Translations under genes and position numbers: made by a program
NCBI GenBank assembly: GCA_900315345.1
Contig: OMYP01000007.1
Location: 186,001-250,000, forward strand
Length of the DNA: 64,000 nucleotides
Source: an uncultured Selenomonadales bacterium
Lineage (GTDB): Bacteria; Bacillota; Negativicutes; Acidaminococcales; Acidaminococcaceae
Direction: 5' to 3'
Notes under the pieces: generated by a model
Seen by the model: the letters and a program-made list of their open reading frames with translations, nothing else
What the model was told of the DNA's origin: nothing
Database searches by the model: none
In this document: positions 1 to 64,000 of the stretch, piece by piece
Numbering within the stretch: position 1 is the first letter of the stretch
How the letters are laid out: each line of letters opens with the position of its first letter

Positions 1-268
1 AAAAATCCATCCCTTCTTCCGCTGCGATTCGTAATGCATCGGGGATCCTTGCATCGTCGGGCTGCCAGCCCATAAGGCCCGCAATCAGGGCCCTGTCGGT
101 GCCGTGCCCTTTATAAGTGTGGGCAAAAGACCCATGGAGTAAAATTTCCGCTTTTGCAGGCCGCTGCCCCAATATTCCTCTAGCCAGCAGCCCTAAACGG
201 CAGGCCCCCGCCGTATGTGAACTGCTGGGCCCTATCATCACCGGGCCGATAATATCAAAAATGTTCAT
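1..268 (-). CDS. sdaAB: L-serine dehydratase, beta subunit (N-terminal part)
   Basis: The minus strand opens with an ATG at 268 and reads 89 codons to the window edge without a stop. The N-terminus contains [20 protein letters not shown], the signature of the beta subunit of iron-sulfur L-serine ammonia-lyase, which deaminates serine to pyruvate together with the alpha subunit. The SSSHT motif is part of the family hallmark. Only the first 89 residues are present; the rest, and presumably sdaAA, lie to the left. The gene diverges from corA across 223 bp. The identification rests on the N-terminal signature only, but that signature is highly distinctive. Confidence 0.88.
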
Positions 269-491
269 TCTGTTTTCTCTCCCAACCACATCTATTTCAT
301 ATTGTCCGATATTTTCGAAACAGAACGGGCTTCTTTCCCTTTTGTCCCGTCATGCGCTCCGATACCGGGCTTATATTGCAAAAAGCAAAGAAATATGATG
401 TGCTACCCATCCCGGGGTAGTATTTTTTTTTATTTTAATATATAATAAATTAGTTATAGGATAAAAATACGCGGAAAGGAGGACCGGGCCA

Positions 492-1442
492 ATGTACAAA
501 ATTCTGAAAAGCAATTATACCGGCGTTGATGAATTTGACATCGACGATATGGAAAAAGGCTGCTGGATCGACGTTGTCGCTCCCTCCGAGGAAGAACTAA
601 ACGAGATTGAAAAAGCCACCCAGATTTCCAGGGATTTTCTCACCGCGGCCCTTGACCGGGAAGAAAAAGCCCGTACAGAAATTGACGAAGAGCAGCTTCT
701 TGTGGTCATCGACATTCCTTTTTTCCGCAGCAACAAAGATTATGATACCATGCCTTTGGGCATCATCGTAACAAAAGATGTTATCGTTACCGTCTGCCTG
801 GAAAGCAACGCGGTCACTTCCAGCTTCAATGCCAGGACCTATAAAACCTTCAGCACCTTCAAAAAGACCCGCTTTCTTTTCCAGATCCTGTATAAATCAG
901 CGACCTTATACCTGAAATACATCCGGAACATCATCCGCCGGACAGATGACTTGGAACAGCATCTGCGCCAGGCCATGGAAAACTCCAAACTGTTCAGCAT
1001 GCTGGACTTGCAGAAATCCCTGACCTATTTTACCACATCCCTGCGCAGCAATTACATGGTAACGGAAAAACTGCTGCGGCTGCGGACCACGGCCCAGACC
1101 CAGCAGCTGATCAAGCTCTACGAAGAAGATGAAGACCTGTTAGACGATGTCATCGTTGAATACAAACAGGCCATCGAAATGGTTGAGATGTACAGCCACA
1201 TTTTACAAAGCATGATGGAAGTGTTTGCTTCCATCATCAGCAACAACCTGAACCTTGTCATGCGGTTCCTGGCTTCGGTTACCATCATCCTGGCCATTCC
1301 CACCCTGGTTTCCGGACTGTGGGGCATGAACGTGCCAGTACCCTTCGCGGAATTTTCCAACGGGTTCTACATCGTACTAGGCATGGCCTGCACCGTCAGC
1401 CTGCTGGCCGGTTTCTGGCTGTGGAAGAAGCACATGTTCTGA
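492..1442 (+). CDS. corA: CorA-family divalent cation (Mg2+/Co2+) transporter
   Basis: The protein has 316 residues, the usual length for CorA. It has a soluble N-terminal domain, a long helical stalk (about residues 150-240) and two C-terminal membrane segments. The first membrane segment ends in GLWGMNVP, which contains the diagnostic GMN selectivity motif of the pentameric channel. The protein ends in the short basic tail WLWKKHMF, also typical. The start is supported by AAAGGAGGA 8-16 bases upstream. It should mediate Mg2+ uptake across the inner membrane. The gene stands alone, followed by a strong hairpin terminator. Confidence 0.92.
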   Translation: MYKILKSNYTGVDEFDIDDMEKGCWIDVVAPSEEELNEIEKATQISRDFLTAALDREEKARTEIDEEQLLVVIDIPFFRSNKDYDTMPLGIIVTKDVIVTVCLESNAVTSSFNARTYKTFSTFKKTRFLFQILYKSATLYLKYIRNIIRRTDDLEQHLRQAMENSKLFSMLDLQKSLTYFTTSLRSNYMVTEKLLRLRTTAQTQQLIKLYEEDEDLLDDVIVEYKQAIEMVEMYSHILQSMMEVFASIISNNLNLVMRFLASVTIILAIPTLVSGLWGMNVPVPFAEFSNGFYIVLGMACTVSLLAGFWLWKKHMF

Positions 1443-1486
1443 AACCATCCGGAAACATACAGTCCAACTATACATGAATTCATTTT

Positions 1487-1527
1487 AAAAAAAGGCAGCG
1501 TTCTGCAAAACAGAACCTGCCTTTTTA
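1487..1527. terminator. Bidirectional terminator between corA and usp
   Basis: A7 is followed by the interrupted stem GGCA-TTCTG / CAGAA-TGCC and then T5. A-rich and T-rich flanks on opposite sides let it serve corA (plus) and the usp gene (minus). Confidence 0.8.
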
Positions 1528-1606
1528 TCGTTTATCAAAGGATCCGATGAGCAAACCATCCTGACATTCCTGCCAGTCGCCCAATGCCATACAGAAGGCC
1601 TGCCGG

Positions 1607-2050
1607 TTATTTTACGATCAGCACCGGAATATTGGAGTACTGGGAAATCTTGGAGCTTACGCTGCCCAGGAAGAATTCCGCAATACCGGAAAGCCCCCGG
1701 CTTCCCAATACAATGGCGTCAGCCTGTTTCGCCTTCGCGATGGCAAGAATGCGCTCAGAGGGATGCCCTAATTCGATTTCGTAAGAAGCTTTTCCGGCAA
1801 ACCCTGCTTCTTTTACTTTCTCTTCCGCAAGAGCCAGCACGTTTTTGCCCACTTCTTCCAGATCTGCATTGCTCTTGCTGATAATGTTGTGGTCCAGCGG
1901 AACGGCCAGCAGCGCAGCATTATTATAAGGTTGGATAACCGTCATGACTAACAGTTCCCCTTCAAATTTCCCTGCCAGTATAGCAGCCTGTTCCAAAGCG
2001 CGCCATGCGCTTTCGGAACCATCAACCGGAACTAAAATTTTTTTGAACAT
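1607..2050 (-). CDS. Universal stress protein, single Usp domain
   Basis: The protein has 147 residues and starts MFKKILVPVDGSE. It carries the ATP-binding signature near the C-terminus, GSRGLSGIAEFFLGSVS, which matches G-x2-G-x9-G-S, so it is probably a nucleotide-binding UspA-type dimer of the cytoplasm. GGAGGG precedes the ATG. A second, two-domain Usp protein lies at 33550-34389. The physiological trigger cannot be read from the sequence. Confidence 0.9.
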   Translation of the reverse strand: MFKKILVPVDGSESAWRALEQAAILAGKFEGELLVMTVIQPYNNAALLAVPLDHNIISKSNADLEEVGKNVLALAEEKVKEAGFAGKASYEIELGHPSERILAIAKAKQADAIVLGSRGLSGIAEFFLGSVSSKISQYSNIPVLIVK

Positions 2051-2092
2051 GATATAACCCTCCTTTGGATTTACAGAACCGCTGATTAATTC

Positions 2093-2497
2093 TTATTTTT
2101 CCTGATGTTTGCCCTGTCGCGCCTGTTCCCTTTTGGCCGCCCGACGTTCCCGGGCTTCCCGGATCCGGCGGGATTTGGAACTTTCCCTGCGCTGGAAATC
2201 CGTTTCCGGCTTCGCCTGGGGCTCAATATACGTGCCGTGATTACCGAAACGGTAATACAGGCAGTACCCGATGATCAGCGCAATGGGGATGAACCCCACC
2301 ACATATCGCCATTTCCCCGCCGTAATGATCAGGAAATTATAGGCCATGACCGAAACAGGAATCAGAATGTAATTTAATATTTTGGCCGTCTGTGTCCCCC
2401 GTCCAAAATAGCGCGAAATAGCTACCCAGACAATGACGCCTACGGCAAAACTGACAAAAGACATCAACAGCAAAAACAGGAATACTTCGAAATTCAA
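2093..2497 (-). CDS. Small membrane protein of unknown function
   Basis: The protein has 134 residues. The first 85 are hydrophobic, with about three membrane segments (residues 4-27, 40-58 and 66-83). The C-terminal 45 residues are strongly charged and mostly basic (repeated RR and KR). The start appears to be TTG behind a G-rich stretch, so the exact start is uncertain. It lies between usp and a DUF697-like gene on the same strand. I do not recognise the family. Confidence 0.6.
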   Translation of the reverse strand: MNFEVFLFLLLMSFVSFAVGVIVWVAISRYFGRGTQTAKILNYILIPVSVMAYNFLIITAGKWRYVVGFIPIALIIGYCLYYRFGNHGTYIEPQAKPETDFQRRESSKSRRIREARERRAAKREQARQGKHQEK

Positions 2498-2569
2498 AAC
2501 ACAAACCCCCGAACTATGTAAACTTGCAAAACAGCCAATTTCCCGATTCTTCCGGAACCGGAAAAACCG

Positions 2570-3052
2570 CTACACGTCAAACTTTTTCTTTTCGTCCCCT
2601 AAAGGCTTATCCTTATCCGGATCATTCTTAAAGATATCGATGTTATCCTTCGCATACTTTACAGCGTCATCGTATACCTTTTTGAAAGCGCTCAGATCTT
2701 TCGGTTTTCCGGCCTTGATCCATTCCATTACAACGCGGCCCAGGCCGTAAGTCATGCCCACTGCCAGGGGAATCTGCAGCGGAGCAAAGGGAATCAGGGT
2801 AGCCAGCTTGCCGCCCGCGAACACCGTACCCATGGAACCCAGGAGGCTCACCGCTGCTTTTTCCGTTATTTTTTCTTCATAAACGGAACCGATCTTCATA
2901 ATCATATAAATATCATTGGCTACCGTAGAAAGAGTTCCCAGTCCGGGCACCACCACGATGACGCCGGCCCGGGCAGCTGCCCATTTGCACAGGGACAACG
3001 CTTCTTCTTCCCTGTCCTTGTCATCAATCACGGTAATTTTTTCTTCTTCCAT
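2570..3052 (-). CDS. DUF697/YcjF-like hydrophobic helical protein
   Basis: The chosen start is the ATG at 3052 (MEEEKITVID), because GGAGGGG lies just upstream; this gives 160 residues. An in-frame ATG nine codons further upstream lacks a good ribosome site. Residues about 20-110 form hydrophobic, Gly/Ala-rich helices containing ARAGVIVVVPGLGTLS, resembling the membrane-associated helical domain of DUF697 proteins. The C-terminus is lysine/aspartate-rich. No GTPase domain is attached, unlike many DUF697 proteins. Function is unknown and the family call is by resemblance only. Confidence 0.6.
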   Translation of the reverse strand: MEEEKITVIDDKDREEEALSLCKWAAARAGVIVVVPGLGTLSTVANDIYMIMKIGSVYEEKITEKAAVSLLGSMGTVFAGGKLATLIPFAPLQIPLAVGMTYGLGRVVMEWIKAGKPKDLSAFKKVYDDAVKYAKDNIDIFKNDPDKDKPLGDEKKKFDV

Positions 3053-3156
3053 AAATATCCCCTCCATTCCGTCAGCCATGTGCAGCCGAAAAATCCAGCC
3101 CCTTCGGCAGTAATTGCCTTTTCATTATATACCATAGCCGTATGCTTGGCAAGGAA

Positions 3157-3561
3157 TCAACAGTCCGGTTCATCCATCAAAGGCAGCGGATCCCTGTCCA
3201 GCTTGCTTCCGTTTTCTTCCACGTATTTGGTATGAAGCGCCACAATCGGTACAATGATGGCCATAAAATGTTTTTCCCCGTTCTGTTCCAGAAACGGATA
3301 CAGTAAAGAAAGTTTTTCCTTCGTATCGATCAGTTCAATGATAAGGGGAAGGTTATAACTTCCGCTGAAAAAAACCGGCATGGCACGACCGTCATTCCCC
3401 CGTGTCTGCCTTCCGAATCCGGCGTCAGCCCGAACCATGGTGCCGCCCCCCAGTCCCAGGCGTCTTGCCTCTTTAAACACAGCCTTGTAAAAAGGTTCGT
3501 CACCGCATGTCACATCTTCTGCTGTAAAAATTTTCAATTCGTAGAGTTTGACAAATTTCAT
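3157..3561 (-). CDS. DUF190 family protein
   Basis: The start at 3561 (MKFVKLYELKIF) is preferred because GAGGGGA lies just upstream; this gives 134 residues. The longer frame to 3594 adds 11 residues with no ribosome site. The segment KLYELKIFTAED, followed by AVFKEARRLGLGGGTMVRADAGFG, is characteristic of DUF190, a small PII/CutA-like fold. DUF190 genes are often found beside CrcB fluoride channels, but no crcB is visible here. A possible promoter and a structured leader lie upstream. Confidence 0.8.
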   Translation of the reverse strand: MKFVKLYELKIFTAEDVTCGDEPFYKAVFKEARRLGLGGGTMVRADAGFGRQTRGNDGRAMPVFFSGSYNLPLIIELIDTKEKLSLLYPFLEQNGEKHFMAIIVPIVALHTKYVEENGSKLDRDPLPLMDEPDC

Positions 3562-3599
3562 GATACATCCCCTCTTTCGGAATTTTGAAAACACGCATA

Positions 3600-3653
3600 G
3601 CAGGAATTACCGGCCCATTTCATTTCAAAGTTTCTAAAAACGGCATTTCCTGC
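3600..3653 (-). other. Structured leader hairpin upstream of the DUF190 gene
   Basis: On the minus strand GCAGGAAAT pairs with ATTCCTGC 46 bases later, with an inner GCCG / CCGG-type pairing. It lies between a TATAAT at 3674-3679 and the DUF190 ribosome site, so it would be in the 5' leader. I did not match it to any riboswitch class. Confidence 0.35.
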
Positions 3654-3673
3654 ATGGCTTTTGTATCATCTAA

Positions 3674-3703
3674 ATTATAACATGTTACTGCATTGCTTGT
3701 AAG
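3674..3703 (-). promoter_or_regulatory. Putative promoter of the DUF190 gene
   Basis: Minus-strand TATAAT (3674-3679) has CTTACA 18 bases upstream as a weak -35. Transcription would start near 3667, giving a leader of about 105 nt. The rest of the gap to the HAD gene (about 3704-3916) shows no gene that I can support. Confidence 0.45.
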
Positions 3704-3916
3704 TATTTATTTGCATAATAGGGGGCAATAGAGTAAAATTAATTGAAAGAGACGCAGAATATTTTTCTGCACCTGTAAATTCATTCAATCGGCTGCCGAC
3801 GATGGACGCAGCGACTGCCATACTATTCCCATACACACAGGCAATGTCGCGCAACTGTTTTTAATTGCAACAGATTATGGTGTCAACGGCAGACTGCTCA
3901 TGGAACGGAGACCTTT

Positions 3917-4621
3917 ATGCTATATCTTGCCTGGGATATTGACGGAACTTTATTATTGACCAACCGCGCCGGATACGACGCGCTGCAGGAAGCCATCAGC
4001 GATTATTTTTTCACAAAAGAGCCTTACGTATTTAAGCATACGCTGGCAGGCTGCACAGACTCTTCCATCATCAAGGAGATCGTTACGGATATAAAAGGCA
4101 GCTGTACCAGCGGCTGGGCAGCGGGCCTGCTTTTAAAATACGAAATGTATCTGAAGCAGAATCTGAAACTGCATAAAGGACATCTGATGCCCAATGTGGA
4201 AAAGACACTGCAATATATACAGGAAAACAATCCTGATATCACCAACCTGCTTCTGACAGGCAACACAACCATAGGTGCCCGGGACAAGGTAACGGAATAC
4301 GGCATCGCCCGCTATTTTGATTTCCGCCACGGCGGATATGGAGATCTGGCGGAGGAACGGGATGAAGTTGCCCGGATCTTATACACCCGCCTTCTGATAG
4401 ACGGACTGATACAGCAGGATGAAACAGACAAAATCATAGTCATCGGCGATACCCCAAGTGATGCAAAATGCGCGGCTGCCATCGGAGCCCGCTGCATTAT
4501 CGTTCTGGCAGGAAGCGAATACAAGCCGGAAGACTTTTCCGACTGTCCGCCCTGGAAAATATGGGAGCAGCTGCCGGAAGACCCGGCAGAGTTCATCCGG
4601 GAATTAACAGAAGCTAAATAA
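3917..4621 (+). CDS. HAD-superfamily hydrolase (phosphoglycolate-phosphatase-like)
   Basis: The protein has 234 residues with the HAD motifs in order: motif I DIDGTLLLT (residues 7-15, nucleophile Asp and acid Asp), motif II in LLTGNT, and motif IV in VIGDTPSDAKCA. A helical cap between motifs I and II places it in the subfamily I group with Gph-like phosphatases. The substrate cannot be told. It is followed within 20 bp by the first copy of the 111-nt hairpin repeat. Confidence 0.82.
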   Translation: MLYLAWDIDGTLLLTNRAGYDALQEAISDYFFTKEPYVFKHTLAGCTDSSIIKEIVTDIKGSCTSGWAAGLLLKYEMYLKQNLKLHKGHLMPNVEKTLQYIQENNPDITNLLLTGNTTIGARDKVTEYGIARYFDFRHGGYGDLAEERDEVARILYTRLLIDGLIQQDETDKIIVIGDTPSDAKCAAAIGARCIIVLAGSEYKPEDFSDCPPWKIWEQLPEDPAEFIRELTEAK

Positions 4622-4639
4622 GTATTTATATGCCTAAAA

Positions 4640-4788
4640 TTATGCGGCAAGGAAAAGGCGTGAGCAAACCGTCGGAGGCGATTGCGTTATTCCATGAGAT
4701 GAAATTCGCCGTCGTGGCGAGACTGTTTGAGGGGCGAAGCCCCGAGTTTCGAAGCCACAGGCGAATGAGTCCATGGAATAGCAATCGT
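4640..4788. repeat. Structured hairpin repeat, copy 1 (149 bp, 111-nt hairpin core)
   Basis: The core at 4678-4788 folds as nested stems GCGATTGC/GCAATCGT, ATTCCATG/CATGGAAT, ATTCGCC/GGCGAAT, TGGC/GCCA and an apical GGGGC-gaa-GCCCC. The 38 bp before the core are shared with copy 3 (63704-63852) but not with copy 2. The outer closing pair is G-U here, A-U in copy 2 and G-C in copy 3. The repeat is open in several frames, which yields spurious ORFs. Confidence 0.92.
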
Positions 4789-4806
4789 AATATTGAAAGG
4801 AATCGC

Positions 4807-5577
4807 ATGATCATTAAAACTTTTTCTTTAATCGTTTTTTTATCTTTACTGATCGCTCCGGTGTCCATCCCGGCAGCCTGCGCATATAATGCCGGCGATG
4901 TTGCTGCGGTTACCGGCGGCAATAGCTGCCCCGGCGCCGACTTAAGCGGCGCGGATCTGATTGGTGCAGACCTGACGGGGCTGGACCTGACCGGAGCCAA
5001 TCTGCAGGGCGCCAACCTGACCGGGGCCAGGCTGGAACGGGCAATACTTAATAAGGCTGATCTGCAAAATACAAAACTGAAACGGGCCGTGTTTTCTGAA
5101 GCACAGTTAGCTGACGCCTGCCTGCGCAATGTGGAGGCCCCCCATGCTTACTTTGGGCACGCAGTAATGACCAATGCCGATCTGTCTAACGGCAATTTCT
5201 TCCGTTCCGACTTCCGGGCGGCCAACTTATCTGATTCAACCGCTTATGCCGCCAATTTCCAGGAAGCGACATTTGATAAAGCCGATTTAAGCAAAGGGGA
5301 TTTTTCCTTTGCCAATTTTTCCTATTCCTGGCTTTTCCAGGCAGACCTGTCCGACAGCCTTTTTGCGGGCGCCAACCTGTACGAAATAAACGGTACCGGT
5401 CTCAAGGCCCGGCGCACAAACTTTACCAGCGCAAAGCTGGGCAACGCGCGTCTGGCAGAAAGCGATTTCTCGGATGCCGTCTTTGAGAAAGCTATGCTGA
5501 ACAATGCGAATCTTAAAGGCTCTACACTGAACAATACAATCTGGGGAACCGCCTTTAAAGAAAAAGCGATGTTTTAG
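4807..5577 (+). CDS. Exported pentapeptide-repeat protein
   Basis: The start at 4807 gives a 256-residue protein with a clean signal peptide (MIIKTFSLIVFLSLLIAPVS then an AxA-like ACA site) and a GAAAGGA ribosome site. The same frame is open back to 4630, but that stretch is the hairpin repeat and should not be annotated as protein. From about residue 38 to the end the sequence is built of A(D/N)Lxx pentapeptides (for example SGADL, TGANL, NKADL), which form a right-handed quadrilateral beta-helix. It is probably periplasmic. Cytoplasmic members can be gyrase-protecting, but the signal peptide argues against that role. Function is unknown. Confidence 0.85.
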   Translation: MIIKTFSLIVFLSLLIAPVSIPAACAYNAGDVAAVTGGNSCPGADLSGADLIGADLTGLDLTGANLQGANLTGARLERAILNKADLQNTKLKRAVFSEAQLADACLRNVEAPHAYFGHAVMTNADLSNGNFFRSDFRAANLSDSTAYAANFQEATFDKADLSKGDFSFANFSYSWLFQADLSDSLFAGANLYEINGTGLKARRTNFTSAKLGNARLAESDFSDAVFEKAMLNNANLKGSTLNNTIWGTAFKEKAMF

Positions 5578-5773
5578 GTTTTTTTGATTAACATTTCTGC
5601 TCCCACCACTTATTTTGGCAATCGAAATAAGAATCCGGTACACATCAGTAGTATTCATTAAATTCCGACCATTAAAAGCAATCAACCCGTATTTAATTAT
5701 CGTTTCTTTACAATAACAACTGAAACCGGCCGAAAGCATTTCTCTCTTCTTTCCCTTTTACATGTTGTTGTGG

Positions 5774-5822
5774 TATAATGTGGCAAGCCAATAAAACAAG
5801 GCTGCCTCTTTCAGGCAGCTAT
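5774..5822 (+). promoter_or_regulatory. Extended -10 promoter and leader hairpin before the M20 peptidase gene
   Basis: TGGTATAAT forms an extended -10 element with TATAAT at 5774-5779. About 20 bp on, GGCTGCCT-cttt-AGGCAGC forms a hairpin ending in an AT-rich run just before the AGGAGG of the peptidase gene. It could be a leaky attenuator or a 5' stabiliser. Confidence 0.5.
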
Positions 5823-5850
5823 TTTATTTATCTTTCAGGAGGTATAACAA

Positions 5851-6975
5851 TTGAGAATCAATAAGCAAAGAGTATTAGACGAATTTTTTGAACTGATCCA
5901 AATTCCCTGCCCCTCCCTGCAGGAACGGGAGGTAGCAGACCTGTTAAAAAAGAAACTGGAAGAATTAGGCGGCAAAGTTACGGAAGATAAAAAATCGGCC
6001 AAAGCATTAAACGGTACTGCCGGCAACCTGGTTGCTGATTTCAAAGGTAATGTAGAAAACGCTCCCACCATTTTGTTATCCGCCCACATGGACTGCGTGA
6101 ATCCCTGTGCAGGAATCAAGCCCCGTATTGAAGAAGGCGTTATCAAATCCGACGGAACGACGATTTTAGGCGGCGATGACAAAGGCGGTGTGGTAGCCGT
6201 TTTGGAAACCCTGCGCTGCCTGAAAGAGCAGAACCTGCCCCACGGGGATATCCAGGTCGTGTTCTCTGTAAGCGAAGAACAGGGCTGCGCCGGCGCAAAA
6301 AATCTGGATACTTCCCTGCTCCATTCCGATTTTGGCTATGCACTGGATTCCAGCGGCCGTCCGGGTAAGATTATTTTCGCAGCACCGGGGCAGAATAAAA
6401 TTTTCGCAAAGATCCACGGCAAAACCGCACATGGCGGCGTTGCACCTGAAAAGGGAATCAACGCCATCAAAAAAGCGGCGGAGATCCTTATGGATGTGCC
6501 TACCAGCCGCATTGATGAAGAAACCACCTGCAATATCGGCATCATCCACGGCGGTTCCGCTACCAACATCGTTCCCGACCTGGTAGAAGTAGCCATGGAC
6601 TGCCGGAGCCGCAATCCGGAAAAACTGGATAAGCTGACGGAAGAAATCGTAGCCGCTTTCAAAAAGGGCGGCGAGAAAGTCGGCGTGCCGGTAGATGTGG
6701 AGGTCCGTCCGTCCTACAAACCTTATTGCCTTGATAAAAACAGCAAGGTGATCCAGCTGGCAGCCAAAGCAGCGGAAGAGTTAAAGCTTACGGTAGATAT
6801 TACCGCTACCGGCGGCGGCAGCGACAGCAGCCACTTCAACGGGTTCGGCATTCCCTGTACCGTACTGGGCACCGGCATGACCAACGTGCACACCGTCGAC
6901 GAGATCCTGCTGGAAGAAGATTTATATACCACCTGCGAATGGACTTTGGGCATCGTGTGCCTGGCAGCAAAATAA
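5851..6975 (+). CDS. M20-family metallopeptidase, peptidase T-like
   Basis: The protein has 374 residues and starts with TTG at 5851 behind a perfect AGGAGG. Metal-binding motifs of the M20 family are present: SAHMDCVNP (His and Asp ligands), GGDDKGG (bridging Asp), EEQGC (catalytic and bridging Glu), and a late TNVHTVDE (His ligand). The inner lid domain contains TAHGGVAPEKGINAI. This matches the PepT-like branch, which removes N-terminal residues from short peptides. dcuC follows after 27 bp and is probably co-transcribed, so the pair may import and hydrolyse one compound; that link is inference. Confidence 0.87.
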   Translation: MRINKQRVLDEFFELIQIPCPSLQEREVADLLKKKLEELGGKVTEDKKSAKALNGTAGNLVADFKGNVENAPTILLSAHMDCVNPCAGIKPRIEEGVIKSDGTTILGGDDKGGVVAVLETLRCLKEQNLPHGDIQVVFSVSEEQGCAGAKNLDTSLLHSDFGYALDSSGRPGKIIFAAPGQNKIFAKIHGKTAHGGVAPEKGINAIKKAAEILMDVPTSRIDEETTCNIGIIHGGSATNIVPDLVEVAMDCRSRNPEKLDKLTEEIVAAFKKGGEKVGVPVDVEVRPSYKPYCLDKNSKVIQLAAKAAEELKLTVDITATGGGSDSSHFNGFGIPCTVLGTGMTNVHTVDEILLEEDLYTTCEWTLGIVCLAAK

Positions 6976-7002
6976 AAATAAAGAATTACGGAGGAATCAT
7001 TT

Positions 7003-8379
7003 ATGGCACTAGTAATTTCATTTCTTATCACCTTCTGGGTTGCATACCTGATCTACAAAAAATATAAACCCCAGCCGGTCCTTGTAGTAGGCGGCTTTAT
7101 CCTGATGTACACCGCCGTCATTTTCGGTTACGGCCAGATCCTGGCCCCGAAAGCCAGCACCGGCTCCATTCTCTTCGATACGTTCCAGTTTATGAGCCAG
7201 ACCTTATCATCCCGGGCAGCTAAGCTGGGCCTGAACATTATGTGCGTAGGCGCTTTCGCCAAATACATGGATAAGATCGGCGCCTCCCGGGCGCTGGTCC
7301 GGATGACCATCAAGCCCCTGCTGAAACTGAAGTCGCCTTATCTGGTGCTTGCCCTTTCCTGGGTTCTGGGACTGTGCATCGGCCTGTGCATCAACTCCGC
7401 GTCAGGCCTGGCCATGCTGCTGATGGTTACCGTCTTCCCCATCCTGATCGGTTTGGGTGTAAGCCGCCTGGCAGCTACCGCAGCAGTTGCCTCTACCCTT
7501 TGCTTTGACTGGAGCCCCAGCGATACCGGCACTATCCTTTCCGCAGAAACCGCCGGCATGAATCCGGTAATCTACTGGACCAATTACCAGGTTCCTATCG
7601 TTATCGTATCATTCTTCGTAGTAGGCGCCCTGTTCTATTTTTCCCAGAAATATCTGGACAAACGGGACGGGCACGTAGTGGTACCCATGGATGTTTCCGA
7701 ACACACGGATTCCAAAGATCCGGCAGATAACGCTCCTGCCATTTACGCTTTGCTGCCTATCGTTCCCCTGGCCCTGATCTTAAGCTTCAGCCCCCTGTGG
7801 ATCACCTGGATCAAAGTCAACATCATCAACGCCATGATGATCGGCCTGGCTGTCGGCATGATCGCGGAATTTATCCGCACCCGCAACCTGAAGACCGTAT
7901 TCGATGGAGTGCAGGCTTTCTTTGACGGCATGGGCATGCAGATGGCCAACGTAGTAACACTGATCGTTGCAGGCCAGGTATTCGCCCAGGGCCTTATGAG
8001 CATGGGGGTTATCAACACCCTGATCAAAGGCAGCCAGAGCGCAGGTTTCCCGCCCATGATGATGATGATCGTCATGGTAGCCATCATTTCCGTTTCTTCC
8101 ATCGTTATGGGTTCCGGCAACGCCCCCTTCTTCGCCTTTGCCGCCCTGACCCCGGCTGTTGCCCAGGCAAGCGGTATCGCGCCGGTACTCTTCCTGCTGC
8201 CCATGCACTTCGCGGCATCCATCGCACGTACATGTTCCCCTATTACCGCGGTAATCGTTGTATCTTCCGGCATGGGTAACGTTTCCCCCTTCGATTTAAT
8301 TAAACGTACTTTCATCCCCATGTGCGGCGCCATGCTTGTTAACGTAGCCATGACCTTCTTCTACTATTACCGGGGATAA
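7003..8379 (+). CDS. DcuC-family anaerobic C4-dicarboxylate carrier
   Basis: The protein has 458 residues and about 12 membrane segments, which is the size and hydropathy of DcuC proteins. Recognisable stretches are GLCINSASGLAMLL, LCFDWSPSDTGTILSA and the late SIARTCSPITAVIVVSSG, which match conserved DcuC loops. In anaerobes such carriers exchange or export dicarboxylates such as succinate and fumarate. GGAGG precedes the ATG. It follows the M20 peptidase gene by 27 bp. Substrate choice cannot be settled from sequence, because related carriers move other acids. Confidence 0.85.
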   Translation: MALVISFLITFWVAYLIYKKYKPQPVLVVGGFILMYTAVIFGYGQILAPKASTGSILFDTFQFMSQTLSSRAAKLGLNIMCVGAFAKYMDKIGASRALVRMTIKPLLKLKSPYLVLALSWVLGLCIGLCINSASGLAMLLMVTVFPILIGLGVSRLAATAAVASTLCFDWSPSDTGTILSAETAGMNPVIYWTNYQVPIVIVSFFVVGALFYFSQKYLDKRDGHVVVPMDVSEHTDSKDPADNAPAIYALLPIVPLALILSFSPLWITWIKVNIINAMMIGLAVGMIAEFIRTRNLKTVFDGVQAFFDGMGMQMANVVTLIVAGQVFAQGLMSMGVINTLIKGSQSAGFPPMMMMIVMVAIISVSSIVMGSGNAPFFAFAALTPAVAQASGIAPVLFLLPMHFAASIARTCSPITAVIVVSSGMGNVSPFDLIKRTFIPMCGAMLVNVAMTFFYYYRG

Positions 8380-8486
8380 CGAAAGGTATTCATGGACAAT
8401 GAATTGAACTGAGATGCCATAATGTACTTTAGAAATGGCTGATAAAACAATTCATCAATAACTTTGCAAATTTTTCCGCAACTTTG

Positions 8487-8556
8487 AAAGCCGTTATTGT
8501 TTGCAATGCCGCTGCCTGATGCAGTCGCTGCACAAAACATAACGGCTTTTTATTTT
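8487..8556 (+). terminator. Terminator after dcuC
   Basis: AAAGCCGTTAT (8487-8497) pairs with ATAACGGCTTT (8539-8549), followed by a T-rich run. The long loop contains a second small hairpin. The remainder of the 8380-8746 gap has a TATAAT at 8636-8641 that may serve lgt, and nothing else that I can support. Confidence 0.75.
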
Positions 8557-8746
8557 GAAAAAATCGGTTTGTAAAAAAACAGGCGGATTCTATAATTTTT
8601 TCAGCCGGATTCTGTATTTTCTATTTCTCCCATGATATAATTTCAAAGAATAGAAACGAATAGGATCGATTACTCTGCACAAGCAAATTTATTTTATCAG
8701 TAGTTCCTTAATTCTTTCGAATACGTTTTAAATTGGAGACAGTTTT

Positions 8747-9595
8747 ATGCATCAGTATTTATTTCATATCGGCGATTTTCCCATACGCATGTACGGGCTC
8801 ATGCTAACCCTGGCAATTTTTCTGGCTACAGGCACGGCTTATTTTCTGGCCCGGCAGGACGGGCGATGGCATGAACACGTACTGGACATTGGCATCTACG
8901 GAGGCTTTGCGGGACTCATTGGCGCCCGGCTGTGGGACGTATTTTTCTTTGACTGGAGCTATTACCAGGACCACCTGCTGGAGATCCCCTTTGTATGGCA
9001 AGGGGGCATGGCAGTACAGGGCGGCATGCTGGCGGGACTGGCAACCGGAATTATTTACTGCAAGCTGCACAAGATCGACTGGCTGGCCCTGGCGGATATC
9101 GTGTGCCCTGCTATGATCCTGGGCCAGGCTGTAGGACGGATGGCAAACCTTTTGAACGGAGATGCCTTCGGCGCCCCTACCGGCGGCGACTTCGGCATTA
9201 TCTACCCGGAAGGGACTCTGGCCCGGGCCACTTACGGTACCCAGCCCCTCTGGCCGGCGGAAGTGTGGGAAGGGCAGCTGGATGTTGTGGTATTTGCCCT
9301 GCTCCTTGTTTTCCGTGCCTTTCCCCATGCAAAAGGACAGGCCCTTTGCCTGTACGGTTTTTTATATTCGTTAGAACGGTTCTGTCTGGAATTTCTCCGG
9401 GGCGATTATGCGGAGCCCTGGCTTTTCGGCCTTACCAGCGCCCAGGCCACCAGCGCCGGATTTATGCTGGTCTGCGTCGGTTTCTTCGTGTATTTCGGCG
9501 TATTGGCAAAAAATAATCCGGACCGGATCATGGAGCCTGGCAGTGCACTGGAAAAAGCAGCTGGCGATAATAGCGAAAAGAAGAAACATCGTTAA
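8747..9595 (+). CDS. lgt: Prolipoprotein diacylglyceryl transferase
   Basis: The protein has 282 residues and seven membrane segments, and transfers diacylglycerol from phosphatidylglycerol to the lipobox cysteine of prolipoproteins. The Lgt signature is present as GRMANLLNGDAFG, which includes the essential Arg and Asn; Asp replaces the usual Glu. The HGG-type loop reads WQGGMAVQGG, with Gln where E. coli has a functionally important His; other lineages also vary here. The C-terminal 25 residues are charged. Lipoprotein substrates in this window include HtrA and the ABC binding protein. Confidence 0.93.
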   Translation: MHQYLFHIGDFPIRMYGLMLTLAIFLATGTAYFLARQDGRWHEHVLDIGIYGGFAGLIGARLWDVFFFDWSYYQDHLLEIPFVWQGGMAVQGGMLAGLATGIIYCKLHKIDWLALADIVCPAMILGQAVGRMANLLNGDAFGAPTGGDFGIIYPEGTLARATYGTQPLWPAEVWEGQLDVVVFALLLVFRAFPHAKGQALCLYGFLYSLERFCLEFLRGDYAEPWLFGLTSAQATSAGFMLVCVGFFVYFGVLAKNNPDRIMEPGSALEKAAGDNSEKKKHR

Positions 9596-9684
9596 AACAT
9601 TTACGAAAAGGATTCTGAAAAAACGCGTTAACGGTCACTGCATAAATGTTTCCCGAAAACTTTTTCAAATTCATGAAAAAAGTA

Positions 9685-9713
9685 TTGACATTTTCAAAAG
9701 ATTGCGCTATTAT
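9685..9713 (+). promoter_or_regulatory. Consensus promoter of the tRNA-Gln / tRNA-Glu unit
   Basis: TTGACA at 9685-9690, a 17-bp spacer and TATTAT at 9708-9713. The first tRNA begins 14 bp after the -10. Confidence 0.88.
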
Positions 9714-9727
9714 AAACAGGTAGTCAC

Positions 9728-9801
9728 TCCGGGATGGTGTAATGGTAGCACAGGAGATTCTGGATCTTCTTGTCTGGGTTCGAGCCCTAGTCCCGGAGCC
9801 A
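9728..9801 (+). tRNA. tRNA-Gln (anticodon CUG)
   Basis: 74 nt including an encoded CCA. The acceptor stem is TCCGGGA / TCCCGGA, and the anticodon stem GGAGA / TCTTC encloses a loop with CTG. The T-arm CTGGG-TTCGAGC-CCTAG is intact. CTG reads CAG codons. The window also encodes GatCAB, which would convert Glu-tRNA-Gln to Gln-tRNA-Gln. Confidence 0.93.
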
Positions 9802-9812
9802 TTTTTTTATAT

Positions 9813-9887
9813 GGCGCCATGGTCAAGAGGTCAAGACGTCGCCCTCTCAAGGCGAAATCATGGGTTCAATTCCCATTGGCGCTGCCA
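9813..9887 (+). tRNA. tRNA-Glu (anticodon CUC)
   Basis: 75 nt with encoded CCA. The acceptor GGCGCCA pairs with TGGCGCT (one G-U), and the anticodon stem TCGCC / GGCGA encloses CTCTCAA, anticodon CTC for GAG. It lies 11 bp after tRNA-Gln in the same transcript. Confidence 0.93.
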
Positions 9888-9895
9888 GATAAAAA

Positions 9896-9932
9896 CAACT
9901 CCGATATCCAATAAGGATACCGGAGTTTTTTA
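9896..9932 (+). terminator. Terminator of the tRNA unit
   Basis: AACTCCG-ATATCC / GGATAC-CGGAGTT stem followed by T6. Confidence 0.85.
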
Positions 9933-10032
9933 TTTACTGTGTTTCTTTATTTATTGCGGCAGCTCTGTCCCGGCTGCCGGAAAGTTTCAACTTCCTGCTG
10001 CCAAACAGTCGCCACTTTCGGGGACGCTTCCA

Positions 10033-10851
10033 TTATTTTTTCTCTGTCAGCCCTGCGTTCATACTGCCGCTGCGGAATCCGGCCAAATCAACGGTCACGT
10101 AATAAAATCCAAGTTCGTTGAGCCGTTTCAGTATTTTTGTCCGGGTACTGGTTTGGGTCATCAGAGTTATCTGGGAAGGTTCCACTTCAATACGGGCCAG
10201 AGTTCCGTAACTGCGCACCCGGATGTGGGAAAATCCCAGTTTTTCAATGAACTCTTCCGCCTGTTCCACCCGGGCCAGTTTTTCCGGAGTAATGGGCTCA
10301 CCGTACTGGATGCGGGAGGCAAGGCAGGCATAAGAAGGTTTGGAAGCAGTAAACAACCCCATCTCCCGGCTCAGCTTGCGAATTTCTTCTTTCGTAAGCC
10401 CGGCTTCCATCAGAGGGCTCCGCACCCCCAGCTCGGCCAGCGCTTTATGCCCCGGACGATAGTCGCTGGCGTCATCAGCATTGCTTCCATCAGCAATATT
10501 GGTAAAGCCTTCCATTTCCGCAAAAGTACGTATACTGGAAAAAATTTCTTTTTTACAATGGTAACAACGATCCGGACCGTTAGCCACGAATCCGGGAATA
10601 CTCATCTGGTCCACGTCGATATATCTGTGTTTCACTCCCAGCCGCTGGGCAAAACGCTGGGCGTCGTCCTTTTCCCGTTCCGCATAGCTGATGGAGGTTA
10701 CCGTTACCGCCAGCAGCTTCACATGGTACAGCCGGGCCGCAACCGCCAGCAGCAAAGCAGAATCCACACCGCCGCTGAAGGCTATGACCACATTTCCCAT
10801 CTCTTCCAGTATCTGTTCTAATTTTTTTCGTTTTCCATCCAGCGCATTCAT
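10033..10851 (-). CDS. larE: LarE-type ATP-dependent sacrificial sulfur transferase
   Basis: The protein has 272 residues. The N-terminal PP-loop ATPase motif is FSGGVDSALLL (about residues 25-35). Further conserved segments are CYHCKKE, DGSNADD and SYACLASRI; the Cys in the last corresponds to the catalytic cysteine of LarE. LarE donates sulfur during synthesis of the nickel-pincer nucleotide cofactor of lactate racemase. No larA, larB or larC is in the window, so the partners lie elsewhere or the protein serves another NPN enzyme. GAGGT precedes the ATG. Confidence 0.88.
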   Translation of the reverse strand: MNALDGKRKKLEQILEEMGNVVIAFSGGVDSALLLAVAARLYHVKLLAVTVTSISYAEREKDDAQRFAQRLGVKHRYIDVDQMSIPGFVANGPDRCYHCKKEIFSSIRTFAEMEGFTNIADGSNADDASDYRPGHKALAELGVRSPLMEAGLTKEEIRKLSREMGLFTASKPSYACLASRIQYGEPITPEKLARVEQAEEFIEKLGFSHIRVRSYGTLARIEVEPSQITLMTQTSTRTKILKRLNELGFYYVTVDLAGFRSGSMNAGLTEKK

Positions 10852-10945
10852 AAAGAGTACCTCTTACACAGTTACAAAACGCCTGCATTCATCTAACGCT
10901 TTTACACAATTACCCAAAACATTTCATCATCAGAATGCCGAAAAT

Positions 10946-11701
10946 CTATTTTAAAATACTCCGCAGGAAGCTTTGGAGCCGTTCATTTTTCGGATGCTCA
11001 AAAATATCTTCCGGCACACCCTGCTCCTGGATATAACCATCAGCCATGAACAATACTTTCGTGGCCACTTCCCGGGCAAAGCCCATTTCGTGGGTCACCA
11101 CTACCATGGTCATATGGTCTTCTGCCAGGTTCCGCATGGTCTTCAGCACTTCCCCCGTCAGTTCCGGATCCAGAGAAGAAGTAGGCTCATCAAAGAGCAT
11201 GATATCCGGTTTCATGCAAAGGGCCCGGGCAATAGCCACCCGCTGCTGCTGGCCCCCGGAAAGACGCAGTGGATACTGGTCTCGTTTGTCCAAAAGTCCA
11301 ACCTTTTCCAGCAAAACTTCCGCTTCCTTCTGTACTTCCGCCGGGTTCCGCTTCTGCACGTGGACCGGGGCCTCCATCAGGTTTTCCAGAACCGTCATAT
11401 GAGGGAACAGGTTGAACTGCTGGAACACCATCCCCATCTTACATGCGATCCGGGAAGAATCTTCCGCGTAGTTCACGTTTCCCTTTTCATCTGTGCTGGC
11501 CAGGGTTTCCCCGTCAATGAGGATCGTTCCCTTATTGATGGTTTCCAGTTTGTTAAGGCAGCGAAGGAACGTGCTCTTCCCGCCGCCGGAGGGTCCGATG
11601 ATGGCCACCACTTCGCCTTCGTCTACGGTCATGTCAATGCCCTTCAGCACTTCCAGGTCTTCAAAATTTTTGCAGATATTTTTTGCCTCTATCTTACGCA
11701 T
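10946..11701 (-). CDS. Polar amino-acid ABC transporter, ATP-binding subunit (GlnQ type)
   Basis: The start at 11701 ([13 protein letters not shown]) has GGAG at the right distance; a start five codons upstream is less likely. It has 251 residues with Walker [11 protein letters not shown]-loop [17 protein letters not shown], signature [15 protein letters not shown] and Walker [13 protein letters not shown], which is classic GlnQ/HisP sequence. With the permease (11831-12481) and the binding lipoprotein (12629-13408) it forms a complete importer for a polar amino acid. All three genes are on the minus strand under the promoter at 13442-13470. Confidence 0.92.
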
Positions 11702-11830
11702 AATGTACTCCGTCAATGTTTGCTTCCAAAATTTTATCTGCCAGAAAAAACTTAATGAAAGCTAAAATTTTTATTCATGATTGCAAAATGTTTTCGTCAA
11801 CTCAATAGAAATCAGCCAGTGCAAAATATT

Positions 11831-12481
11831 TCAGTCCCATCTTGCAAAATGTTTTTCCAGTTTATTAAAGCCGTATGTTAAAATCAGCGTCATCACCAGG
11901 TAGAAAACGCCGGCCACTACGAAAGGCATAATATTAAAGTCACGCTGCACCAGGTTCCTGGTGGTACGGAGCAGATCGTTCATAGCCAAAACGTAAATTA
12001 ACGAAGTATCTTTTACCAGGGTGATGGTCTCGTTGCTGACAGGAGGTAAAATAATTTTAAATACCTGGGGCAGTATGATCCGCCGCATGGTCTGCACATA
12101 ATTCATGCCCAACGTTTTTGCAGCTTCGTACTGGCCTTTGGGAATGGCCTGGATGCCGGCCCGGAAAATTTCACAGAAGTATGCGCCATAGTTCAGTACG
12201 AAAGCCAGCACTGCCGCCGGGAAATCGTCCAGCCGCACGCCGATGACCGGGATGAAAGGAAGACCGAAATACACAAACAGAAGCTGCAGCATCAGGGGCG
12301 TGCCCCGCAGCACATATACGTAAGCCGCCACAATGTTACGCAGCACCGTAAAAGAAGATACCCGGCAGAAAGCCAGCAGAATCCCTAAAGGAATCGCAAG
12401 AACAATGGTAATGAAGAACAGCCGTAACGTATCTACCGTTCCCATCAGCATCTGGGGAATAATCGAAATAATATAGTCCAT
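11831..12481 (-). CDS. Polar amino-acid ABC transporter, permease subunit
   Basis: The start at 12481 (MDYIISIIPQML) is chosen because GGAG lies about 8 bases upstream; this gives 216 residues. It has about five membrane segments and the EAA loop (QYEAAKTLGMNYVQTMRRIILPQ) that docks on the ATPase. VLRGTPLMLQLLF near residue 60 is typical of the HisM/GlnP family. About 130 bp separate it from the ATPase gene, still on one strand. The amino acid transported is not determinable. Confidence 0.92.
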   Translation of the reverse strand: MDYIISIIPQMLMGTVDTLRLFFITIVLAIPLGILLAFCRVSSFTVLRNIVAAYVYVLRGTPLMLQLLFVYFGLPFIPVIGVRLDDFPAAVLAFVLNYGAYFCEIFRAGIQAIPKGQYEAAKTLGMNYVQTMRRIILPQVFKIILPPVSNETITLVKDTSLIYVLAMNDLLRTTRNLVQRDFNIMPFVVAGVFYLVMTLILTYGFNKLEKHFARWD

Positions 12482-12628
12482 ATAACGCTCCGTCAAATAA
12501 CACGCAAAGGCCGGTGGCAAAAACCATCGGCCCTGCTGTTATTTTTAATGTAATACACCGCCTGAATGCCAGCTTCAGCATTTTCTGATAACTGACAAAC
12601 CTTCGTAAAGATTTTTAATTACAATCTT

Positions 12629-13408
12629 TTATTTTTTATCGTCATACCGGGTGATATCGGTACCGAACCACTGCATGGAAATCTTTTTGCAGGTGCCGTC
12701 TTTTTTCATTTCATCCAGCACTTTGTCGATGCGGGCCGCAAATTCTTTGTCGTCCTTGCGGAAACCAACGCCTACAACTTCTTTGCCCAGGTCTTCTTTC
12801 AGCACTCTGTATTTGTCAGGGGCTTTTTTCATGTAATAACGAACCAGGATTTCATCTACAACCAGTGCGTCCAGACGGCCGGAGTCAATATCCAGGAACG
12901 CAGCGGCGAAGTCAGGATATTTTTTGTATTCTTTCAGGCCTTTGCGCAGGTCCGCATATTTGCCGTCCAGCAGGTAGCTGCCGGTAGAGTCGTCCTGCAC
13001 GCCAACGGTCTTGCCTTTCAGATCCGCAATGGTCTGGATGTTGGATTTTACAGGAACTGCCACAACCTGGCTGTTGTTGATATAAGGCTTGGAGAACTGA
13101 ATTACTTTTTCCCGTTCCGGATTGATGGTGAAGCAGTTCCAGATGGCGTCGATACGCTTGCCGTTCAGTTCTGCTTCCTTGGCGCTCCAGTCAATAGGCT
13201 TGAATGTAACTTCCATACCGGCGCGCTTGCAGGCTTCCCGGGCCAGGTCGATGTCAAAGCCCACGATTTCATTCTTTTCATTGCGGAAGCCCATAGGAGC
13301 AAAGTTGTCGTCCAGGCCGATGACCATCTTTTTGGGACCGCTGTTGCCGCAGCCAACTACCAGCAGCATCATTAAAACTGAAAACAGTACAAGACAGATT
13401 TTTTTCAC
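12629..13408 (-). CDS. Amino-acid ABC transporter, substrate-binding lipoprotein
   Basis: The preferred start is GTG at 13408 (reading KKICLVLF next), because AGGAAGGGG lies just upstream. The ATG at 13429 is only a few bases from the predicted transcription start, so it could not have a ribosome site. This gives 259 residues with a lipobox LVVGC. The mature part is a type 3 periplasmic binding domain with GLDDNFAPMGF, VGFDIDLA and GKTVGVQDDSTG. It captures a polar amino acid for the permease and ATPase downstream. Confidence 0.92.
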   Translation of the reverse strand: MKKICLVLFSVLMMLLVVGCGNSGPKKMVIGLDDNFAPMGFRNEKNEIVGFDIDLAREACKRAGMEVTFKPIDWSAKEAELNGKRIDAIWNCFTINPEREKVIQFSKPYINNSQVVAVPVKSNIQTIADLKGKTVGVQDDSTGSYLLDGKYADLRKGLKEYKKYPDFAAAFLDIDSGRLDALVVDEILVRYYMKKAPDKYRVLKEDLGKEVVGVGFRKDDKEFAARIDKVLDEMKKDGTCKKISMQWFGTDITRYDDKK

Positions 13409-13441
13409 GGTGAAAAACCCCTTCCTCATTTAGATGAACTC

Positions 13442-13470
13442 ATTATACTTTATCTTGCTAAATTTGTAAA
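13442..13470 (-). promoter_or_regulatory. Promoter of the amino-acid ABC transporter operon
   Basis: Minus-strand TTTACA (13465-13470), 17-bp spacer, TATAAT (13442-13447). It fixes the transcription start near 13435 and so favours the GTG start of the binding-protein gene. Confidence 0.85.
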
Positions 13471-13499
13471 GAGGTGAAACGGAAATTTAAATTCCTTTT

Positions 13500-15476
13500 C
13501 TACCCTTCTTTTTCACTCAGTTCCATCCAGCGTTCCGTCAACGCTTCCAGCTCTTTTTCGATGTCGCCTAACTGTTCTGACAATTTGGCAATTTTTTCAA
13601 AATCGTTTCCGGCCAGCTCAATTTCCCGGGCAATCATTTTGCTTTCCGCTTCTTTGCCTGCAATTTTTTCTTCCAGTTTCTCCAGTTCTATTTTTTCACT
13701 GAAGGTGAGCCCGCTGCTTTTTTCCGTTAGGCTGGCAGGCAAACCGGTTTCAGTTTCAGAAAATTCCTCTTGCCTTCCATCCTTTTTATGATTGCCGCTT
13801 TTCTTCGACGCGTTCTTTAATTTAGTTTCAGTTTCCGCTTCTTCCCGTTCTATTGTTTCCAGCCGTTTTATATTTTCGTAATCGCTGTACCCTCCCGGAT
13901 ACTGGCGCAGCACGCCTCCCTGTTCCACTGCAAAGATCCGCTTCGCAAAACGATCCAGAAAATACCGGTCGTGGGATACGGCAATCACAGCTCCGGCAAA
14001 ACTGTCCAGATATTCTTCCAACACGGAAAGGGTTGGGATGTCCAAATCATTGGTAGGTTCGTCCAGCAACAGTACATTAGGCGCTTCCATCAGCACATGG
14101 AGAAGATACAGACGCCGCTGCTCCCCGCCGCTTAATTTGCGGATGGGCACCCACTGGAGCTCCGGGGGGAACAGGAACCGTTCCAGCATCATGGCGGCGC
14201 TGATATAGGTCCCGTCGGCAGCCATCACATAATTTCCCGCGTCTTTTATATATTCCAGCACCCGCTGGTTTTCATCCGGGAACTCACTGTGCTGGGAAAA
14301 ATAACCGATCTTAACGGTTTGCCCAACCGTAACCTTTCCCGTATTGGGTTTGAACCGTCCGGCAATAATATCCATCAGGGAAGTTTTGCCCACGCCGTTG
14401 GACCCGATGATGCCCACCCGGTCGTCCCGCAGCAGGATGTAACTGAAGTCATGAATGTATTCGATGCCTTCGTAGATGCAGGAAACATGTTCCAGCTCCA
14501 CCACGGTCTTTCCCAGGCGGGTGGCAACAGAAGCAATTTCCAGTTCCTGATGATTTACTTTTTCTTTTGCAGCCGCTTCGATTTCCGCGAAACGCTCTAC
14601 TCGGTCCTTCTTTTTGGTGCGGCGTGCTTCCGCGCCCCGGCTGATCCAGGCCAGTTCCCGCCGGTAAATGTTCTGCAGCTTCCGGGCCGCCGCGTTTTCC
14701 AGTTCCCGGCGTTCCGCCCGCTTTTGCAGGAAACCGCTGTAGTTGGCCGTATACAAATAAGCTGTGCCGTTATCCAGTTCCAGGGTACGATTGATGACCC
14801 GGTCAAAGAAATACCGGTCATGGGTCACCATCAGCAGAGCCCCTTTCCGTTTCTGTAGCTGTTCTTCCAGCCAGGCCACGGTTTCGTTATCCATGTGATT
14901 GGTTGGTTCGTCCAAAATGAGAAGGTCCGAGGGACGGACCAGCACACCTGCCAGGGCCACCCGTTTCCGCTGGCCCCCGGACAAGGTCTTCATCTTCTGA
15001 TTAAAATCCGTAATCCCCAACCGGTTCAGCACTGCCTTTGCTTCGCTTTCCAGCTGCCAGGCAAAATTCTGGTCCATCTGCTGCTGGATAGCCATCAGCT
15101 TCTGCTGGATATTTTTATTTTCCGGATGAAGGGCCGTCTCTTCCAATACTTTTTCGTAATTTCTCAGCAGCGTCATCATGGGGGAATTCCCTTTAAAAAT
15201 CTGTTCAATGACAGAAGCCTCCGGCTCATAGGAAGGATTCTGCTCCAGATATTCGATGACGCAGGCGCCATTAGGCGCTACCTTTCCCGGTTCCCCCGTT
15301 TCCGGATCCCGGCCCCCGTCCATCTCCGCAATGTGCCGGAGCAGGGTGGACTTTCCCGTTCCGTTGATGCCGATGAGTCCGATCTTGTCGCCGGTTTCAA
15401 TATTAAAATTAACATTTTTAAAAAGGATGCGTTCCCCGTAACTGTGGGAAAGGTTTTCAATTGTTAAAAGCAACAT
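13500..15476 (-). CDS. ABC-F family ATPase (Uup-like)
   Basis: The protein has 658 residues and two ABC domains without membrane segments. Domain 1 has GINGTGKST, LSGGQRKRVALAGVL and LLILDEPTNHMD. Domain 2 has GSNGVGKTS, LSGGEQRRLYLLHVL and LLLDEPTNDLD. A linker of about 80 residues joins them. The C-terminal 100 residues, rich in Glu and Lys, form a coiled coil as in Uup, which argues for a housekeeping ribosome-associated ABC-F rather than an antibiotic-resistance type; the latter cannot be excluded. A hairpin at 15511-15538 lies in its upstream region. Confidence 0.88.
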   Translation of the reverse strand: MLLLTIENLSHSYGERILFKNVNFNIETGDKIGLIGINGTGKSTLLRHIAEMDGGRDPETGEPGKVAPNGACVIEYLEQNPSYEPEASVIEQIFKGNSPMMTLLRNYEKVLEETALHPENKNIQQKLMAIQQQMDQNFAWQLESEAKAVLNRLGITDFNQKMKTLSGGQRKRVALAGVLVRPSDLLILDEPTNHMDNETVAWLEEQLQKRKGALLMVTHDRYFFDRVINRTLELDNGTAYLYTANYSGFLQKRAERRELENAAARKLQNIYRRELAWISRGAEARRTKKKDRVERFAEIEAAAKEKVNHQELEIASVATRLGKTVVELEHVSCIYEGIEYIHDFSYILLRDDRVGIIGSNGVGKTSLMDIIAGRFKPNTGKVTVGQTVKIGYFSQHSEFPDENQRVLEYIKDAGNYVMAADGTYISAAMMLERFLFPPELQWVPIRKLSGGEQRRLYLLHVLMEAPNVLLLDEPTNDLDIPTLSVLEEYLDSFAGAVIAVSHDRYFLDRFAKRIFAVEQGGVLRQYPGGYSDYENIKRLETIEREEAETETKLKNASKKSGNHKKDGRQEEFSETETGLPASLTEKSSGLTFSEKIELEKLEEKIAGKEAESKMIAREIELAGNDFEKIAKLSEQLGDIEKELEALTERWMELSEKEG

Positions 15477-15504
15477 AGAAAGTTTTCCTTATCACATTTT
15501 CTTC

Positions 15505-15538
15505 AAAAAATTAGCCTGCTGTATTGTAAGCAGGCTAA
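15505..15538 (-). terminator. Terminator after the formate channel gene / possible leader hairpin of the ABC-F gene
   Basis: Minus-strand TTAGCCTGCT-tacaatac-AGCAGGCTAA followed by T6, ending about 29 bp before the ABC-F ATG. It terminates transcription from the channel gene, or could attenuate the ABC-F gene. Confidence 0.75.
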
Positions 15539-15558
15539 TAAACCAACATTTTCATTTC

Positions 15559-15610
15559 TTAAGGAAACACTGATTAAATGAGTTTGTCGAATTAATCAGC
15601 GGTTCCTTAA
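15559..15610. repeat. Short palindromic repeat (family 2), full copy
   Basis: The 52 bp have 19-bp arms, TTAAGGAAACACTGATTAA and TTAATCAGCGGTTCCTTAA, matching at 17 of 19 positions. Related copies are at 18578-18652, 37332-37385, 47595-47630 (half) and, more weakly, 16474-16520 and 54352-54425. All are intergenic. Confidence 0.8.
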
Positions 15611-15614
15611 GATT

Positions 15615-16427
15615 CTATTTTTTTCCGTAGCAATACCAGAAGATAAAGCTGACTGCAAGCCCGCCGATAATATTCCCAACGGTCACAGGCAACAGGTTCC
15701 CGGTGATAAAGCTGCCCCAGTTCAGAACGGAAAGGTTCACCCCTGCCTTTGCCGCCAGGGCCTGGTAGGCCGGGTTGGACGCGGCAAAAATTCCCGCAGG
15801 CACGTAGTATATATTGGCGATGCTGTGTTCAAAACCACAGGTAACAAAAAAGGCAACCGGCATATAGGCGCCGATGAAACGGCCAATGGCATCCTTCGCC
15901 CCCAGGCTGATGAGCACGCCTACGGTCACCAGAACGTTACAGAAAAAGCCAAGGCCTACGGCAGTCATAAACGGCAGGGAACTTTTGGCCGCCGCCACTT
16001 TCATGGCCGACACAGCGAAGCCGCCGCCGGATAAATTCAGACAGCCAAGGAACGCCATTCCCGCCGCCACTAAAACGGCACCGCAAAAGTTACCGATGTA
16101 CACCCAGAACCAGTTGCGAAGCATGGAACCGAAACCGGTCTTTCCTTCGAACACGGAAATGTTGATCAGCACGTTTCCCGTAAACAGTTCCGCGCCAGTT
16201 AAGATGACCATAGCCAGGCCAAAGGGGAACAGCAGGCCGCTGACCATTTTGGACAGGCCTGCGTTGGTAATGGCATGGGAAGCCGTACTGGCCGTTGCGC
16301 CCCCCATGGCGATGAGGAAGCCGGCCAACATTCCCAGCAACAGCATTTTACCGACCGGCAGCGACGCTTTCTTCACGCCGGCATTGGCATAGTTTTCCGT
16401 AAACTCAGCAGGAGTAAATAAATTCAT
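15615..16427 (-). CDS. Formate/nitrite transporter family channel (FocA/NirC)
   Basis: The start at 16427 (MNLFTPAEFTENYANAG) is chosen for its GAGGAA ribosome site; the longer frame adds 14 residues without one. It has 270 residues and six membrane segments, the FNT pentamer size. Family features include GLLFPFGLAMVILTGAELFTGN and FFVTCGFEHSIANIYYVP. In a fermenter the likely role is formate export or re-uptake. No pyruvate formate-lyase gene is visible here, and the substrate (formate, nitrite or hydrosulfide) is inferred only. Confidence 0.9.
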   Translation of the reverse strand: MNLFTPAEFTENYANAGVKKASLPVGKMLLLGMLAGFLIAMGGATASTASHAITNAGLSKMVSGLLFPFGLAMVILTGAELFTGNVLINISVFEGKTGFGSMLRNWFWVYIGNFCGAVLVAAGMAFLGCLNLSGGGFAVSAMKVAAAKSSLPFMTAVGLGFFCNVLVTVGVLISLGAKDAIGRFIGAYMPVAFFVTCGFEHSIANIYYVPAGIFAASNPAYQALAAKAGVNLSVLNWGSFITGNLLPVTVGNIIGGLAVSFIFWYCYGKK

Positions 16428-16465
16428 AAAATGGTTCCTCTTCGATTTTTTCAAAATGCCGGAAA

Positions 16466-16520
16466 ACACAGTGTTTCCTTAATGAAACACTGTGTTAACA
16501 TAAACTCATTTAATCGGTAT
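16466..16520. repeat. Perfect 12-bp inverted repeat with a rearranged family-2 element
   Basis: AACACAGTGTTT and AAACACTGTGTT form perfect arms around 8 bases (16466-16497). The following AACTCATTTAATCGG is the reverse complement of part of the family-2 repeat. It lies between the nucleoside hydrolase and formate channel genes. Confidence 0.6.
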
Positions 16521-16524
16521 CCGG

Positions 16525-17640
16525 TTACATTTTATCAAATGCAGTGGTCAGCATTTTCATAACTTTCTTGCGATCGATCTTCTGCACGATGTGGGCTTTC
16601 TGTGTGCCCGGAGGCGGCGTGCCGGGGAAGGCTACCGTCTGCCCGTAGGAAATGGAATAGGTATCATTTACATCGATGGGCATGAACACTTCGTGGGTGA
16701 TGATGGAAGGATCCAGCACATAGCCGGCAGCCAGCACGTCCCAAATAAAGTTCTTGTGGTCTTTATTCTTACGGAACAGGTCCGTCATGTAATGACGTTC
16801 CCACATATCTTTGAATACGGGGTTCTTGATGCGTTTTTCCAGATTTTTGAAATCTTTATAAGTGATGGGTTCGTTCTCGCACACATCCAGCGGGAAGAAG
16901 GTCTGCTTCGGCCAGTCGGCCCGGTACACCTTTTTCGCTGCTTCCGGGTCCAGCCAAACATTAAATTCCGCTGTAGGCGTGGTGTTGCCTGCATGGAGGA
17001 ACGCGCCTGCCATGTACACGATTTCCTTGGACAGGGACGCGATGGACGGATCCTTTTCCAGTGCTTTGGCCAGGTTACCGCCGGTGCCGATGGCAACTAC
17101 CGTAATTTTATGAGGATTTTCTTTAATGGTACGGATGATGTAATCGCTGGCGTCGCCGTCTTTGGGACCGATGGTGGGTTCGCTCTTATACCGGGTGCGG
17201 TAGGATTCTTCCCAGGAAGCCGGTTCCGGATAGCTGCAGGAACCCATGTAGGTTTCATGGCCGTAACCGAAATTTTTCCGTTCTTCCATAATATTTTCCA
17301 TACGTCCCGGACGGGTGGGCCGGTTCACCCCAACATAAACCGGAATATCCGTGCGGCCCAGGCCTTCCAAATGGCGGATGGCGCTGGCGGTTCCGTCTTC
17401 CGCCCAGCTGTTGCCGATGACAATGGTAATACCTTTCAGGTCCACCTTGGGGGAAGTAGCCAGCATGACCATAGCCACGCCGTCGTCAAACAGGTCCACC
17501 ATGTCCGCGTCCAAAATTACCGGAATTTTTTCCGGGGCTTTGCTTACAGGCGGTTTCGCTGCCGCGGCAAACACCGTAGCCGTTGAACCGATCAGCGCAA
17601 TAGCGCAGGTAGTCTGCACAAACCGTTTCCAATTTTTCAT
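16525..17640 (-). CDS. Exported nucleoside hydrolase
   Basis: The start at 17640 has GGGAGG upstream; the longer frame to 17727 is unsupported. It has 371 residues and begins with a signal peptide (MKNWKRFVQTTCAIALIGST, then ending near VFAAAA). The calcium-binding catalytic motif of inosine/uridine-preferring nucleoside hydrolases is present as LDADMVDLFDDG, a spaced form of the usual DTDPGxDD. Other conserved segments are TIVIGNS and VAIGTGGNLAKAL. It cleaves N-glycosidic bonds of nucleosides, here probably in the periplasm. A secreted 5'-nucleotidase is encoded at 58865-60481, so the two could act in series on extracellular nucleotides. Confidence 0.85.
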   Translation of the reverse strand: MKNWKRFVQTTCAIALIGSTATVFAAAAKPPVSKAPEKIPVILDADMVDLFDDGVAMVMLATSPKVDLKGITIVIGNSWAEDGTASAIRHLEGLGRTDIPVYVGVNRPTRPGRMENIMEERKNFGYGHETYMGSCSYPEPASWEESYRTRYKSEPTIGPKDGDASDYIIRTIKENPHKITVVAIGTGGNLAKALEKDPSIASLSKEIVYMAGAFLHAGNTTPTAEFNVWLDPEAAKKVYRADWPKQTFFPLDVCENEPITYKDFKNLEKRIKNPVFKDMWERHYMTDLFRKNKDHKNFIWDVLAAGYVLDPSIITHEVFMPIDVNDTYSISYGQTVAFPGTPPPGTQKAHIVQKIDRKKVMKMLTTAFDKM

Positions 17641-17823
17641 CAGGTTGCCTCCCTTCGGATACTGAAACGTACCTAAATATTTTAAAATTTTGTTGCTTTC
17701 GCAAAATACTTGGGCAAGTAAACGCAAATTAATTTGTCTGAACGTTTACCAGCGCTTTTTTGAATCAGCGCTTCCTATAAAAATATTATACACGAAATCT
17801 TTAAATGACGCATTAGTTTTTAT

Positions 17824-17865
17824 GAAAAAAGAGATAGCCCCACAGCAACTATCTCTTTTTTCCTT
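17824..17865. terminator. Terminator between the amidase and nucleoside hydrolase genes
   Basis: AAAAAAGAGATAG and CTATCTCTTTTTT form a 13-bp stem around 11 bases. It is symmetric and works for the minus-strand amidase gene. Confidence 0.85.
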
Positions 17866-17893
17866 TTTGAAAGTCAAAAAACTTTTTTCGTTT

Positions 17894-18544
17894 TTACGCT
17901 GCCGGGCAGCCTTTCCTCTCTTTTTTCATTTCTTCCTGAAACGCAATGGCCTTTCCCCGGATCAATTCGCCCCCGGGCACCAGCTTGCCATGCTGTTCCG
18001 CGTCTGGCAAAAACCATAAATCCCAGCAGGCGTTTGCATCGCCGCTGCCCGGTCCGTAGCCATCTTTAAAGGCCACTTCCGCATGGGTCATTACCGTGTC
18101 CCTGCCCACCGGCAGCCCCAGCTCTTCACAAACCAGCGCTGCCACTTTTGCCATTTTTTCAATCTGAACACAGGTGGGCGGAGCCGCGCCAAAATTTATT
18201 TTGGCACAATCAGGAGCGACGCCCTGTATGTTTTCGTATACGGCTTTCACTGTCCGGGGATTGAAACCGCAAGGCGTCCAGCAGGCAGAATCCACCCCGC
18301 AACACATGGCTATGGAAAGTCCCCCTTCGTTCCGCAGCCAGGTATGGTCCTTCTTTGCTGCAAGAATTTTGCAATGTACATACACCTGGCCCAGCCGGTC
18401 CACAGAAAGATGGAACCTGTCGTCGGGCTGCCCGTATCGGCCCTTGGTCCAGTGCAGATAAATATTTTTGATCTGCCCCCGGGCCTCCCTTGCCATCTCT
18501 CGTAACTTCTCCTCGGTAATAAATTCGGGTCTTTTCACAATCAT
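17894..18544 (-). CDS. Peptidoglycan amidase (phage-endolysin-like, cytoplasmic)
   Basis: The start at 18544 has AGGAG nine bases upstream; an ATG two codons earlier is too close. It has 216 residues. The segments IYLHWTKG, DRFHLSVDRLGQVYV and THAEVAFKDGYG resemble N-acetylmuramoyl-L-alanine amidases of the amidase_2/PGRP fold, with His residues suited to zinc binding in LHW and THAE. There is no signal peptide, as in phage lysins that need a holin. No other phage genes are adjacent. It could be a domesticated lysin; the specificity is unproven. Confidence 0.72.
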   Translation of the reverse strand: MIVKRPEFITEEKLREMAREARGQIKNIYLHWTKGRYGQPDDRFHLSVDRLGQVYVHCKILAAKKDHTWLRNEGGLSIAMCCGVDSACWTPCGFNPRTVKAVYENIQGVAPDCAKINFGAAPPTCVQIEKMAKVAALVCEELGLPVGRDTVMTHAEVAFKDGYGPGSGDANACWDLWFLPDAEQHGKLVPGGELIRGKAIAFQEEMKKERKGCPAA

Positions 18545-18577
18545 TCGCATCAGCTCCTTTTCTTTTTTGCATTTCTT

Positions 18578-18652
18578 TTAGGAACTCCTGATTAAATGCA
18601 TATGCACGTTTCTCTGCAGACGCGCGCAGACGAATTATCCAGCGGCTCCTCA
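18578..18652. repeat. Short palindromic repeat (family 2), copy with extended loop
   Basis: Arms TAGGAACTCCTGATTAA and TTATCCAGCGGCTCCT enclose a GC-rich loop containing CTGCAGACGCGCGCAGA. It is followed directly by GGCCTT/AAGGCC, a small terminator-like hairpin (18653-18674). The rest of 18653-18846 has no gene that I can support. Confidence 0.6.
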
Positions 18653-18846
18653 GGCCTTCTGTGAAAAAAGGCCTCTACTTATATAATCGTTTGAGGAGCA
18701 AAAAACGCAAAGGGTGATTGTGAACTTTTCGTGAACCATTTTTTTGATAAACGCTTTTTTGCCTGCAGTATCGCTGAAAAACGAATTTTCCGAATGTGTT
18801 TGTGAATTTTTTGTGAAGCAGCGGATGTTTTCAGAGCCGTTTCGCT

Positions 18847-18908
18847 ACAGACATAAAAAAACCGGCACAGATTTGATCCGTACCGGTTACATTGCTGCAA
18901 ATTCTTTG
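18847..18908 (-). repeat. R1 terminator repeat after fic1
   Basis: About 62 bp nearly identical to 20319-20380. On the minus strand AACCGGTACGG...CCGGTT followed by T7 is a good terminator just after the first Fic gene. The homology extends beyond the hairpin on both sides, so it is a duplicated segment and not a chance resemblance. Confidence 0.85.
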
Positions 18909-18920
18909 TTAACGATTCAC

Positions 18921-19814
18921 TTATTCGTGTAATATTTTCAAATACGTATCCAGTCTCGCGTTGATATACCCGGCAAACAGTCCTTCCATAGCAGAAAGGT
19001 CGTGCCTGACGTGGTAGGCGTCAAAGGCATCGTAATAGGCGACCCTGTCGGTGAACTTGATGTCGATGGGCGGATATCCCGCTTTCATCAGTTCCAGGTT
19101 TACAAGCAGCCTGCCTGTCCTGCCGTTGCCATCAATAAAGGGATGAATTCCCTCAAACTCGATATGGAATCGCGCCAGCTTCGTAACGATGTGAGCCTCG
19201 CTTGCGGCGTAGTCGAGAAGAAGCTGTTCCATCTTCGGCCCGATAAGATACGGCTGCACAGGCTCATGATGGGCGCCCATGATGCGGACCGGAATTCTTC
19301 TGTAAACGCCCCGGTCATCCTTTTTGTCAGCAAGCACAAGATAATGGATCTGCTTGATAACGCTTTCCGTCAGCGGCGCGTTTTCCTTCACAAGCTCACG
19401 CACATAATCGAACGCTTCCTTATGACCGACAGCTTCCATATGATCTTTCAGAGGCTTTTGGTCAATAGTCAGTCCACGGAGAACAAGGTCCGTTTCCCGA
19501 AGCGTCAGCGTATTGCCCTCAATGGCATTGGAGTTGTATGTGTATTCAACTGTGAACTCCTCGTTCAGTCGTTCAATCTCACCCTCTGTCAGAGGTCTTC
19601 TGCCGTCCAGCTCAGCTTTTTTGCGTTCAATCTGAGCGAGGATGCTTTCCTTCGACTTGAACCTTCCGTCGGCGGGCTTTTCGGCGTCAATCGGGATCTT
19701 CCAGCCGCGTCCTTCCTGGTACGCGCCGGGGATCTTGCCCTCGGAGCATAATACTCTTATTCTTCTGTCTGAAATGTTCCATTTCGCGGCTGCTTCTTTT
19801 ACTGCCATATACAT
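18921..19814 (-). CDS. Fic-domain protein with N-terminal HTH (fic1)
   Basis: The protein has 297 residues. Residues 1-45 look like an excisionase/MerR-type helix-turn-helix (EAAAKWNISDRRIRVLCSEG). Residues 95-100 (SNAIEG) match the inhibitory (S/T)xxxE(G/N) motif of class II Fic proteins, and residues 224-235 (HPFIDGNGRTGR) are a complete active-site motif. It should be an auto-inhibited AMP transferase or deAMPylase, possibly binding DNA. GGAGG precedes the ATG. Its promoter is covered by an array of CGGAAYAAY repeats (19857-19971), which the HTH might recognise. Target unknown. Confidence 0.88.
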   Translation of the reverse strand: MYMAVKEAAAKWNISDRRIRVLCSEGKIPGAYQEGRGWKIPIDAEKPADGRFKSKESILAQIERKKAELDGRRPLTEGEIERLNEEFTVEYTYNSNAIEGNTLTLRETDLVLRGLTIDQKPLKDHMEAVGHKEAFDYVRELVKENAPLTESVIKQIHYLVLADKKDDRGVYRRIPVRIMGAHHEPVQPYLIGPKMEQLLLDYAASEAHIVTKLARFHIEFEGIHPFIDGNGRTGRLLVNLELMKAGYPPIDIKFTDRVAYYDAFDAYHVRHDLSAMEGLFAGYINARLDTYLKILHE

Positions 19815-19841
19815 AAGCCATCACCTCCAATCTAATGATTC

Positions 19842-19870
19842 ATTATACCACTTTATCGGAATAATACCAA
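19842..19870 (-). promoter_or_regulatory. Promoter of fic1
   Basis: Minus-strand TTGGTA (19865-19870), 17-bp spacer, TATAAT (19842-19847), with the transcription start about 20 bp before the ATG. The first repeat of the upstream array lies between -35 and -10. Confidence 0.75.
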
Positions 19871-19971
19871 GAATATCGGAACAACATAACGCCAAATAAC
19901 GGAATAATAAAGGCGATAGCGGAACAATCCCTATCTCGTTGGAACAATGTAAACGCAATTTGAGGAATAAT
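19857..19971. repeat. Six-site iteron-like array over the fic1 promoter
   Basis: Sites of the form CGGAAYAAY begin at 19857, 19877, 19900, 19920, 19940 and 19963. The steps are 20, 23, 20, 20 and 23 bp, about two helical turns. Sites 5 and 6 have T or A at the first position. The AATAAT and AACAAY forms are mixed. This looks like a multi-site operator. Confidence 0.75.
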
Positions 19972-20111
19972 AGAAAAAGGCGCCCCCTACAACTTTTTTA
20001 TATTGTATCGGAAAAGGTCCAAAAATATAATAAGTTTTTTCACTTATAACGAAAAAACTGTACAAATAAAATCCATTATTTTGGGGGCGACCTTCATATT
20101 TCCGTTTTGAG
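19971..20111. repeat. R2 repeat, fic1 copy, with a 92-bp insertion
   Basis: TAGAAAAAGGC and the segment from ATTATTTTGGGGGCG to CCGTTTTGAG match the uninterrupted 48-bp R2 copy at 21515-21562. In between lies about 92 bp of AT-rich DNA. GGCGCCCCC (19979) and GGGGGCG (20083) face each other at its ends. From 20112 to 20318 I see no gene. Confidence 0.65.
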
Positions 20112-20318
20112 GACGGTAAAAGCAACACCTAATATAAAGTTACGCGCAACAAGACCTCGCTGCCTGAAACAGGTTACTTGAAACTGTATCTAACTTCGGT
20201 ATAAATTTTCGCATTATTGGCGAACAGTTCAAAAATTGGCAGTTTTTTTCACGAAAAGAAGTATTTTTAACCACTATATATAGAGTTAAAAGTGCATTCC
20301 ACAACTATATGTTCTCAT

Positions 20319-20380
20319 ACAGACATAAAAAAAAACGGCACAGATTTGATCCGTACCGGTTCGCATTGCTACAATTATTC
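20319..20380 (-). repeat. R1 terminator repeat after fic2
   Basis: Second copy of the segment at 18847-18908. The minus-strand hairpin ACGG...CCGT is followed by T9, placing a terminator 60 bp after the fic2 stop. Confidence 0.85.
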
Positions 20381-20439
20381 ATTGCTACTATTTCATTATG
20401 TAATTGTTCACGCAGTCCTTCCTTCTTCGCGCAACCTTT

Positions 20440-21441
20440 TTACTGTTTCACATATCTTTGGTTCCTGCTGTTCGGTTTATCCGGTAAAGTCATACAAACC
20501 AGTCCTAGCGACATCGCGGGATTCAGGTAGTTCTTCCGAAAGGTTTCCCTGGATCGTAAGCCCAAGGCTTTCATAATTTCTCTGGCTGTATAAGGTACGC
20601 CAAACTCCATACAGTCAAGGAGACGTTTCACATATTGGGAGAGCGCAGCATCCAATTGCTGTACTTGCGCAATAACTTCATCCAACACCTGATTTATCAT
20701 CTCCAGCATAAATTCAATAAACACGTTAGAATTCCCATTCACATGGCACTGGGCAATCGCGTCGTAATACGCCTGCTGAAATCTTTCAATCTGACTCTCC
20801 AGCGGAATATACGCAAAAACGTTTCTCCATTTATATAAAATAACCGTATGCCAAAGCCGCGCCATCCTTCCATTGCCATCCGCAAAGGGGTGAATGAAAA
20901 CAAATTCATAGTGGAACACGGCCGCCATGATAAGAGGATGAACCTTTCCTTTATTTTGTTTTACCCACAGAAGCAAATCATCGACCAGCCCGCTTATCCT
21001 GTCAGGAGGAGGGCAGACAAATATACACTTATCACCGTCAAAGACACCCTCGTCGCCCTTACGGAAGCAACCGGATTCTTCTACCGTCCGGTACGTCATG
21101 ATTCCATGTACCGATTTCAGATCATCGATGCTTGTAGGGTCAATCGTTTCGATAAGCTCATATGCCTTGAAAGCATTTTTTACTTCCTGTATTTCTTTTT
21201 GGTCGCCAAAGACAATGCGCCCGTCAATCACATCCCTTACTTCCCGCAAGGAAAGAGAGTTCGCCTCAATTTTCAGCGACGAATGAATGGAACGGATCCG
21301 ATTGTTTTTTCTGAGATGCGGCTTTGATTCCAAATCGTTACGGAAAGCGACTTTGCCAATTTTTTCAGAAATTGCGGAAACGAGGGCAAGCATCCGGTCT
21401 GAAATTGTATAAGGTGGAATGTAATGCTCCAAGTTTGTCAC
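20440..21441 (-). CDS. Fic-domain protein with C-terminal winged-helix-like tail (fic2)
   Basis: The protein has 333 residues. The active-site motif HPFADGNGRMAR is at residues 184-195. An inhibitory-helix-like SLKIEANSLS is near residues 55-64, with Ala after the Glu where Gly or Asn is usual. The C-terminal 60 residues (YTAREIMKALGLRSRETFRKN) look like a winged helix-turn-helix. It resembles Fic/DUF4172-type proteins. The start is probably GTG at 21441, or TTG three codons later, which has GAGGTG at better spacing. Sequence similarity to fic1 outside the core is low, so the two are different Fic subfamilies in parallel settings. Confidence 0.86.
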   Translation of the reverse strand: MTNLEHYIPPYTISDRMLALVSAISEKIGKVAFRNDLESKPHLRKNNRIRSIHSSLKIEANSLSLREVRDVIDGRIVFGDQKEIQEVKNAFKAYELIETIDPTSIDDLKSVHGIMTYRTVEESGCFRKGDEGVFDGDKCIFVCPPPDRISGLVDDLLLWVKQNKGKVHPLIMAAVFHYEFVFIHPFADGNGRMARLWHTVILYKWRNVFAYIPLESQIERFQQAYYDAIAQCHVNGNSNVFIEFMLEMINQVLDEVIAQVQQLDAALSQYVKRLLDCMEFGVPYTAREIMKALGLRSRETFRKNYLNPAMSLGLVCMTLPDKPNSRNQRYVKQ

Positions 21442-21444
21442 CTC

Positions 21445-21483
21445 ATCTTGCTTATTATCTTACTTGTTATCTTGCTTAATTAT
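21445..21483 (-). promoter_or_regulatory. fic2 promoter with three tandem 12-bp repeats in the leader
   Basis: On the plus strand the unit ATCTTRCTTRWT occurs three times head to tail at 21445, 21457 and 21469. Minus-strand TATAAT (21478-21483) has an extended -10 TG. The repeats therefore occupy the transcription start and 5' leader down to the ribosome site. Confidence 0.65.
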
Positions 21484-21514
21484 AGCACAAACGCAAGCAG
21501 AGTACTATGGAGAT

Positions 21515-21562
21515 TTAGAAAAAGGCATTATTCTTTGGGCGACTTTCGTATTTCCGTTTTGA
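21515..21562. repeat. R2 repeat, fic2 copy
   Basis: The uninterrupted 48-bp counterpart of 19971-20111. It ends 20 bp from the rlmH stop codon and marks the right border of the Fic region. Confidence 0.7.
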
Positions 21563-21581
21563 GCGAAAATTCCTATTTTCT

Positions 21582-22061
21582 TCACCAGTGATACTTTTCC
21601 CCCTTACTGATCTTAAACGCCCGGTAAATCTGCTCCGCCAACAGCACGCGGATCATCTGATGGGTAAAAGTAAGCTTGGAAAAGCTCCAGCGAAAGTCTG
21701 CTTTTTTCCGCAGCGCATCCGTGTAACCAAAGGCCCCGCCAATGACAAAGACAATATGGCTGACGCCCTGCAATGCTAAGGCGTCTATTTTTTCCGCCAG
21801 CTCCGGACTGGTGATCTGCTTTCCTATCAGGTCCAGCAGGATCACGTATGAATGTTCCGGAATAATGGAAATCAGTCGCTGGGTTTCCTTCTCCAGGATT
21901 TGGTTCCGTTCCGCTTCCGAAGGCTCCTGTGGCATCTTCTCTTCGTTGATACTTACGATTTCCAGTTTGCAGAAAGGCTGCAGGCGCTTAACGTATTCCT
22001 CTAAAGCGGCCGTCAGATATTTTTCTTTCAGTTTGCCAACGCAGGCAATGGTAATTTTCAT
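21582..22061 (-). CDS. rlmH: 23S rRNA (pseudouridine-1915-N3) methyltransferase
   Basis: The start at 22061 (MKITIACVGKLKEKYL) has AGGTGA upstream; it gives 159 residues, the exact family length. The C-terminal SAM-binding trefoil-knot motif is visible as HIVFVIGGAFGYTDALR, then FSKLTFTHQMIRVLLAEQIYRAFKI and the terminal YHW. It methylates pseudouridine 1915 in helix 69 of 23S rRNA. It follows htrA and walJ, as in other Firmicutes, but a terminator at 22141-22177 separates it from htrA. Confidence 0.96.
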   Translation of the reverse strand: MKITIACVGKLKEKYLTAALEEYVKRLQPFCKLEIVSINEEKMPQEPSEAERNQILEKETQRLISIIPEHSYVILLDLIGKQITSPELAEKIDALALQGVSHIVFVIGGAFGYTDALRKKADFRWSFSKLTFTHQMIRVLLAEQIYRAFKISKGEKYHW

Positions 22062-22140
22062 GATGTCACCTGATATTTTTGTAGCGCAATAATTCAAACA
22101 AAGTCAAGAACCGCAACATATTTTCCCATACGCAATTGTT

Positions 22141-22177
22141 AAAAAAGCCGCCCGGTAACGAGCGGCTTAATTTTTTT
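22141..22177 (-). terminator. Terminator after htrA
   Basis: AAGCCGC / GCGGCTT stem followed on the minus strand by T6, between the htrA stop and the rlmH start. Confidence 0.8.
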
Positions 22178-22236
22178 GCAGAAGCGGGCAGTTACAAATT
22201 ATTTAAAAACCATTTGCAAATTCAGCCTGCACTGTT

Positions 22237-23379
22237 TCAGTTTCTCGGATATTCCTGCAACACAACGGCCAGGGTCATCTGGTTTTCATTCCGCAACACG
22301 GTAATGTTCACCTGATCCCCTACCTGATGTTTAGCGATTTCATCCCGCAAAGCCATAACGGTATTCACCTTCACACCGTTGAACTCGGTGATGATGTCTC
22401 CGGTACGGGCACCGGCACGGGCCAGAGGGCCGCCTTTGGACAGCTTCATAATGAACAGGCCGCCATGGAGATCCATATCGAAGCCATACTGTTTGGCAAT
22501 GCCGGCATCAATTAAGGATGCGCCAACATAAGGATGGGCTACCCGGCCTTTAGACGCCAGTTCTTTCACGATGGGCTTCACATTGTTGATGGGAATGGCA
22601 AAGCCGATACCTTCCACGTTGGACACGGCGATTTTGGCGCTGTTGATGCCGATAATTTCCCCGTCCGCATTCACCAGGGCCCCGCCGGAGTTACCCGGGT
22701 TAATGGCCGCGTCAGTCTGGAACAGGGTGAATTTCTTTTCACCGATTTCCACGGAACGGTTCAGGGCAGAAATGATACCTACGGTAACCGTGCCCCTAAA
22801 TTCCATGCCCAGCGGGTTGCCGATGGCAATGGCCGGTTCGCCCACTTCTACGGTGGAGGAATCACCGAATTCCGCTACGGGCAGATCATCCATTTCAATT
22901 TTAACTACAGCCAGATCCGTAGCCGCGTCGGTGCCCAGCACCTTGCCCTGGGCGCTTCGTCCGTCCGCCAGGCTCACCACCAGTTCCGAGGCGCCTTCCA
23001 CCACATGGTTGTTGGTAACGATAAGGCCGCTCTTATCATAGATCACGCCGGAACCGTAGCCCCGCTCTGCCAGCTGCACCCGGTTAAAGAAGTCACGGAC
23101 ATAAGCCTTGTTGGTGATACCTACCACAGAAGGGCCAACCTTTTTAGCTGCCTGCACAATGGGGGTATTCCGTGCTCCGGATAATTTTTTATCAATTTCT
23201 TCCGCTTTCTTTTGCTGGCTCTGCTGGGTAGTTTCCACAGCCGGGGCCGTTGCTTTCTTGCCTGCGTCCGGGGGAGCCGCTTTTCCGTTGCCGCCGCCGC
23301 AGCCGCCCAGCAGCATGCTCATGGCTAATAACAGGCTGACGGTTGCGGTGCCTGCCTTATTCAAAAATGTTTTGCTCAT
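22237..23379 (-). CDS. HtrA/DegP-family serine protease, lipoprotein form
   Basis: The protein has 380 residues. The N-terminus is a lipoprotein signal ending in LLGGC. A low-complexity stretch follows, then the trypsin-like domain with the triad in TNNHVVEGA (His), TDLAVVKI (Asp) and NPGNSGGALV (Ser). One PDZ domain fills the C-terminus (about residues 285-375). It is a quality-control protease of the envelope. GGGAGG precedes the ATG. Its start overlaps the end of walJ by 23 bp, so deoC-walJ-htrA is probably one transcript. Membrane anchoring by lipid instead of a transmembrane helix is notable. Confidence 0.93.
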   Translation of the reverse strand: MSKTFLNKAGTATVSLLLAMSMLLGGCGGGNGKAAPPDAGKKATAPAVETTQQSQQKKAEEIDKKLSGARNTPIVQAAKKVGPSVVGITNKAYVRDFFNRVQLAERGYGSGVIYDKSGLIVTNNHVVEGASELVVSLADGRSAQGKVLGTDAATDLAVVKIEMDDLPVAEFGDSSTVEVGEPAIAIGNPLGMEFRGTVTVGIISALNRSVEIGEKKFTLFQTDAAINPGNSGGALVNADGEIIGINSAKIAVSNVEGIGFAIPINNVKPIVKELASKGRVAHPYVGASLIDAGIAKQYGFDMDLHGGLFIMKLSKGGPLARAGARTGDIITEFNGVKVNTVMALRDEIAKHQVGDQVNITVLRNENQMTLAVVLQEYPRN

Positions 23380-24181
23380 AATAATCCTCCCATTCCTTAT
23401 TTTTCACCACTTCTTCCTGAGAAGTGACATAGAACTGAATCTTTGTATTGGGACGCTGCTGCTGCACCATGCCCCGCACTGTGGACAGGGCCAGGTCCGG
23501 CGTATTGTTCTCCTGGCTCAGGTGGGCCAGAAAAACTTGCCGGGGCAAATTCTGCAACGAGGTAAGCAGGTGCCCTGCGGTTTCGTTGGCCAGATGGCCT
23601 TTTGTTCCCAGAATCCGTTTCTGTAAAGGCGGCGGGTAGCTTCCGTTTTTCAGCAGGATCGGGTCGTGGTTGCTTTCCAGCACCAGCACTTCCGCCCCCT
23701 CCAGCTCCCGTTTCACCAGGTCGCTTACATAGCCTGTATCGGTTATGTAACTGAAGGCATGACCTTTCCAGCGGAACGTATATCCTGTAGGTTCCAGGGC
23801 ATCGTGAGACGTCGCGAAGCTTCGCACCTGCAGTCCCCCCAGGGTGATTTCCGTTTGGGGCGCCAGAATCTGCCGGTTGCACAGCTGCAGGTCTATCCTT
23901 GGCAGGGTCTGCTTGATGCCCCGCCAGGTTCCGGCACTGGCATAAATGGGAACGGAAAACTTTTTCACGAAAGTTTCCAGCCCTTTTACGTGATCGATGT
24001 GTTCGTGAGTAATAAATACCGCCGTCAGGTTTTCGGGACGAAGCCCCAGACGCTCCATACCCTGGCTAATGCGGCGGCAGGAAATGCCTGCGTCCACCAG
24101 CACCATGCCGGCTTCGCAACGCATCACAGTGGCGTTGCCCTTGCTGCCGCTGGCCAGCACCGCTACCTGGAAGCAGCTCAT
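23357..24181 (-). CDS. walJ: WalJ/YycJ-like metallo-beta-lactamase-fold hydrolase
   Basis: The protein has 274 residues and begins with [13 protein letters not shown], a WalJ/YycJ hallmark. The metal motif [10 protein letters not shown] (HxHxDH) is intact, with further ligands in [11 protein letters not shown] and LAHLSQENN. In Bacillus the orthologue lies in the walRKHIJ-htrA cluster and is linked to DNA or cell-wall processes. Here walJ-htrA-rlmH order is kept but the WalRK two-component genes are absent, with deoC upstream instead. The ATG overlaps the deoC stop (ATGA). Confidence 0.9.
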
Positions 24182-24915
24182 GCTTTGGCCTCTTCGCCAG
24201 ACGTTGCAGTAGTTGCATCACCGGCAGTTTTAACAACGCTGCCAGCTTTTTCCGCACCGCCAGCTTCCTGTTTTTCTTCTTCCGCCAGTTTTACCCCGGC
24301 GCTGCAGCCCAGCCGTTCCGCCCCGGCCGCAATCATAGCTTTGGCCGTCGCGTAATCCCGGATGCCTCCCGCTGCTTTCACCCGCAGTCCCAGTTTTTGT
24401 GCTTCCCCATATAACAGGGCCACGTCTTCAACCGTAGCGCCGCCTTTGCTGAAACCGGTGCTGGTCTTCACAAAAGCTGCGCCGGCTTTGGCGATCATAC
24501 CGCAGGCGCGGGTCTTTTCTTCTTCGTTTAATAAACAGGTTTCAATGATCACTTTCACCGGTGCAGCGCCGGCAGCTTCCACCACCTGGCGGATATCTTC
24601 CACCACAAAGGCGTTGTCCCGGCCTTTTAACGCACCAATGTTGATGACCATATCCACTTCGTCGGCGCCGTTCTGCACTGCCCGCCGGGCCGCGGCGGCT
24701 TTCACCTCCGGCTCATCGCAGCCTAAAGGAAAACCAACCACCGTAACCACTTTCACTTCCGTTCCTGCCAGCAGATGTTTTGCCAGAGGCACGAAGCAGG
24801 GGTTGACGCACACGCCCAGAAAATTATGGGTGCGGGCTTCCATGCACAACTTAATAATATCCCCGGTGGTTGCTTCCGGTTTCAGCAATGTATGTTCAAT
24901 ATATTTTTCAATCAT
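24178..24915 (-). CDS. deoC: Deoxyribose-phosphate aldolase with C-terminal extension
   Basis: The start at 24915 ([16 protein letters not shown]) follows AGGAGG; it gives 245 residues. Catalytic segments are [13 protein letters not shown] (Asp), [13 protein letters not shown] (Schiff-base Lys) and [13 protein letters not shown] (second Lys). It converts deoxyribose 5-phosphate to glyceraldehyde 3-phosphate and acetaldehyde. After [11 protein letters not shown] a 35-residue Glu/Ala/Gly-rich tail follows that family members usually lack. With the secreted nucleotidase and nucleoside hydrolase it suggests nucleoside scavenging. Confidence 0.95.
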
Positions 24916-25192
24916 AAATGACTCAAATCCTCCTGAAAATTGCAATCAGGTTTGGCAATTTTCATCAAATAAAATGTACTGCATAATTTTGTTTTATTTA
25001 TGTCGTAAATAATTTTATCGTATCTTTTTCCCTTTGACAAGTGGTATAATAAACAGTGTTTTTACGCAAAACTTCAAAAAAATATTTTCCTTTTTCGTTT
25101 CGTAATTTATTCTGGAGCAAAGCATAACCCGTAATGATAAACTAAAAATCCTGCTCCAATTTCATCAGTAAAAATCAGAAAGGTATTCGCAC

Positions 25193-27361
25193 ATGGAAAA
25201 AATCGTTCTGCTGTTAGCCAAAGAATTAAATATTAAACCGGCCCAGGCGGAAGCCGCCCTGCAGCTGTTGGACGGAGGCAACACCGTCCCCTTCATCGCT
25301 CGGTACCGTAAAGAAGCCACCGGCTCCCTGGACGAAGAGCAGATCCGTACTCTGGAAGCCCGGGCCCAGTACCTGCGGAACCTGGACCAGCGCCGTGAAG
25401 AGATCCTGAATTCCATCCGGGAACAGGAAAAGCTGACGCCGGAACTGGAACGGCAGATCATGGCGGCGGAAAAGATGCAGGTACTGGAGGACCTGTACCT
25501 GCCCTACCGGCCGAAGAAACGTACCCGGGCCCAGATTGCCCGGGAAAAGGGATTGGAACCCTTGGCCAGCTACATTGTGCTGCAGGCAGACACGCCCAGG
25601 AGCCTGGCCGAACTGGCGGCGCCTTTCATTAATGCCGAAAAAGGCGTGGAAACGGAAAGCGATGCCTGGAAAGGAGCCCAGGATATTGTAGCGGAAACTG
25701 TTTCCGACCGGGCCGACGTACGGGCCCTGATCCGCCGGGTCCTGTGGCAGAACGCCCAGCTGTCTTCCGTCCTTTCCACAGACGAGACTACCGGCAAAGA
25801 CTTCCTTATGTACAAAGAGTACAGCGAACCGGTGCGGCAGCTTCCTCCCCACCGCACCCTGGCTCTGAACCGGGGGGAAAAGCTGAAATACCTGAAGCTT
25901 TCGTTGGATTACCCGGAAGAAAAAATGCTGGCGGAACTGCACCGTTTCCTGAAGATAAAAGAAGGAAACGCGTTCTCCCAAATGTACGCAGAAGCCTGCG
26001 CCGATGCCTACAAGCGCCTGATCTTTCCCTCCATTGAGCGGGAGATCCGGAACGAACTGACGGAAAAAGCAGAGAAGCAGGCCATCAATGTATTTTCCGT
26101 AAACCTGCGGCAGCTGTTGTTGCAGCAGCCCATTGCGGGACATACGGTCATCGGCCTGGACCCGGGCTACCGTACCGGCTGCAAGACCGCCGTCATCGAT
26201 CCCCAGGGCAAAGTGCTGGCCACGGACACCCTGTATATCATCGGCAGCCAGCGGCAGCAGGATGAAGCGGAAGCCCATTTTGTAAAACTGGTAAAAGAGT
26301 TTGGCGCTACCCTGGTCACCATCGGCAACGGCACCGCTTCCTATGAAACGGAAGAATTTACCGCAAAAATGATCGCCAAACACAAACTGAACCTTTCGTA
26401 TTTAATCGTCAGCGAAGCAGGAGCTTCCGTGTATTCCGCCTCGCCTCTGGCCAAAGAAGAGCTCCCTGACCTGAACGTTTCCCTCCGGGGCGCCGTCTCC
26501 ATCGCCCGGCGGATCCAGGATCCTCTGGCGGAACTGGTAAAAATTGAGCCCAAAGCCATCGGCGTGGGCCAGTACCAGCACGATGTGAATCAGAAAGAAC
26601 TGGGCAACGCATTAGGCGACGTAGTGGAAAGCTGCGTAAACCATGTAGGGGTAGAGCTGAACACCGCATCTCCTGCATTGTTGGGTTATGTGGCAGGCAT
26701 TAGCAGCACGGTAGCAAAAAATATTATCACCTGGCGGAATGAAAACGGCCGCTTCCACAACCGCAAGGAACTGCTGAAAGTTCCCCGGCTGGGTCCCGCG
26801 GCCTTCACCCAATGCGCCGGCTTTTTGCGCATCGCCAACGGAACAGACCCGCTGGATAATACGCCGGTCCATCCGGAAAGTTATGCTCTGACGGAAAAAA
26901 TTCTGGCGGAGCTGGGCTGCAAAAAAGAAAACTGCGCCAGCCCTTCCGTACAGCTGGCAGCAGCTAAAGCAGACCCGAAACGGATCGCCGATCATCTGCA
27001 GGCCGGCCTTCCCACCGTCACCGATATTTTGCAGGCCTTAGCCAAACCGGGCCGGGATCCCCGTGAGGATTCCCCCGCCCCCATGAGCCGTAAGAACGTG
27101 ACCAAACTCAGCGACCTGCAGATCGGTACCATTGTTAAGGGAACCATCCGTAACGTCGTAGATTTCGGCTGCTTCGTGGACATAGGCCTGAAGATCAACG
27201 GATTGATCCACCGCTCCGAATTATCCAACCGGCGTTTCAAACATCCTCTGGATATCGTTTCCACAGGGGATATCGTAGACGTAATGATCATCAGCATCGA
27301 CGAAGCCCGTGGACGGATCGGGCTTTCACTGAAACAGGTACCGCAGAATAAATCTTTATAA
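25193..27361 (+). CDS. tex: Tex family RNA-binding protein
   Basis: The protein has 722 residues, the normal Tex length. In order are the N-terminal helical region, the YqgF-like RNase H-fold domain (GLDPGYRTGCKTAV, near residue 325), tandem HhH motifs (KNIITWRNENGRF...KVPRLGPAAFTQCAGFLRI), and a C-terminal S1 domain (GTIVKGTIRNVVDFGCFVDIG). It is a conserved transcription-associated factor with roles in RNA handling. AAAGG precedes the ATG, and TGGTATAAT about 150 bp upstream is a likely promoter. The 3' side carries a very long hairpin that includes repeat copy 2. Confidence 0.95.
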   Translation: MEKIVLLLAKELNIKPAQAEAALQLLDGGNTVPFIARYRKEATGSLDEEQIRTLEARAQYLRNLDQRREEILNSIREQEKLTPELERQIMAAEKMQVLEDLYLPYRPKKRTRAQIAREKGLEPLASYIVLQADTPRSLAELAAPFINAEKGVETESDAWKGAQDIVAETVSDRADVRALIRRVLWQNAQLSSVLSTDETTGKDFLMYKEYSEPVRQLPPHRTLALNRGEKLKYLKLSLDYPEEKMLAELHRFLKIKEGNAFSQMYAEACADAYKRLIFPSIEREIRNELTEKAEKQAINVFSVNLRQLLLQQPIAGHTVIGLDPGYRTGCKTAVIDPQGKVLATDTLYIIGSQRQQDEAEAHFVKLVKEFGATLVTIGNGTASYETEEFTAKMIAKHKLNLSYLIVSEAGASVYSASPLAKEELPDLNVSLRGAVSIARRIQDPLAELVKIEPKAIGVGQYQHDVNQKELGNALGDVVESCVNHVGVELNTASPALLGYVAGISSTVAKNIITWRNENGRFHNRKELLKVPRLGPAAFTQCAGFLRIANGTDPLDNTPVHPESYALTEKILAELGCKKENCASPSVQLAAAKADPKRIADHLQAGLPTVTDILQALAKPGRDPREDSPAPMSRKNVTKLSDLQIGTIVKGTIRNVVDFGCFVDIGLKINGLIHRSELSNRRFKHPLDIVSTGDIVDVMIISIDEARGRIGLSLKQVPQNKSL

Positions 27362-27407
27362 AAATCCTGTATTTTGCGTTTTCGTAAATTAATTCTATCG
27401 CAAACAA

Positions 27408-27589
27408 AAAGCGAAAGGGAAAAGTCAGGAGCAAAACATTGGGAACGATTGCGTCATTCCATGAGATGAAATGAGCCGTTGTGGCGAGACTGTTCGAGGG
27501 GCACAGCCCCGAGTTTCGAAGCCACAGGCGAATAAATCCATGGAATAGCAATCGTGTACAGTTTTGCGAAGACTTTTCCCTTTCGCTTT
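27408..27589. repeat. Structured hairpin repeat, copy 2, nested in a 182-nt hairpin
   Basis: The 111-nt core is at 27445-27555 with outer closing ACGATTGC / GCAATCGT. Outside it, AAAAC/GTTTT and a 19-bp perfect stem (AAAGCGAAAGGGAAAAGTC, 27408-27426, with its complement at 27571-27589) extend the dyad. The apical loop is ACA where copies 1 and 3 have GAA. It follows the tex stop by 47 bp. Confidence 0.92.
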
Positions 27590-27617
27590 AGTTTTATTTA
27601 TTCATTACTAATTTTTC

Positions 27618-27704
27618 CATAAAAAAAGCCCTTACGAGAAGGGCCAAATGAGGGGCTGTGTTAACTTGCAGATATACTATAACACAATCAAAAGGATACT
27701 TCAA
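27618..27704 (-). ncRNA. Candidate very short transcription unit (about 50 nt)
   Basis: Minus-strand TTGAAG (27699-27704), 17-bp spacer and TATAGT (27676-27681) form a good promoter. A terminator, GCCCTT-ctcgt-AAGGGC with T7 (27621-27639), follows about 30 bp after the expected start. No reading frame lies between. It may instead be only the distant terminator of the LCP gene; the promoter is what suggests a small RNA. Apart from this, 27590-27830 shows nothing. Confidence 0.4.
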
Positions 27705-27830
27705 GAGGTAAACTGCCAAGTTTGCACAACTTTTGAAAATTTCAATGAAAAGTCCTCTGTATAAAAATTTCAGGGTCTTTTTTCTTACAAACGTACTTAT
27801 TATAAGGACAATCCGCGAAATTCTCACTGG

Positions 27831-28733
27831 TTACTTCCCAGCGCCTTTATATTCCCTCTCTAATTTTTTAGTATTCTCATTAAATTTTTCTGACATTTTT
27901 ACATCCTGCATCTGGGCCATCTGCTGCCGCAACCTGGGAATGTCCGGAATCCAATAGCTGATGCCGTCGATGTATTCCGGTTCCCCCGGAACCATAGCCA
28001 TCTTCAGCCCGTCCTTCTCCATCATGCCATGCATAACCTTTCCCAGTTCCACCATTTCTTTTAAGGAAAGGTCCGTTTTAATCATAGACATGATCTGCTT
28101 TGACACGCCGGGCATCTTTGCAATGATGTTTTTGGAAGCAATCTGCTTATATAAAGCCATAATAAATTTCTGCTGCCGGCGGATCCGCCCGATATCCCCT
28201 TCTTCATCCCGGTAACGGACATACTGCATGGCGGTTTTCCCGTCCATGTGCTGCATCCCGGGCCGCAGGTCGATTTCAAAATTCGCATAGGGGTCGTAAT
28301 AGTACATCCGCTTTTCCACGTTGATATCCACGCCGCCAATTACATCCACCAGGTCCTTAAATCCCTGGAAGTCCACTACCACGTAATTGTGCAGTTTGAT
28401 TCCCAGGAACTCCTGCACCGTGTCCCTGGTCAGGTCCTGTCCCCCATAGGCAAAAGCAGCATTTACTTTGTCCCATCCGTGGTCTTTGATCTTCACCCGG
28501 GTATCCCGGGGAATGGATAACAGGGATGCGTTCTTGTTGTTTTTATCCAGCATCACCACAAACAGGGTATCGCTGCGGCCCACGTCATCCTTCCGGATGT
28601 CGCAGCCCATTACCACGATATTTTTTTTACCGGACAAAAGACCAAGATCCGCCAGCCGGTCCGGCAGGGAGATATCATCCCCCCATATCCAGTACCCTAT
28701 GAGTAATAAAATCAGAAAAAATATTTTACGCAA
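27831..28733 (-). CDS. LytR-CpsA-Psr (LCP) family cell-wall ligase
   Basis: The protein has 300 residues. One N-terminal membrane anchor (residues 4-17) is followed by the extracytoplasmic LCP domain. Conserved segments are GRSDTLFVVMLDKN, SLLSIPRDTRV, the region around KVNAAFAYGG, VDVIGGVDINVEK and YVRYRDEEGDIGRIRRQQKF, with the Arg/Asp residues that bind pyrophosphate lipids. Such enzymes attach polyprenyl-linked glycopolymers to peptidoglycan or protein. The ATG overlaps the Nudix stop by 8 bp, so the two are co-transcribed. Confidence 0.92.
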   Translation of the reverse strand: MRKIFFLILLLIGYWIWGDDISLPDRLADLGLLSGKKNIVVMGCDIRKDDVGRSDTLFVVMLDKNNKNASLLSIPRDTRVKIKDHGWDKVNAAFAYGGQDLTRDTVQEFLGIKLHNYVVVDFQGFKDLVDVIGGVDINVEKRMYYYDPYANFEIDLRPGMQHMDGKTAMQYVRYRDEEGDIGRIRRQQKFIMALYKQIASKNIIAKMPGVSKQIMSMIKTDLSLKEMVELGKVMHGMMEKDGLKMAMVPGEPEYIDGISYWIPDIPRLRQQMAQMQDVKMSEKFNENTKKLEREYKGAGK

Positions 28734-29409
28734 ACTGAGCTAACCCCTTTCCGAAACGATCCAGGAAACTGTGCAAAATGGCAGCAGTCATTCCCCAGAT
28801 CACCTTATCCCCGTACTGGTAAAAGTAAATGGGATACTCCTGATGGAAATCCTTATGGGGATCCAGCTGAGGCACCAGTTCAAAGGGAAAATCCTCTTTC
28901 CGTTTAATATGGATATGAGCCGTACCGATCCTGGGTTCCGCATTCACCAGCCAGGCAAGGGGAACCGTAAACAGTTCCGCCACTTCGTCTCGATTATAGT
29001 TCCAGTTTTTATAGTTAACGGGAATGCTGTCCCCATTGATTTCTGAATTCCATATCCCCACAAAAGGATAAACCATAAAGCCGTTATGGGCGGCAAAAAA
29101 ATCCAGGGTACCGCAAAGCTGAATGTCTTTATAGTTTACTCCCAGTTCTTCCGAGGCTTCCCGCACTGCTGCCGCCGCAAAATTTCGGTCGCCCCTTTCC
29201 CTGCGCCCGCCGGGGAAACAGATGTCCCCGGGCTGCCAGCCCAGTTTTCCGGAACGGACTTCAAATAAAAGTTCCGGTCCTTCCCTGCCGGGAAGCAACA
29301 GCAGGAGAACCGATGCCGTCCGCGTTACCACTCCCGTCGAATCCAGACGGGGACGACGGGCACATGTCTCCTGCTTCAGCCATGCTGCCACCGCATGCAA
29401 ATTTTTCAT
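28726..29409 (-). CDS. Nudix hydrolase, CoA pyrophosphatase (NudL-like)
   Basis: The protein has 227 residues. The Nudix box is FPGGRRERGDRNFAAAAVRE followed by ASEELGV; Asp stands at the first Glu of the box, as is common in the NudL group. The preceding RSGKLGWQPGDICFPGG resembles the UPF0035 motif that marks CoA- and acyl-CoA-specific Nudix enzymes. It would hydrolyse CoA to 3',5'-ADP and phosphopantetheine. It is the first gene of a pair with the LCP gene. Confidence 0.85.
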   Translation of the reverse strand: MKNLHAVAAWLKQETCARRPRLDSTGVVTRTASVLLLLLPGREGPELLFEVRSGKLGWQPGDICFPGGRRERGDRNFAAAAVREASEELGVNYKDIQLCGTLDFFAAHNGFMVYPFVGIWNSEINGDSIPVNYKNWNYNRDEVAELFTVPLAWLVNAEPRIGTAHIHIKRKEDFPFELVPQLDPHKDFHQEYPIYFYQYGDKVIWGMTAAILHSFLDRFGKGLAQFA

Positions 29410-29509
29410 TAATAGTCCTTCTTTAATATAAAACTACCCGCTAAGCTGCCGGATTGTCGGCGCTTTTTTGTAAGAAAGCATTGCAGGAAAACAATTTGCC
29501 TGCACACCT

Positions 29510-29767
29510 TTATTTTACAAAAAGATCCCACAAGATAACCGCTGCCGCACCGGGAATTCCGAAGAATCCTGCAATCAGTGCCTTGATAACGGTAATGTGG
29601 ATCGTAACGTTAAACAGCGCTCCCCCCAACAGGTTTGCCAGCCACAGCATGATCGCACCGATGATACCGTTCCAGACCAGCTTAAAGGGCAGCGACAATA
29701 ATTTGACAATGACCCACAGGATAACGACGCCGATAGCCAGTGAGCCAAGTGAAGCAATGATTTCCAT
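29510..29767 (-). CDS. BofA-family small membrane protein
   Basis: The protein has 85 residues and is almost entirely hydrophobic (about two to three membrane segments). It contains WNGIIGAIMLWLANLLGG and AGFFGIPGAAAVILW, matching the pro-sigma-K processing inhibitor BofA family. In sporulating Firmicutes BofA restrains SpoIVFB, and the gene lies just after recR, as here. No other sporulation gene is visible in the window, so this may be a relic or serve another protease. Confidence 0.85.
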   Translation of the reverse strand: MEIIASLGSLAIGVVILWVIVKLLSLPFKLVWNGIIGAIMLWLANLLGGALFNVTIHITVIKALIAGFFGIPGAAAVILWDLFVK

Positions 29768-29878
29768 GTGCTACCTCCTGTAATATTATAAAACATAAAA
29801 TAAATTCTAACGTAAAAACAAAAGAATATGCAAGCCTGTATCTTTAATGTACATAAAACCTAATTCCGGCTTTTTCTA

Positions 29879-30478
29879 TTACAGCCGTGTACGGTTTTCC
29901 AGAGCTTTGGCCAGGGTCACCTCATCGGCGTATTCCAGATCCCCGCCCATGGGCAGTCCCCGGGCGATCCGGCTGACAACAACGCCCAGAGGCCGCAGCA
30001 CCCGGGCCAGATACGCAGCGGTTGCTTCTCCCTCTACATTGCTGTTGGTAGCAAGGATCACTTCCTTAACATCGCCCTTTTCCAGCCGCCGCAGCAACTC
30101 TTTAATCCGCAGTTCTTCAGGGCCGATACCGTCCAGAGGGGAAAGACAGCCGTGTAGCACGTGGTACACGCCGTTAAACCCGTGGCTCCGTTCCATGGCC
30201 ATGGCATCCTGGGGCTGCTCTACCACACAGATCACCGAGTGGTCGCGATTTTCGTCCCCGCAGATTTCACAGACCTCACGGTCTGTCAGATTGAAACATT
30301 CCCTGCAGAAACGGATCTCCCGTTTTGCCTTCATCAGCGTTTCCGCCAGACGCCGGACTTCATCCTCGGACATGTCGATAATATGATAGGCCAAACGCAG
30401 GGCAGATTTATTTCCGATGCCCGGCAGACCCCGGAACTCTTCATACACATTGTTCAGCGGTTTGATCAGTCCGGCCAT
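29879..30478 (-). CDS. recR: Recombination mediator RecR
   Basis: The protein has 199 residues, the standard length. The N-terminal HhH region [16 protein letters not shown] is followed by a four-cysteine zinc finger ([18 protein letters not shown]) and a Toprim domain ([16 protein letters not shown]). It works with RecF/RecO to load RecA at gaps. The ATG lies directly after the ebfC stop, so dnaX-ebfC-recR is a conserved operon. Confidence 0.97.
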
Positions 30479-30479
30479 A

Positions 30480-30821
30480 TTACATTCCCGGAATCTTCAG
30501 TCCGCCGGTCACTTTGTTCATTTCTTCTTCGGAAACCGTATCCACCTGGTGCATGGCTTCATTTACCGCAGCCAGGATCAGGTCCTGCAGCATTTCCACG
30601 TCTTCCGGGTCAACCACCTGGGGATCGATGACGATACCTGTCAGTTCTTTTTTACCGGTTACGGTAACCTTTACCGCTCCGCCGCCTGCCGCACTTTCAA
30701 ATGTGCGGGCCTGCAGGTCCGCCTGCACCTTCTGCATTTCTGCCTGCATCTTCTGGACTTTCTGCAGCATACCCTGCATATTACCCATACCACCCATTCC
30801 GGGGAATTTCATACCTTTCAT
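30480..30821 (-). CDS. ebfC: YbaB/EbfC nucleoid-associated protein
   Basis: The protein has 113 residues. A methionine- and glycine-rich N-terminus ([18 protein letters not shown]) leads into the YbaB fold with [19 protein letters not shown] and the C-terminal helix. It is a dimeric DNA-binding protein. It lies between dnaX and recR, the classical order. Its ATG follows AAGGAGG. Confidence 0.95.
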
Positions 30822-30960
30822 GTTATATCCTCCTTATACATTAACTATAAATCACATTTATGTCTTTTTTATGATATTTTTTCCGATTCACTTTTATATG
30901 GGAATCAATACAAAGCAAACACATCATCCCGTAAAAAAACCGGTTGTAAATTTTTTTCAT

Positions 30961-33006
30961 TTACACTTTATGAAGTGTGCCTCCGAACATTTCCAGAGCT
31001 TTTTTCGTGCTTTCAGAGATCTGCGTTCCCTGCGGTACCTGATCCGTTACCGGTGCTGCCATCGCCGGGTCCGATGCTATCGGATTTTTTTCAGCTTTGC
31101 CGCTGTTTGCGGAAGCACCAATCGGGGTTGCAGCAACTGCAGAGAGCGGATCCTTTTTCAAAGAAGCCGGCGCCGGAGAACTTTTCGGAGCGCTACCGGC
31201 AGGACCTCTCCCTGTATCCACCACACATTGCAGCCGTATGGGCACGCGTGCGATCCGCAAAAGCACTCCTTCCACCACTTCCCGGTAATCGCTTTTCTGG
31301 AGCCGTTCGCTTAAGAATTTTGTTTTAAAACCAATAGTAAGGATTTTGTTTTCATACGACAGCACATGGCCGTTGGAAGCACAGGACGCAATGGAATTTT
31401 TCCGATCCGCCCTGAGTAATTCCAGCGCCTTTTGCCAGTACTCATCACCCTCGGCCCATTCTCCACCGTAAGCAGTGTAAGTTTGCACAGGGGAAGCCCC
31501 GGTGGAATTCGGTGCAACGCCAGCTTTTTGAACGGTTGACCCAGCCGGTTTGACCATTGACGGCCCAGGTTCAGCCCTGCCTGCATAAGCATCAGGAGCT
31601 TTGGGTGTAACCGGCCCGTCTTTTTTTACTGCAGGCTTGGATGGGCTGACAGGTGTTGCAGGATTTTTTGCCGCAGCCGTTGCCGTTTGTTTTACCGCCG
31701 GTTCCAAAATCTTTGATTCAACAGCTGGCATTGGTGAAACTTTCGGAGGTACCGGCACAGTTTGTTCTATAGCTGGTAGCGCGGTTACAGGCTCCGAAGG
31801 AATGACAGAAGCAGCTGAATTTTGTTTTCCGGATTCCCGGGCAACCACTGTAATGCCCTGTTCTTTCAAAGCAGCCATTTCCCGTTCCAACTGGTCCACC
31901 CGGGCAGCCAGCACTTTCAGGCTGCGGTTGTCTTCCCTGCACAGATCATACAGGCACATCTCTGCAGTAATCCGCCCCCGGGCTGTAAAGCGAAGCTCAC
32001 TCATGGCCTGATGAATAATTTCCTGAGCAGCCAGAATCCGTTCCCCGGAATAAAAGGGCGACAGGTTTCCGAGTTCTTCCGCTGTATCCGTCACATAAAT
32101 GGGCTGATAGTCCGGCGTAGCTTTATACAGTAACAGCGCCCTCATATAACCCGATAATTCTATCAGTATCTGGCTGATGTCCTTGCCCTGCATCAGCAGT
32201 CTGTCAAAAATCAGCAGCGCATCGGTCACGTTTCGCTTTCCTACCGCCTGCACAAGCTCCCGCAAAATTTCCCGTCCGATAATGCCGCGAACGGAACGGA
32301 CAACTTCCGCGGTAACCGTCTCTGCCATAACGCCGCATTGTTCCAGCAGGCTCAAGGCGTCACGCATGCCGCCTTCCGAAGCTGCCGCTATCAGTTCCAG
32401 AGCCGCTTTATCCGCCTTGATATCGCTGCCTTCCGCCACTTTTTGCAGATGAGCCACGATTTCTTCCTGGGTAATGGGATGGAAATCAAACCGCTGGCAC
32501 CGGGAATGGATGGTAGGTAAAATTTTCTGGGGTTCCGTGGTAGCCAGAATAAACACCACATGCTTGGGCGGCTCTTCCAAAGTCTTCAGCAAAGCGTTGC
32601 AGGCTTCCGTTGTCAGCATATGGGCTTCGTCGATGATATAGACTTTGTACCGGCAGTTCACCGGCGCGAAGTCCGCGTTTTTATTCAGATTTTTAATGTC
32701 GTCCACGCCCCGGTTGGAAGCAGCGTCCAGCTCCTGCACATCCATAGAGCTGCCGTCTGTAATTTGCCGGCAGTTCAGGCATTCCCCGCAGGGATGGTCC
32801 GTAGGCCCGTTTTCACAATTCAGGGCTTTGGCAAAAATACGGGCCGTAGTGGTTTTCCCCGTGCCCCGGGGTCCCGTAAACAGATATGCATGGGCAATAC
32901 GGCCGCTGGTAAGGGCGTTCATCAAAGCCTGCTTCACAGGAGCCTGTCCAACCAGCGTTTCAAAACTGGAAGGCCGCCAGCGCAGATACAAAGTTTGGTA
33001 AGCCAT
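30961..33006 (-). CDS. dnaX: DNA polymerase III subunit tau (gamma/tau)
   Basis: The start at 33006 (MAYQTLYLRWRPSSFETLVGQ) has GGAAAGGA upstream; it gives 681 residues. Domain I has Walker A GPRGTGKTTTA, a zinc module (CGECLNC) and DEAHMLT. Domains II-III reach about residue 370. A Pro/Ala/Lys-rich linker (about 400-510) leads to the tau-specific C-terminal domain. In the linker an A7 run (31621-31627) lies so that a -1 shift would give nine more residues and a stop, a gamma-like 471-residue product. SRP RNA and tRNA-Ser lie upstream, as in Bacillus. Confidence 0.96.
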   Translation of the reverse strand: MAYQTLYLRWRPSSFETLVGQAPVKQALMNALTSGRIAHAYLFTGPRGTGKTTTARIFAKALNCENGPTDHPCGECLNCRQITDGSSMDVQELDAASNRGVDDIKNLNKNADFAPVNCRYKVYIIDEAHMLTTEACNALLKTLEEPPKHVVFILATTEPQKILPTIHSRCQRFDFHPITQEEIVAHLQKVAEGSDIKADKAALELIAAASEGGMRDALSLLEQCGVMAETVTAEVVRSVRGIIGREILRELVQAVGKRNVTDALLIFDRLLMQGKDISQILIELSGYMRALLLYKATPDYQPIYVTDTAEELGNLSPFYSGERILAAQEIIHQAMSELRFTARGRITAEMCLYDLCREDNRSLKVLAARVDQLEREMAALKEQGITVVARESGKQNSAASVIPSEPVTALPAIEQTVPVPPKVSPMPAVESKILEPAVKQTATAAAKNPATPVSPSKPAVKKDGPVTPKAPDAYAGRAEPGPSMVKPAGSTVQKAGVAPNSTGASPVQTYTAYGGEWAEGDEYWQKALELLRADRKNSIASCASNGHVLSYENKILTIGFKTKFLSERLQKSDYREVVEGVLLRIARVPIRLQCVVDTGRGPAGSAPKSSPAPASLKKDPLSAVAATPIGASANSGKAEKNPIASDPAMAAPVTDQVPQGTQISESTKKALEMFGGTLHKV

Positions 33007-33103
33007 ATCGCACATCCTTTCCGTATCAGGTAACCTTTCCCAAATCTATTATATTATAGTAAAAATTTTAACAAATAACAATGAAAATAATATGAAATTA
33101 TAT

Positions 33104-33133
33104 GAAAAAAGCAGCCTCTTCCCAGAGACTGCT
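33104..33133 (-). terminator. Terminator of the SRP RNA gene
   Basis: Minus-strand AAGCAG-CTCT / AGAG-CTGCTT followed by T5, just after the SRP RNA and before dnaX. Confidence 0.8.
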
Positions 33134-33141
33134 TTCTGTTA

Positions 33142-33278
33142 GTTTTCCTGTAAGACCGCAGGGCAGGCACCCCCGCGGCGCATGAAGGTATCCGCTTAGT
33201 GCTGCTTCCTTCCGGACCTGACACGGTTCACAGGCCTCCATCGCGCAGGACCTGCCGCTACAGCCTTACAGGAAAACC
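33142..33278 (-). ncRNA. ffs: Signal recognition particle RNA
   Basis: The minus strand carries the universal domain IV core GTCAGGTCCGGAAGGAAGCA. The ends TTTTCCTGTAAG and CTTACAGGAAAA pair to close the molecule. The length of about 137 nt is longer than E. coli 4.5S but shorter than the Bacillus form, so it has extra stem but probably no full Alu domain. The position upstream of dnaX is conserved in Firmicutes. Confidence 0.95.
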
Positions 33279-33291
33279 TTTTTGTTTTAAG

Positions 33292-33320
33292 ATTATAAGA
33301 AAAAAGCCGCATTGCGGCAA
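33292..33320 (-). promoter_or_regulatory. SRP RNA promoter overlapping the tRNA-Ser terminator
   Basis: Minus-strand TTGCCG (33315-33320), 17-bp spacer, TATAAT (33292-33297). The hairpin GCCGCAATGCGGC with T6 (33300-33319) ends the tRNA-Ser transcript within the same bases. Confidence 0.7.
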
Positions 33321-33330
33321 GGTTTTCAAA

Positions 33331-33420
33331 TGGCGGAGAGAGAGGGATTCGAACCCTCGGTACGGTTTCCCGTACACACGCTTTCCAGGCGTGCACCTTC
33401 AACCGCTCGGTCATCTCTCC
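33331..33420 (-). tRNA. tRNA-Ser (anticodon GGA)
   Basis: 90 nt with encoded CCA. Acceptor GGAGAGA / TCTCTCC, anticodon stem CACGC / GCGTG around CTGGAAA, a long class II variable arm (TGTACGGGAAACCGTAC) and an intact T-arm. The first 12 nt are repeated directly upstream (see 33409-33450). Confidence 0.95.
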
Positions 33421-33450
33421 GGTTGTAGGGGTCATCTCTCCGGTTGTAGG
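33409..33450. repeat. 21-bp tandem duplication of the tRNA-Ser 5' end
   Basis: The 21-bp unit at 33409-33429 is repeated exactly at 33430-33450. It covers the first 12 bases of tRNA-Ser plus 9 upstream bases. Confidence 0.9.
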
Positions 33451-33469
33451 AATAAAAGCTATAAAATTG

Positions 33470-33527
33470 TACGTGGCTGAAGCTCAGCCACGTAAGATAT
33501 TATACGGATATTTCACTGTTCTGTCAA
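33470..33527 (-). promoter_or_regulatory. Consensus tRNA-Ser promoter with a palindrome at the transcription start
   Basis: Minus-strand TTGACA (33522-33527), 17-bp spacer and TATAAT (33499-33504) match the consensus at every position. The 25-bp dyad TACGTGGCTGA-agc-TCAGCCACGTA (33470-33494) begins at the expected start. It could be a 5' precursor hairpin, an operator or the usp terminator. Confidence 0.8.
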
Positions 33528-33549
33528 GTAGTTTTTATTATATTAGGAT

Positions 33550-34389
33550 TCAGTCTTCACTATCTTCATCCGGCATGACCCACAGGGTGCGGCTTGCATT
33601 TAACAAAATGTTCTGGGCAGTACTTCCCATCAGCAGGCCCTTAATCGGACCGGCTCCCGTTCTGCCGGAAATGATCAGGCTGCAGTTTTCCTCTTCCGCC
33701 AGTTTGCAGATTTCTTTTGAGGCGGCGCCTCCGTCCGCAATAACATACCGGGAATTGATTCCGAAATTCTGCATTTCATTGCAAAGTTCAACCAGCATAT
33801 CTTCGGCCATCTCTTTGCTTTCCGTCAGTTCCTCATCACCCCGGACGCCTTCAATGACATGGACGAACAGCACCTCGCCCACGTGTTCCCGCAGGTTCCG
33901 GATATAGTTCAACGCAATGAGTGATTTTCTGGAAAAATCGGTTGGAAGCAAAATGCGGTTCAGATAGTCATCGCACTTATAATCCCCTTTTACAATAAGG
34001 GTAGGGATTTCAATAGCCCGCACTGCGTTAAAGGTACTGCTGCCCCGGAAGGTGCTGGCCCAGACCCCTTTTCCGTGGGAAGCCATGATCATCAGGTTTA
34101 CATTGTACTGATCCGCCGCTTTCCGGATACCGTTCAGAATGTCTTCATCCGTTTCCCACAAAACTTTTACGTTATCGTATCCCGCGTTCCGGATATCCTG
34201 GGCCAGTCCTTTTAAGCGGCTGTATGTTTTTTTATAATAAGAACTGGTTTCCGCAGCGTCTTCGGCTTTTCTGACCACGTGAAGCAGATATACTTCCGTT
34301 TCCGGGTCAAGGCACACGCTGTACAGCACATCTAACATACGGGAGGTAAGTTCCGACAAATCCAAAGCCAGCATTACTCGGGAAAACAT
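33550..34389 (-). CDS. Tandem universal stress protein (two Usp domains)
   Basis: The protein has 279 residues made of two Usp folds. The N-terminal half has MLALDLSELTSRML and a degenerate SHGKGVWASTFRGSSTF. The C-terminal half has RILLPTDFSRKSL and the full ATP-type motif SGRTGAGPIKGLLMGSTAQ. Such tandem proteins act as monomeric pseudo-dimers. AGGAG precedes the ATG. It is followed by the tRNA-Ser promoter region. Confidence 0.9.
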   Translation of the reverse strand: MFSRVMLALDLSELTSRMLDVLYSVCLDPETEVYLLHVVRKAEDAAETSSYYKKTYSRLKGLAQDIRNAGYDNVKVLWETDEDILNGIRKAADQYNVNLMIMASHGKGVWASTFRGSSTFNAVRAIEIPTLIVKGDYKCDDYLNRILLPTDFSRKSLIALNYIRNLREHVGEVLFVHVIEGVRGDEELTESKEMAEDMLVELCNEMQNFGINSRYVIADGGAASKEICKLAEEENCSLIISGRTGAGPIKGLLMGSTAQNILLNASRTLWVMPDEDSED

Positions 34390-34487
34390 TCGCAGACACT
34401 CCTTTAGTCACTCTCACTGATTCCCTGTTTCTGCAGGGGCGCTGCTTCCTGCAACACCCCTGAAAAATTTATCATAATCTGTCTATA

Positions 34488-35891
34488 TCAGTACACGCTC
34501 ATTACTTTCCCCGGGTTCAGGATATCCAGAGGATCCAGGGCTTTCTTAATGGATTTCATCATAGCCAGTTCCACCGGGTCCGTGTATTTTTCCAAAGCGT
34601 ACACTTTCTTGGCGCCGATGCCGTGTTCGCCGGAAATGCGCCCGCCCAGACTGTAGACATAGGCATACGCCACTTCATGGAAAGCGTGTTGCTGTTCTTC
34701 CCAGGCCTCGTCGCTCATATCGCCCTTCATATGCTGGAAGTGCAGGTTTCCATCGCCGGCATGGGCCAGACAGAACATAGTGAAGTCATATTTCTTCGCT
34801 TCTTCCGTCAGGGTTTTGATGCAGTTGGCAATCTGGTCAACCGGAACCACCAGATCGTCGGACTGGGCAATCTTGCTCAGGGAACGGGTGGATTCCAGGC
34901 AGTTGCGGCGTACGGTCCATACCCGGTCATCCGCTTCCAGTACGTCAATAGCGCCGGATTCTTCGCAGATCTCCGCCAGCTTTTCCATTTTTTCATCTAC
35001 TTCTTCTTCGTTAAAGGTTTCCATGCTGACAATGAGGTAGCAGACTCCTTCATCATAATGGGGCAGCTTGATCTCGCTGTATTCGCAGGAGCTCTTCAGG
35101 AAGTTGTTGTCCATAAATTCTACGCTGGTAGGTTCCAGGCCGGCCTTTAACAGGTTAGGTACCAGGGTCACCGCTTTATCCAGATCGTCAAATACTGCAG
35201 CCACGTCCACCTTGTACGGAGGCAGCGGCAGTAATTTCAGGGTAGCCTTGCAGATGATGCCCAGGGTGCCTTCGGAACCCATTACCAGTTGCTCCAGGCA
35301 GTAGCCGGTGCTGCATTTTTTCAGGCGGGAACCCAGGGTCGTAATCTCTCCGGTAGGAGTAACCACTTCCACGGAATATACCTGGTGCCGCGTGGTACCG
35401 TAACGCACCGCTTTGTTGCCTCCTGCGTTGGTGGCGATGTTGCCTCCGATCAGGCAGCTTTCCGCACTGCAGGGGTCACCCGCATACAGCAGTCCTTTGG
35501 CTTTCGCAGCCTGTTGGATATCAATGGTGCGGGCGCCTGCTTCCGCTACGGCATACATGGCGTCCTCATTGATTTCGATAATCCTGTTCATTTTTTCCAT
35601 GTTCAGCACGATGCCGCCCAGTACGGGAATCGCGCCGTCGGAAACGCTGGTACCGGCGCTGCGGGGGGTTACCGGCACCACGAATTTGTTGGCCAGCTTC
35701 ATGACCGCCGCCACTTCTTCCGTGCTGTTTACCCACACAACCACTTCCGGCAGGTGCATCAGGCGGGGGTCAGTCTCTTCGTCAGTTTTAAAGCGGTCCA
35801 GGGTTTCCGCATCGGTCTTAACGTTGGCTTCGCCTACAACTTTTTTCAGTTCTTCCAGCAATTCAGGGGTTACGGGATTGTACTTACTCAT
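34488..35891 (-). CDS. FAD-binding 2-hydroxyacid oxidase/dehydrogenase (GlcD-like), downstream paralogue
   Basis: The start at 35891 (MSKYNPVTPELLEEL) has AAGGAG upstream; it gives 467 residues. The FAD_binding_4 domain has PVTPRSAGTSVSDGAIP and GDPCSAESCLIGGNIATNAGG. The C-terminal FAD-oxidase domain ends ISGEHGIGAKKVYALEKYTDP...DPLDILNPGKVM. Relatives oxidise glycolate, D-lactate or 2-hydroxyglutarate. It is clearly a duplicate of the next gene, with most core motifs shared. No Fe-S subunit or EtfAB lies beside it, so the electron acceptor is unknown. Confidence 0.9.
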   Translation of the reverse strand: MSKYNPVTPELLEELKKVVGEANVKTDAETLDRFKTDEETDPRLMHLPEVVVWVNSTEEVAAVMKLANKFVVPVTPRSAGTSVSDGAIPVLGGIVLNMEKMNRIIEINEDAMYAVAEAGARTIDIQQAAKAKGLLYAGDPCSAESCLIGGNIATNAGGNKAVRYGTTRHQVYSVEVVTPTGEITTLGSRLKKCSTGYCLEQLVMGSEGTLGIICKATLKLLPLPPYKVDVAAVFDDLDKAVTLVPNLLKAGLEPTSVEFMDNNFLKSSCEYSEIKLPHYDEGVCYLIVSMETFNEEEVDEKMEKLAEICEESGAIDVLEADDRVWTVRRNCLESTRSLSKIAQSDDLVVPVDQIANCIKTLTEEAKKYDFTMFCLAHAGDGNLHFQHMKGDMSDEAWEEQQHAFHEVAYAYVYSLGGRISGEHGIGAKKVYALEKYTDPVELAMMKSIKKALDPLDILNPGKVMSVY

Positions 35892-35904
35892 AATATTAGC
35901 TCCT

Positions 35905-37296
35905 TTATACATTGAAAATCTTTCCGGGATTCAGAATATTTTTCGGATCTACAGCCCGTTTGATCATGCGCATGTACTCCAGTTCTGCAGGTTCCGTATA
36001 TTCTTCCATGTAATGCAGCTTTTTGGCTCCGATGCCATGCTCACCGGAAAGGCGCCCGCCCAGGCCGTAAACATATTCATATGCTTCCTTATGGAATTTT
36101 TCAACATTAACGTTCCATTCTTCTTCCGTCAGGTCCTTGCGGCACATGCATACATGGAGGTTACCGTCTCCTGCGTGGCCCAGCACCATGACCTCAAAGG
36201 GATAATGTTCTCCCATGGCTTTCACGTGTTCGATGGTTTCAGCCACTTTATTGACAGGAACCACAAAGTCATCGGTAATGGTTACATCAGCCAGAATACG
36301 CAGGGATTCCTGGCAGTTACGGCGCAGGCTCCACAGGCGGTCGTCTGCTTCCAGCACTTCCAGGGCACCGGCTTCCTCGCACAGCTCGCTCAGTTTTTCC
36401 AGACCGGTGTCAAGCTGGTCTTCATCAAAAGTTTCTACTGTAACGAATACAAAATTGGCAATATCCCGGTGGGGCACATTGATTTCGCAGAAGGTAGTGG
36501 TACTGCGGACAAAACTGTTGTCCATAAATTCGATACTGGTAGGATTAAGCCCGGCTTTGATGATCGTTGGAACCAGACGGGCCGCTTTTTCCACCGTGTC
36601 GAACATGGCCAGCACGTCAAACCGGTAGGGCGGCAGGGGCTGCAGCTTCAGGGTAACCTGAGTAATGATGCCTAACGTCCCTTCGGAGCCCATGATCAGC
36701 TGCTCCAGCGCATAACCGGTCGTCTTCTTTTTCAGGCATGCGCCTACGTGCATGATTTCACCCTGGGGCGTAACTACTGTCATTCCGTAGACCTGGTCCC
36801 TGGTCACGCCGTAACGGATGGCCTTGATGCCTCCCGCATTGGTAGCCAAGTTCCCGCCGATCTGGCAGGTCTCTGCACTGCTGGGATCCCCCGCATAAAC
36901 CAGGTTGTGTTCCTTGGCAGCCGCCTGGCATTCTTTTACAAGAGCGCCGGCTTCCGCAACCAGATACAAACCTTCCGTATTGACTTCCAGAATGCGGTTC
37001 ATCCGGCCCATCAGCAGGATAATACCGCCGCACACCGCAATGGCGCCATCCGCCAGACTGGTTCCGGCGCTGCGCACGGTAATCGGAATATTCGCTTCAT
37101 TGGCAAGCTTCACAATGGCCGCCACTTCTTCCGTAGAACCGGGCGCCACTACAGCTTCCGGCGTATGGAATTTGGACGGATCCGTTTCTTCATCGGTTTT
37201 GTACTGGTCAAGAGTTTCGGGGTCTGTATACACATTTTCTTTCCCCACAATGGCCTGAAGACCCGCCAAAAACTTTTTGTCAACTTTGTTATACAT
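35905..37296 (-). CDS. FAD-binding 2-hydroxyacid oxidase/dehydrogenase (GlcD-like), upstream paralogue
   Basis: The protein has 463 residues with the same domain order as its neighbour. FAD motifs are PITVRSAGTSLADGAI and GDPSSAETCQIGGNLATNAGG; the C-terminus has LSGEHGIGAKKLHYMEEYTEP...DPKNILNPGKI. Only 13 bp separate its stop from the next ATG, so the two are co-transcribed and might form a heteromer or act on different acids. A family-2 palindromic repeat lies upstream at 37332-37385. Confidence 0.9.
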   Translation of the reverse strand: MYNKVDKKFLAGLQAIVGKENVYTDPETLDQYKTDEETDPSKFHTPEAVVAPGSTEEVAAIVKLANEANIPITVRSAGTSLADGAIAVCGGIILLMGRMNRILEVNTEGLYLVAEAGALVKECQAAAKEHNLVYAGDPSSAETCQIGGNLATNAGGIKAIRYGVTRDQVYGMTVVTPQGEIMHVGACLKKKTTGYALEQLIMGSEGTLGIITQVTLKLQPLPPYRFDVLAMFDTVEKAARLVPTIIKAGLNPTSIEFMDNSFVRSTTTFCEINVPHRDIANFVFVTVETFDEDQLDTGLEKLSELCEEAGALEVLEADDRLWSLRRNCQESLRILADVTITDDFVVPVNKVAETIEHVKAMGEHYPFEVMVLGHAGDGNLHVCMCRKDLTEEEWNVNVEKFHKEAYEYVYGLGGRLSGEHGIGAKKLHYMEEYTEPAELEYMRMIKRAVDPKNILNPGKIFNV

Positions 37297-37331
37297 ACAT
37301 TTTCCCCCCTACAATATTCCATTCAATTCTG

Positions 37332-37385
37332 TAAAGGAACAGTTGATTGCACGGGCATTTTTTGCTCGAATCACCGGTTCCTTAA
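37332..37385. repeat. Short palindromic repeat (family 2)
   Basis: TAAAGGAACAGTTGATT pairs imperfectly with AATCACCGGTTCCTTA around a loop containing GGGCATTTTTTGCTC. It lies between the RocB-like and FAD oxidase genes. Confidence 0.65.
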
Positions 37386-37415
37386 ATTACATATTTAAAT
37401 TATTATATCACTTTT

Positions 37416-39221
37416 TTATTTTGATAACCATACGCACCGCAGCAGTTTTCGCAAAACCTCAGGATATTCTTCCGTCAGGCTGGAATGGTTTACCCGCTCC
37501 CCAATCTGGTGCAGGTCTTTCCCCCAGGGGCCCAGCAAAAAGAAGGGAATCTGCAGCCGCACAAGAGCTTCCAAGTCAAACCTGTAATCCTTTCCCCACA
37601 GTGGGGTGTTAGCCTGGTACGCCGGGCTTTGGGCTTCCTCTGTCAGGCCGCAGTAACTGCAGTCGGATACGCCCTGAAAATACGGTTCTGTTTTTATCTT
37701 CTGCAATGCAGCCAATGCTTTTTTATAAATCGCAAACCGGTCTGCGTTTTTCATTTCTTCACTGCGTACCGCAGGATAATAGGGCGGCGCAAACCCGAAT
37801 ACCACCAGAGGCTGATCGGCATGAAGGAAATCCAAGGTCCGTTCCATCAGCCACAGGGTAACTTCCGGAAACGTTTTATGCTGTTCTCTCAGCCTCTTCT
37901 TTTGCATTTCCTCTGTTTCCTTCCAAAATTCGGGGAAACCTTTCCGCTGTTTTGCCTGCTGCCATAAAGTCACCCAGGTCATAACTGCAACAGGTTGGGA
38001 TGTTTCCGCCACAGCGGTTTTGATTTTGCCGAGGAAATACGCCATCACCTGGGCCGGCGTTTTACGGAAGGTCAGCACGTTGCAATAGCCGGCGGCCCGG
38101 CGGGGCAGGGAAAAATCATATCCTTCCTTTAAATCACGGGCGTACATCCAGACCGGGGGCACAGAACGTTCCCCTTCACAGGTTTCCGTAAAACTTTCGT
38201 CCCCTTCCGTCTCCGCCACGATGCGGGACAAAATTCCAAGAGGGTTCACCCCGTCCCGATAGCTGCCGATCTGCACCACTTTCCCCTGTACCAGCACCAC
38301 GGGCAGTAATTTCCCGATACTGCCGGAATGGACCACCTGAGTCCTGCCGTCCGGCAGTCTGTTGTTTGGCTCTGCACAGACGGCCAGCCTGTAGTCCAGA
38401 CCATGCTGTTCCTTCAGTTGTTCCAACAGAGGCAGCGTGCCGCGCATGCCGACGGAAAAGGATTCTTCGTCCGGCACGGAAATAAATAAAAGGGCGCCAT
38501 GCTGCTTGGTATTGTTACTCTCTTCAGTTCCTGCTAAGTCTTCCCTCAGTGATTTTTCTTCTTCCGTTACAAAAGTTCCTGTTAAATTCGCCGCAACTGA
38601 TCGTTGCTGTTTTTCCTTCGCTTCTTCCTCATCCTTCAGCGCCGCTTCCGCCTGTTCAGAAAGCACTGCCATCTGCACCGCCGTGCCTCCCAGCATATCG
38701 CAGCTTCCCCGTCCGAAGATCCACTCTCCGGTAATTAAATCGGTATAGGCTTCCGGTGAAAGGTTTTCTTCGCTTAAGTGCTTCGTGATCGCATCGGGAT
38801 CGAAGGCCCAGGGCGCAGCTTCCCCATATACATCGGCCGAAACCACGTCATGATGTCCCATGAAAACAACAGTGGGAACCGTAGCGTTTGTTTCCGGGGT
38901 TCCTCCGCCGCCGTTTTTTACAGCAGTATCATTTCCCTCTGCAGTGTTTCTTCCGCATCCCCCGCCGCCGGGTTTCACCAGCGCCCATACGGTGCTGCGT
39001 CGCAGTGGATCTCCCGGAATGGGGAACCGCCCGCAGCGTTCCGGATATTTTTGAAAATAGGGCAGCTGCCGGAAAAAATCCAGCAGCCAGTTCTCTGTTA
39101 TGATTTCTTTTTCCGTATTGGTCACGCCCCCACAGACCATCAGCCCCCGGAGGATTTCCATAATTTTATTTTTCATAATTTGGTTCATAACCCAATCAAA
39201 CATTTCACGTTGCAACTGCAC
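37416..39221 (-). CDS. RocB-like M20 family peptidase/deacylase
   Basis: The protein has 601 residues, larger than typical M20 enzymes. Metal-site motifs are FMGHHDVVSADVYGEAAPWAFDPDAI (His/Asp) and FGRGSCDMLGGTAVQMAVL (bridging Asp), then FISVPDEESFSVGMRG (Glu) and a late GVSDCSYCGL. The bulky insertions match RocB of arginine-utilisation clusters, a family without a settled reaction. A charged stretch (about residues 190-255, rich in Glu/Lys) is probably a disordered loop. The start is uncertain: GTG at 39221 and two later ATGs all lack a strong ribosome site. Confidence 0.78.
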   Translation of the reverse strand: MQLQREMFDWVMNQIMKNKIMEILRGLMVCGGVTNTEKEIITENWLLDFFRQLPYFQKYPERCGRFPIPGDPLRRSTVWALVKPGGGGCGRNTAEGNDTAVKNGGGGTPETNATVPTVVFMGHHDVVSADVYGEAAPWAFDPDAITKHLSEENLSPEAYTDLITGEWIFGRGSCDMLGGTAVQMAVLSEQAEAALKDEEEAKEKQQRSVAANLTGTFVTEEEKSLREDLAGTEESNNTKQHGALLFISVPDEESFSVGMRGTLPLLEQLKEQHGLDYRLAVCAEPNNRLPDGRTQVVHSGSIGKLLPVVLVQGKVVQIGSYRDGVNPLGILSRIVAETEGDESFTETCEGERSVPPVWMYARDLKEGYDFSLPRRAAGYCNVLTFRKTPAQVMAYFLGKIKTAVAETSQPVAVMTWVTLWQQAKQRKGFPEFWKETEEMQKKRLREQHKTFPEVTLWLMERTLDFLHADQPLVVFGFAPPYYPAVRSEEMKNADRFAIYKKALAALQKIKTEPYFQGVSDCSYCGLTEEAQSPAYQANTPLWGKDYRFDLEALVRLQIPFFLLGPWGKDLHQIGERVNHSSLTEEYPEVLRKLLRCVWLSK

Positions 39222-39265
39222 ATATTTTTCAGCAGCAAAACAGCGTTAGAGGCTGTTTCGATTTT

Positions 39266-40042
39266 CTAATCTCTCAGTTTCACAATAGGCTGCTTTTCCC
39301 AAGGCAGATACTGAAGGCTCAGGCAGAATTCCCAGGCTTTGTACTGCTCTTCAGGATCTTCTGTTGCTTTCGCTTTATTTACATCCCGTACACCCGCTGC
39401 AGAAAGGGGGAAATAATCATAAGCCTCTGCCAAGAGTTTACATGCTTCCGCCGTTTTTCCCTCTTTATGCTTATGCTCCGCAAGGAACCGCAGGCTGTAA
39501 AAAATATACGGATTCACCGCATCGTACAAGGGATCGGGGATGATAGGCTTCGGCGTATGGGATTCCTTTTTTTCTTTTTTCACCATTTCTTCCGCGTCCG
39601 CAACCGCCTGCTCCAGCTTGCCGCTTTCCGCCAGCACATTCAGCCTCCGGTACCAGATATCCCCCCTGGCTTCCGTATGGAACCGGTAGGGAAATTCACG
39701 GCAGATGGCAAAAGCCCTGTCCAGATACTGCACCGTGGCGTCGCAGTTTTTCGTCAGCTTCCAGATGATCTCCGCAATATCCCTCAGGCTCAGCACAAAA
39801 TGTTCCGCCTCGCACATGCCCTGATCCGGATGATCGTCCATATCCGGTGTAACATCGTTTATAAAGGTGCTTAACACGCGCATAGCGCCTTCCGTATCCT
39901 TAATAAAATACAGCACCCGCCCCACAATCGCCCGGCAGACCCAGTTGTTTTTATCGCTTACAAAACTGGGAGGTACCGGCCATTTGCCGGAGATGCACTG
40001 GGTTACATAGCCTTTCCATTCCTGATTGTCGATATCTTTCAT
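39266..40042 (-). CDS. Unknown all-helical (TPR-like) protein
   Basis: The protein has 258 residues with no signal or membrane segment. Paired amphipathic helices spaced like TPR units can be seen (LRDIAEIIWKLTKNCDATVQ, FAICREFPYRFHTEARGDIW, LNVLAESGKLEQAVADAEEM, AEHKHKEGKTAEACKLLAEA). It is rich in Trp and Tyr. AGGAGG sits perfectly before the ATG. I do not recognise it. It lies between the RocB-like and SPASM genes, separated from the latter by a terminator, so a shared role is only possible. Confidence 0.65.
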   Translation of the reverse strand: MKDIDNQEWKGYVTQCISGKWPVPPSFVSDKNNWVCRAIVGRVLYFIKDTEGAMRVLSTFINDVTPDMDDHPDQGMCEAEHFVLSLRDIAEIIWKLTKNCDATVQYLDRAFAICREFPYRFHTEARGDIWYRRLNVLAESGKLEQAVADAEEMVKKEKKESHTPKPIIPDPLYDAVNPYIFYSLRFLAEHKHKEGKTAEACKLLAEAYDYFPLSAAGVRDVNKAKATEDPEEQYKAWEFCLSLQYLPWEKQPIVKLRD

Positions 40043-40144
40043 AGCTTACCTCCTGCTCGTATTTTACTTTCTCCTTAATTTCAAATTCCTGCAGCAATAA
40101 ATATATACAAGCTGATATATACAGGTTGATTCTGTTTGTCAGCG

Positions 40145-40177
40145 AAAAAAACTGCCGGCAAAATTTGTCAGCAGTTT
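40145..40177 (-). terminator. Terminator overlapping the 3' end of the SPASM gene
   Basis: Minus-strand AAAACTGC-TGAC / GCCG-GCAGTTTT with T7. The left arm is formed by the last codons (Asn-Cys-stop) of the radical SAM gene. The rest of the gap to 40042 is AT-rich. Confidence 0.75.
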
Positions 40178-41733
40178 TCTTTCTTACCTTCTTCCCACAG
40201 ACCTGCAGCCTTTATAACCTCAAAGATTTCCTTTTGATTCCGCGACTCCGTAAGCGTCTTGCGCTCTTCGTCCGTCAGGCGGGAGAGCGGTCCTGCCAGC
40301 GAAATGGAGAGCTCCTTTTCCTGGCTCTTCGCCCAGGCCTCGCCTGCGACACGGGATGCGATGAAAGCAAAGATCTCTTTGACTTCGCCGCAATATTCCC
40401 GGAAATAGCTTCCATGCTCCACGAAGGCCCGGGACGCGCAGCCGCCCCGGCAAATGAATACGTAGGGACAAGCCTGGCAGGCAGGCATCAGGTCCGAGGT
40501 GCGGACACGCCACTTTGCCTTGGACAGGTTTATCAGGAAACGGCCTGACTGCTCGTCGGTGAAGCCCACTTCGGCGCCTTCCGTAGCCACCTGGTCCCAA
40601 CAGGAATATAGCTTCCCGAAGGGGTCGATGACGAACATTCCCTGCTCCGAGCCGCAATATGCCGAAGAAGGACTCGGCATCGCTTCCTTTGCGAAAAGCC
40701 GTTTGAGCCCGTTCGCCGGTACGCTGTACTGGCTCTGAAGCTGAATTGCCTCCATGGCAGTAAAGCCGTTTTTCATCAGCTCGTCAATAATGTCCTGCTC
40801 TTTGATGTTGTTTTCGGGGTGGCTGTCATTGTTGGTAGCCTTGAAATAATAGGAAAATATCCCGCGCTTTGACTTGTTTCCTGCGGCAGCGCGTTCCTCT
40901 TCTTTGGCGATAAAGCCCCGCGCACGAAGGTCTTCCGTTAATGCCCCGATACCGGAAATGTTTTCGCGACCCACATTCACCCGCAGATTGATGCTTGCAC
41001 CGCGCTGAAGGGCCAGCTCCACATTTTTGAGGATGCGGTCATACGTGGGGACTCCATCTTTATGGATCCTTCGCCGGTCATTGGCCTCGCCCACGCCGTC
41101 CACCGTTACCTGAAGATGTTTGCAATTGTATTCATCAAGAAAATCAAGGTACGACTCAAGGTCGTATCCGTTGGTGATTGCGGACATGGAAATGCCGAGC
41201 TTTTTACAATGTCCGGCAATTTCCCGCACCACATCGATATTTTTGGCAAGAAAGGGCTCGCCACCGTAAAGCGTGCATTCCCCGATGCTGTACCCCCGGG
41301 CTTTATAGTTCTCAATGGCGGCAAATACCCCCTCGATCATCTCATGGCTCATGGTACTTTCCAGCCATTTCTGCCCGTTTTTGAGCCGGTGCTGTTCGTA
41401 GCAGTAGGGACAGCGGAAATTACAGTCGTAGGTAGGCATGATGACAATGCCAATGCCGGAACGGGCCGGAATCATCCGATGGACGCGGCCGATGAGTTTC
41501 ATATCGGCCAGTTCCTCCGCCTCACTCTTTCGCGTGAGATGCCCCCGAAGGAGCAGCCGCTCCCGCAGCGCAGGCAAAAGTCCTGCGAAATCTCCCGTTG
41601 CAAATTTTTCCGCCTCTTCTTTTGTTACTACATCAAAAGAGGAATACAGACCGTTAACAAGCAGCATCCTGTCTTTGATTTCATCGCTTCCCTGTATGAG
41701 CGGCAAAATAATTTCATATGTACTTCTTCTCAT
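40168..41733 (-). CDS. Radical SAM/SPASM-domain enzyme, probable peptide or protein maturase
   Basis: The protein has 521 residues. The N-terminal 90 residues resemble the substrate-recognition region of peptide maturases. The radical SAM motif CNFRCPYC (Cys 104, 108, 111) and the SAM-binding LYGGEP follow. The C-terminal SPASM signature is complete: Cys 360, then GKLYSC (Cys 378), CQACPYVFICRGGC (Cys 419, 422, 428, 432) and Cys 448, enough for two auxiliary 4Fe-4S clusters. Relatives install thioether or carbon-carbon links or make formylglycine. No precursor peptide is visible nearby. It has its own promoter-like TTTGAC-N17-TATAAA in the 64-bp gap after the PP2C gene, and AAGGTGGGG before the ATG. 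It ends in a Cys. Confidence 0.85.
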   Translation of the reverse strand: MRRSTYEIILPLIQGSDEIKDRMLLVNGLYSSFDVVTKEEAEKFATGDFAGLLPALRERLLLRGHLTRKSEAEELADMKLIGRVHRMIPARSGIGIVIMPTYDCNFRCPYCYEQHRLKNGQKWLESTMSHEMIEGVFAAIENYKARGYSIGECTLYGGEPFLAKNIDVVREIAGHCKKLGISMSAITNGYDLESYLDFLDEYNCKHLQVTVDGVGEANDRRRIHKDGVPTYDRILKNVELALQRGASINLRVNVGRENISGIGALTEDLRARGFIAKEEERAAAGNKSKRGIFSYYFKATNNDSHPENNIKEQDIIDELMKNGFTAMEAIQLQSQYSVPANGLKRLFAKEAMPSPSSAYCGSEQGMFVIDPFGKLYSCWDQVATEGAEVGFTDEQSGRFLINLSKAKWRVRTSDLMPACQACPYVFICRGGCASRAFVEHGSYFREYCGEVKEIFAFIASRVAGEAWAKSQEKELSISLAGPLSRLTDEERKTLTESRNQKEIFEVIKAAGLWEEGKKENC

Positions 41734-41797
41734 AAGACCCCACCTTAACTATTATCTTTATATTTTTCTATTTATACTGGTCAAACCAATTATTTAC

Positions 41798-44032
41798 TCA
41801 TGAATTAGTTTTGCCAAAAAAACGTACTCCCAGCATAGTGATGTCATCAGACTGCTCCGCTCCTTCTGCGTGAGCATATACATCTTTTCTCACTTCCGCC
41901 AGAATTTCCTGTACGGAAGCATTGCTGTCGATGCGGTTAAGTGCATCCTGAAGCCGTTGCTCCGTGTAAAGATTATTGTTTTTATCCATGGCTTCGGTCA
42001 CACCGTCCGTATAGAGGTAGATCATATCATTAGGACGCAGGATAAGCCGGTGCACCTGATACGTTGCATCTTCATCCACGCCAAAAACCGTGTACTTCTT
42101 CTTTTGAACCAGGTAGCGGAAACGGCCGTTCTGGCGCACCAATGGCGGGTTGTGTCCGGCGTTCACGTAGACGAGTTCGCCTGTAGTCAGATCAAGCTGG
42201 GCAATAAACACCGTAACGAACATCATGCTTTCGTTATCCCGGCACAGCTCCTGATTGGCCTGCATCATAAGACTGGCAACGTCATCAGTTTGATTTGCCA
42301 TGAGCACCAGATTCTTCAGGGTGGTTTTGGCCCGCATCATGTAGAGGGCCGCCGGCACGCCTTTGCCCGACACGTCGGCAATGGTCACCACCAAATGGTT
42401 TTCATCCGTCATGTAAAAATCATAAAAGTCTCCGCCTACAGCCTTGGCGGCATCCATGTTGGCATAAATCTGGAACTCCTTATGTTCCGTCAGAAAATCC
42501 TGGGGAAGGGCTCCGAGCTGAATGCTTTGGGCAACGGAAAGCTCTGCGGCTACCCGTTCCTTTTCTGCCGTTACCCGGGACAAATTTTCTATGTACGTCT
42601 TCAGGTCGTCCGTCATATTATTGAAGCTGTTCGCCAATTGCTCGATTTCATCGCCTGTCTTGATTGAAAGTTTCCTGTCCAGGTTACCGCCGGCAATCTC
42701 CTGGACCCCATCTGACAGTTCCAGAATCGGTTTGGCAAAACGTCCGCCGAGATTGTACCCCAGTTTGCGGAGCGCCCATACAGATAGGATAATGGCAGCA
42801 ATCATGACAAGGATCAGGCGCGTGATAAAACGATCCATGTCCTCCACATTTTTTTGGGCAATTGCCAGCACATCCTGACGGGCGGTTTCTTTTGTTACAG
42901 TAATGTCCCCAGCGCTAACAGCCACGGCAGAACTCCAACCCACCTCGGGAATAGGGGAAAAGGCGATCAGATAATCCTTTCCATTGATGGAAACGGACCG
43001 GATCCCTTCCTCTTTGGCAATCATCGCCTTCACGGTTTCTGTGAGCCCATCGTTTTTCCCTTCAAGCATGTTCGATTGCCCCATCGTCATATCGGAAAAG
43101 ATATGGGAATCGTCCTTCAGGAAAAGCAACCGCCCCTTACCGTCAACAACGAAAAACGTATCGGCTTCGTAAAGCACTTTTGTCTCTTTATCCGCCTGCG
43201 CCTCCCCATCGTTCATGGCAGACAGATAGAAAGCGATCACTGCCACCCCGCTGAATCTGTTATTCCGGTAATAGGGCGCCGCGCAGCCAAGGCGCATACG
43301 ACCGCTGTACAGATCGCTATATACATCGGTAAACACAAAATTTCCAGCCTCTTTGGCCTTTTTGTACCATGGGCGGGTTCTCGGGTCAAAAGGCAATGGC
43401 CTGCCTTCCGGCGTCAGATGCTTGTCAGACTCCGTATCGGCGGAAATATAAAAGCCCTGTTCATCCCCCAAAGAGACTACCGTCCCTTCACCTGTATACT
43501 GCGACAGGCGGACCATAAAAGGCGACACATTGGCCACCAGCCCGATATCATCTTTCAGCCGGTCGTAGTCGGCATCGGGAGCAAGCTCAAGCTGCGCTGT
43601 GATGATCCCCGCATTTTCCGCCCGGGGGAAATAAATACGATGGGGCGGGTAATCATTGGGATTGTCAAGCATATGGCTTATCCATCCGGACAAAAGAATT
43701 GTGCGGTCTTCCAGCCGTTTGAGCTGCGAGTAAAGTACTTTTGCCCGTTCCCGGGCCAGAAGGGAAATTCGTTTTCGCTCTGCGGATTCTAATTTATCGG
43801 CGGTAATTTCGGCGGCCCGGCCACCCATTTCACTGCCGTCCTCTATGGAATTTTGCCGCGCTGTGAACATTCCCGCCAGAGCGATTACGCTTACTGTAAA
43901 GAAAGATACTATACAGCAGATGAAAATGATCCGCTGTACCTGCGCTCTTATACCGTTACTTTTCTTAAATAAAAATTTTTGTATTCCAAAACGGTCCGGT
44001 GATTTTTCCATGACAAGCTTTGATCCTTCCAT
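41798..44032 (-). CDS. dCache-HAMP-PP2C membrane sensor phosphatase (RsbU/SpoIIE type)
   Basis: The protein has 744 residues. A first membrane helix (about 33-55) is followed by a 350-residue extracytoplasmic dCache sensor (FDPRTRPWYKKAKEAG is typical), a second membrane helix (about 405-425), HAMP (residues 425-480), a short coiled coil and the PP2C domain. Phosphatase motifs are AKAVGGDFYDFY, TIADVSGKGVPAALYM, LYTDGVTEA and SDDITMLGVR, giving the metal-binding Asp set. Such proteins dephosphorylate anti-sigma antagonists in partner-switching. No STAS or RsbW partner is in the window. A TTGACA 150 bp upstream may be its promoter. Confidence 0.92.
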   Translation of the reverse strand: MEGSKLVMEKSPDRFGIQKFLFKKSNGIRAQVQRIIFICCIVSFFTVSVIALAGMFTARQNSIEDGSEMGGRAAEITADKLESAERKRISLLARERAKVLYSQLKRLEDRTILLSGWISHMLDNPNDYPPHRIYFPRAENAGIITAQLELAPDADYDRLKDDIGLVANVSPFMVRLSQYTGEGTVVSLGDEQGFYISADTESDKHLTPEGRPLPFDPRTRPWYKKAKEAGNFVFTDVYSDLYSGRMRLGCAAPYYRNNRFSGVAVIAFYLSAMNDGEAQADKETKVLYEADTFFVVDGKGRLLFLKDDSHIFSDMTMGQSNMLEGKNDGLTETVKAMIAKEEGIRSVSINGKDYLIAFSPIPEVGWSSAVAVSAGDITVTKETARQDVLAIAQKNVEDMDRFITRLILVMIAAIILSVWALRKLGYNLGGRFAKPILELSDGVQEIAGGNLDRKLSIKTGDEIEQLANSFNNMTDDLKTYIENLSRVTAEKERVAAELSVAQSIQLGALPQDFLTEHKEFQIYANMDAAKAVGGDFYDFYMTDENHLVVTIADVSGKGVPAALYMMRAKTTLKNLVLMANQTDDVASLMMQANQELCRDNESMMFVTVFIAQLDLTTGELVYVNAGHNPPLVRQNGRFRYLVQKKKYTVFGVDEDATYQVHRLILRPNDMIYLYTDGVTEAMDKNNNLYTEQRLQDALNRIDSNASVQEILAEVRKDVYAHAEGAEQSDDITMLGVRFFGKTNS

Positions 44033-44220
44033 TCATCCTCAATAAACTTTATGCAGAATTTTTTATGGCAGGAGCAGCTCCATAAAAGGTAGATTTGTTC
44101 ATCCGAAATTAAGCTGCTTAATGATTTATTATATCATTCTATATAACGTGATTCAAAATTTTTTATCCAATCTTGGCTACGTTGTCAAAACTACATGTCC
44201 ATATTTAATTTTTTCCCATC

Positions 44221-44251
44221 AAAAAAAACTGCTGGCAAAATCTGCCAGCAG
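44221..44251 (-). terminator. Terminator of gatCAB
   Basis: Minus-strand CTGCTGGCA-gattt-TGCCAGCAG followed by T8, 23 bp after the gatB stop. The 44033-44220 gap holds only promoter-like sequence for the PP2C gene and a small dyad at 44062-44086 (TTTATGG...CCATAAA). Confidence 0.88.
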
Positions 44252-44273
44252 CTTCATTAATGTTCGATAAATC

Positions 44274-45719
44274 TTATTGTAATTTTTCCATCAGCATCTT
44301 GTTGACCATGCCAGGGTTTGCCTTCCCTTTGGTAGCCTTCATGATCTGGCCTACCAGGAAGCCGATGGCTTTCTTTTTGCCGGCCTTAAAGTCTGCAACA
44401 GACTGGGGATTGGCTGCAATCACTTCGTCTACCAGTTTGCCCAGTTCACCGGCATCGCTGACCTGCTCCAGACCCAGTTTCTTCACCAGAGCCTGAGGCG
44501 CTTCGTTTTCTTTCAGCATTTCCGCAAAGACCTGTTTGGCCAGTTTGCTGGACAGCACGCCTTTGTCAATGAGGTTTACCAGTTCTCCCAGATGGTCCGG
44601 CGTAATCTTGAATTCCGGATCGTCGATTTCGATACCTTCCGCATTCAGGTAGCCGGCTACATCCCCGATGAGCCAGTTGGACAAGGCTTTCAGATTTGTT
44701 GTTGCTTTCGTGCCTGCGTCAAAATAATCCGCCACCTTCTTGCTGGCCACAATGATATCCGCATTGTCTTCCGGCACTTCTTCCGCCAACAGGCGTTCCT
44801 TGCGGGCAGAGGGCAGTTCCGGCAGAGTAGCCTTGATCTCATCGATCCAGGCCTGGTCCAGATTCACCGGAACCAGGTCCGGTTCCGGGAAGTAACGGTA
44901 GTCGTGGGCTTCTTCCTTGGAACGCATGGACAGGGTCACCCCGTTAGCGTCGTCCCAGGTACGGGTCTCCTGTACAACATGGCCGCCGTCTTCTACGATT
45001 TCGATCTGGCGTTCCACTTCGTATTCGATGGCCCGTTCCAGGGCACGGAAAGAGTTCAGATTTTTGATTTCCGCCCGGGTACCGAATTCCGTAGCCCCTT
45101 CCGGCATGACGGAAATATTGGCGTCGCAGCGGAGACTGCCTTCCTGCATCTTGCAGTCGCAGACATCAGTGTATTCCAGGATGGCTTTCAGCTGTTCCAT
45201 GTAGGCTCGGGCTTCCGCCGCGCTGCGCATATCCGGTTCGGATACGATTTCGATCAGGGGCACGCCTGCACGGTTATAGTCAACGGCAGAAGAATCGGAA
45301 GTACTGATGGTCAGGCCGCTGTGCACCAGCTTGCCGGCATCTTCTTCCATATGGATACGGGTAATACCGATGCGCTTTTTCTCGCCGTTCACCCGGATGT
45401 CGATATGTCCTCCCAGACAGATAGGCTCATCCCACTGGGAAATCTGGTAGTTCTTTGCCAGATCCGGGTAGAAATAATTCTTGCGGTCCATTTTATTGAA
45501 TTTCTGGATATCGCAGTTTAAGGCCAGACCGGCGCGAATGGCAAATTCCACCACCCGTTTGTTCAGCACAGGCAGTGCGCCGGGCATGCCCAGACACACC
45601 GGGCACACATGGGTGTTGGGTTCTGCGCCGAATTCCGTGGAGCAGGAGCAGAACGCCTTGGTTTTTGTTTTTAATTCGGCATGTACTTCCAGACCGATGA
45701 CAGTAATATAATTTTTCAT
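44274..45719 (-). CDS. gatB: Asp/Glu-tRNA amidotransferase subunit B
   Basis: The protein has 481 residues, the full family length. The N-terminal cradle domain begins with [19 protein letters not shown] and has zinc-type cysteines (CSC, CPVCLG). [18 protein letters not shown] and HMEEDAGKL are signature segments. The C-terminal YqeY-like helices end in [16 protein letters not shown]. GatB phosphorylates the Glu or Asp of mischarged tRNA. The ATG overlaps the gatA stop by one base (TAATG), so translation is coupled. Confidence 0.97.
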
Positions 45720-47185
45720 TATTTGTTACCTCCCAAAGGCGCTACCGCTTTGTGAAACTCTGTAGCCTGTTCAAAGGTGTAGGCTGCCCGCAGCAGGGTC
45801 TCTTCATCCAGGGCTTTGCCGATGAGCTGCAGGCCCACGGGCATGCCGTCCGCAAACCCGCAGGGAATGGAAATGCCGGGCAGGCCTGCCATGTTGACAG
45901 GAATTGTGGTAACGTCCAGCATGTAAATGGCCAGAGGATCCATCTTGCCGTCCAGCGGATAGGCCACTACCGGCGAGGTAGGAGTCAGCAGCACGTCTAC
46001 ATTTTTGAACACTTCGTCAAAATCGCGGCGGATCAGGGTACGGACCTGCATTGCCTTTTTGTAATAGGCATCATAATAACCGGAGCTTAACACATAGGTG
46101 CCCAGCATGATACGGCGTTTTACTTCGCTGCCGAAGCCTTCGGTACGGCTCAGCTTGGTCATTTCCGGCGCGCTCTTGGCGTCTTTGTTGCGGTAACCGT
46201 AGCGCACGCCGTCATAACGGGCCAGGTTGGCGGAAGCTTCCGCCGGGGCAATGATGTAGTAAGTAATAACCGCATATTCCGTATGGGGCAGGGAAACTTC
46301 TACCACTTCCGCTCCTAACTCTTTGTATTTTTCTACAGCCAGCATGATCTGTGCTTTTACTTTGGGATCGATGCCTTCGCCAAAATATTCTTTCGGCAGG
46401 CCGATGCGCAGGCCTTTTACATCCTGACGGAGGGCCTTCGTAAAGTCAGGCACGTCCACCGGCAGGGAGGTGGAATCGTGAGCGTCCACGCCGCAGATGG
46501 TGTTCAGCACGATAGCAGCGTCGGTCACGTCACGGGTAATAGGCCCGATCTGGTCCAGAGAAGACGCGAATGCCACGCAGCCGTAACGGGACACACGGCC
46601 GTAAGTAGGTTTGATACCTACCACGCCGTTAAAGGACGCAGGCTGGCGGATAGATCCGCCTGTATCGGAGCCCAGGGACCAGATGGCTTCGCCGGCTGCG
46701 ATAGCCGCCGCGCTGCCGCCGGAAGAACCGCCGGGAACGCAGTCCAGATTCCATGCATTATGAGTCTTCTTCATATATGAAGTTTCCGTGGTGGAACCCA
46801 TGGCAAATTCATCCATGTTGGTTTTTCCAAGGAAAATGGTTTCATCTTTCCGAAGGTTTGCGATTACATGAGCGTCGTAAACCGGAATGAAATTGTCAAG
46901 AATGTGGGAGGAGCAGGTCGTACGCAGGCCTTTGGTGCTGATGTTGTCTTTAATGGCGCCCGGAATACCGGCCAGGGGTTTTACCGTTTCCCCGGCGGCA
47001 ATCATAGCGTCAACTTTTGCAGCCTGGGCCAGTGCGTTTTCTTTATCCAGCGTCACATAGGCGCCGATCTTCTCTTCCACTTCGTCAATGCGGTCATATA
47101 CCGCTTTCGTCAGCTCAACGGAGCTGATCTGTTTATTCTGCAGTTGTTCATGCAGTTCATGAACGGTGCTCTCGTATAACTTCAC
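45719..47185 (-). CDS. gatA: Asp/Glu-tRNA amidotransferase subunit A
   Basis: The protein has 488 residues. The amidase signature with the Ser-cisSer-Lys triad is visible: AIKDNIS (Lys), [19 protein letters not shown] (the two Ser) and [14 protein letters not shown]. It releases ammonia from glutamine for transamidation by GatB. It lies 11 bp after gatC and overlaps gatB. With tRNA-Gln at 9728 it indicates the indirect Gln-tRNA route. Confidence 0.97.
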
Positions 47186-47196
47186 AGTTCTTCCTC

Positions 47197-47484
47197 CTAT
47201 TCAATCACACGCGGAACCTTGAACCCGTCGTTGTGTACGGCCGGCGCGTTTGCCAGCGCTTCTTCATGGGTCACGCCAGTCTGGGGCACGTCTTCCCGCA
47301 GCACGTTGTACAGGGGCAGAATGCTGAAGGTGGGTTCAATACCGGTGGTATCAACTTTTTCCAGAATATCCGCATAGTTCAGAATCTGGTTGAACTGTTC
47401 CGTGAACTTGGGCATTTCCGATTCGGAAATTTCCAGCCGGGAAAGAGAAGCGATGTATTTTACATCTTTTTCCGTTACTTTCAT
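47197..47484 (-). CDS. gatC: Asp/Glu-tRNA amidotransferase subunit C
   Basis: The protein has 95 residues and spans the family pattern: [42 protein letters not shown], then [20 protein letters not shown] and a C-terminal FKVPRVIE. GatC stabilises the GatA-GatB complex. It is the first gene of gatCAB, with AGGATGG before the ATG. Confidence 0.96.
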
Positions 47485-47594
47485 GTTTTCACCATCCTAA
47501 ATATCATTAAGCTTCCAAATTAAAAAACATACATGTTATTATATCACAATTACATATAAGAGGAAAGAAAAGTCTTCCATTTCACCGTTTTATT

Positions 47595-47630
47595 TGAAGG
47601 AAACACTGATTAAATGAGTTTGTGCGCTGC
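47595..47630. repeat. Half copy of the family-2 repeat
   Basis: GAAGGAAACACTGATTAAAT followed by GAGTTTGTGCG is identical to the left half of 15559-15610; the right arm is missing. It follows the ligA stop. Confidence 0.6.
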
Positions 47631-47643
47631 AATCTCACATTTT

Positions 47644-49869
<2,226 letters not shown>

Positions 49870-49929
49870 TTAAATTTTTACAGCAAATCCTTGGCTGTAC
49901 TATTTCTGAATTATTATTTTTACAGGGCC

Positions 49930-52422
49930 TTACAGTTTTTTCAGCATGGCATATTTAGTCAGTAAGCTGCGGATGCCCGCGCCTGCAAAGGCAACTTTTA
50001 CTTCCTGTCCGTCCGGGGAATTTTTCACACTGACCACCGTGCCTTCCCCCCATTTTTTATGGCTGACCCGGTCGCCGATGGCAAAATCCGTAGCAGCCCC
50101 CGCCGGTTTTTCCGGCACGAAATCCGTATGGATTTTGCTGAACAAGCCGTGGGTCTTTTTGCTTTCTTCTTTAAATTTTTCACTGAGAGAAGCGCTGACG
50201 CGGCTTTCAGGAACAAACCGTTTCCCATGGCCCCCGCCGATGACAGGACCATCTTCGTCATCAAAACCGTTGTAACCTCTGCGGCTATCGGAAGAACCAT
50301 AATTTCCGTCGCGATATCCGCTCTGCCCGTAATTTCCTTTCCCGCGAATCGGGTTACCCTCTCCATAACCGTTTCCAAAACCGGAGGAACCGTACCCGCT
50401 GCTGTAACCCCGTTGCCCATAGCCACTGCTGCCATACCCGCCGCGGTTTTTATATCCTTCCGTATTGCGATATCCGGTATTGGTCAACGCAGGGCGATGG
50501 TATTCATGCACCAGTTTCTGAGGAATTTCTTCCAGAAAACGTGAAGGGGTGGAATAGTTGGTGCGTCCGTAAATGGTCCGCTCCTTTGCCCCGGTGAGAT
50601 ATAAAATCTGTTTTGCCCGGGTAATACCCACATAACACAGGCGCCGTTCCTCTTCCATCTGCTCGTCGTCCATCAGGCTCCGGGCGTGGGGGAACAGACC
50701 TTCTTCCATGCCGGCCAGGAACACCACCGGGAACTCCAGTCCTTTTGCCGAATGTAAAGTCATCAGTGTAAATTTGTCATTGTCCAGCTTGGCATCGTCA
50801 ATATCAGACACCAACGCTACGTGTTCCAGAAAATGGGCCAGCGTTTTTTCTTCGCTTTCATCCTTCAGGAAATCCTGGGCCACGCTGATCAGTTCCCGTA
50901 AATTTTCCGCACGGCTTTCCGACTGGGGTGTCTGCTCTGCCTGCAGCTCTTCCATATAACCGGTTTTGTTCATCACGTCTTCGATCAGCTGTTCCACGGG
51001 AACCGAATCCACTTCCCCCATGAGTTCAAACAGGACGGATCCCATCTCCTCCAGCTTTGCGATAAAGCGGGGGCTTAAACCGGGAACAGCTGCAGCATTG
51101 GTGATTACTTCAAACAAGGATATATTCTGCCCGTTGGCATAGTCCTGCAGTTTATTGACGGTAGCCTGCCCGATGCCCCGCTTGGGTACGTTGATGATCC
51201 GTAGCAGGCTGATTGCATCGTAGGGATTATACAGCACCTTCAGGTAGGCCATCACGTCCCGGATCTCTTTCCGGTCGTAAAACTTAATGCCCCCGACCAT
51301 ACTGTAGCTGATACCGCTTTTGATCAGCATTTCCTCAAAAACCCGGGACTGGGTATTGGTCCGGTACAGCACCGCCATATCCCCGTAGGTAAATTTCCCG
51401 GCGCGGATCAGCTGCTGGGCCTGTTCCACCACAAAGCGGGCCTCGTCCCGCTCATCCACGGCATTGTAATAAGTAATCGCCGGGCCCACCGGGTTTTGTG
51501 TCCAGAGCTTTTTCGGCTTCCGGCCCGTATTATTTTCAATGACCGCATTGGCCGCATCCAGAATGACGGAAGTAGAGCGGTAATTTTGCTCCAGCTTCAA
51601 CAGGGTGGCCTTAGGATAATCTGTTTCAAAGTCCAGAATGTTACGGATATCCGCACCGCGCCAGCCGTAAATGCTTTGGTCCGCATCCCCTACCACGCAC
51701 AGGTTCCCTTCATCCCCGGCAAGGTATCGGGTCAGCAGGTACTGGGTACGGTTGGTATCCTGGTATTCGTCGATCATGATATAGCTGAAACGCTGCCGGT
51801 ATTTTTCACGTACTTCCGGACATTCCGCCAGAATCTTTACCGTCAGCATCAGCAGGTCGTCAAAGTCCATGGCGTTGTTGGCCAGCAGCCGCTTTTCATA
51901 AATTTCGTAGACTTCGGCCGCCTTCTGTTCAAAAAAATCCCCCGCCAGCTGAGAAAACGCAGCAGCGGTCTGCATCTGGTTCTTGGCATTGGAAATGGCG
52001 TTCTGCAGCGATGCGGGAGGATACCGCTTTTCATCCAGATTCATTTCTTTCAGAATCGATTTTATTAGATTTTTCTGGTCCGCCGCATCGTAAATGGCAA
52101 AATTGCTTTTATGGGTTCCCAGCACTTCGATCTCCCTGCGCAAAAAACGGGCGCAGAAAGCATGGAAGGTAAACAGCCATACATCTTTAGCCGCCGGTCC
52201 TACCATAGCATCCACACGGGAACGCATCTCTTTTGCCGCTTTATTGGTGAAAGTGATCGCCAGAATTTTGTAGGGCGGCACTCCCAGCTCCAGCAAGTGT
52301 GCAATACGGCAGGTCAGCACTTTGGTCTTGCCGCTGCCGGCCCCTGCCAGAATCAGCATGGCGCCGTTAATATTTTCAACCGCAGCTTTTTGCTGCGGAT
52401 TCAGGTTTGCAATACTGTCCAT
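49930..52422 (-). CDS. pcrA: UvrD/PcrA-type DNA helicase with a Gly/Ser/Tyr-rich linker
   Basis: The start at 52422 (MDSIANLNPQQKAAV) is chosen for CGGAGGAACC just upstream; it gives 830 residues. Superfamily 1A motifs are Walker A AGAGSGKT, the Q-motif LNPQQKAAV, DEYQDTNRTQY, DADQSIYGWRGAD, TLHSAKGLEFPVVF and YVGITRAK. Residues about 649-722 form a low-complexity tract of [G/S]Y[G/S] units. The end (GDRVSHKKWGEGTVVSV) is the RNA-polymerase-binding Tudor-like domain of PcrA. It acts in nucleotide-excision repair and in removing stalled complexes. ligA follows by 60 bp, the usual pcrA-ligA pairing. Confidence 0.96.
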   Translation of the reverse strand: MDSIANLNPQQKAAVENINGAMLILAGAGSGKTKVLTCRIAHLLELGVPPYKILAITFTNKAAKEMRSRVDAMVGPAAKDVWLFTFHAFCARFLRREIEVLGTHKSNFAIYDAADQKNLIKSILKEMNLDEKRYPPASLQNAISNAKNQMQTAAAFSQLAGDFFEQKAAEVYEIYEKRLLANNAMDFDDLLMLTVKILAECPEVREKYRQRFSYIMIDEYQDTNRTQYLLTRYLAGDEGNLCVVGDADQSIYGWRGADIRNILDFETDYPKATLLKLEQNYRSTSVILDAANAVIENNTGRKPKKLWTQNPVGPAITYYNAVDERDEARFVVEQAQQLIRAGKFTYGDMAVLYRTNTQSRVFEEMLIKSGISYSMVGGIKFYDRKEIRDVMAYLKVLYNPYDAISLLRIINVPKRGIGQATVNKLQDYANGQNISLFEVITNAAAVPGLSPRFIAKLEEMGSVLFELMGEVDSVPVEQLIEDVMNKTGYMEELQAEQTPQSESRAENLRELISVAQDFLKDESEEKTLAHFLEHVALVSDIDDAKLDNDKFTLMTLHSAKGLEFPVVFLAGMEEGLFPHARSLMDDEQMEEERRLCYVGITRAKQILYLTGAKERTIYGRTNYSTPSRFLEEIPQKLVHEYHRPALTNTGYRNTEGYKNRGGYGSSGYGQRGYSSGYGSSGFGNGYGEGNPIRGKGNYGQSGYRDGNYGSSDSRRGYNGFDDEDGPVIGGGHGKRFVPESRVSASLSEKFKEESKKTHGLFSKIHTDFVPEKPAGAATDFAIGDRVSHKKWGEGTVVSVKNSPDGQEVKVAFAGAGIRSLLTKYAMLKKL

Positions 52423-52736
52423 TGGTTCCTCCGAGATTTCAGGAAAGCTTTGATCTGTCATTGTTTCAACAGCCTTTGGAATAATTTTTCCTTAACTTTT
52501 TTATTTTACCATAAAGCGTTCCATTGACAAAGAATTATTACTGTGAATTTTGAATGAAAAAAAGGGCCGGACAATGCAAATTTTCAGCGTCATCAGAAAC
52601 TGCCAAATATAAAATGCGCCCCGGTTGCAAAATGTGCAGCAGGGGCGCGTAATGTTTATGCGTATTCAGGGAACAGCATTTTGATCACAAGTCAAATCCG
52701 TTATTTACTTTGTCTGAAGAAAAGCTACTGCAGGAA

Positions 52737-54299
52737 TTATCTCCGCATCTTTTTAACGGTTTCTTCCATCTTGTTCATCTTCTTTTCCAGATTTTCAACT
52801 TTCTTCTGGGTCTTTTCAACCTTTTCTTCAATGGCTACGGTCATATCCCGCAGTTCTGCAACTTCGCTTTTTGTCGCATGCTGCACGCCCCGACCGGCTT
52901 TTTCCGCTTCCAGGATGGGCTGGTAGCGTTCCGTTTCCTGTTTGATCACATCCGCCAGGATCAGCAGGGAGATCAGGTTCGGGATCGCCATCAGGGCGTT
53001 AAAGATATCGGCAAGGTTCCAGACCAGTTCCAATGCCTGAGTGGCGCCGATATAGGTAATGAGGCAGAATACTACACGGTAAACTACATTGAACTTCGCG
53101 CTTCCGAACAGGTACTCAAAGCATTTTTCACCCTGATATTCCCAGCCTAAAATAGTAGAATAGGCAAACAGGACGATGCCGATGGATACAATGTATTTGC
53201 CGACCGGGCCTACAAACTTTTCAAAGGCTGCAATGGTCAGGCTCAGGCCGGACAGAGCCACGCCTTTTTCATCCACAGTGCCCAGCATACCGGAAGAAGC
53301 GATGACCAGACCGGTGATGGAGCAGATGACGATCGTATCAAAGAAAGTACCGGTAGAGTTAATATAACCCTGGCGAACCGGATCGTCCGTATGGGCAGAT
53401 GCCGCAACGATAGCCGCGGAACCTAAACCGGCTTCATTGGAGAAACAGCCGCGGGCAACGCCGAAACGCATCGCGTTCATTACACTGACCGTAATAGCAC
53501 CCAGCACGCCGCCGCCTACTGCCTGGGGATTGAAAGCCATCATAAAGATCATGTACAGTCCGTGGGGAATTTCACTTGCATTCGCCAAAATGCCTGCCAG
53601 GCCGCAAACTACATAGAACACGGCCATAACCGGAACGACTACGGCAGCTACTTTGGAAATAGACTGGATGCCACCCAGAATAATGATCATGCACAGGATG
53701 ACCAGGGCCGCGCCGGTTGCCGCCACGGGAACCGCAAAGGTTTTTTCCAGCGCTGTGGAAATGGAGTTTGCCTGTGTCATATTACCGATACCGAAAGACG
53801 CCAGCACCGTAAACAGCGCAAACAGGAAACCTAAAATCGCGCCCAGTTGTTTATTGGAGAACCCGTTCTTCATGGTGAACATGGGTCCACCCTTCATTTC
53901 ACCTTTTTCGTTGACCTCGCGGTATTTGCTGGCCAGCATACATTCCGCATACTTGGTAGTAATACCGAAGGCTGCGGAAAGCCACATCCAGACCAGGGCG
54001 CCGGGGCCGCCTGCAAACATGGCCGTAGCCACGCCGACGATATTGCCGGTACCAATTGTGGCCGAAAGAGCTGTCATCAGCGCATTAAAGGAAGAAACGT
54101 CACCTTCACCGCCGGCCTTTTTCTGCCTGGCATCCTTGCCGATTACGCTCTTGATTGAATAGGGCAGGTTCCGCCAGGTGCGGAAATTCAACTTAAATGT
54201 CAAGAAAACACCAGTACCTACCAGCAGCACCAGCATTACGGGCCCCCACACAAAACTGTCAATTTCATTGACAATTGCATTGATCTGTTGCATATCCAT
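52737..54299 (-). CDS. agcS: Sodium:alanine/glycine symporter (AGCS family) with C-terminal coiled coil
   Basis: The protein has 520 residues and about 11 membrane segments. Family segments are GTGNIVGVATAMFAGGPGALVWMW, ATKYAE-like TTKYAECMLASKYRE and GVARGCFSNEAGLGSAAIVAASAHTD. The last 60 residues are cytoplasmic and form a heptad coiled coil (MTVAIEEKVEKTQKKVENLE and onward), longer than is usual in the family. A tandem glycine riboswitch with a terminator lies upstream, which fixes the substrate link to glycine. AAGGA precedes the ATG. Confidence 0.95.
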   Translation of the reverse strand: MDMQQINAIVNEIDSFVWGPVMLVLLVGTGVFLTFKLNFRTWRNLPYSIKSVIGKDARQKKAGGEGDVSSFNALMTALSATIGTGNIVGVATAMFAGGPGALVWMWLSAAFGITTKYAECMLASKYREVNEKGEMKGGPMFTMKNGFSNKQLGAILGFLFALFTVLASFGIGNMTQANSISTALEKTFAVPVAATGAALVILCMIIILGGIQSISKVAAVVVPVMAVFYVVCGLAGILANASEIPHGLYMIFMMAFNPQAVGGGVLGAITVSVMNAMRFGVARGCFSNEAGLGSAAIVAASAHTDDPVRQGYINSTGTFFDTIVICSITGLVIASSGMLGTVDEKGVALSGLSLTIAAFEKFVGPVGKYIVSIGIVLFAYSTILGWEYQGEKCFEYLFGSAKFNVVYRVVFCLITYIGATQALELVWNLADIFNALMAIPNLISLLILADVIKQETERYQPILEAEKAGRGVQHATKSEVAELRDMTVAIEEKVEKTQKKVENLEKKMNKMEETVKKMRR

Positions 54300-54351
54300 A
54301 ATTTTTTCCTTCTTCCCTCATTTATTTTCGGTATACCCACCAAATATTTTG

Positions 54352-54425
54352 GAAACGCTGATTTTTACCTGAAGGCTTGCTGCTACTTCCACAAGTTTCA
54401 ACAAACCAGCGTTCCCATTAAGCAA
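54352..54425. repeat. Diverged family-2-like inverted repeat in the agcS leader
   Basis: GGAAACGCTGATTTTTA and AACAAACCAGCGTTCCC face each other around about 40 bases. It lies between the riboswitch terminator and agcS. The rest of 54300-54624 has a GC-rich dyad (CATCCG/CGGATG near 54436-54455) and no gene. Confidence 0.45.
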
Positions 54426-54624
54426 CCGTAGACTCATCCGCCCGCGCCATCGGATGAAATCGCGCGGAGCATTTCAGCCTGCGCTTCCTTAAGCAGATTT
54501 ATACGTTGCAAACCGGCAACTTTTATCAAATCATCCACTGTCACCCCACACTATTGGCCCCATCAACCAATACCTCCCTGTATCAAAACGTTTTCGAAAA
54601 ACCAGCATCCCCTCAGACTGCTAA

Positions 54625-54665
54625 TAAAAAACCGGCCTTGGGGAACTCATTCCCTGCAGGCCGGC
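54625..54665 (-). terminator. Terminator downstream of the glycine riboswitch
   Basis: Minus-strand CCGGCCTGCAGGGA-atga-GTTCCCCAAGGCCGG followed by T6. It lies about 55 nt after the second aptamer and is probably the expression platform. Confidence 0.85.
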
Positions 54666-54719
54666 TACGCTCATGTAATAATAACAAACACTACTACGTT
54701 TTCCAGCAGACGTATTAGC

Positions 54720-54905
54720 GCCTGCTTCCGACCCTGTCCTTTTGCCTGAGAGATTAGGGCTTGCGCCCTTGCACCTTCGGCTCTCAATTCAATGAGTATC
54801 TCCAGAGTTGTGTCCCCATGCGGTTCTTTGTTCACCGGAACGCCTGAGAGTGCTACTCCTTCGGCATGCCCAACCTTTTGGTCCTGCATTCTTCCGCATG
54901 TTTCA
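54720..54905 (-). promoter_or_regulatory. Tandem glycine riboswitch
   Basis: Two aptamers can be read on the minus strand. Each has the conserved GCCGAAGG, CTCTCAGGC and GGGGAC/AGGAC elements: aptamer 1 with ATGCCGAAGGAG and ACTCTCAGGCG, aptamer 2 with GAGCCGAAGGTG and TCTCTCAGGCAAAAGGAC. It precedes agcS, separated by a terminator, so glycine binding probably controls read-through. The direction (on or off) cannot be decided by eye. Confidence 0.93.
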
Positions 54906-55047
54906 TTCACCCGATATTTTATTTTGAATTTTATATTGAGATAATATTACACAATTAGCACAAAAAAATCAATGGCTTTTTATCATGTATACTTGTATAC
55001 ACAATGGAAATTTTATTCCGGCTCCCTTTTACTGTCATCGCGATTTC

Positions 55048-55908
55048 TTACCAGGACAGCACTTCCGCCCCGGTTTCCGTAACCAGTACGGTATACTCCC
55101 ACTGAGCGGAAAGTCCCCCGTCTTCCGTATACACTGTCCAGTTGTCGGCTTCGTCAATAAATACACCTTTTTTCCCGGTGTTGATCATGGGCTCAATGGT
55201 AAAGATCATGCCGGGAACCAACAGCATGCCGGTTCCTTTTTTCCCGATGTGGGCCACAAAAGGATCTTCGTGGAACTCTACCCCCACGCCGTGGCCGCCG
55301 AATTCTTCCACCACGCTGTACCCGTGTTTGTGAGCCAGCTGGGCCACCGCCGCACCGATGTCTCCCAAATGCCCCCAGGGTTTCACCGCTGCCAGGCCCC
55401 GCTTCAGGCATTCTTTCGTAATGGCCACCAGATCTTTGGCCCGCTTGTCCACCCGGCCGATCTCAAACATACGGGAAGCGTCCCCGTAATATCCGTTTAA
55501 AATCGTAGACACGTCAATATTGACAATATCCCCGGACCGGAGGGCAACCTTCTCCGAGGGAATCCCATGGCACACCACATCATTAATGGACGTGCAGACG
55601 CTTTTGGGGAAACCGCAGAAATTCAGGGGCGCCGGAATGCCGCCGTTGGCCACCGTAAAATCATACACGATCCGGTCGATCTCTTCTGTAGTGATTCCCT
55701 TTTTAATATGCTTTCCCACTTCATCCAGCACCGCCGTATTTAATTTGCAGGCTTCCCGGATGCCGGCGATCTGGGCCGGAGTCTTGATCATCTGGCGGGT
55801 GGGAACTTCCTCCCCTGCCAGCTGATGCAATCTGATCTCATCTTCTATTTCCTTATGACAATCTTCGTACGGCTTTCCGCTGCCGCACCAGCATAAAATT
55901 TCGCTCAT
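55048..55908 (-). CDS. map: Methionine aminopeptidase type I with N-terminal SEC-C zinc motif
   Basis: The start at 55908 (MSEILCWCGSGKPYEDCHKE) has GGAGG upstream; it gives 286 residues. The N-terminal CWCGSGKPYEDCH is a SEC-C-type zinc knuckle. The pita-bread domain has VCHGIPSEK, NIDVSTILNGYYGDASRMFEIG (Asp ligands), the region EFGGHGVGVEFHEDP (His) and FTIEPMIN (Glu). It removes initiator methionine. SEC-C-fused MAPs are common in Firmicutes and may help ribosome docking; that is inference. Confidence 0.95.
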   Translation of the reverse strand: MSEILCWCGSGKPYEDCHKEIEDEIRLHQLAGEEVPTRQMIKTPAQIAGIREACKLNTAVLDEVGKHIKKGITTEEIDRIVYDFTVANGGIPAPLNFCGFPKSVCTSINDVVCHGIPSEKVALRSGDIVNIDVSTILNGYYGDASRMFEIGRVDKRAKDLVAITKECLKRGLAAVKPWGHLGDIGAAVAQLAHKHGYSVVEEFGGHGVGVEFHEDPFVAHIGKKGTGMLLVPGMIFTIEPMINTGKKGVFIDEADNWTVYTEDGGLSAQWEYTVLVTETGAEVLSW

Positions 55909-56065
55909 GGCGACCTCCAAAAATTATTAATAATTTATTATACCATTCTTTGTCGAAATATGGTAGAATACATTGATATTTAACCAGCATAATATCTTGT
56001 CGGCTTTGCTGCCATGCCGGCAAAGCTGAAAAAGATGTTATCAGCGACGGAGGTACTTCAGCTTT

Positions 56066-56716
56066 ATGGAAATAAGCCAGCTTTTCTTTTATTTTAACGA
56101 ATACGTCATGCACTTCGACAAGTACATCCCGGTAGTCATGGCCTCGTACGGTTCCCTGATCTACTTCATCCTGTTCATGATCATTTTCTGCGAAACGGGA
56201 CTTGTAGTCACCCCGTTCCTGCCGGGAGATTCCCTGCTCTTTGCCTGCGGCGCCCTGTCAGCCACTGCCAACAGCCTCCATTTCGGCACCCTGTTCACCA
56301 TCTGCCTGGTAGCCGCCATATTAGGGGACACCAGCAACTACTGGATAGGGGAAAAGTTCGGAGCCAAACTGCTGGCCAGCAATAACCGCCTCATTAAACC
56401 GGACCATGTGGAAAAAGCCCAGAAGTTTTACGAAAAGCACGGCCACAAAGCCATCTTCCTCTGCCGGTTCGTTCCCATCGTCCGCACCTTTGCCCCCTTC
56501 GTGGCAGGCATTGGCACCATGCACTACCGCACATTCCTCCACTATAATGTGATTGGCGGCCTTGCCTGGGTCTCCCTCTTCACAGGCGCCGGCTATTTCT
56601 TTGGGAATATTCCCTTTGTAAAAGAAAACTTTTCCCACGTAGCCTTGGGCATCATCATCGTTTCCGTACTACCCATCGTGTACGAATTTGCAAAAGCAAA
56701 AATGGGAAAAGAATAA
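56066..56716 (+). CDS. DedA family membrane protein
   Basis: The protein has 216 residues and about five hydrophobic segments. DedA hallmarks are ETGLVVTPFLPGDSLLF, GDTSNYWIGEKFG and FLCRFVPIVRTFAPFVAGIGTM, which hold the conserved Gly-Asp and Arg residues. The family includes undecaprenyl-phosphate and phospholipid translocases. GGAGG precedes the ATG. A strong terminator follows at 56799-56840. Confidence 0.92.
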   Translation: MEISQLFFYFNEYVMHFDKYIPVVMASYGSLIYFILFMIIFCETGLVVTPFLPGDSLLFACGALSATANSLHFGTLFTICLVAAILGDTSNYWIGEKFGAKLLASNNRLIKPDHVEKAQKFYEKHGHKAIFLCRFVPIVRTFAPFVAGIGTMHYRTFLHYNVIGGLAWVSLFTGAGYFFGNIPFVKENFSHVALGIIIVSVLPIVYEFAKAKMGKE

Positions 56717-56798
56717 GAAAAGAATTATCGATTCGATATTCCTGACAAAAACAAATCAAACTTAACTTTTGAAAACTTTTCCCCAAAAAGCTTTCGAC

Positions 56799-56840
56799 CC
56801 CGTACTCAAACTGCAAAAGAGTACGGGGCCTTATTTTTTT
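56799..56840 (+). terminator. Terminator between dedA and alaX
   Basis: CCCCGTACTC and GAGTACGGGG form a perfect 10-bp stem, followed by a T-rich run. Confidence 0.88.
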
Positions 56841-56898
56841 ATGGCAAATCACGTTTATCAAAAAATAATCTGCCGCAATTCTTATTATGTTTTTTCCT

Positions 56899-58098
56899 TT
56901 ACGCTTCTTTCATAAACGCCGCCAGTTTTTCCGCTTTCTCTTTCCAATCTGCCGTGTATGGTGCCCCGCCCTGGGCGGAATCCTTTTTGCCGCCGCCCCG
57001 GCCGCCGAAAATCTCATTAGCCGCCGTTACGATTTTTTTGCAGTCCCCCACTGCGTTTTCACTGAGGCCGAACATGTAATTCACACGCTCCCCGCTGTGG
57101 TAAATGATAGCCGCCACCACATTGGGAACCGACATAAGCTGCTGCATCATAGCCTTGGCCGACTGGGCATCGTAGTCGTCCTCCACCACCGCGGCAATCT
57201 TACTGCCGCCTGCATTGACCGGAGCCGCTGCCAGGATCTTTTTCATTTTATCTTCCTGAATGATTTTGACAGCCGCCCGCAGCTTTTCCTTCAGCCCGGC
57301 GATCTCCCCTTCCATCCGCTCAATGGCTTCGCATACCCTTTCTTCTTTGGTGCTCAGCATATTGCCGGCTTCCTGAATATAGCGCATTTTTTTCCGGGCG
57401 TCTTCCAGAGCCCAGCGGCCGCACAGGAATTCCACCCTTGTGCCGCCCTTGTGCTTTTCAATTTTGGTAACTTTGATCAGTCCTACCACTCCGGTAGAAG
57501 TAGGATGGGTGCCGCAGCAGGTGCAAACATCCCCGTCTTTTACCGCCACAATCCGCAAAATGCCGGTGAGTTTGTCATTTTTCTTCCGCATGGGAAGGTC
57601 CGCCACTTCCGTATGGGGCAGGTAGGAAACCGTAACCGGCAAATCCTCCCACACCTGTCTGTTGGCAAAATCCTCCGCCTGAAAGGCTTCCTCCAACGTC
57701 ACTTCTTTGTCCAGATCGATGGTCACCAGGCGTTCGTTCATGTGGAAGCCCACATTGTTGGCGCCAAACAGTTTAAAAAACGCAAAAGATAAAAGATGTT
57801 CCCCGCAGTGCTGCTGCATGTGGTCCAGCCGGTCCGTCCAGTTCACCTGCACCGTAACCTTGCTGCCCACCGGAAATTCCGCCGCGCAGTTATGGATGAT
57901 CTTCTCTTTGGTTTCCCGCACATAGTCCACCAGCGCTCCGTTGATGGTTCCCGTATCGCTGAGCTGGCCGCCCCCTTCCGGGAACAACACTGTCCGGTCC
58001 AGCACCACAGCAAAACCTTTGGGAGCCGGCTCACACTCCAGCACCGTGGCTTCGCAGATTTTTAAATTTGAATCCCTCTCATATAATTTTTCGGTCAT
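56899..58098 (-). CDS. Alanyl-tRNA editing protein, AlaX-L type with DHHA1 domain
   Basis: The protein has 399 residues. It resembles the editing half of AlaRS: the OB-like start (VVLDRTVLFPEGGGQLSDTG), the zinc site with MQQHCGEHLLSFA (HxxxH) and CCGTHP (Cys and His), then a coiled coil and a C-terminal DHHA1 domain (ISAAV-type VAAIIYHSGERVNYMFGLSEN and GGRGGGKKDSAQGG). It hydrolyses Ser-tRNA-Ala or Gly-tRNA-Ala. There is no aminoacylation domain. It stands alone between dedA and the periplasmic protein gene. Confidence 0.93.
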   Translation of the reverse strand: MTEKLYERDSNLKICEATVLECEPAPKGFAVVLDRTVLFPEGGGQLSDTGTINGALVDYVRETKEKIIHNCAAEFPVGSKVTVQVNWTDRLDHMQQHCGEHLLSFAFFKLFGANNVGFHMNERLVTIDLDKEVTLEEAFQAEDFANRQVWEDLPVTVSYLPHTEVADLPMRKKNDKLTGILRIVAVKDGDVCTCCGTHPTSTGVVGLIKVTKIEKHKGGTRVEFLCGRWALEDARKKMRYIQEAGNMLSTKEERVCEAIERMEGEIAGLKEKLRAAVKIIQEDKMKKILAAAPVNAGGSKIAAVVEDDYDAQSAKAMMQQLMSVPNVVAAIIYHSGERVNYMFGLSENAVGDCKKIVTAANEIFGGRGGGKKDSAQGGAPYTADWKEKAEKLAAFMKEA

Positions 58099-58153
58099 AT
58101 TTCCCCTCCATAAAATTACTGTATATTAATTATTTCACTGTAGTGGGCCAATC

Positions 58154-58654
58154 TCAGATTGCAAGGCCGGAATCAACATAGATGGCCTGTACTTTGTTAT
58201 CTTTTATATAAAAATTAAGGCTGCCGTCCGGGTCGCCGGGCTCTTCCAGTTGATACAACACCCTGTGTTTTGTTCCATCTTCCGACTTAATGTCTTTTCC
58301 CGGGCCTAAAATTCTTTTCACTTCCGAAAGAGGGGTTCCCACTTTGATTCCGTCCGAAGTGGCGATCCCGTTATTGCCGGCTACATAAATTCGCTTCACC
58401 CGATCGTTTACAAATGTAATATTAAAAGTCGTTCCATTGCGTCCGTACTCATAAATAATCTGGGTGTGCCTGAAACCGGCTTCGACCTGTTCCGTTTTCG
58501 CGGACACAGGCTCTCCATAAACGGCAACCACCTCCGGCAGTCCCTGGTCAATGTAAACGCCGCCGGCATTCATCCGGTCCGGCGATACGGCCTGGCAAAC
58601 GGAAAAGCCTGCCAGCAACAGCGACAGTAACGTTGAGGAAAACAGTTTTTTCAT
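58154..58654 (-). CDS. Exported SmpA/BLIP-fold-like protein of unknown function
   Basis: The protein has 166 residues. The signal peptide is MKKLFSSTLLSLLLAGFSVC with cleavage near CQA. Two similar halves follow (IDQGLPEVVAVYGEPV... and VGTPLSEVKRILGPGKD...), each with the helix-strand pattern of the SmpA/OmlA/BLIP fold. It is probably a soluble periplasmic protein. AAGGAGG precedes the ATG. Function is unknown. Confidence 0.7.
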   Translation of the reverse strand: MKKLFSSTLLSLLLAGFSVCQAVSPDRMNAGGVYIDQGLPEVVAVYGEPVSAKTEQVEAGFRHTQIIYEYGRNGTTFNITFVNDRVKRIYVAGNNGIATSDGIKVGTPLSEVKRILGPGKDIKSEDGTKHRVLYQLEEPGDPDGSLNFYIKDNKVQAIYVDSGLAI

Positions 58655-58864
58655 GGCGAACCTCCTTGTCTTTCACTTTCATTTTCATTATAGAAAAAGA
58701 AATTTCAAATTGCAAGTTGTGGGTAACGAATTCGGAAAACGGTAACAACTCCCTTTATCCATTCCGTAATCCAAATTTACACTTCATAATTTTTATAAAA
58801 TAAGGTAAAATAAAAACAGCAATGTAACTGTAAAAGTTATAAATCATAAAACAAGGAGGTCATT

Positions 58865-60481
58865 ATGGCTAATTATGTTCGTCGTACATGTTTCGTACTG
58901 CTGACCATGCTGTTTACGCTGGCCGCGCCCCTTATGGCCCTGGCGGAAGACATCATCATCCTGCATACCAACGATATCCACTGCGGGATATTGGACAACG
59001 TAGGCTTTCCCCATCTGTCCCAGTATAAGAAGGATTTGAAGAAAGCCGGGCACAAGGTGCTGCTGGTAGACGCCGGCGACTGCGTGCAGGGAGCGCCCAT
59101 CGGGAAGCTTTCCAAGGGCGAATCGGTGGTCCGCATTATGAATGCGGTGAAATACGATTTCCTGATCCCCGGGAACCACGAATACGATTACGGCATGGAC
59201 CAGTTCTTCAAACTGGCCAAGATGCAGAAATCCAAATACCATTCCTGCAACTTTATCGACCTGCGTACCAACACCCTGCCCCTCGCCCCTTCCAAAATCA
59301 TTAAGATTGGCGGGAAAACCTTGGGCTTTGTAGGCGTAACCACTCCCCAGACCCTGAACACCTCCACCCCGAAATTCTTCCAGGACGACAAAGGAAATTA
59401 CATTTACGGTTTCTTTGAAGACGATACCGGTGAAAAATTATATGCCCAGATCCAGAAGACTGTAGACCAGGTCCGGAAAGACGGCGCCGAATATGTCTTC
59501 ATCGTAGGGCACCTGGGCATGGACGGATCCATCCCCCGGTGGGCCAGCCCGGCTATCGCACAGAACACCCGTGGCATTGACGCCATTATCGACGGCCATT
59601 CCCATGAAAAGTATGCCGTCCGTTCCGAAAAGAACCTGGACGGAAAAGACGTGCTGATCACCCAGACCGGTACCAAACTGCAGACTGTGGGCAAGCTGGT
59701 GCTGAAAGATGACGGTTCCCTGGAATCCACACTGGAAACGAATCTGAAAGACACCGATAAGAAAATTGAAAAACTGATTGCCAAAGAAAACAAAAAATTT
59801 GAACCCATCCTGAACCAGCCTGTAGGCGAAACCGCCTTTGATATCCGTTCCGACAACCCGGCTGATAAAGTACGGCGGGTCCGCAACGGGGAAACCAACA
59901 TGGGCGACTTCGTAGCCGACGCTTATAAAAACGTACTTGATACCGACGTTGCCATCGTGAACGGCGGTTCCCTCCGGAACAATATCAAAAAAGGCGTGTT
60001 CACCTACGCCAGCCTGCTGGAAGCCTTCCCCTTCGGCAACATGTGCGCGGCAGTGGAATGCAGCGGCCAGGTTCTGTTAGACGCGTTGGAATTCGGAGCT
60101 TCCAATTATCCGGAAGAACGGGGCAACTTCATGCAGGTATCCGGCATCACCTACACCATCGACTCCCGGATCCCCTCTTCCGTGAAGCTGGACGACAAAG
60201 GCAACTTTGTGGGAGTTACCGGTGAATACCGCGTCAAAGACGTAATGGTCAACGGCAAGCCCCTGGACCTGAAAGCCAACTACACCGTAGGCGGTTCCAA
60301 CTACGTTCTGAAAAACGGCGGCGACGGCAACGTAATGTTCAAAGACTGCAAACTGTTACAGGACGGACAGATTTCTGACGTTGACGCCATCATGGAATAC
60401 GTGCAGAACTACCTGAACGCAAAGATCCCGGCTGAATACGAAGCCTGGGACGGACAGAAACGGATCAAGATTATTAAATAA
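58865..60481 (+). CDS. Secreted 5'-nucleotidase / metallophosphatase (UshA-like)
   Basis: The protein has 538 residues with a signal peptide (cleavage near ALAEDIII). The metallophosphatase domain has LHTNDIHCGI, VDAGDCVQG, IPGNHEYDYG, VGHLGMDGS and DGHSHEKY, giving all metal ligands. The C-terminal nucleotide-binding domain has NGGSLRNNIKKGVFTYASLLEAFPF. It would dephosphorylate nucleotides or sugar nucleotides outside the cytoplasm. AAGGAGG precedes the ATG. With the exported nucleoside hydrolase and DeoC it fits nucleotide scavenging. Confidence 0.93.
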   Translation: MANYVRRTCFVLLTMLFTLAAPLMALAEDIIILHTNDIHCGILDNVGFPHLSQYKKDLKKAGHKVLLVDAGDCVQGAPIGKLSKGESVVRIMNAVKYDFLIPGNHEYDYGMDQFFKLAKMQKSKYHSCNFIDLRTNTLPLAPSKIIKIGGKTLGFVGVTTPQTLNTSTPKFFQDDKGNYIYGFFEDDTGEKLYAQIQKTVDQVRKDGAEYVFIVGHLGMDGSIPRWASPAIAQNTRGIDAIIDGHSHEKYAVRSEKNLDGKDVLITQTGTKLQTVGKLVLKDDGSLESTLETNLKDTDKKIEKLIAKENKKFEPILNQPVGETAFDIRSDNPADKVRRVRNGETNMGDFVADAYKNVLDTDVAIVNGGSLRNNIKKGVFTYASLLEAFPFGNMCAAVECSGQVLLDALEFGASNYPEERGNFMQVSGITYTIDSRIPSSVKLDDKGNFVGVTGEYRVKDVMVNGKPLDLKANYTVGGSNYVLKNGGDGNVMFKDCKLLQDGQISDVDAIMEYVQNYLNAKIPAEYEAWDGQKRIKIIK

Positions 60482-60547
60482 AATTAGCAGTCGCAACAAT
60501 AAGCAGTACAAAATCGAAGGGAAAAGCAAATTCCTTCACTGAATTTT

Positions 60548-60582
60548 AAAACCGGCATCCAAAAAAGAATGCCGGTTTTTTT
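60548..60582. terminator. Bidirectional terminator between the 5'-nucleotidase and nrdG genes
   Basis: AAAACCGGCAT and ATGCCGGTTTT form an 11-bp stem with A and T runs on the two sides. Confidence 0.88.
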
Positions 60583-60594
60583 ATTTACTGATTT

Positions 60595-61146
60595 TTATTT
60601 CCCGTCCGGTTCAAAGATGCCTTCGTTATCATCCCACAGCACAACCTCATCGCTGTGAAGGGATTTCTGCACGTCGATCACCCGCTGATTGCTGCTGCCC
60701 CGGAACCGCAGCTTCAGATCTTTTTCTTCCAGATGGAACTCCCCGTCCACCAGAATATCGGTAAGATCCAAAATCTCTTTTGTAATTTCCCAGGGGCCCA
60801 GCTTGCCTGCCAGAATATCCTTTTCAAAATCGTAACCGGTGTAGCACCAGATGGTTTTGTCAGGATAGAGTTCCTTGAATTTTTTCATCACACGCAGCAC
60901 GTCCGGCTGGTTTTCCGGTTCAAAGGGTTCGCCGCCCAAAACGGAAAGTCCTTCGATAAAATTGTGGTTGCAAGCCCGCAGCAGTTTGTCCAGCACTTCC
61001 CCGGTAAAGGGTTTTCCGTAATTGAAATCCCAGGTTTCCGGATTGAAGCAACCCCTGCAGTGATGACGGCAGCCGCTGACGAACAGCGACACCCGGACAC
61101 CGGGGCCGTTAGCGATATCGTGGCGTTTTAGCGTTGCGTAATTCAT
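60595..61146 (-). CDS. nrdG: Anaerobic ribonucleotide reductase-activating protein
   Basis: The protein has 183 residues, a minimal radical SAM enzyme. The cluster motif is SGCRHHCRGCFN (CxxxxxxC-C pattern of NrdG: C-H-H-C-R-G-C). GNGPGVRVSLF-like ANGPGVRVSLFVSG precedes it, and LSVLGGEPFEPEN binds SAM. It generates the glycyl radical on NrdD. It lies 103 bp after nrdD on the same strand. AGAGGAAG precedes the ATG. Confidence 0.96.
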   Translation of the reverse strand: MNYATLKRHDIANGPGVRVSLFVSGCRHHCRGCFNPETWDFNYGKPFTGEVLDKLLRACNHNFIEGLSVLGGEPFEPENQPDVLRVMKKFKELYPDKTIWCYTGYDFEKDILAGKLGPWEITKEILDLTDILVDGEFHLEEKDLKLRFRGSSNQRVIDVQKSLHSDEVVLWDDNEGIFEPDGK

Positions 61147-61249
61147 ATAGTTTCACTTCCTCTGTAAAAATCTTTTGAAAGTCGCAGCCTGTAAAAAATT
61201 CTGCAGGGCTGCATTTATTTTCTATTCCCTCGCAACTTGCGATTTATTT

Positions 61250-63376
61250 TTACAGATGCAATACCCGGGCTTTGATTTCTTTCGTCTTGCCTACGTTCCA
61301 GAAATTTTCTCCCAGATATCCGCAGGTGCGGCGGGTCACGTTCATCTTAGCGTGGTCCTTGTTATGGCACTGGGGGCATTCCCACTCGTTGTCATCGTTG
61401 ATCATGATCTCCCCGTCATAGCCGCAGACCATGCAGTAGTCGGATTTGGTATTGAATTCCGCATACTGGATGTGGTCGTAAATAAACTGCACGGTAGCTT
61501 CCAGGGCTTTGGGGTTGTTCTGCATGTTGGGAATTTCCACATAGCTGATGGCGCCGCCGGAGGACAGCTTCTGGAATTCGCTTTCGAATTCGAATTTGGA
61601 GAAGGCGTCGATGTTTTCCCGCACGTCCACATGATAGGAATTGGTGTAATAGCCTTTATCGGTAATATCTTTAATGGTACCGAAACGTTCTTTATCAACC
61701 CGGGCAAAACGGTAGCACAGGGATTCCGCCGGAGTTCCGTATAAAGCAAAGCCGATGTTGGTCTCGGCCCTCCACCGGTTGCAGGTCTCCCGCAGATGCT
61801 TCATAACCCGCAGGGCGAAGTCCTTGCCTTCCGGCGTGGTATGGCTGCAGCCTTTCACTGCCTTGGTCATTTCATACAGGCCGATATAGCCCAGGGAAAT
61901 GGAAGAGTACCCGCCGAACAGATACTTGTCAATCTTCTCCCCTTTACCCAGACGGGCAATGGCGCCGTACTGCCAGTGGATGGGGCTTACGTCAGAGCGT
62001 ACGCCCAGCAGCGCGTTGTGACGGCACATGATGGCTTCGAAGCAAAGGGCCAGCCGTTCGTCCAGCAGCTTCCAGAATTTTTCTTCATCCCCGCCGGACA
62101 AAATACCGATCTGGGGCAGGTTGATGGAGACCACGCCCTGGTTAAAGCGGCCTTCAAATTTATAATTTCCGTTTTCATCCTTCCAGGGAGCCAGGAAGCT
62201 GCGGCAACCCATGGGGCTGAACACGTTGCCTTCGTAATTTTCCCGCATCTTCTTGGCGGAAATGTAATCGGGATACATCCGCTTGGCACTGCATTTTACC
62301 GCCAGATGGGTCAGGTAATCGTATTTACCGCCTTTCAGGCAGTTGTTTTCATCCAGCACATAAACCAATTTTGGGAAAGCCGGCGTTACGTAAACGCCCT
62401 TTTCGTTTTTAATTCCCTGCAGGCGCTGCCGGATGATCTCTTCGATGATCATGGCGTTTTCTTCAATATAGGGATCGTCTTCCCGCAGATACAGGAACAA
62501 CGTCACAAAAGGAGACTGACCGTTGGTGGTCATCAGGGTGTTGATCTGATACTGGATAGTCTGGACCCCGGCCTTCAGTTCTTCCCGCAGCCGTTCGTCC
62601 ACCACGGCTTCCAGAATTTTCGGGTCAACATTTTCGCCCAGGGTCTCAATGGCCCGTTTCATAAATTTATCCCGGCTCCGGCGCAGGTATTTGCCCAAAT
62701 GACGCACATCCACAGACTGGCCGCCGTACTGGCTGGAAGCTACGGAAGCGATGATCTGGGTCATCACGTTGCAGGCAACCTGGAAGCTTCTGGGAGATTC
62801 GATCATCTTCCCGTTCATAACGGTGCCGTTATCCAGCATGTCCCCGATGTTGATCAGGCAGCAGTTGAAGATGGGCTGGATAAAATAATCCATGTCATGG
62901 AAATGAAGTACCCCTTCTTCATGGGCTTTGGCGATCTTTTCCGGAAGGATCACCCGGCGGGTCAGATCCTTGGAAACTTCCCCGGCGATCAGATCCCGCT
63001 GGGTAGAAGCCATGATGGCATTCTTGTTGCTGTTTTCTTCCATAACGTCCTTGTTGCTGTTACGGATCAGCGTAAGGATGGATTCGTCGGTAGTATTGGA
63101 CTTACGCACCAGGGCCCGGCGGTAACGGTAAATGATATAGGCCTTGGCCAGATCGAACTTGCCCGCTTCCTGAAGCTGGCGCTCTACAATGTCCTGGATA
63201 TCCTCCACCAGCAGGCGGGGACGGTTTTTCCCGTGGACGTATTCCGCAATTTCCTTAATTTTACTTTCCTCAATGCGGCATCCCTCTTCTACTGCAGCGT
63301 TTGCCTTTTCAATGGCCACCACAATTTTCTGGGGATCAAAATCAACCGTCGTACCGTCGCGTTTAATTACCTTCAT
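61250..63376 (-). CDS. nrdD: Anaerobic ribonucleoside-triphosphate reductase (class III)
   Basis: The start at 63376 (MKVIKRDGTTVDFDPQKI) has GGGAGG upstream; it gives 708 residues. The 56 extra codons to 63544 are leader and promoter. The N-terminal ATP-cone is followed by the ten-stranded barrel. Near the C-terminus are four zinc cysteines (CMVC and CPQC) and the glycyl-radical motif RTCGYLGENFW. It makes deoxyribonucleotides without oxygen. Two promoter candidates, NrdR-like boxes and three DnaA boxes lie upstream. Confidence 0.97.
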   Translation of the reverse strand: MKVIKRDGTTVDFDPQKIVVAIEKANAAVEEGCRIEESKIKEIAEYVHGKNRPRLLVEDIQDIVERQLQEAGKFDLAKAYIIYRYRRALVRKSNTTDESILTLIRNSNKDVMEENSNKNAIMASTQRDLIAGEVSKDLTRRVILPEKIAKAHEEGVLHFHDMDYFIQPIFNCCLINIGDMLDNGTVMNGKMIESPRSFQVACNVMTQIIASVASSQYGGQSVDVRHLGKYLRRSRDKFMKRAIETLGENVDPKILEAVVDERLREELKAGVQTIQYQINTLMTTNGQSPFVTLFLYLREDDPYIEENAMIIEEIIRQRLQGIKNEKGVYVTPAFPKLVYVLDENNCLKGGKYDYLTHLAVKCSAKRMYPDYISAKKMRENYEGNVFSPMGCRSFLAPWKDENGNYKFEGRFNQGVVSINLPQIGILSGGDEEKFWKLLDERLALCFEAIMCRHNALLGVRSDVSPIHWQYGAIARLGKGEKIDKYLFGGYSSISLGYIGLYEMTKAVKGCSHTTPEGKDFALRVMKHLRETCNRWRAETNIGFALYGTPAESLCYRFARVDKERFGTIKDITDKGYYTNSYHVDVRENIDAFSKFEFESEFQKLSSGGAISYVEIPNMQNNPKALEATVQFIYDHIQYAEFNTKSDYCMVCGYDGEIMINDDNEWECPQCHNKDHAKMNVTRRTCGYLGENFWNVGKTKEIKARVLHL

Positions 63377-63548
63377 GCCACAAAATCCTCCCTGAATTAC
63401 TGACTCTCTGTTTTCTTTTTCCGCACCGTCTTCACGATACAAGCTCACGTTCTCTGCTTTTCCATGACGCGGCAAAGCCGCAAACACCTTATGTTGTATC
63501 ATACAGAATCTGTTTGCCACTGAAGCTCTGACAAACAGATTCATAGAT

Positions 63549-63622
63549 ATTGTAGCATGTTCCGCAGTGCTTGTAAACTATATATTGTTGTCTGTAATAA
63601 AAATTTTCTTTTTTGCTGTCAA
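63549..63622 (-). promoter_or_regulatory. Two candidate nrdD promoters
   Basis: P1: minus-strand TTGACA (63617-63622), 17-bp spacer, TATTAC (63594-63599). P2: TTTACA (63572-63577), 17-bp spacer, TACAAT (63549-63554). They are 45 bp apart. Confidence 0.65.
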
Positions 63623-63632
63623 TATCTTGTGG
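63575..63632. promoter_or_regulatory. Pair of NrdR-like boxes
   Basis: AAACTATATATTGTTG (63575-63590) and TGTCAATATCTTGTGG (63617-63632) both fit the CWATATMTTGT core. They are 42 bp apart, four helical turns. One overlaps the -35 of P1 and the other the -35 of P2. Confidence 0.65.
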
Positions 63633-63648
63633 TTTGTAAACAGGGTTC

Positions 63649-63679
63649 TGTGGATAACGTGTGGATAAGGTGTGGATAA
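63649..63679. promoter_or_regulatory. Three tandem DnaA boxes
   Basis: TGTGGATAA, the exact complement of the consensus TTATCCACA, occurs at 63649, 63660 and 63671, all in one orientation and 11 bp apart. They lie between nrdD and hairpin repeat copy 3. Confidence 0.85.
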
Positions 63680-63703
63680 ATTGAGATTTATCTGTGACTA
63701 AAT

Positions 63704-63852
63704 TTATGCAGCAAGGGAAAGGCGTGAGCAAACCGTCGGAGGCGATTGCGTCATTCCATGAGATGAAATTCGCCGTCGTGGCGAGACTGTTTGAGGGGCG
63801 AAGCCCCGAGTTTCGAAGCCACAGGCGAATGAGTCCATGGAATAGCAATCGC
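63704..63852. repeat. Structured hairpin repeat, copy 3 (149 bp, 111-nt hairpin core)
   Basis: The core at 63742-63852 has the perfect outer stem GCGATTGC / GCAATCGC and the same nested inner stems as copy 1. The 38-bp left flank also matches copy 1. It lies between the DnaA boxes and the next gene, and contains no supported gene. Confidence 0.93.
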
Positions 63853-63913
63853 AAAAATAAAACAGCCGCAGACAAAACCCGCGACTGTTACAATAAACGA
63901 TTTACATTTTAAC

Positions 63914-64000
63914 TCAGAACAAAAACTTTTTCCAAAACGGATAGCTGCTCAGCACAATTACAATGACAAGCACCACGAAATCCACAATGGTAAAGGGTTC
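63914..64000 (-). CDS. C-terminal end of a membrane-anchored protein (cut by the window edge)
   Basis: The minus strand reads 28 codons and a TGA at 63914-63916. The peptide is a hydrophobic helix (FTIVDFVVLVIVIVLSS) followed by YPFWKKFLF. It looks like the last membrane segment of a larger protein whose body lies to the right. Nothing more can be said. Confidence 0.5.
   Translation of the reverse strand, partial: EPFTIVDFVVLVIVIVLSSYPFWKKFLF

What the first reader, a model, noticed from the sequence alone, without database searches (positions are those of the whole stretch)
19842..19971. Six-site iteron-like array covering the promoter of an HTH-Fic gene
CGGAAYAAY-type sites start at 19857, 19877, 19900, 19920, 19940 and 19963, with steps of 20, 23, 20, 20 and 23 bp. 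One site lies between -35 and -10 and the rest extend upstream. The regular spacing near two helical turns suggests cooperative binding on one DNA face. The Fic protein encoded just downstream has an N-terminal helix-turn-helix, so it could bind its own operator. A Fic enzyme that is also its own multi-site autoregulator would be unusual.
Basis: partly seen in the sequence, partly recalled or inferred. Interest (0 to 1): 0.74.

Follow-up and report, generated by a model that had tools for sequence, protein, structure and literature searches.

The report
Multi-site self-operator of an HTH-Fic enzyme
Six evenly spaced copies of a short DNA word sit on the promoter of a mobile gene whose protein fuses a DNA-reading head to a protein-modifying (AMPylating) Fic enzyme; comparison of more than a hundred relatives shows that this is very probably the enzyme's own on/off switch, in a many-site layout not described for such enzymes in the papers searched.

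Summary
Six head-to-tail sites (TTRTTCC on the gene's strand) lie upstream of the minus-strand HTH-Fic gene 18921-19814 with steps 20, 23, 20, 20, 23. One fills the 17-bp spacer between -35 and -10. In 300 simulated windows no 115-bp stretch held more than 2. The array is conserved: 74 of 97 relatives (62-94% identical; Bacillota, phages, plasmids, mycoplasma) have exactly the 23-20 triple, while sequence upstream of it is free to vary. Distant HTH-Fic relatives keep the half-site but rearrange it: a divergent pair 38-39 bp apart, one promoter palindrome, or two palindromes flanking the promoter. Fic relatives without the HTH lack it (5/47 against 27/40 at p<=0.05), as do three proteins with a broken recognition helix. 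Best reading: the N-terminal lambda-Xis/MerR-like HTH binds its own promoter as a multi-site autorepressor. Binding, repression and cooperativity are inferred, not shown. A self-repressing Fic is not unprecedented: CccR of Yersinia does it with a C-terminal HTH and a palindrome. New here are the N-terminal HTH family, the direct-repeat array, and one half-site reused in four geometries.

The parts
18921..19814 (-). HTH-Fic gene (297 aa): N-terminal winged HTH (residues 1-42), linker, class II Fic domain with inhibitory SNAIEG (95-100) and active-site HPFIDGNGRTGR (224-235)
19689..19814 (-). codons of the N-terminal winged HTH (H5-12, H16-25, E32-34, E37-41); W12, S15, R17, R18 and R20 invariant in the 26-sequence alignment
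19842..19847 (-). -10 box TATAAT
   Evidence: sequence; same offset in 72 of 74 relatives
19865..19870 (-). -35 box TTGGTA; spacer to the -10 is 17 bp
   Evidence: sequence; consensus TTGaTA conserved
19820..19828 (-). ribosome binding site GGAGGTGAT
   Evidence: sequence
19854..19866 (-). operator site 1 (TATTATTCCGATA), inside the -35/-10 spacer
19874..19886 (-). operator site 2 (TGTTGTTCCGATA), just upstream of -35; step 20
19897..19909 (-). operator site 3 (TATTATTCCGTTA); step 23; last site of the conserved core triple
19917..19929 (-). operator site 4 (GATTGTTCCGCTA); step 20
19937..19949 (-). operator site 5 (CATTGTTCCAACG), weaker; step 20
   Evidence: with one mismatch
19960..19972 (-). 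operator site 6 (TATTATTCCTCAA), weaker; step 23
   Evidence: with one mismatch

Best explanation
The array is the self-operator of the HTH-Fic protein. The N-terminal lambda-Xis/MerR-like winged HTH reads one half-site, RTTRTTCCGATA. Several molecules bind head to tail along the three to six sites. Occupancy of site 1, which fills the 17-bp spacer between -35 and -10, and of site 2, which abuts -35, keeps RNA polymerase off, so rising HTH-Fic shuts down its own transcription; the extra sites make the response steeper or act as a reservoir. Shown by comparison: a conserved half-site, fixed core geometry, co-transfer with the gene, and presence that follows an intact HTH. Inferred: physical binding, repression rather than activation, and cooperativity.
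For: (1) 74 of 97 HTH-Fic promoters at 62% identity or more hold sites spaced exactly 23 then 20, with the -10 at +17 in 72 of 74; in 57 non-redundant promoters information is high at the three sites, -35 and -10 and close to zero upstream of site 3. (2) The gene and array move together: 13 genus siblings lack the gene, while relatives with arrays occur in Clostridia, Erysipelotrichales, Mycoplasmopsis, a Leptotrichia plasmid and Streptococcus phage Javan422. (3) In 24 gene-bearing genomes the array pattern appears at most at one place per genome, with zero control hits; in the window's genome only at this gene. (4) Distant HTH-Fics (33-60% identity) keep the half-site in other geometries: 27 of 40 score p<=0.05 against 5 of 47 HTH-less Fic relatives; median p 0.01 against 0.51. 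(5) L172, L173 and L199, whose recognition helix has lost the SDRRxR pattern, have no site. (6) The HTH model's best structural matches are DNA-bound lambda Xis (Z 6.4) and BldC (Z 5.9), proteins that bind direct repeats. (7) The spacer is 17 bp, the normal length, which suits occlusion and gives no sign of MerR-type untwisting. (8) In the relatives examined no partner gene recurs beside it, so the protein is the natural candidate.
Against: No binding or expression data. The HTH/motif link rests on few independent gains or losses: on a Fic-domain tree only 4 independent pairs, concordant in 0-2 and never discordant, too few for significance. Some HTH-positive relatives (L126, L186, L092) show little or no site. 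The HTH scores below the Pfam and NCBIfam cut-offs. Fic enzymes often form symmetric dimers, which fit palindromes more easily than direct repeats; a flexible linker has to be assumed.
Confidence: 0.84

Rival explanations
1. HTH-Fic binds the array but as an activator (MerR-like), or as a repressor at low and an activator at high occupancy, with upstream sites 2-6 recruiting polymerase.
For: Sites extend upstream to about -110, where activators bind; MerR proteins also sit in the -35/-10 spacer, and the HTH fold matches them.
Against: The spacer is 17 bp and the -10 is often a perfect TATAAT (43 of 74), so no distortion is needed; site 1 covers the core promoter; relatives with a single promoter palindrome or two palindromes flanking it look like classic repressors.
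Confidence: 0.08
2. A host or phage-encoded regulator, not the Fic protein, binds the array.
For: Binding is not shown; the motif could be a common regulator's site.
Against: The array is found only at this gene in gene-bearing genomes of many orders, follows the gene on phages and plasmids, and is missing from HTH-less Fic relatives.
Confidence: 0.06
3. The repeats are replication or partition iterons, or a recombination (excisionase) site of the mobile unit, and overlap the promoter by accident.
For: Iteron-like spacing; an Xis-like HTH; the gene is mobile.
Against: The core geometry is locked to -35 and -10 in the conserved promoters; no rep, par or integrase gene lies beside it in the window; the array is kept at chromosomal, phage and plasmid locations alike.
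Confidence: 0.02

Closest known systems
CccR, Fic-HTH autorepressor of Yersinia pseudotuberculosis (PMC9755527)
   Same: Class II Fic with a DNA-binding domain; represses its own gene through sites near -35 and -10.
   Different: HTH is C-terminal; operator is one inverted repeat (AGATAATCAT-N26-ATGATAATCT) bound by a dimer. Here the HTH is N-terminal and Xis/MerR-like, and the operator is three to six direct repeats 20/23 bp apart.
CbFic2 of Coxiella burnetii (PMC10628234)
   Same: Class II Fic with an HTH; DNA binding changes oligomeric state and switches AMPylation to deAMPylation.
   Different: C-terminal winged HTH; random DNA used, no operator known; reported to act on host histone.
BldC (MerR-like, Streptomyces; PMC5859096) and lambda Xis
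   Same: Small winged HTH of the same fold (Z 5.9 and 6.4) binding DNA direct repeats; BldC head to tail in variable number.
   Different: BldC repeats are 9 bp, one helical turn apart, and its oligomer is made by the wHTH alone; here sites are about two turns apart and the HTH carries a 240-residue Fic domain.
Phd/Doc toxin-antitoxin operon (Fido superfamily)
   Same: A Fido enzyme whose transcription is autoregulated at its own operator.
   Different: Two genes, with the antitoxin as repressor; here one polypeptide and no partner gene seen in the sampled loci.
SoFic-type single-gene phage defence (PADLOC SoFic, PDC-S04)
   Same: Profile matches (E 1e-28 and 9e-40); solo mobile Fic genes.
   Different: No defence activity tested; domain order differs (SoFic has a C-terminal winged HTH).

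Membership tests
Fic/Fido AMP-transferase family | Pfam Fic domain above curated cut-off | tested here: met
   PF02661 73.6 bits against cut-off 24
Fic/Fido AMP-transferase family | complete active-site motif HxFx(D/E)GNGRxxR | tested here: met
   HPFIDGNGRTGR, invariant in 26 relatives
Class II Fic | inhibitory (S/T)xxxE(G/N) N-terminal to the Fic motif | tested here: met
   SNAIEG at 95-100; E99 and G100 invariant, S/T at 95
Fic/Fido AMP-transferase family | AMP transfer to a target protein | not testable with these tools
   needs enzyme assay
Excisionase/MerR-like winged HTH (HTH_17) | profile score above curated cut-off | tested here: not met
   HTH_17 25.5 bits against 27; TIGR01764 20.9 against 28.8
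Excisionase/MerR-like winged HTH (HTH_17) | helix-turn-helix plus beta wing fold | tested here: inconclusive
   AlphaFold model pLDDT about 94 over residues 1-40; best matches lambda Xis Z 6.4 and BldC Z 5.9, below the level that excludes a common arrangement
CccR-type Fic autorepressor | conserved operator on its own promoter | tested here: met
   (by conservation; binding not shown)
CccR-type Fic autorepressor | C-terminal HTH | tested here: not met
   HTH is residues 1-42
CccR-type Fic autorepressor | inverted-repeat operator | tested here: not met
   direct repeats here; inverted forms occur only in more distant relatives
CccR-type Fic autorepressor | binding and repression in vitro and in vivo | not testable with these tools
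   needs EMSA and reporter assays
BldC-type head-to-tail regulator | direct repeats in variable number | tested here: met
   3 to 6 sites by locus
BldC-type head-to-tail regulator | 9-bp repeats one helical turn apart | tested here: not met
   steps 20 and 23 bp
Type II toxin-antitoxin module | conserved partner gene | tested here: not met
   nearest flanking ORFs of 21 relatives, read by eye, show no recurring partner
Single-gene Fic phage defence (SoFic) | protection against phage | not testable with these tools
   profile similarity only

The most novel reading that the evidence does not exclude
The operator is also the enzyme's switch: multi-site assembly on the array brings Fic domains together and turns AMPylation off (or into deAMPylation, as DNA does for CbFic2), so one DNA element measures enzyme copy number and silences both the gene and the protein. 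Across the family one half-site type has been rewired between palindromes, divergent pairs and tandem arrays while the enzyme stayed the same.
Probability: 0.2. Interest if true: 0.78.

Novelty: new variant of a known kind. Interest (0 to 1): 0.58.

Why it matters
HTH-Fic fusions have been known since at least 2009, but the papers searched report a mapped self-operator for only one, CccR. Here a widespread, mobile single-gene Fic family comes with a base-resolved operator, so its DNA ligand is known before its protein target. That makes two questions testable: does operator DNA control Fic activity, and how can one HTH-enzyme family use direct repeats, distant inverted sites and palindromes built from the same half-site. 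It may also be a compact way to keep a potentially toxic enzyme silent without an antitoxin gene.

Tried and rejected
Iteron/replication origin: rejected, no rep gene in the window neighbourhood and sites locked to promoter elements. RNA-level element: rejected, the sites lie upstream of the transcription start predicted from the -10. Wider regulon in the window's genome: searches for further arrays, promoter-placed sites and single sites gave little beyond control counts; the one other perfect 13-mer (C30:23765) is not in front of an ORF of 60 aa or more within 300 bp. Strict 10.5-bp phasing of all extra sites in relatives: not supported. Phylogenetically independent test of HTH against motif: run, underpowered. 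L127 scored as an HTH-less Fic with sites, but it is a viral contig end where a remnant array stands before a truncated fic gene. L209 and L224 are mis-started or false HTH rows. The architecture labels used on the tree were assigned by eye.

Full report
WHAT IS THERE. The minus-strand gene 18921-19814 encodes a 297-residue protein with a helix-turn-helix head (residues 1-42; HTH_17 and 'excise' profiles just under their cut-offs) and a class II Fic domain with the full active-site motif HPFIDGNGRTGR and the inhibitory motif SNAIEG. Upstream, on the gene's strand, are TTGGTA, 17 bp, TATAAT, then GGAGGTGAT and the start codon. Six copies of TTRTTCC in one orientation lie at steps of 20, 23, 20, 20 and 23 bp; the first fills the -35/-10 spacer and the second abuts the -35. 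Sites 1-4 match CGGAAYAAY on the plus strand exactly; sites 5 and 6 differ at the first base. In 300 Markov windows of the same composition no 115-bp stretch held more than two such words on one strand.

CONSERVATION. Thirteen genomes of the window's own genus lack the gene, so it has moved horizontally. Of 81 promoters, 69 have the last three sites spaced exactly 23 and 20. With phage, plasmid, mycoplasma and further genomes added, 74 of 97 promoters of proteins at least 62% identical have the exact triple, and in 72 of these the -10 is at the same offset. An alignment of 57 non-redundant promoters shows information of 1-2 bits at the three sites, the -35 and the -10, and near zero upstream of site 3. 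Most loci have three sites and some up to six; the extra sites follow a period near 21 bp but not a strict helical phase. Locus L008 has exactly the window's six positions.

SAME HALF-SITE, OTHER GEOMETRIES. Relatives at 55-60% identity, and a second group near 46%, have one site in the promoter spacer and an inverted copy 38-39 bp upstream (L091, L093, L094, L124, L170; L106, L107, L109, L112). A third set has a palindrome or inverted pair at the promoter (L110 TACCGTTATCGGAATAAC...CATTATTCCGATAACGGTA; L180 ATATTATACCGCAAACGGTATAATAT; L185). A fourth (L175, L177, L178, L182) has TTATGCCGATAACGGCATAA-type palindromes both upstream of -35 and downstream of -10. A matrix built only from the direct-repeat clade finds the half-site at p<=0.05 in 27 of 40 other HTH-positive rows and in 5 of 47 Fic relatives without the HTH, median p 0.01 against 0.51. 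Three HTH-positive proteins whose recognition helix has lost the SDRRxR pattern (L172, L173, L199) have no site; L172 and L173 branch next to the direct-repeat clade on a tree of the Fic domain alone. On that tree the direct-repeat operator is one clade. Changes of HTH presence are few, so the formal independent-pairs test has only four pairs and cannot reach significance.

MECHANISM. The predicted HTH fold (pLDDT about 94 over residues 1-40) best matches DNA-bound lambda Xis (Z 6.4) and BldC (Z 5.9), proteins that bind direct repeats (BldC). Most likely several HTH-Fic molecules bind head to tail along the array and block polymerase at site 1, giving negative feedback. Conservation, co-transfer and dependence on an intact HTH are shown by comparison; binding, sign and cooperativity are inferred. 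The 17-bp spacer with a good -10 argues for plain occlusion rather than MerR-type activation. Distant relatives use palindromes and inverted pairs, so the HTH is probably flexibly tethered to the Fic body; the more distant phage-borne proteins L124-L126 have about seven more residues in the linker, and two of these have the divergent-pair layout. Nearest flanking ORFs of 21 relatives show no recurring partner gene, which fits a one-gene, self-contained circuit.

WHAT IS KNOWN. Kinch and colleagues suggested in 2009 that HTH domains fused to Fic may regulate fic expression (PMC2686095). CccR of Yersinia pseudotuberculosis represses its own gene through a C-terminal HTH and an inverted repeat with a 26-bp spacer (PMC9755527). 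CbFic2 of Coxiella switches from AMPylation to deAMPylation on DNA binding (PMC10628234). No paper found in the held library describes an N-terminal Xis-like HTH-Fic with a direct-repeat operator; the library is not complete. I therefore file it as a new variant of a known kind.

WHY NOT HIGHER OR LOWER. Self-regulation by a Fic-HTH protein is not new, and no experiment is in hand. But the operator is defined to the base across a wide mobile family, and the switch between four operator geometries within one enzyme family is unexpected and testable.

Noticed in passing
window 21445-21480, minus strand, just upstream of the second fic gene (20440-21441): Directly after a TATAAT-like box the second Fic gene (SoFic-like, with PF21247 C-terminal domain) has three tandem 12-bp words AAGYAAGATRA (two found, the middle one read by eye); it may have its own, different operator over its transcription start.
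   Followed up: partly
window 18855-18888 and 20328-20361; 20068-20111 and 21520-21563: Both fic genes, only about 31% identical, are followed by 97% identical terminator-like hairpins found nowhere else in the genome and preceded by an 84% identical 44-nt sequence, as if two cassettes of about 1.45 kb sat in tandem.
   Followed up: partly
window about 17661-21567: In sibling genomes rlmH and the nucleoside-hydrolase-like gene are only about 125-430 bp apart where both align; here 3.9 kb with an unassigned 218-aa gene and both fic genes lies between them, an insertion hotspot behind rlmH.
   Followed up: partly
L127, around 4950-5060: Viral contig end with a remnant array directly before a fic gene that has lost its first 160 or so codons.
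   Followed up: no
L172 and L173: HTH-Fics in TGA-reading (mycoplasma-like) genomes whose recognition helix has decayed and whose promoters have no sites.
   Followed up: partly
L130 5001-5894: In Streptococcus phage Javan422 the HTH-Fic with its array sits between the terminase large subunit and portal genes, like a moron.
   Followed up: no
L052, L128 and L061 flanks: HTH-Fic next to type I restriction-modification genes, and beside reverse-transcriptase-like and integrase-like ORFs (read by eye): defence-island-like settings.
   Followed up: no
L038, ORF about 875 bp upstream of the match: A second, divergent HTH-Fic gene stands upstream of the first; its relative L225 has TTGCCGATATCGGCAA-type sites at its promoter.
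   Followed up: no

What the first reader, a model, noticed from the sequence alone, without database searches (positions are those of the whole stretch)
63649..63679. Three perfect DnaA boxes in helical phase upstream of nrdDG
TGTGGATAA occurs three times at 11-bp spacing, all on one strand. A chance cluster of three exact 9-mers in 31 bp is very unlikely. DnaA control of ribonucleotide reductase is known for the aerobic class Ia genes of E. coli; a class III operon with such a cluster would tie dNTP supply in an anaerobe to replication initiation. A DnaA-titration or reactivation site is another reading.
Basis: partly seen in the sequence, partly recalled or inferred. Interest (0 to 1): 0.72.

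Follow-up and report, generated by a model that had tools for sequence, protein, structure and literature searches.

The report
DnaA-box array at nrdD promoter
An anaerobic bacterium carries a conserved row of binding sites for the replication-starter protein DnaA just upstream of the promoter of the enzyme that makes its DNA building blocks, which suggests that building-block supply is tied to DNA replication; similar wiring is known in E. coli, so this is a new variant rather than a new kind.

Summary
In detail: three perfect TTATCCACA sites (minus strand, the nrdD coding strand) at 11-bp steps, 273-303 bp before nrdD. They belong to a mostly four-site, head-to-tail, helically phased array found in all 10 same-genus genomes that hold this nrdD (of 14 searched), absent from 37 of 37 other nrdD upstreams in the family and, as an array, from 40 of 40 sampled elsewhere in the class. 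The array sits at a near-fixed distance from two NrdR-like boxes and a promoter, while the leader behind the promoter varies threefold. Three genomes without nrdD also lack this array but keep other DnaA arrays; in one genome nrdD is no longer beside its usual neighbour and still has the array. The origin, by gene order, is on another contig. The genome has no class I/II reductase match. Best reading: a DnaA-plus-NrdR promoter module for class III ribonucleotide reductase. Precedent: E. coli DnaA binds upstream of nrdD at a 2-bp-spaced double box (ChIP-seq, PMC11317965). So: a lineage-specific variant of a known kind. Binding and the sign of the effect are untested. A second conserved DnaA array, between malQ and uxaE, is a better titration/reactivation candidate.

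The parts
63671..63679 (-). DnaA box 3 (distal of the three), TTATCCACA
   Evidence: exact match
63660..63668 (-). DnaA box 2, TTATCCACA
   Evidence: exact match; a box with at most one mismatch at the same offset (-34 to -36 from NrdR-like box A) in all 6 other genomes of the 94-96% group, counting TTGTCCACA in G005 and TTATCCCCA in G006
63649..63657 (-). DnaA box 1 (promoter-proximal), TTATCCACA
   Evidence: exact match; a box at offset -23 to -26 from NrdR-like box A in all 6 other genomes of the 94-96% group (TAATGCACA in G005), at -12 to -15 in the three genomes of the 85-86% group
63693..63701 (-). degenerate fourth box TTAGTCACA, 22 bp upstream of box 3
63617..63632 (-). NrdR-like box A, CCACAAGATATTGACA
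   Evidence: consensus scan, 11 of 16 positions; conserved in position in the genus
63575..63590 (-). NrdR-like box B, CAACAATATATAGTTT, 42 bp from box A start to start, overlapping the -35 hexamer
   Evidence: consensus scan, 13 of 16 positions
63549..63577 (-). promoter TTTACA-17-TACAAT with TG before the second hexamer
   Evidence: a comparable site at the same distance from NrdR-like box A in 10 of 10 genus members, weakest in G007 (8 of 12 matches)
61250..63376 (-). nrdD, class III (anaerobic) ribonucleoside-triphosphate reductase, 708 aa
60595..61146 (-). nrdG, reductase-activating protein, 183 aa
63861..63889 (-). terminator-like hairpin behind the upstream transporter gene, between it and the nrdD promoter
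   Evidence: consensus only

Best explanation
The segment is the upstream part of the nrdDG promoter of an anaerobic bacterium of the Negativicutes (family with Phascolarctobacterium and Acidaminococcus). DnaA binds cooperatively to head-to-tail boxes on one face of the helix, about 70-125 bp upstream of the -35 hexamer, and adjusts transcription of the class III reductase together with NrdR, the dATP-sensing repressor whose two boxes lie between the array and the -35. Replication state (amount and nucleotide state of DnaA) would be one input to dNTP supply and the dNTP pool (through NrdR) the other. Shown here: the array, its conservation in the genus, its near-rigid geometry, its absence where nrdD is absent, its presence where nrdD has another neighbour, and the lack of a class I/II reductase match in the window's genome. 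Inferred: that DnaA binds, that it affects nrdD transcription, and the sign. My guess on sign: moderate DnaA occupancy helps the promoter or counters NrdR, while high ATP-DnaA represses, as described for E. coli nrdAB.
For: 33 box-like 9-mers (at most one mismatch outside position 5) in the 80 bp upstream of NrdR-like box A in 10 genomes, against a shuffle mean of 0.59 and maximum 5 in 1000 shuffles; none on the opposite strand; spacings concentrate at a 10.25-10.5 bp period. Box A to the -35 is 54-56 bp in all 10 genomes, while -10 to ATG ranges from 57 to 179 bp. The proximal box starts 25 bp from box A in five genomes, 23 and 26 in two, and 10-13 bp nearer in the other three. Ten of 10 genomes with nrdD have the array; in G001, G003, G011 (98, 99, 93% complete) the transporter gene runs straight into the alaX-like gene, nrdD and array both missing, while other arrays remain; these three form a nested clade (100/100; joined with two nrdD-bearing genomes at 95/93). 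In G005 nrdD (contig C135) is not beside the transporter gene (C71) and still has the array. NrdR found in 13 of 14 genomes; DnaA with complete HTH domain. No PF02867 match (class I/II) in the own genome. E. coli precedent: DnaA ChIP-seq peak upstream of nrdD with a double box of 2-bp spacer, and a general preference for boxes 2-3 bp apart (PMC11317965, passages); the window's boxes are exactly 2 bp apart.
Against: No binding or expression data. Outside the genus, 0 of 37 family nrdD upstreams have even one TTATNCACA within 600 bp, so DnaA input is dispensable for nrdD control in general. The second class III operon, nrdG2-nrdD2 on contig C18, has an NrdR-like box but no DnaA box, and three genomes appear to live with that one alone. 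The array lies far from the promoter (proximal box starts 80 bp upstream of the -35), further than typical activator sites. The absence of array and gene in G001, G003 and G011 is one contiguous loss in one clade, so it cannot prove function. G005 and G007 have one exact TTATCCACA each; their other boxes carry a mismatch, and G007's spacing departs from whole turns. NrdR-like box A scores only 11 of 16.
Confidence: 0.74

Rival explanations
1. The array is a DnaA titration or reactivation element (datA- or DARS-like) that merely happens to lie upstream of nrdD and controls the DnaA pool, not the gene.
For: Clustered head-to-tail consensus boxes are also what such elements look like; the upstream gene is closed by a terminator-like hairpin, so the interval could hold a separate element.
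Against: Array to promoter distance is near-rigid in 10 of 10 genomes while leader length varies; the array is at nrdD even where its neighbour has changed (G005) and absent where nrdD is absent; the genus has a better candidate, the malQ-uxaE array, kept by genomes without nrdD.
Confidence: 0.13
2. The boxes are part of the replication origin.
For: Multiple boxes in one orientation occur at origins.
Against: dnaA with dnaN, recF, gyrB on one side and rpmH, rnpA, yidC, jag, mnmE, gidA, rsmG, noc, soj, parB on the other, with DnaA boxes in the dnaA-dnaN gap, is on contig C29 (dnaA by models, the other names by my reading of the translations); GC skew stays negative in all 16 bins of the window; the array is absent from three genomes. 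The assembly is in 32 contigs, so the distance to the origin is unknown.
Confidence: 0.02
3. The 9-mers bind something other than DnaA, or are a short tandem repeat made by slippage without function.
For: In the window three copies follow each other at 11 bp, as a minisatellite would; no binding data exist.
Against: Spacers differ among copies and species while 9-mers and offsets are kept, with spacings of 11, 20 and 21 bp in relatives; the same 9-mers cluster at dnaA-dnaN and noc-soj; the reversed pattern gives 0 pairs in 14 genomes against 59.
Confidence: 0.08

Closest known systems
E. coli nrdDG (class III) promoter with a DnaA ChIP-seq peak (PMC11317965, passages read)
   Same: class III reductase operon; DnaA boxes with a 2-bp spacer upstream; two NrdR boxes at the promoter (PMC12176259, passages read)
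   Different: E. coli has one consensus and one poor box at nrdD and two further reductase operons; here three to four phased boxes, NrdR-like boxes four turns apart instead of three, and no class I/II match in the window's genome
E. coli nrdAB (class Ia) promoter with DnaA and NrdR (PMC8203912 and PMC12176259, passages read; original papers not read)
   Same: DnaA and NrdR inputs on one reductase promoter; DnaA can activate or repress by level and nucleotide state
   Different: other reductase class and phylum; in E. coli the DnaA effect is measured, here there is sequence only
Proposed DnaA control of reductase genes in Bacillus subtilis and Caulobacter (named in PMC8203912; originals not read)
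   Same: DnaA linked to reductase transcription outside enterobacteria
   Different: reductase class not stated in the passages read (I recall class I); box arrangement not compared
datA and DARS1/DARS2 loci of E. coli
   Same: clusters of DnaA boxes away from oriC
   Different: here the cluster is locked to one promoter and absent where the gene is absent

Membership tests
DnaA-regulated ribonucleotide reductase promoter | two or more DnaA boxes close together upstream of a reductase gene | tested here: met
DnaA-regulated ribonucleotide reductase promoter | boxes conserved as boxes in relatives | tested here: met
   10 of 10 same-genus genomes with nrdD; not met beyond the genus: 0 of 37 in the family, 0 of 40 with two or more boxes in the class sample
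DnaA-regulated ribonucleotide reductase promoter | DnaA occupies the sites in cells | not testable with these tools
   needs ChIP-seq or footprinting
DnaA-regulated ribonucleotide reductase promoter | transcription changes with DnaA level or state | not testable with these tools
   needs reporter or RNA data
NrdR regulon | two NrdR boxes spaced by whole helical turns near the promoter | tested here: met
   41-43 bp start to start (42 in the window: a 26-bp spacer, four turns); PMC12051234 (passages) reports repression at 15-17 and at 26 plus or minus 1 bp; box A is a weak match, 11 of 16
NrdR regulon | nrdR gene in the genome | tested here: met
   G000:C10:23346-23783, E 1.7e-60; 13 of 14 genus genomes
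NrdR regulon | NrdR binds and represses | not testable with these tools
   needs binding and reporter assays
datA/DARS-type locus | box cluster kept independently of the neighbouring gene | tested here: not met
   absent with nrdD in G001, G003, G011; with nrdD in G005 although the neighbour differs
datA/DARS-type locus | changes ATP-DnaA level or initiation timing | not testable with these tools
   needs deletion and flow cytometry
replication origin | location at the dnaA-dnaN-gyrB region or skew switch | tested here: not met

The most novel reading that the evidence does not exclude
In this genus DnaA and NrdR may be wired to each other in both directions: at the nrdD promoter replication state feeds dNTP supply, and at a conserved array of DnaA boxes (126-160 bp) between malQ and uxaE, flanked by an NrdR-like box at a near-fixed place on one side and a weaker one on the other, the dATP sensor NrdR would act on a DnaA titration or reactivation site, so that dNTP supply feeds back on initiation.
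Probability: 0.1. Interest if true: 0.85.

Novelty: new variant of a known kind. Interest (0 to 1): 0.5.

Why it matters
How bacteria match dNTP supply to replication is studied mostly for the aerobic enzymes. Here is a genome without a class I or II reductase match whose class III operon carries an unusually clean, phased DnaA array joined to an NrdR pair, seen in one genus and lost with the gene in one clade. If DnaA binds, the question becomes testable on one defined promoter, with natural absence, relocation and spacing variants as ready controls.

Tried and rejected
Reading as oriC: rejected by gene order on C29 and by steady skew. Reading as a free-standing titration site: made less likely. 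A broad claim that class III operons in general carry DnaA arrays: rejected. Some of the 78 are the same contigs as family members, so the sets overlap. In the class sample 8 of 40 have a single TTATNCACA and 0 of 40 have two; 40 of the 54 non-family genomes with nrdD were fetched, 14 were left out to save calls.

A first scan of the genus loci was wrong because loci on the minus strand had not been turned; one search replaces it. The anchors for NrdR-like box A were picked by eye, with least certainty in G006 and G007. The loci of the class I/II-type gene in G007, G008 and G010 showed no box pair, but they reach only part of the upstream DNA. Papers: PMC1951866 and PMC1200305 are not held, so the original prediction of DnaA boxes at E. 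coli nrdD and the B. subtilis regulon paper were not read. Searches for prior reports; none listed a DnaA array at nrdD in Negativicutes, but only open-licence papers are held and only titles and abstract starts were seen in the listings.

Full report
What is there. The window's genome (G000, 2.3 Mb in 32 contigs; the window is C8:186001-250000) carries nrdD (minus strand, ATG at 63376) and nrdG. Upstream of nrdD, read in its own direction, come a degenerate DnaA box, three perfect boxes TTATCCACA at 11-bp steps, NrdR-like box A, NrdR-like box B overlapping the -35, and a promoter TTTACA-17-TACAAT with TG before the second hexamer. The next gene upstream is on the same strand (I read it and its neighbours as an ECF-type transporter; no NCBIfam model matched this subunit) and is closed by a terminator-like hairpin.

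More than chance. Exact TTATCCACA occurs 31 times in the genome against 5 for the reversed pattern. Random placement of 31 sites gave no such triplet in 200,000 trials. In the 14 genomes of the genus the tandem pattern TTATNCACA-N(1-13)-TTATNCACA occurs 59 times, its reversed control 0 times. In 59 genomes of the family the reversed control occurs once.

What the arrays are elsewhere in the genus. Of the 30 array loci fetched, 29 could be placed by tblastn: the dnaA-dnaN gap, the noc-soj gap, the malQ-uxaE gap (or malQ side of it), and the nrdD promoter; one (L123) stayed unplaced. The nrdD array is thus one of a handful of DnaA-type arrays per genome, next to those at replication and segregation genes.

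Conservation. Fourteen genomes of the genus were searched; 10 hold this nrdD, 4 do not (G001, G003, G004, G011; G004 is only 73% complete). All 10 have at least one exact TTATCCACA and at least two sites with one mismatch or less outside position 5 in the 80 bp before NrdR-like box A; 8 of 10 have strict TTATNCACA pairs. The typical array has sites at -77, -56, -36 and -25 from box A; the window's species has -69 (degenerate), -47, -36 and -25. In the three genomes of the 85-86% group there are two sites (G007 has a further poor one) and they lie 10-13 bp nearer. Thirty-three sites were found against a shuffle mean of 0.59, all on one strand. These genomes are related, so counts are not independent events.

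Geometry. Start of box A to start of the -35 is 54-56 bp in all 10, but the end of the -10 to the ATG ranges from 57 to 179 bp. The two NrdR-like boxes are 41-43 bp apart start to start, 42 in the window, i.e. a 26-bp spacer, at which NrdR still represses in published assays (PMC12051234, passages). A module of near-fixed geometry in front of a leader of free length is what a promoter-bound regulator needs and a titration site does not.

Natural experiments. In G001, G003 and G011 the transporter gene is followed within about 30 bp by the alaX-like gene that in the window lies beyond nrdG (56899-58098); the stretch with array, nrdD and nrdG is missing (alaX-like by its domains). These three form one clade inside the genus (100/100; joined to G009 and G012 at 95/93; one 654-column gene tree), so gene and array were most simply lost together once. 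They keep the soj-side arrays (G001, G003, G011) and the malQ-uxaE arrays (placed by tblastn for G001 and G003; in G011 recognised by identical sequence only). In G005 the transporter gene is on contig C71 without boxes and nrdD is on C135 with them, so the array goes with nrdD, not with the neighbour; C135 starts 567 bp upstream of nrdD, so the new neighbour was not identified.

Limits of distribution. In the rest of the family 0 of 37 nrdD upstreams have TTATNCACA within 600 bp (two of these upstreams were cut at 269 and 367 bp), although most have NrdR-like boxes, and none of the arrays found there lies at the nrdD coordinates (searches compared by hand). In the class sample 0 of 40 have two boxes; 8 of 40 have one, in two lineages. 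The array is therefore a gain in this genus, or a retention lost elsewhere; a gain is simpler.

Physiology. The window's genome has no match to the class I/II catalytic domain PF02867; only G007, G008 and G010 of the genus do. It has a second class III operon, nrdG2-nrdD2 on C18, with an NrdR-like box and no DnaA box. nrdR was found in 13 of 14 genomes. DnaA is ordinary, with a complete helix-turn-helix domain.

Comparison with the known. DnaA control of E. coli nrdAB is established, and control of reductase genes has been proposed for B. subtilis and C. crescentus (PMC8203912, passages). For class III, DnaA was found by ChIP-seq upstream of E. coli nrdD at TTAAGAACA-gg-TTATCCACA, and DnaA prefers pairs 2 or 3 bp apart (PMC11317965, passages). 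A 2025 study found NrdD overexpressed in an E. coli strain lacking DARS2 in slow growth (PMC12371093, passages). So the idea that DnaA touches class III reductase is in print. What is added here is a stronger and phased array in another phylum, coupled to a four-turn NrdR pair, in a genome without a class I/II match, with natural absence and relocation as controls. I file it as a new variant of a known kind.

What is not shown. That DnaA binds, that it changes nrdD transcription, and in which direction. The genus name was not established; the closest named records are uncultured Selenomonadales isolates RUG140 and RUG113; Succiniclasticum is a guess from recall.

Noticed in passing
G000:C4:13247-13415 (L005 5248-5416; L121 1484-1652): A conserved element between malQ and uxaE: 5 to 7 strict DnaA boxes over 126-160 bp in similar geometry in 10 of 10 genomes examined, with an NrdR-like box at a near-fixed place on the malQ side (mean best score 12.2 against 8.7 shuffled, 0 of 200 shuffled sets as high) and a weaker one on the other side (10.6 against 8.7, 0 of 200). 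Kept also in G008 and G010, where no uxaE was found in the fetched stretch. Candidate datA- or DARS-like locus.
   Followed up: partly
G000:C29:23331-23360 (L004 15332-15361): Closely packed DnaA boxes between noc and soj, seen in other genus members too; Soj is known (recalled) to act on DnaA in B. subtilis.
   Followed up: no
G000:C18:88537-92208 (L112): Second class III reductase operon, nrdG2-nrdD2 (nrdD2 open frame about 860 aa, about 30% identical), with a strong NrdR-like box and no DnaA box; the only reductase found in G001, G003 and G011.
   Followed up: partly
L016, L035, L071, L077 (and a variant in L034), about 150-210 bp upstream of nrdD: In a group of Clostridia an inverted pair TTATCGACA ... 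TGTGGATAA, 23 bp apart start to start, overlaps an NrdR-like box; may be an extended NrdR site rather than DnaA boxes.
   Followed up: no
L200, L202, L218 and L204, L205, L206, L208, L209, 195-250 bp upstream of nrdD: A single TTATTCACA or TTATACACA in the same orientation in two other lineages of the class (8 of 40 upstreams).
   Followed up: partly
window 63789-63838 and 4725-4774: Two copies of a palindrome-rich dispersed element, one between the transporter gene and the array, one near the window's start; similar sequence stands at the same place in G006 and G012.
   Followed up: no
leaders of nrdD in G002, G005, G012 (L101, L092, L091): A further NrdR-like box 83-132 bp before the ATG, downstream of the promoter.
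   Followed up: no
G002:C88:11577-13671: nrdD is found as two pieces (residues 1-347 and 385-708): a gap, a frameshift or an assembly fault.
   Followed up: no
G009:C24:41829-41859 (L123) and G005:C252:7178-7208: An identical pair of boxes 22 bp apart start to start at a place not identified here.
   Followed up: no
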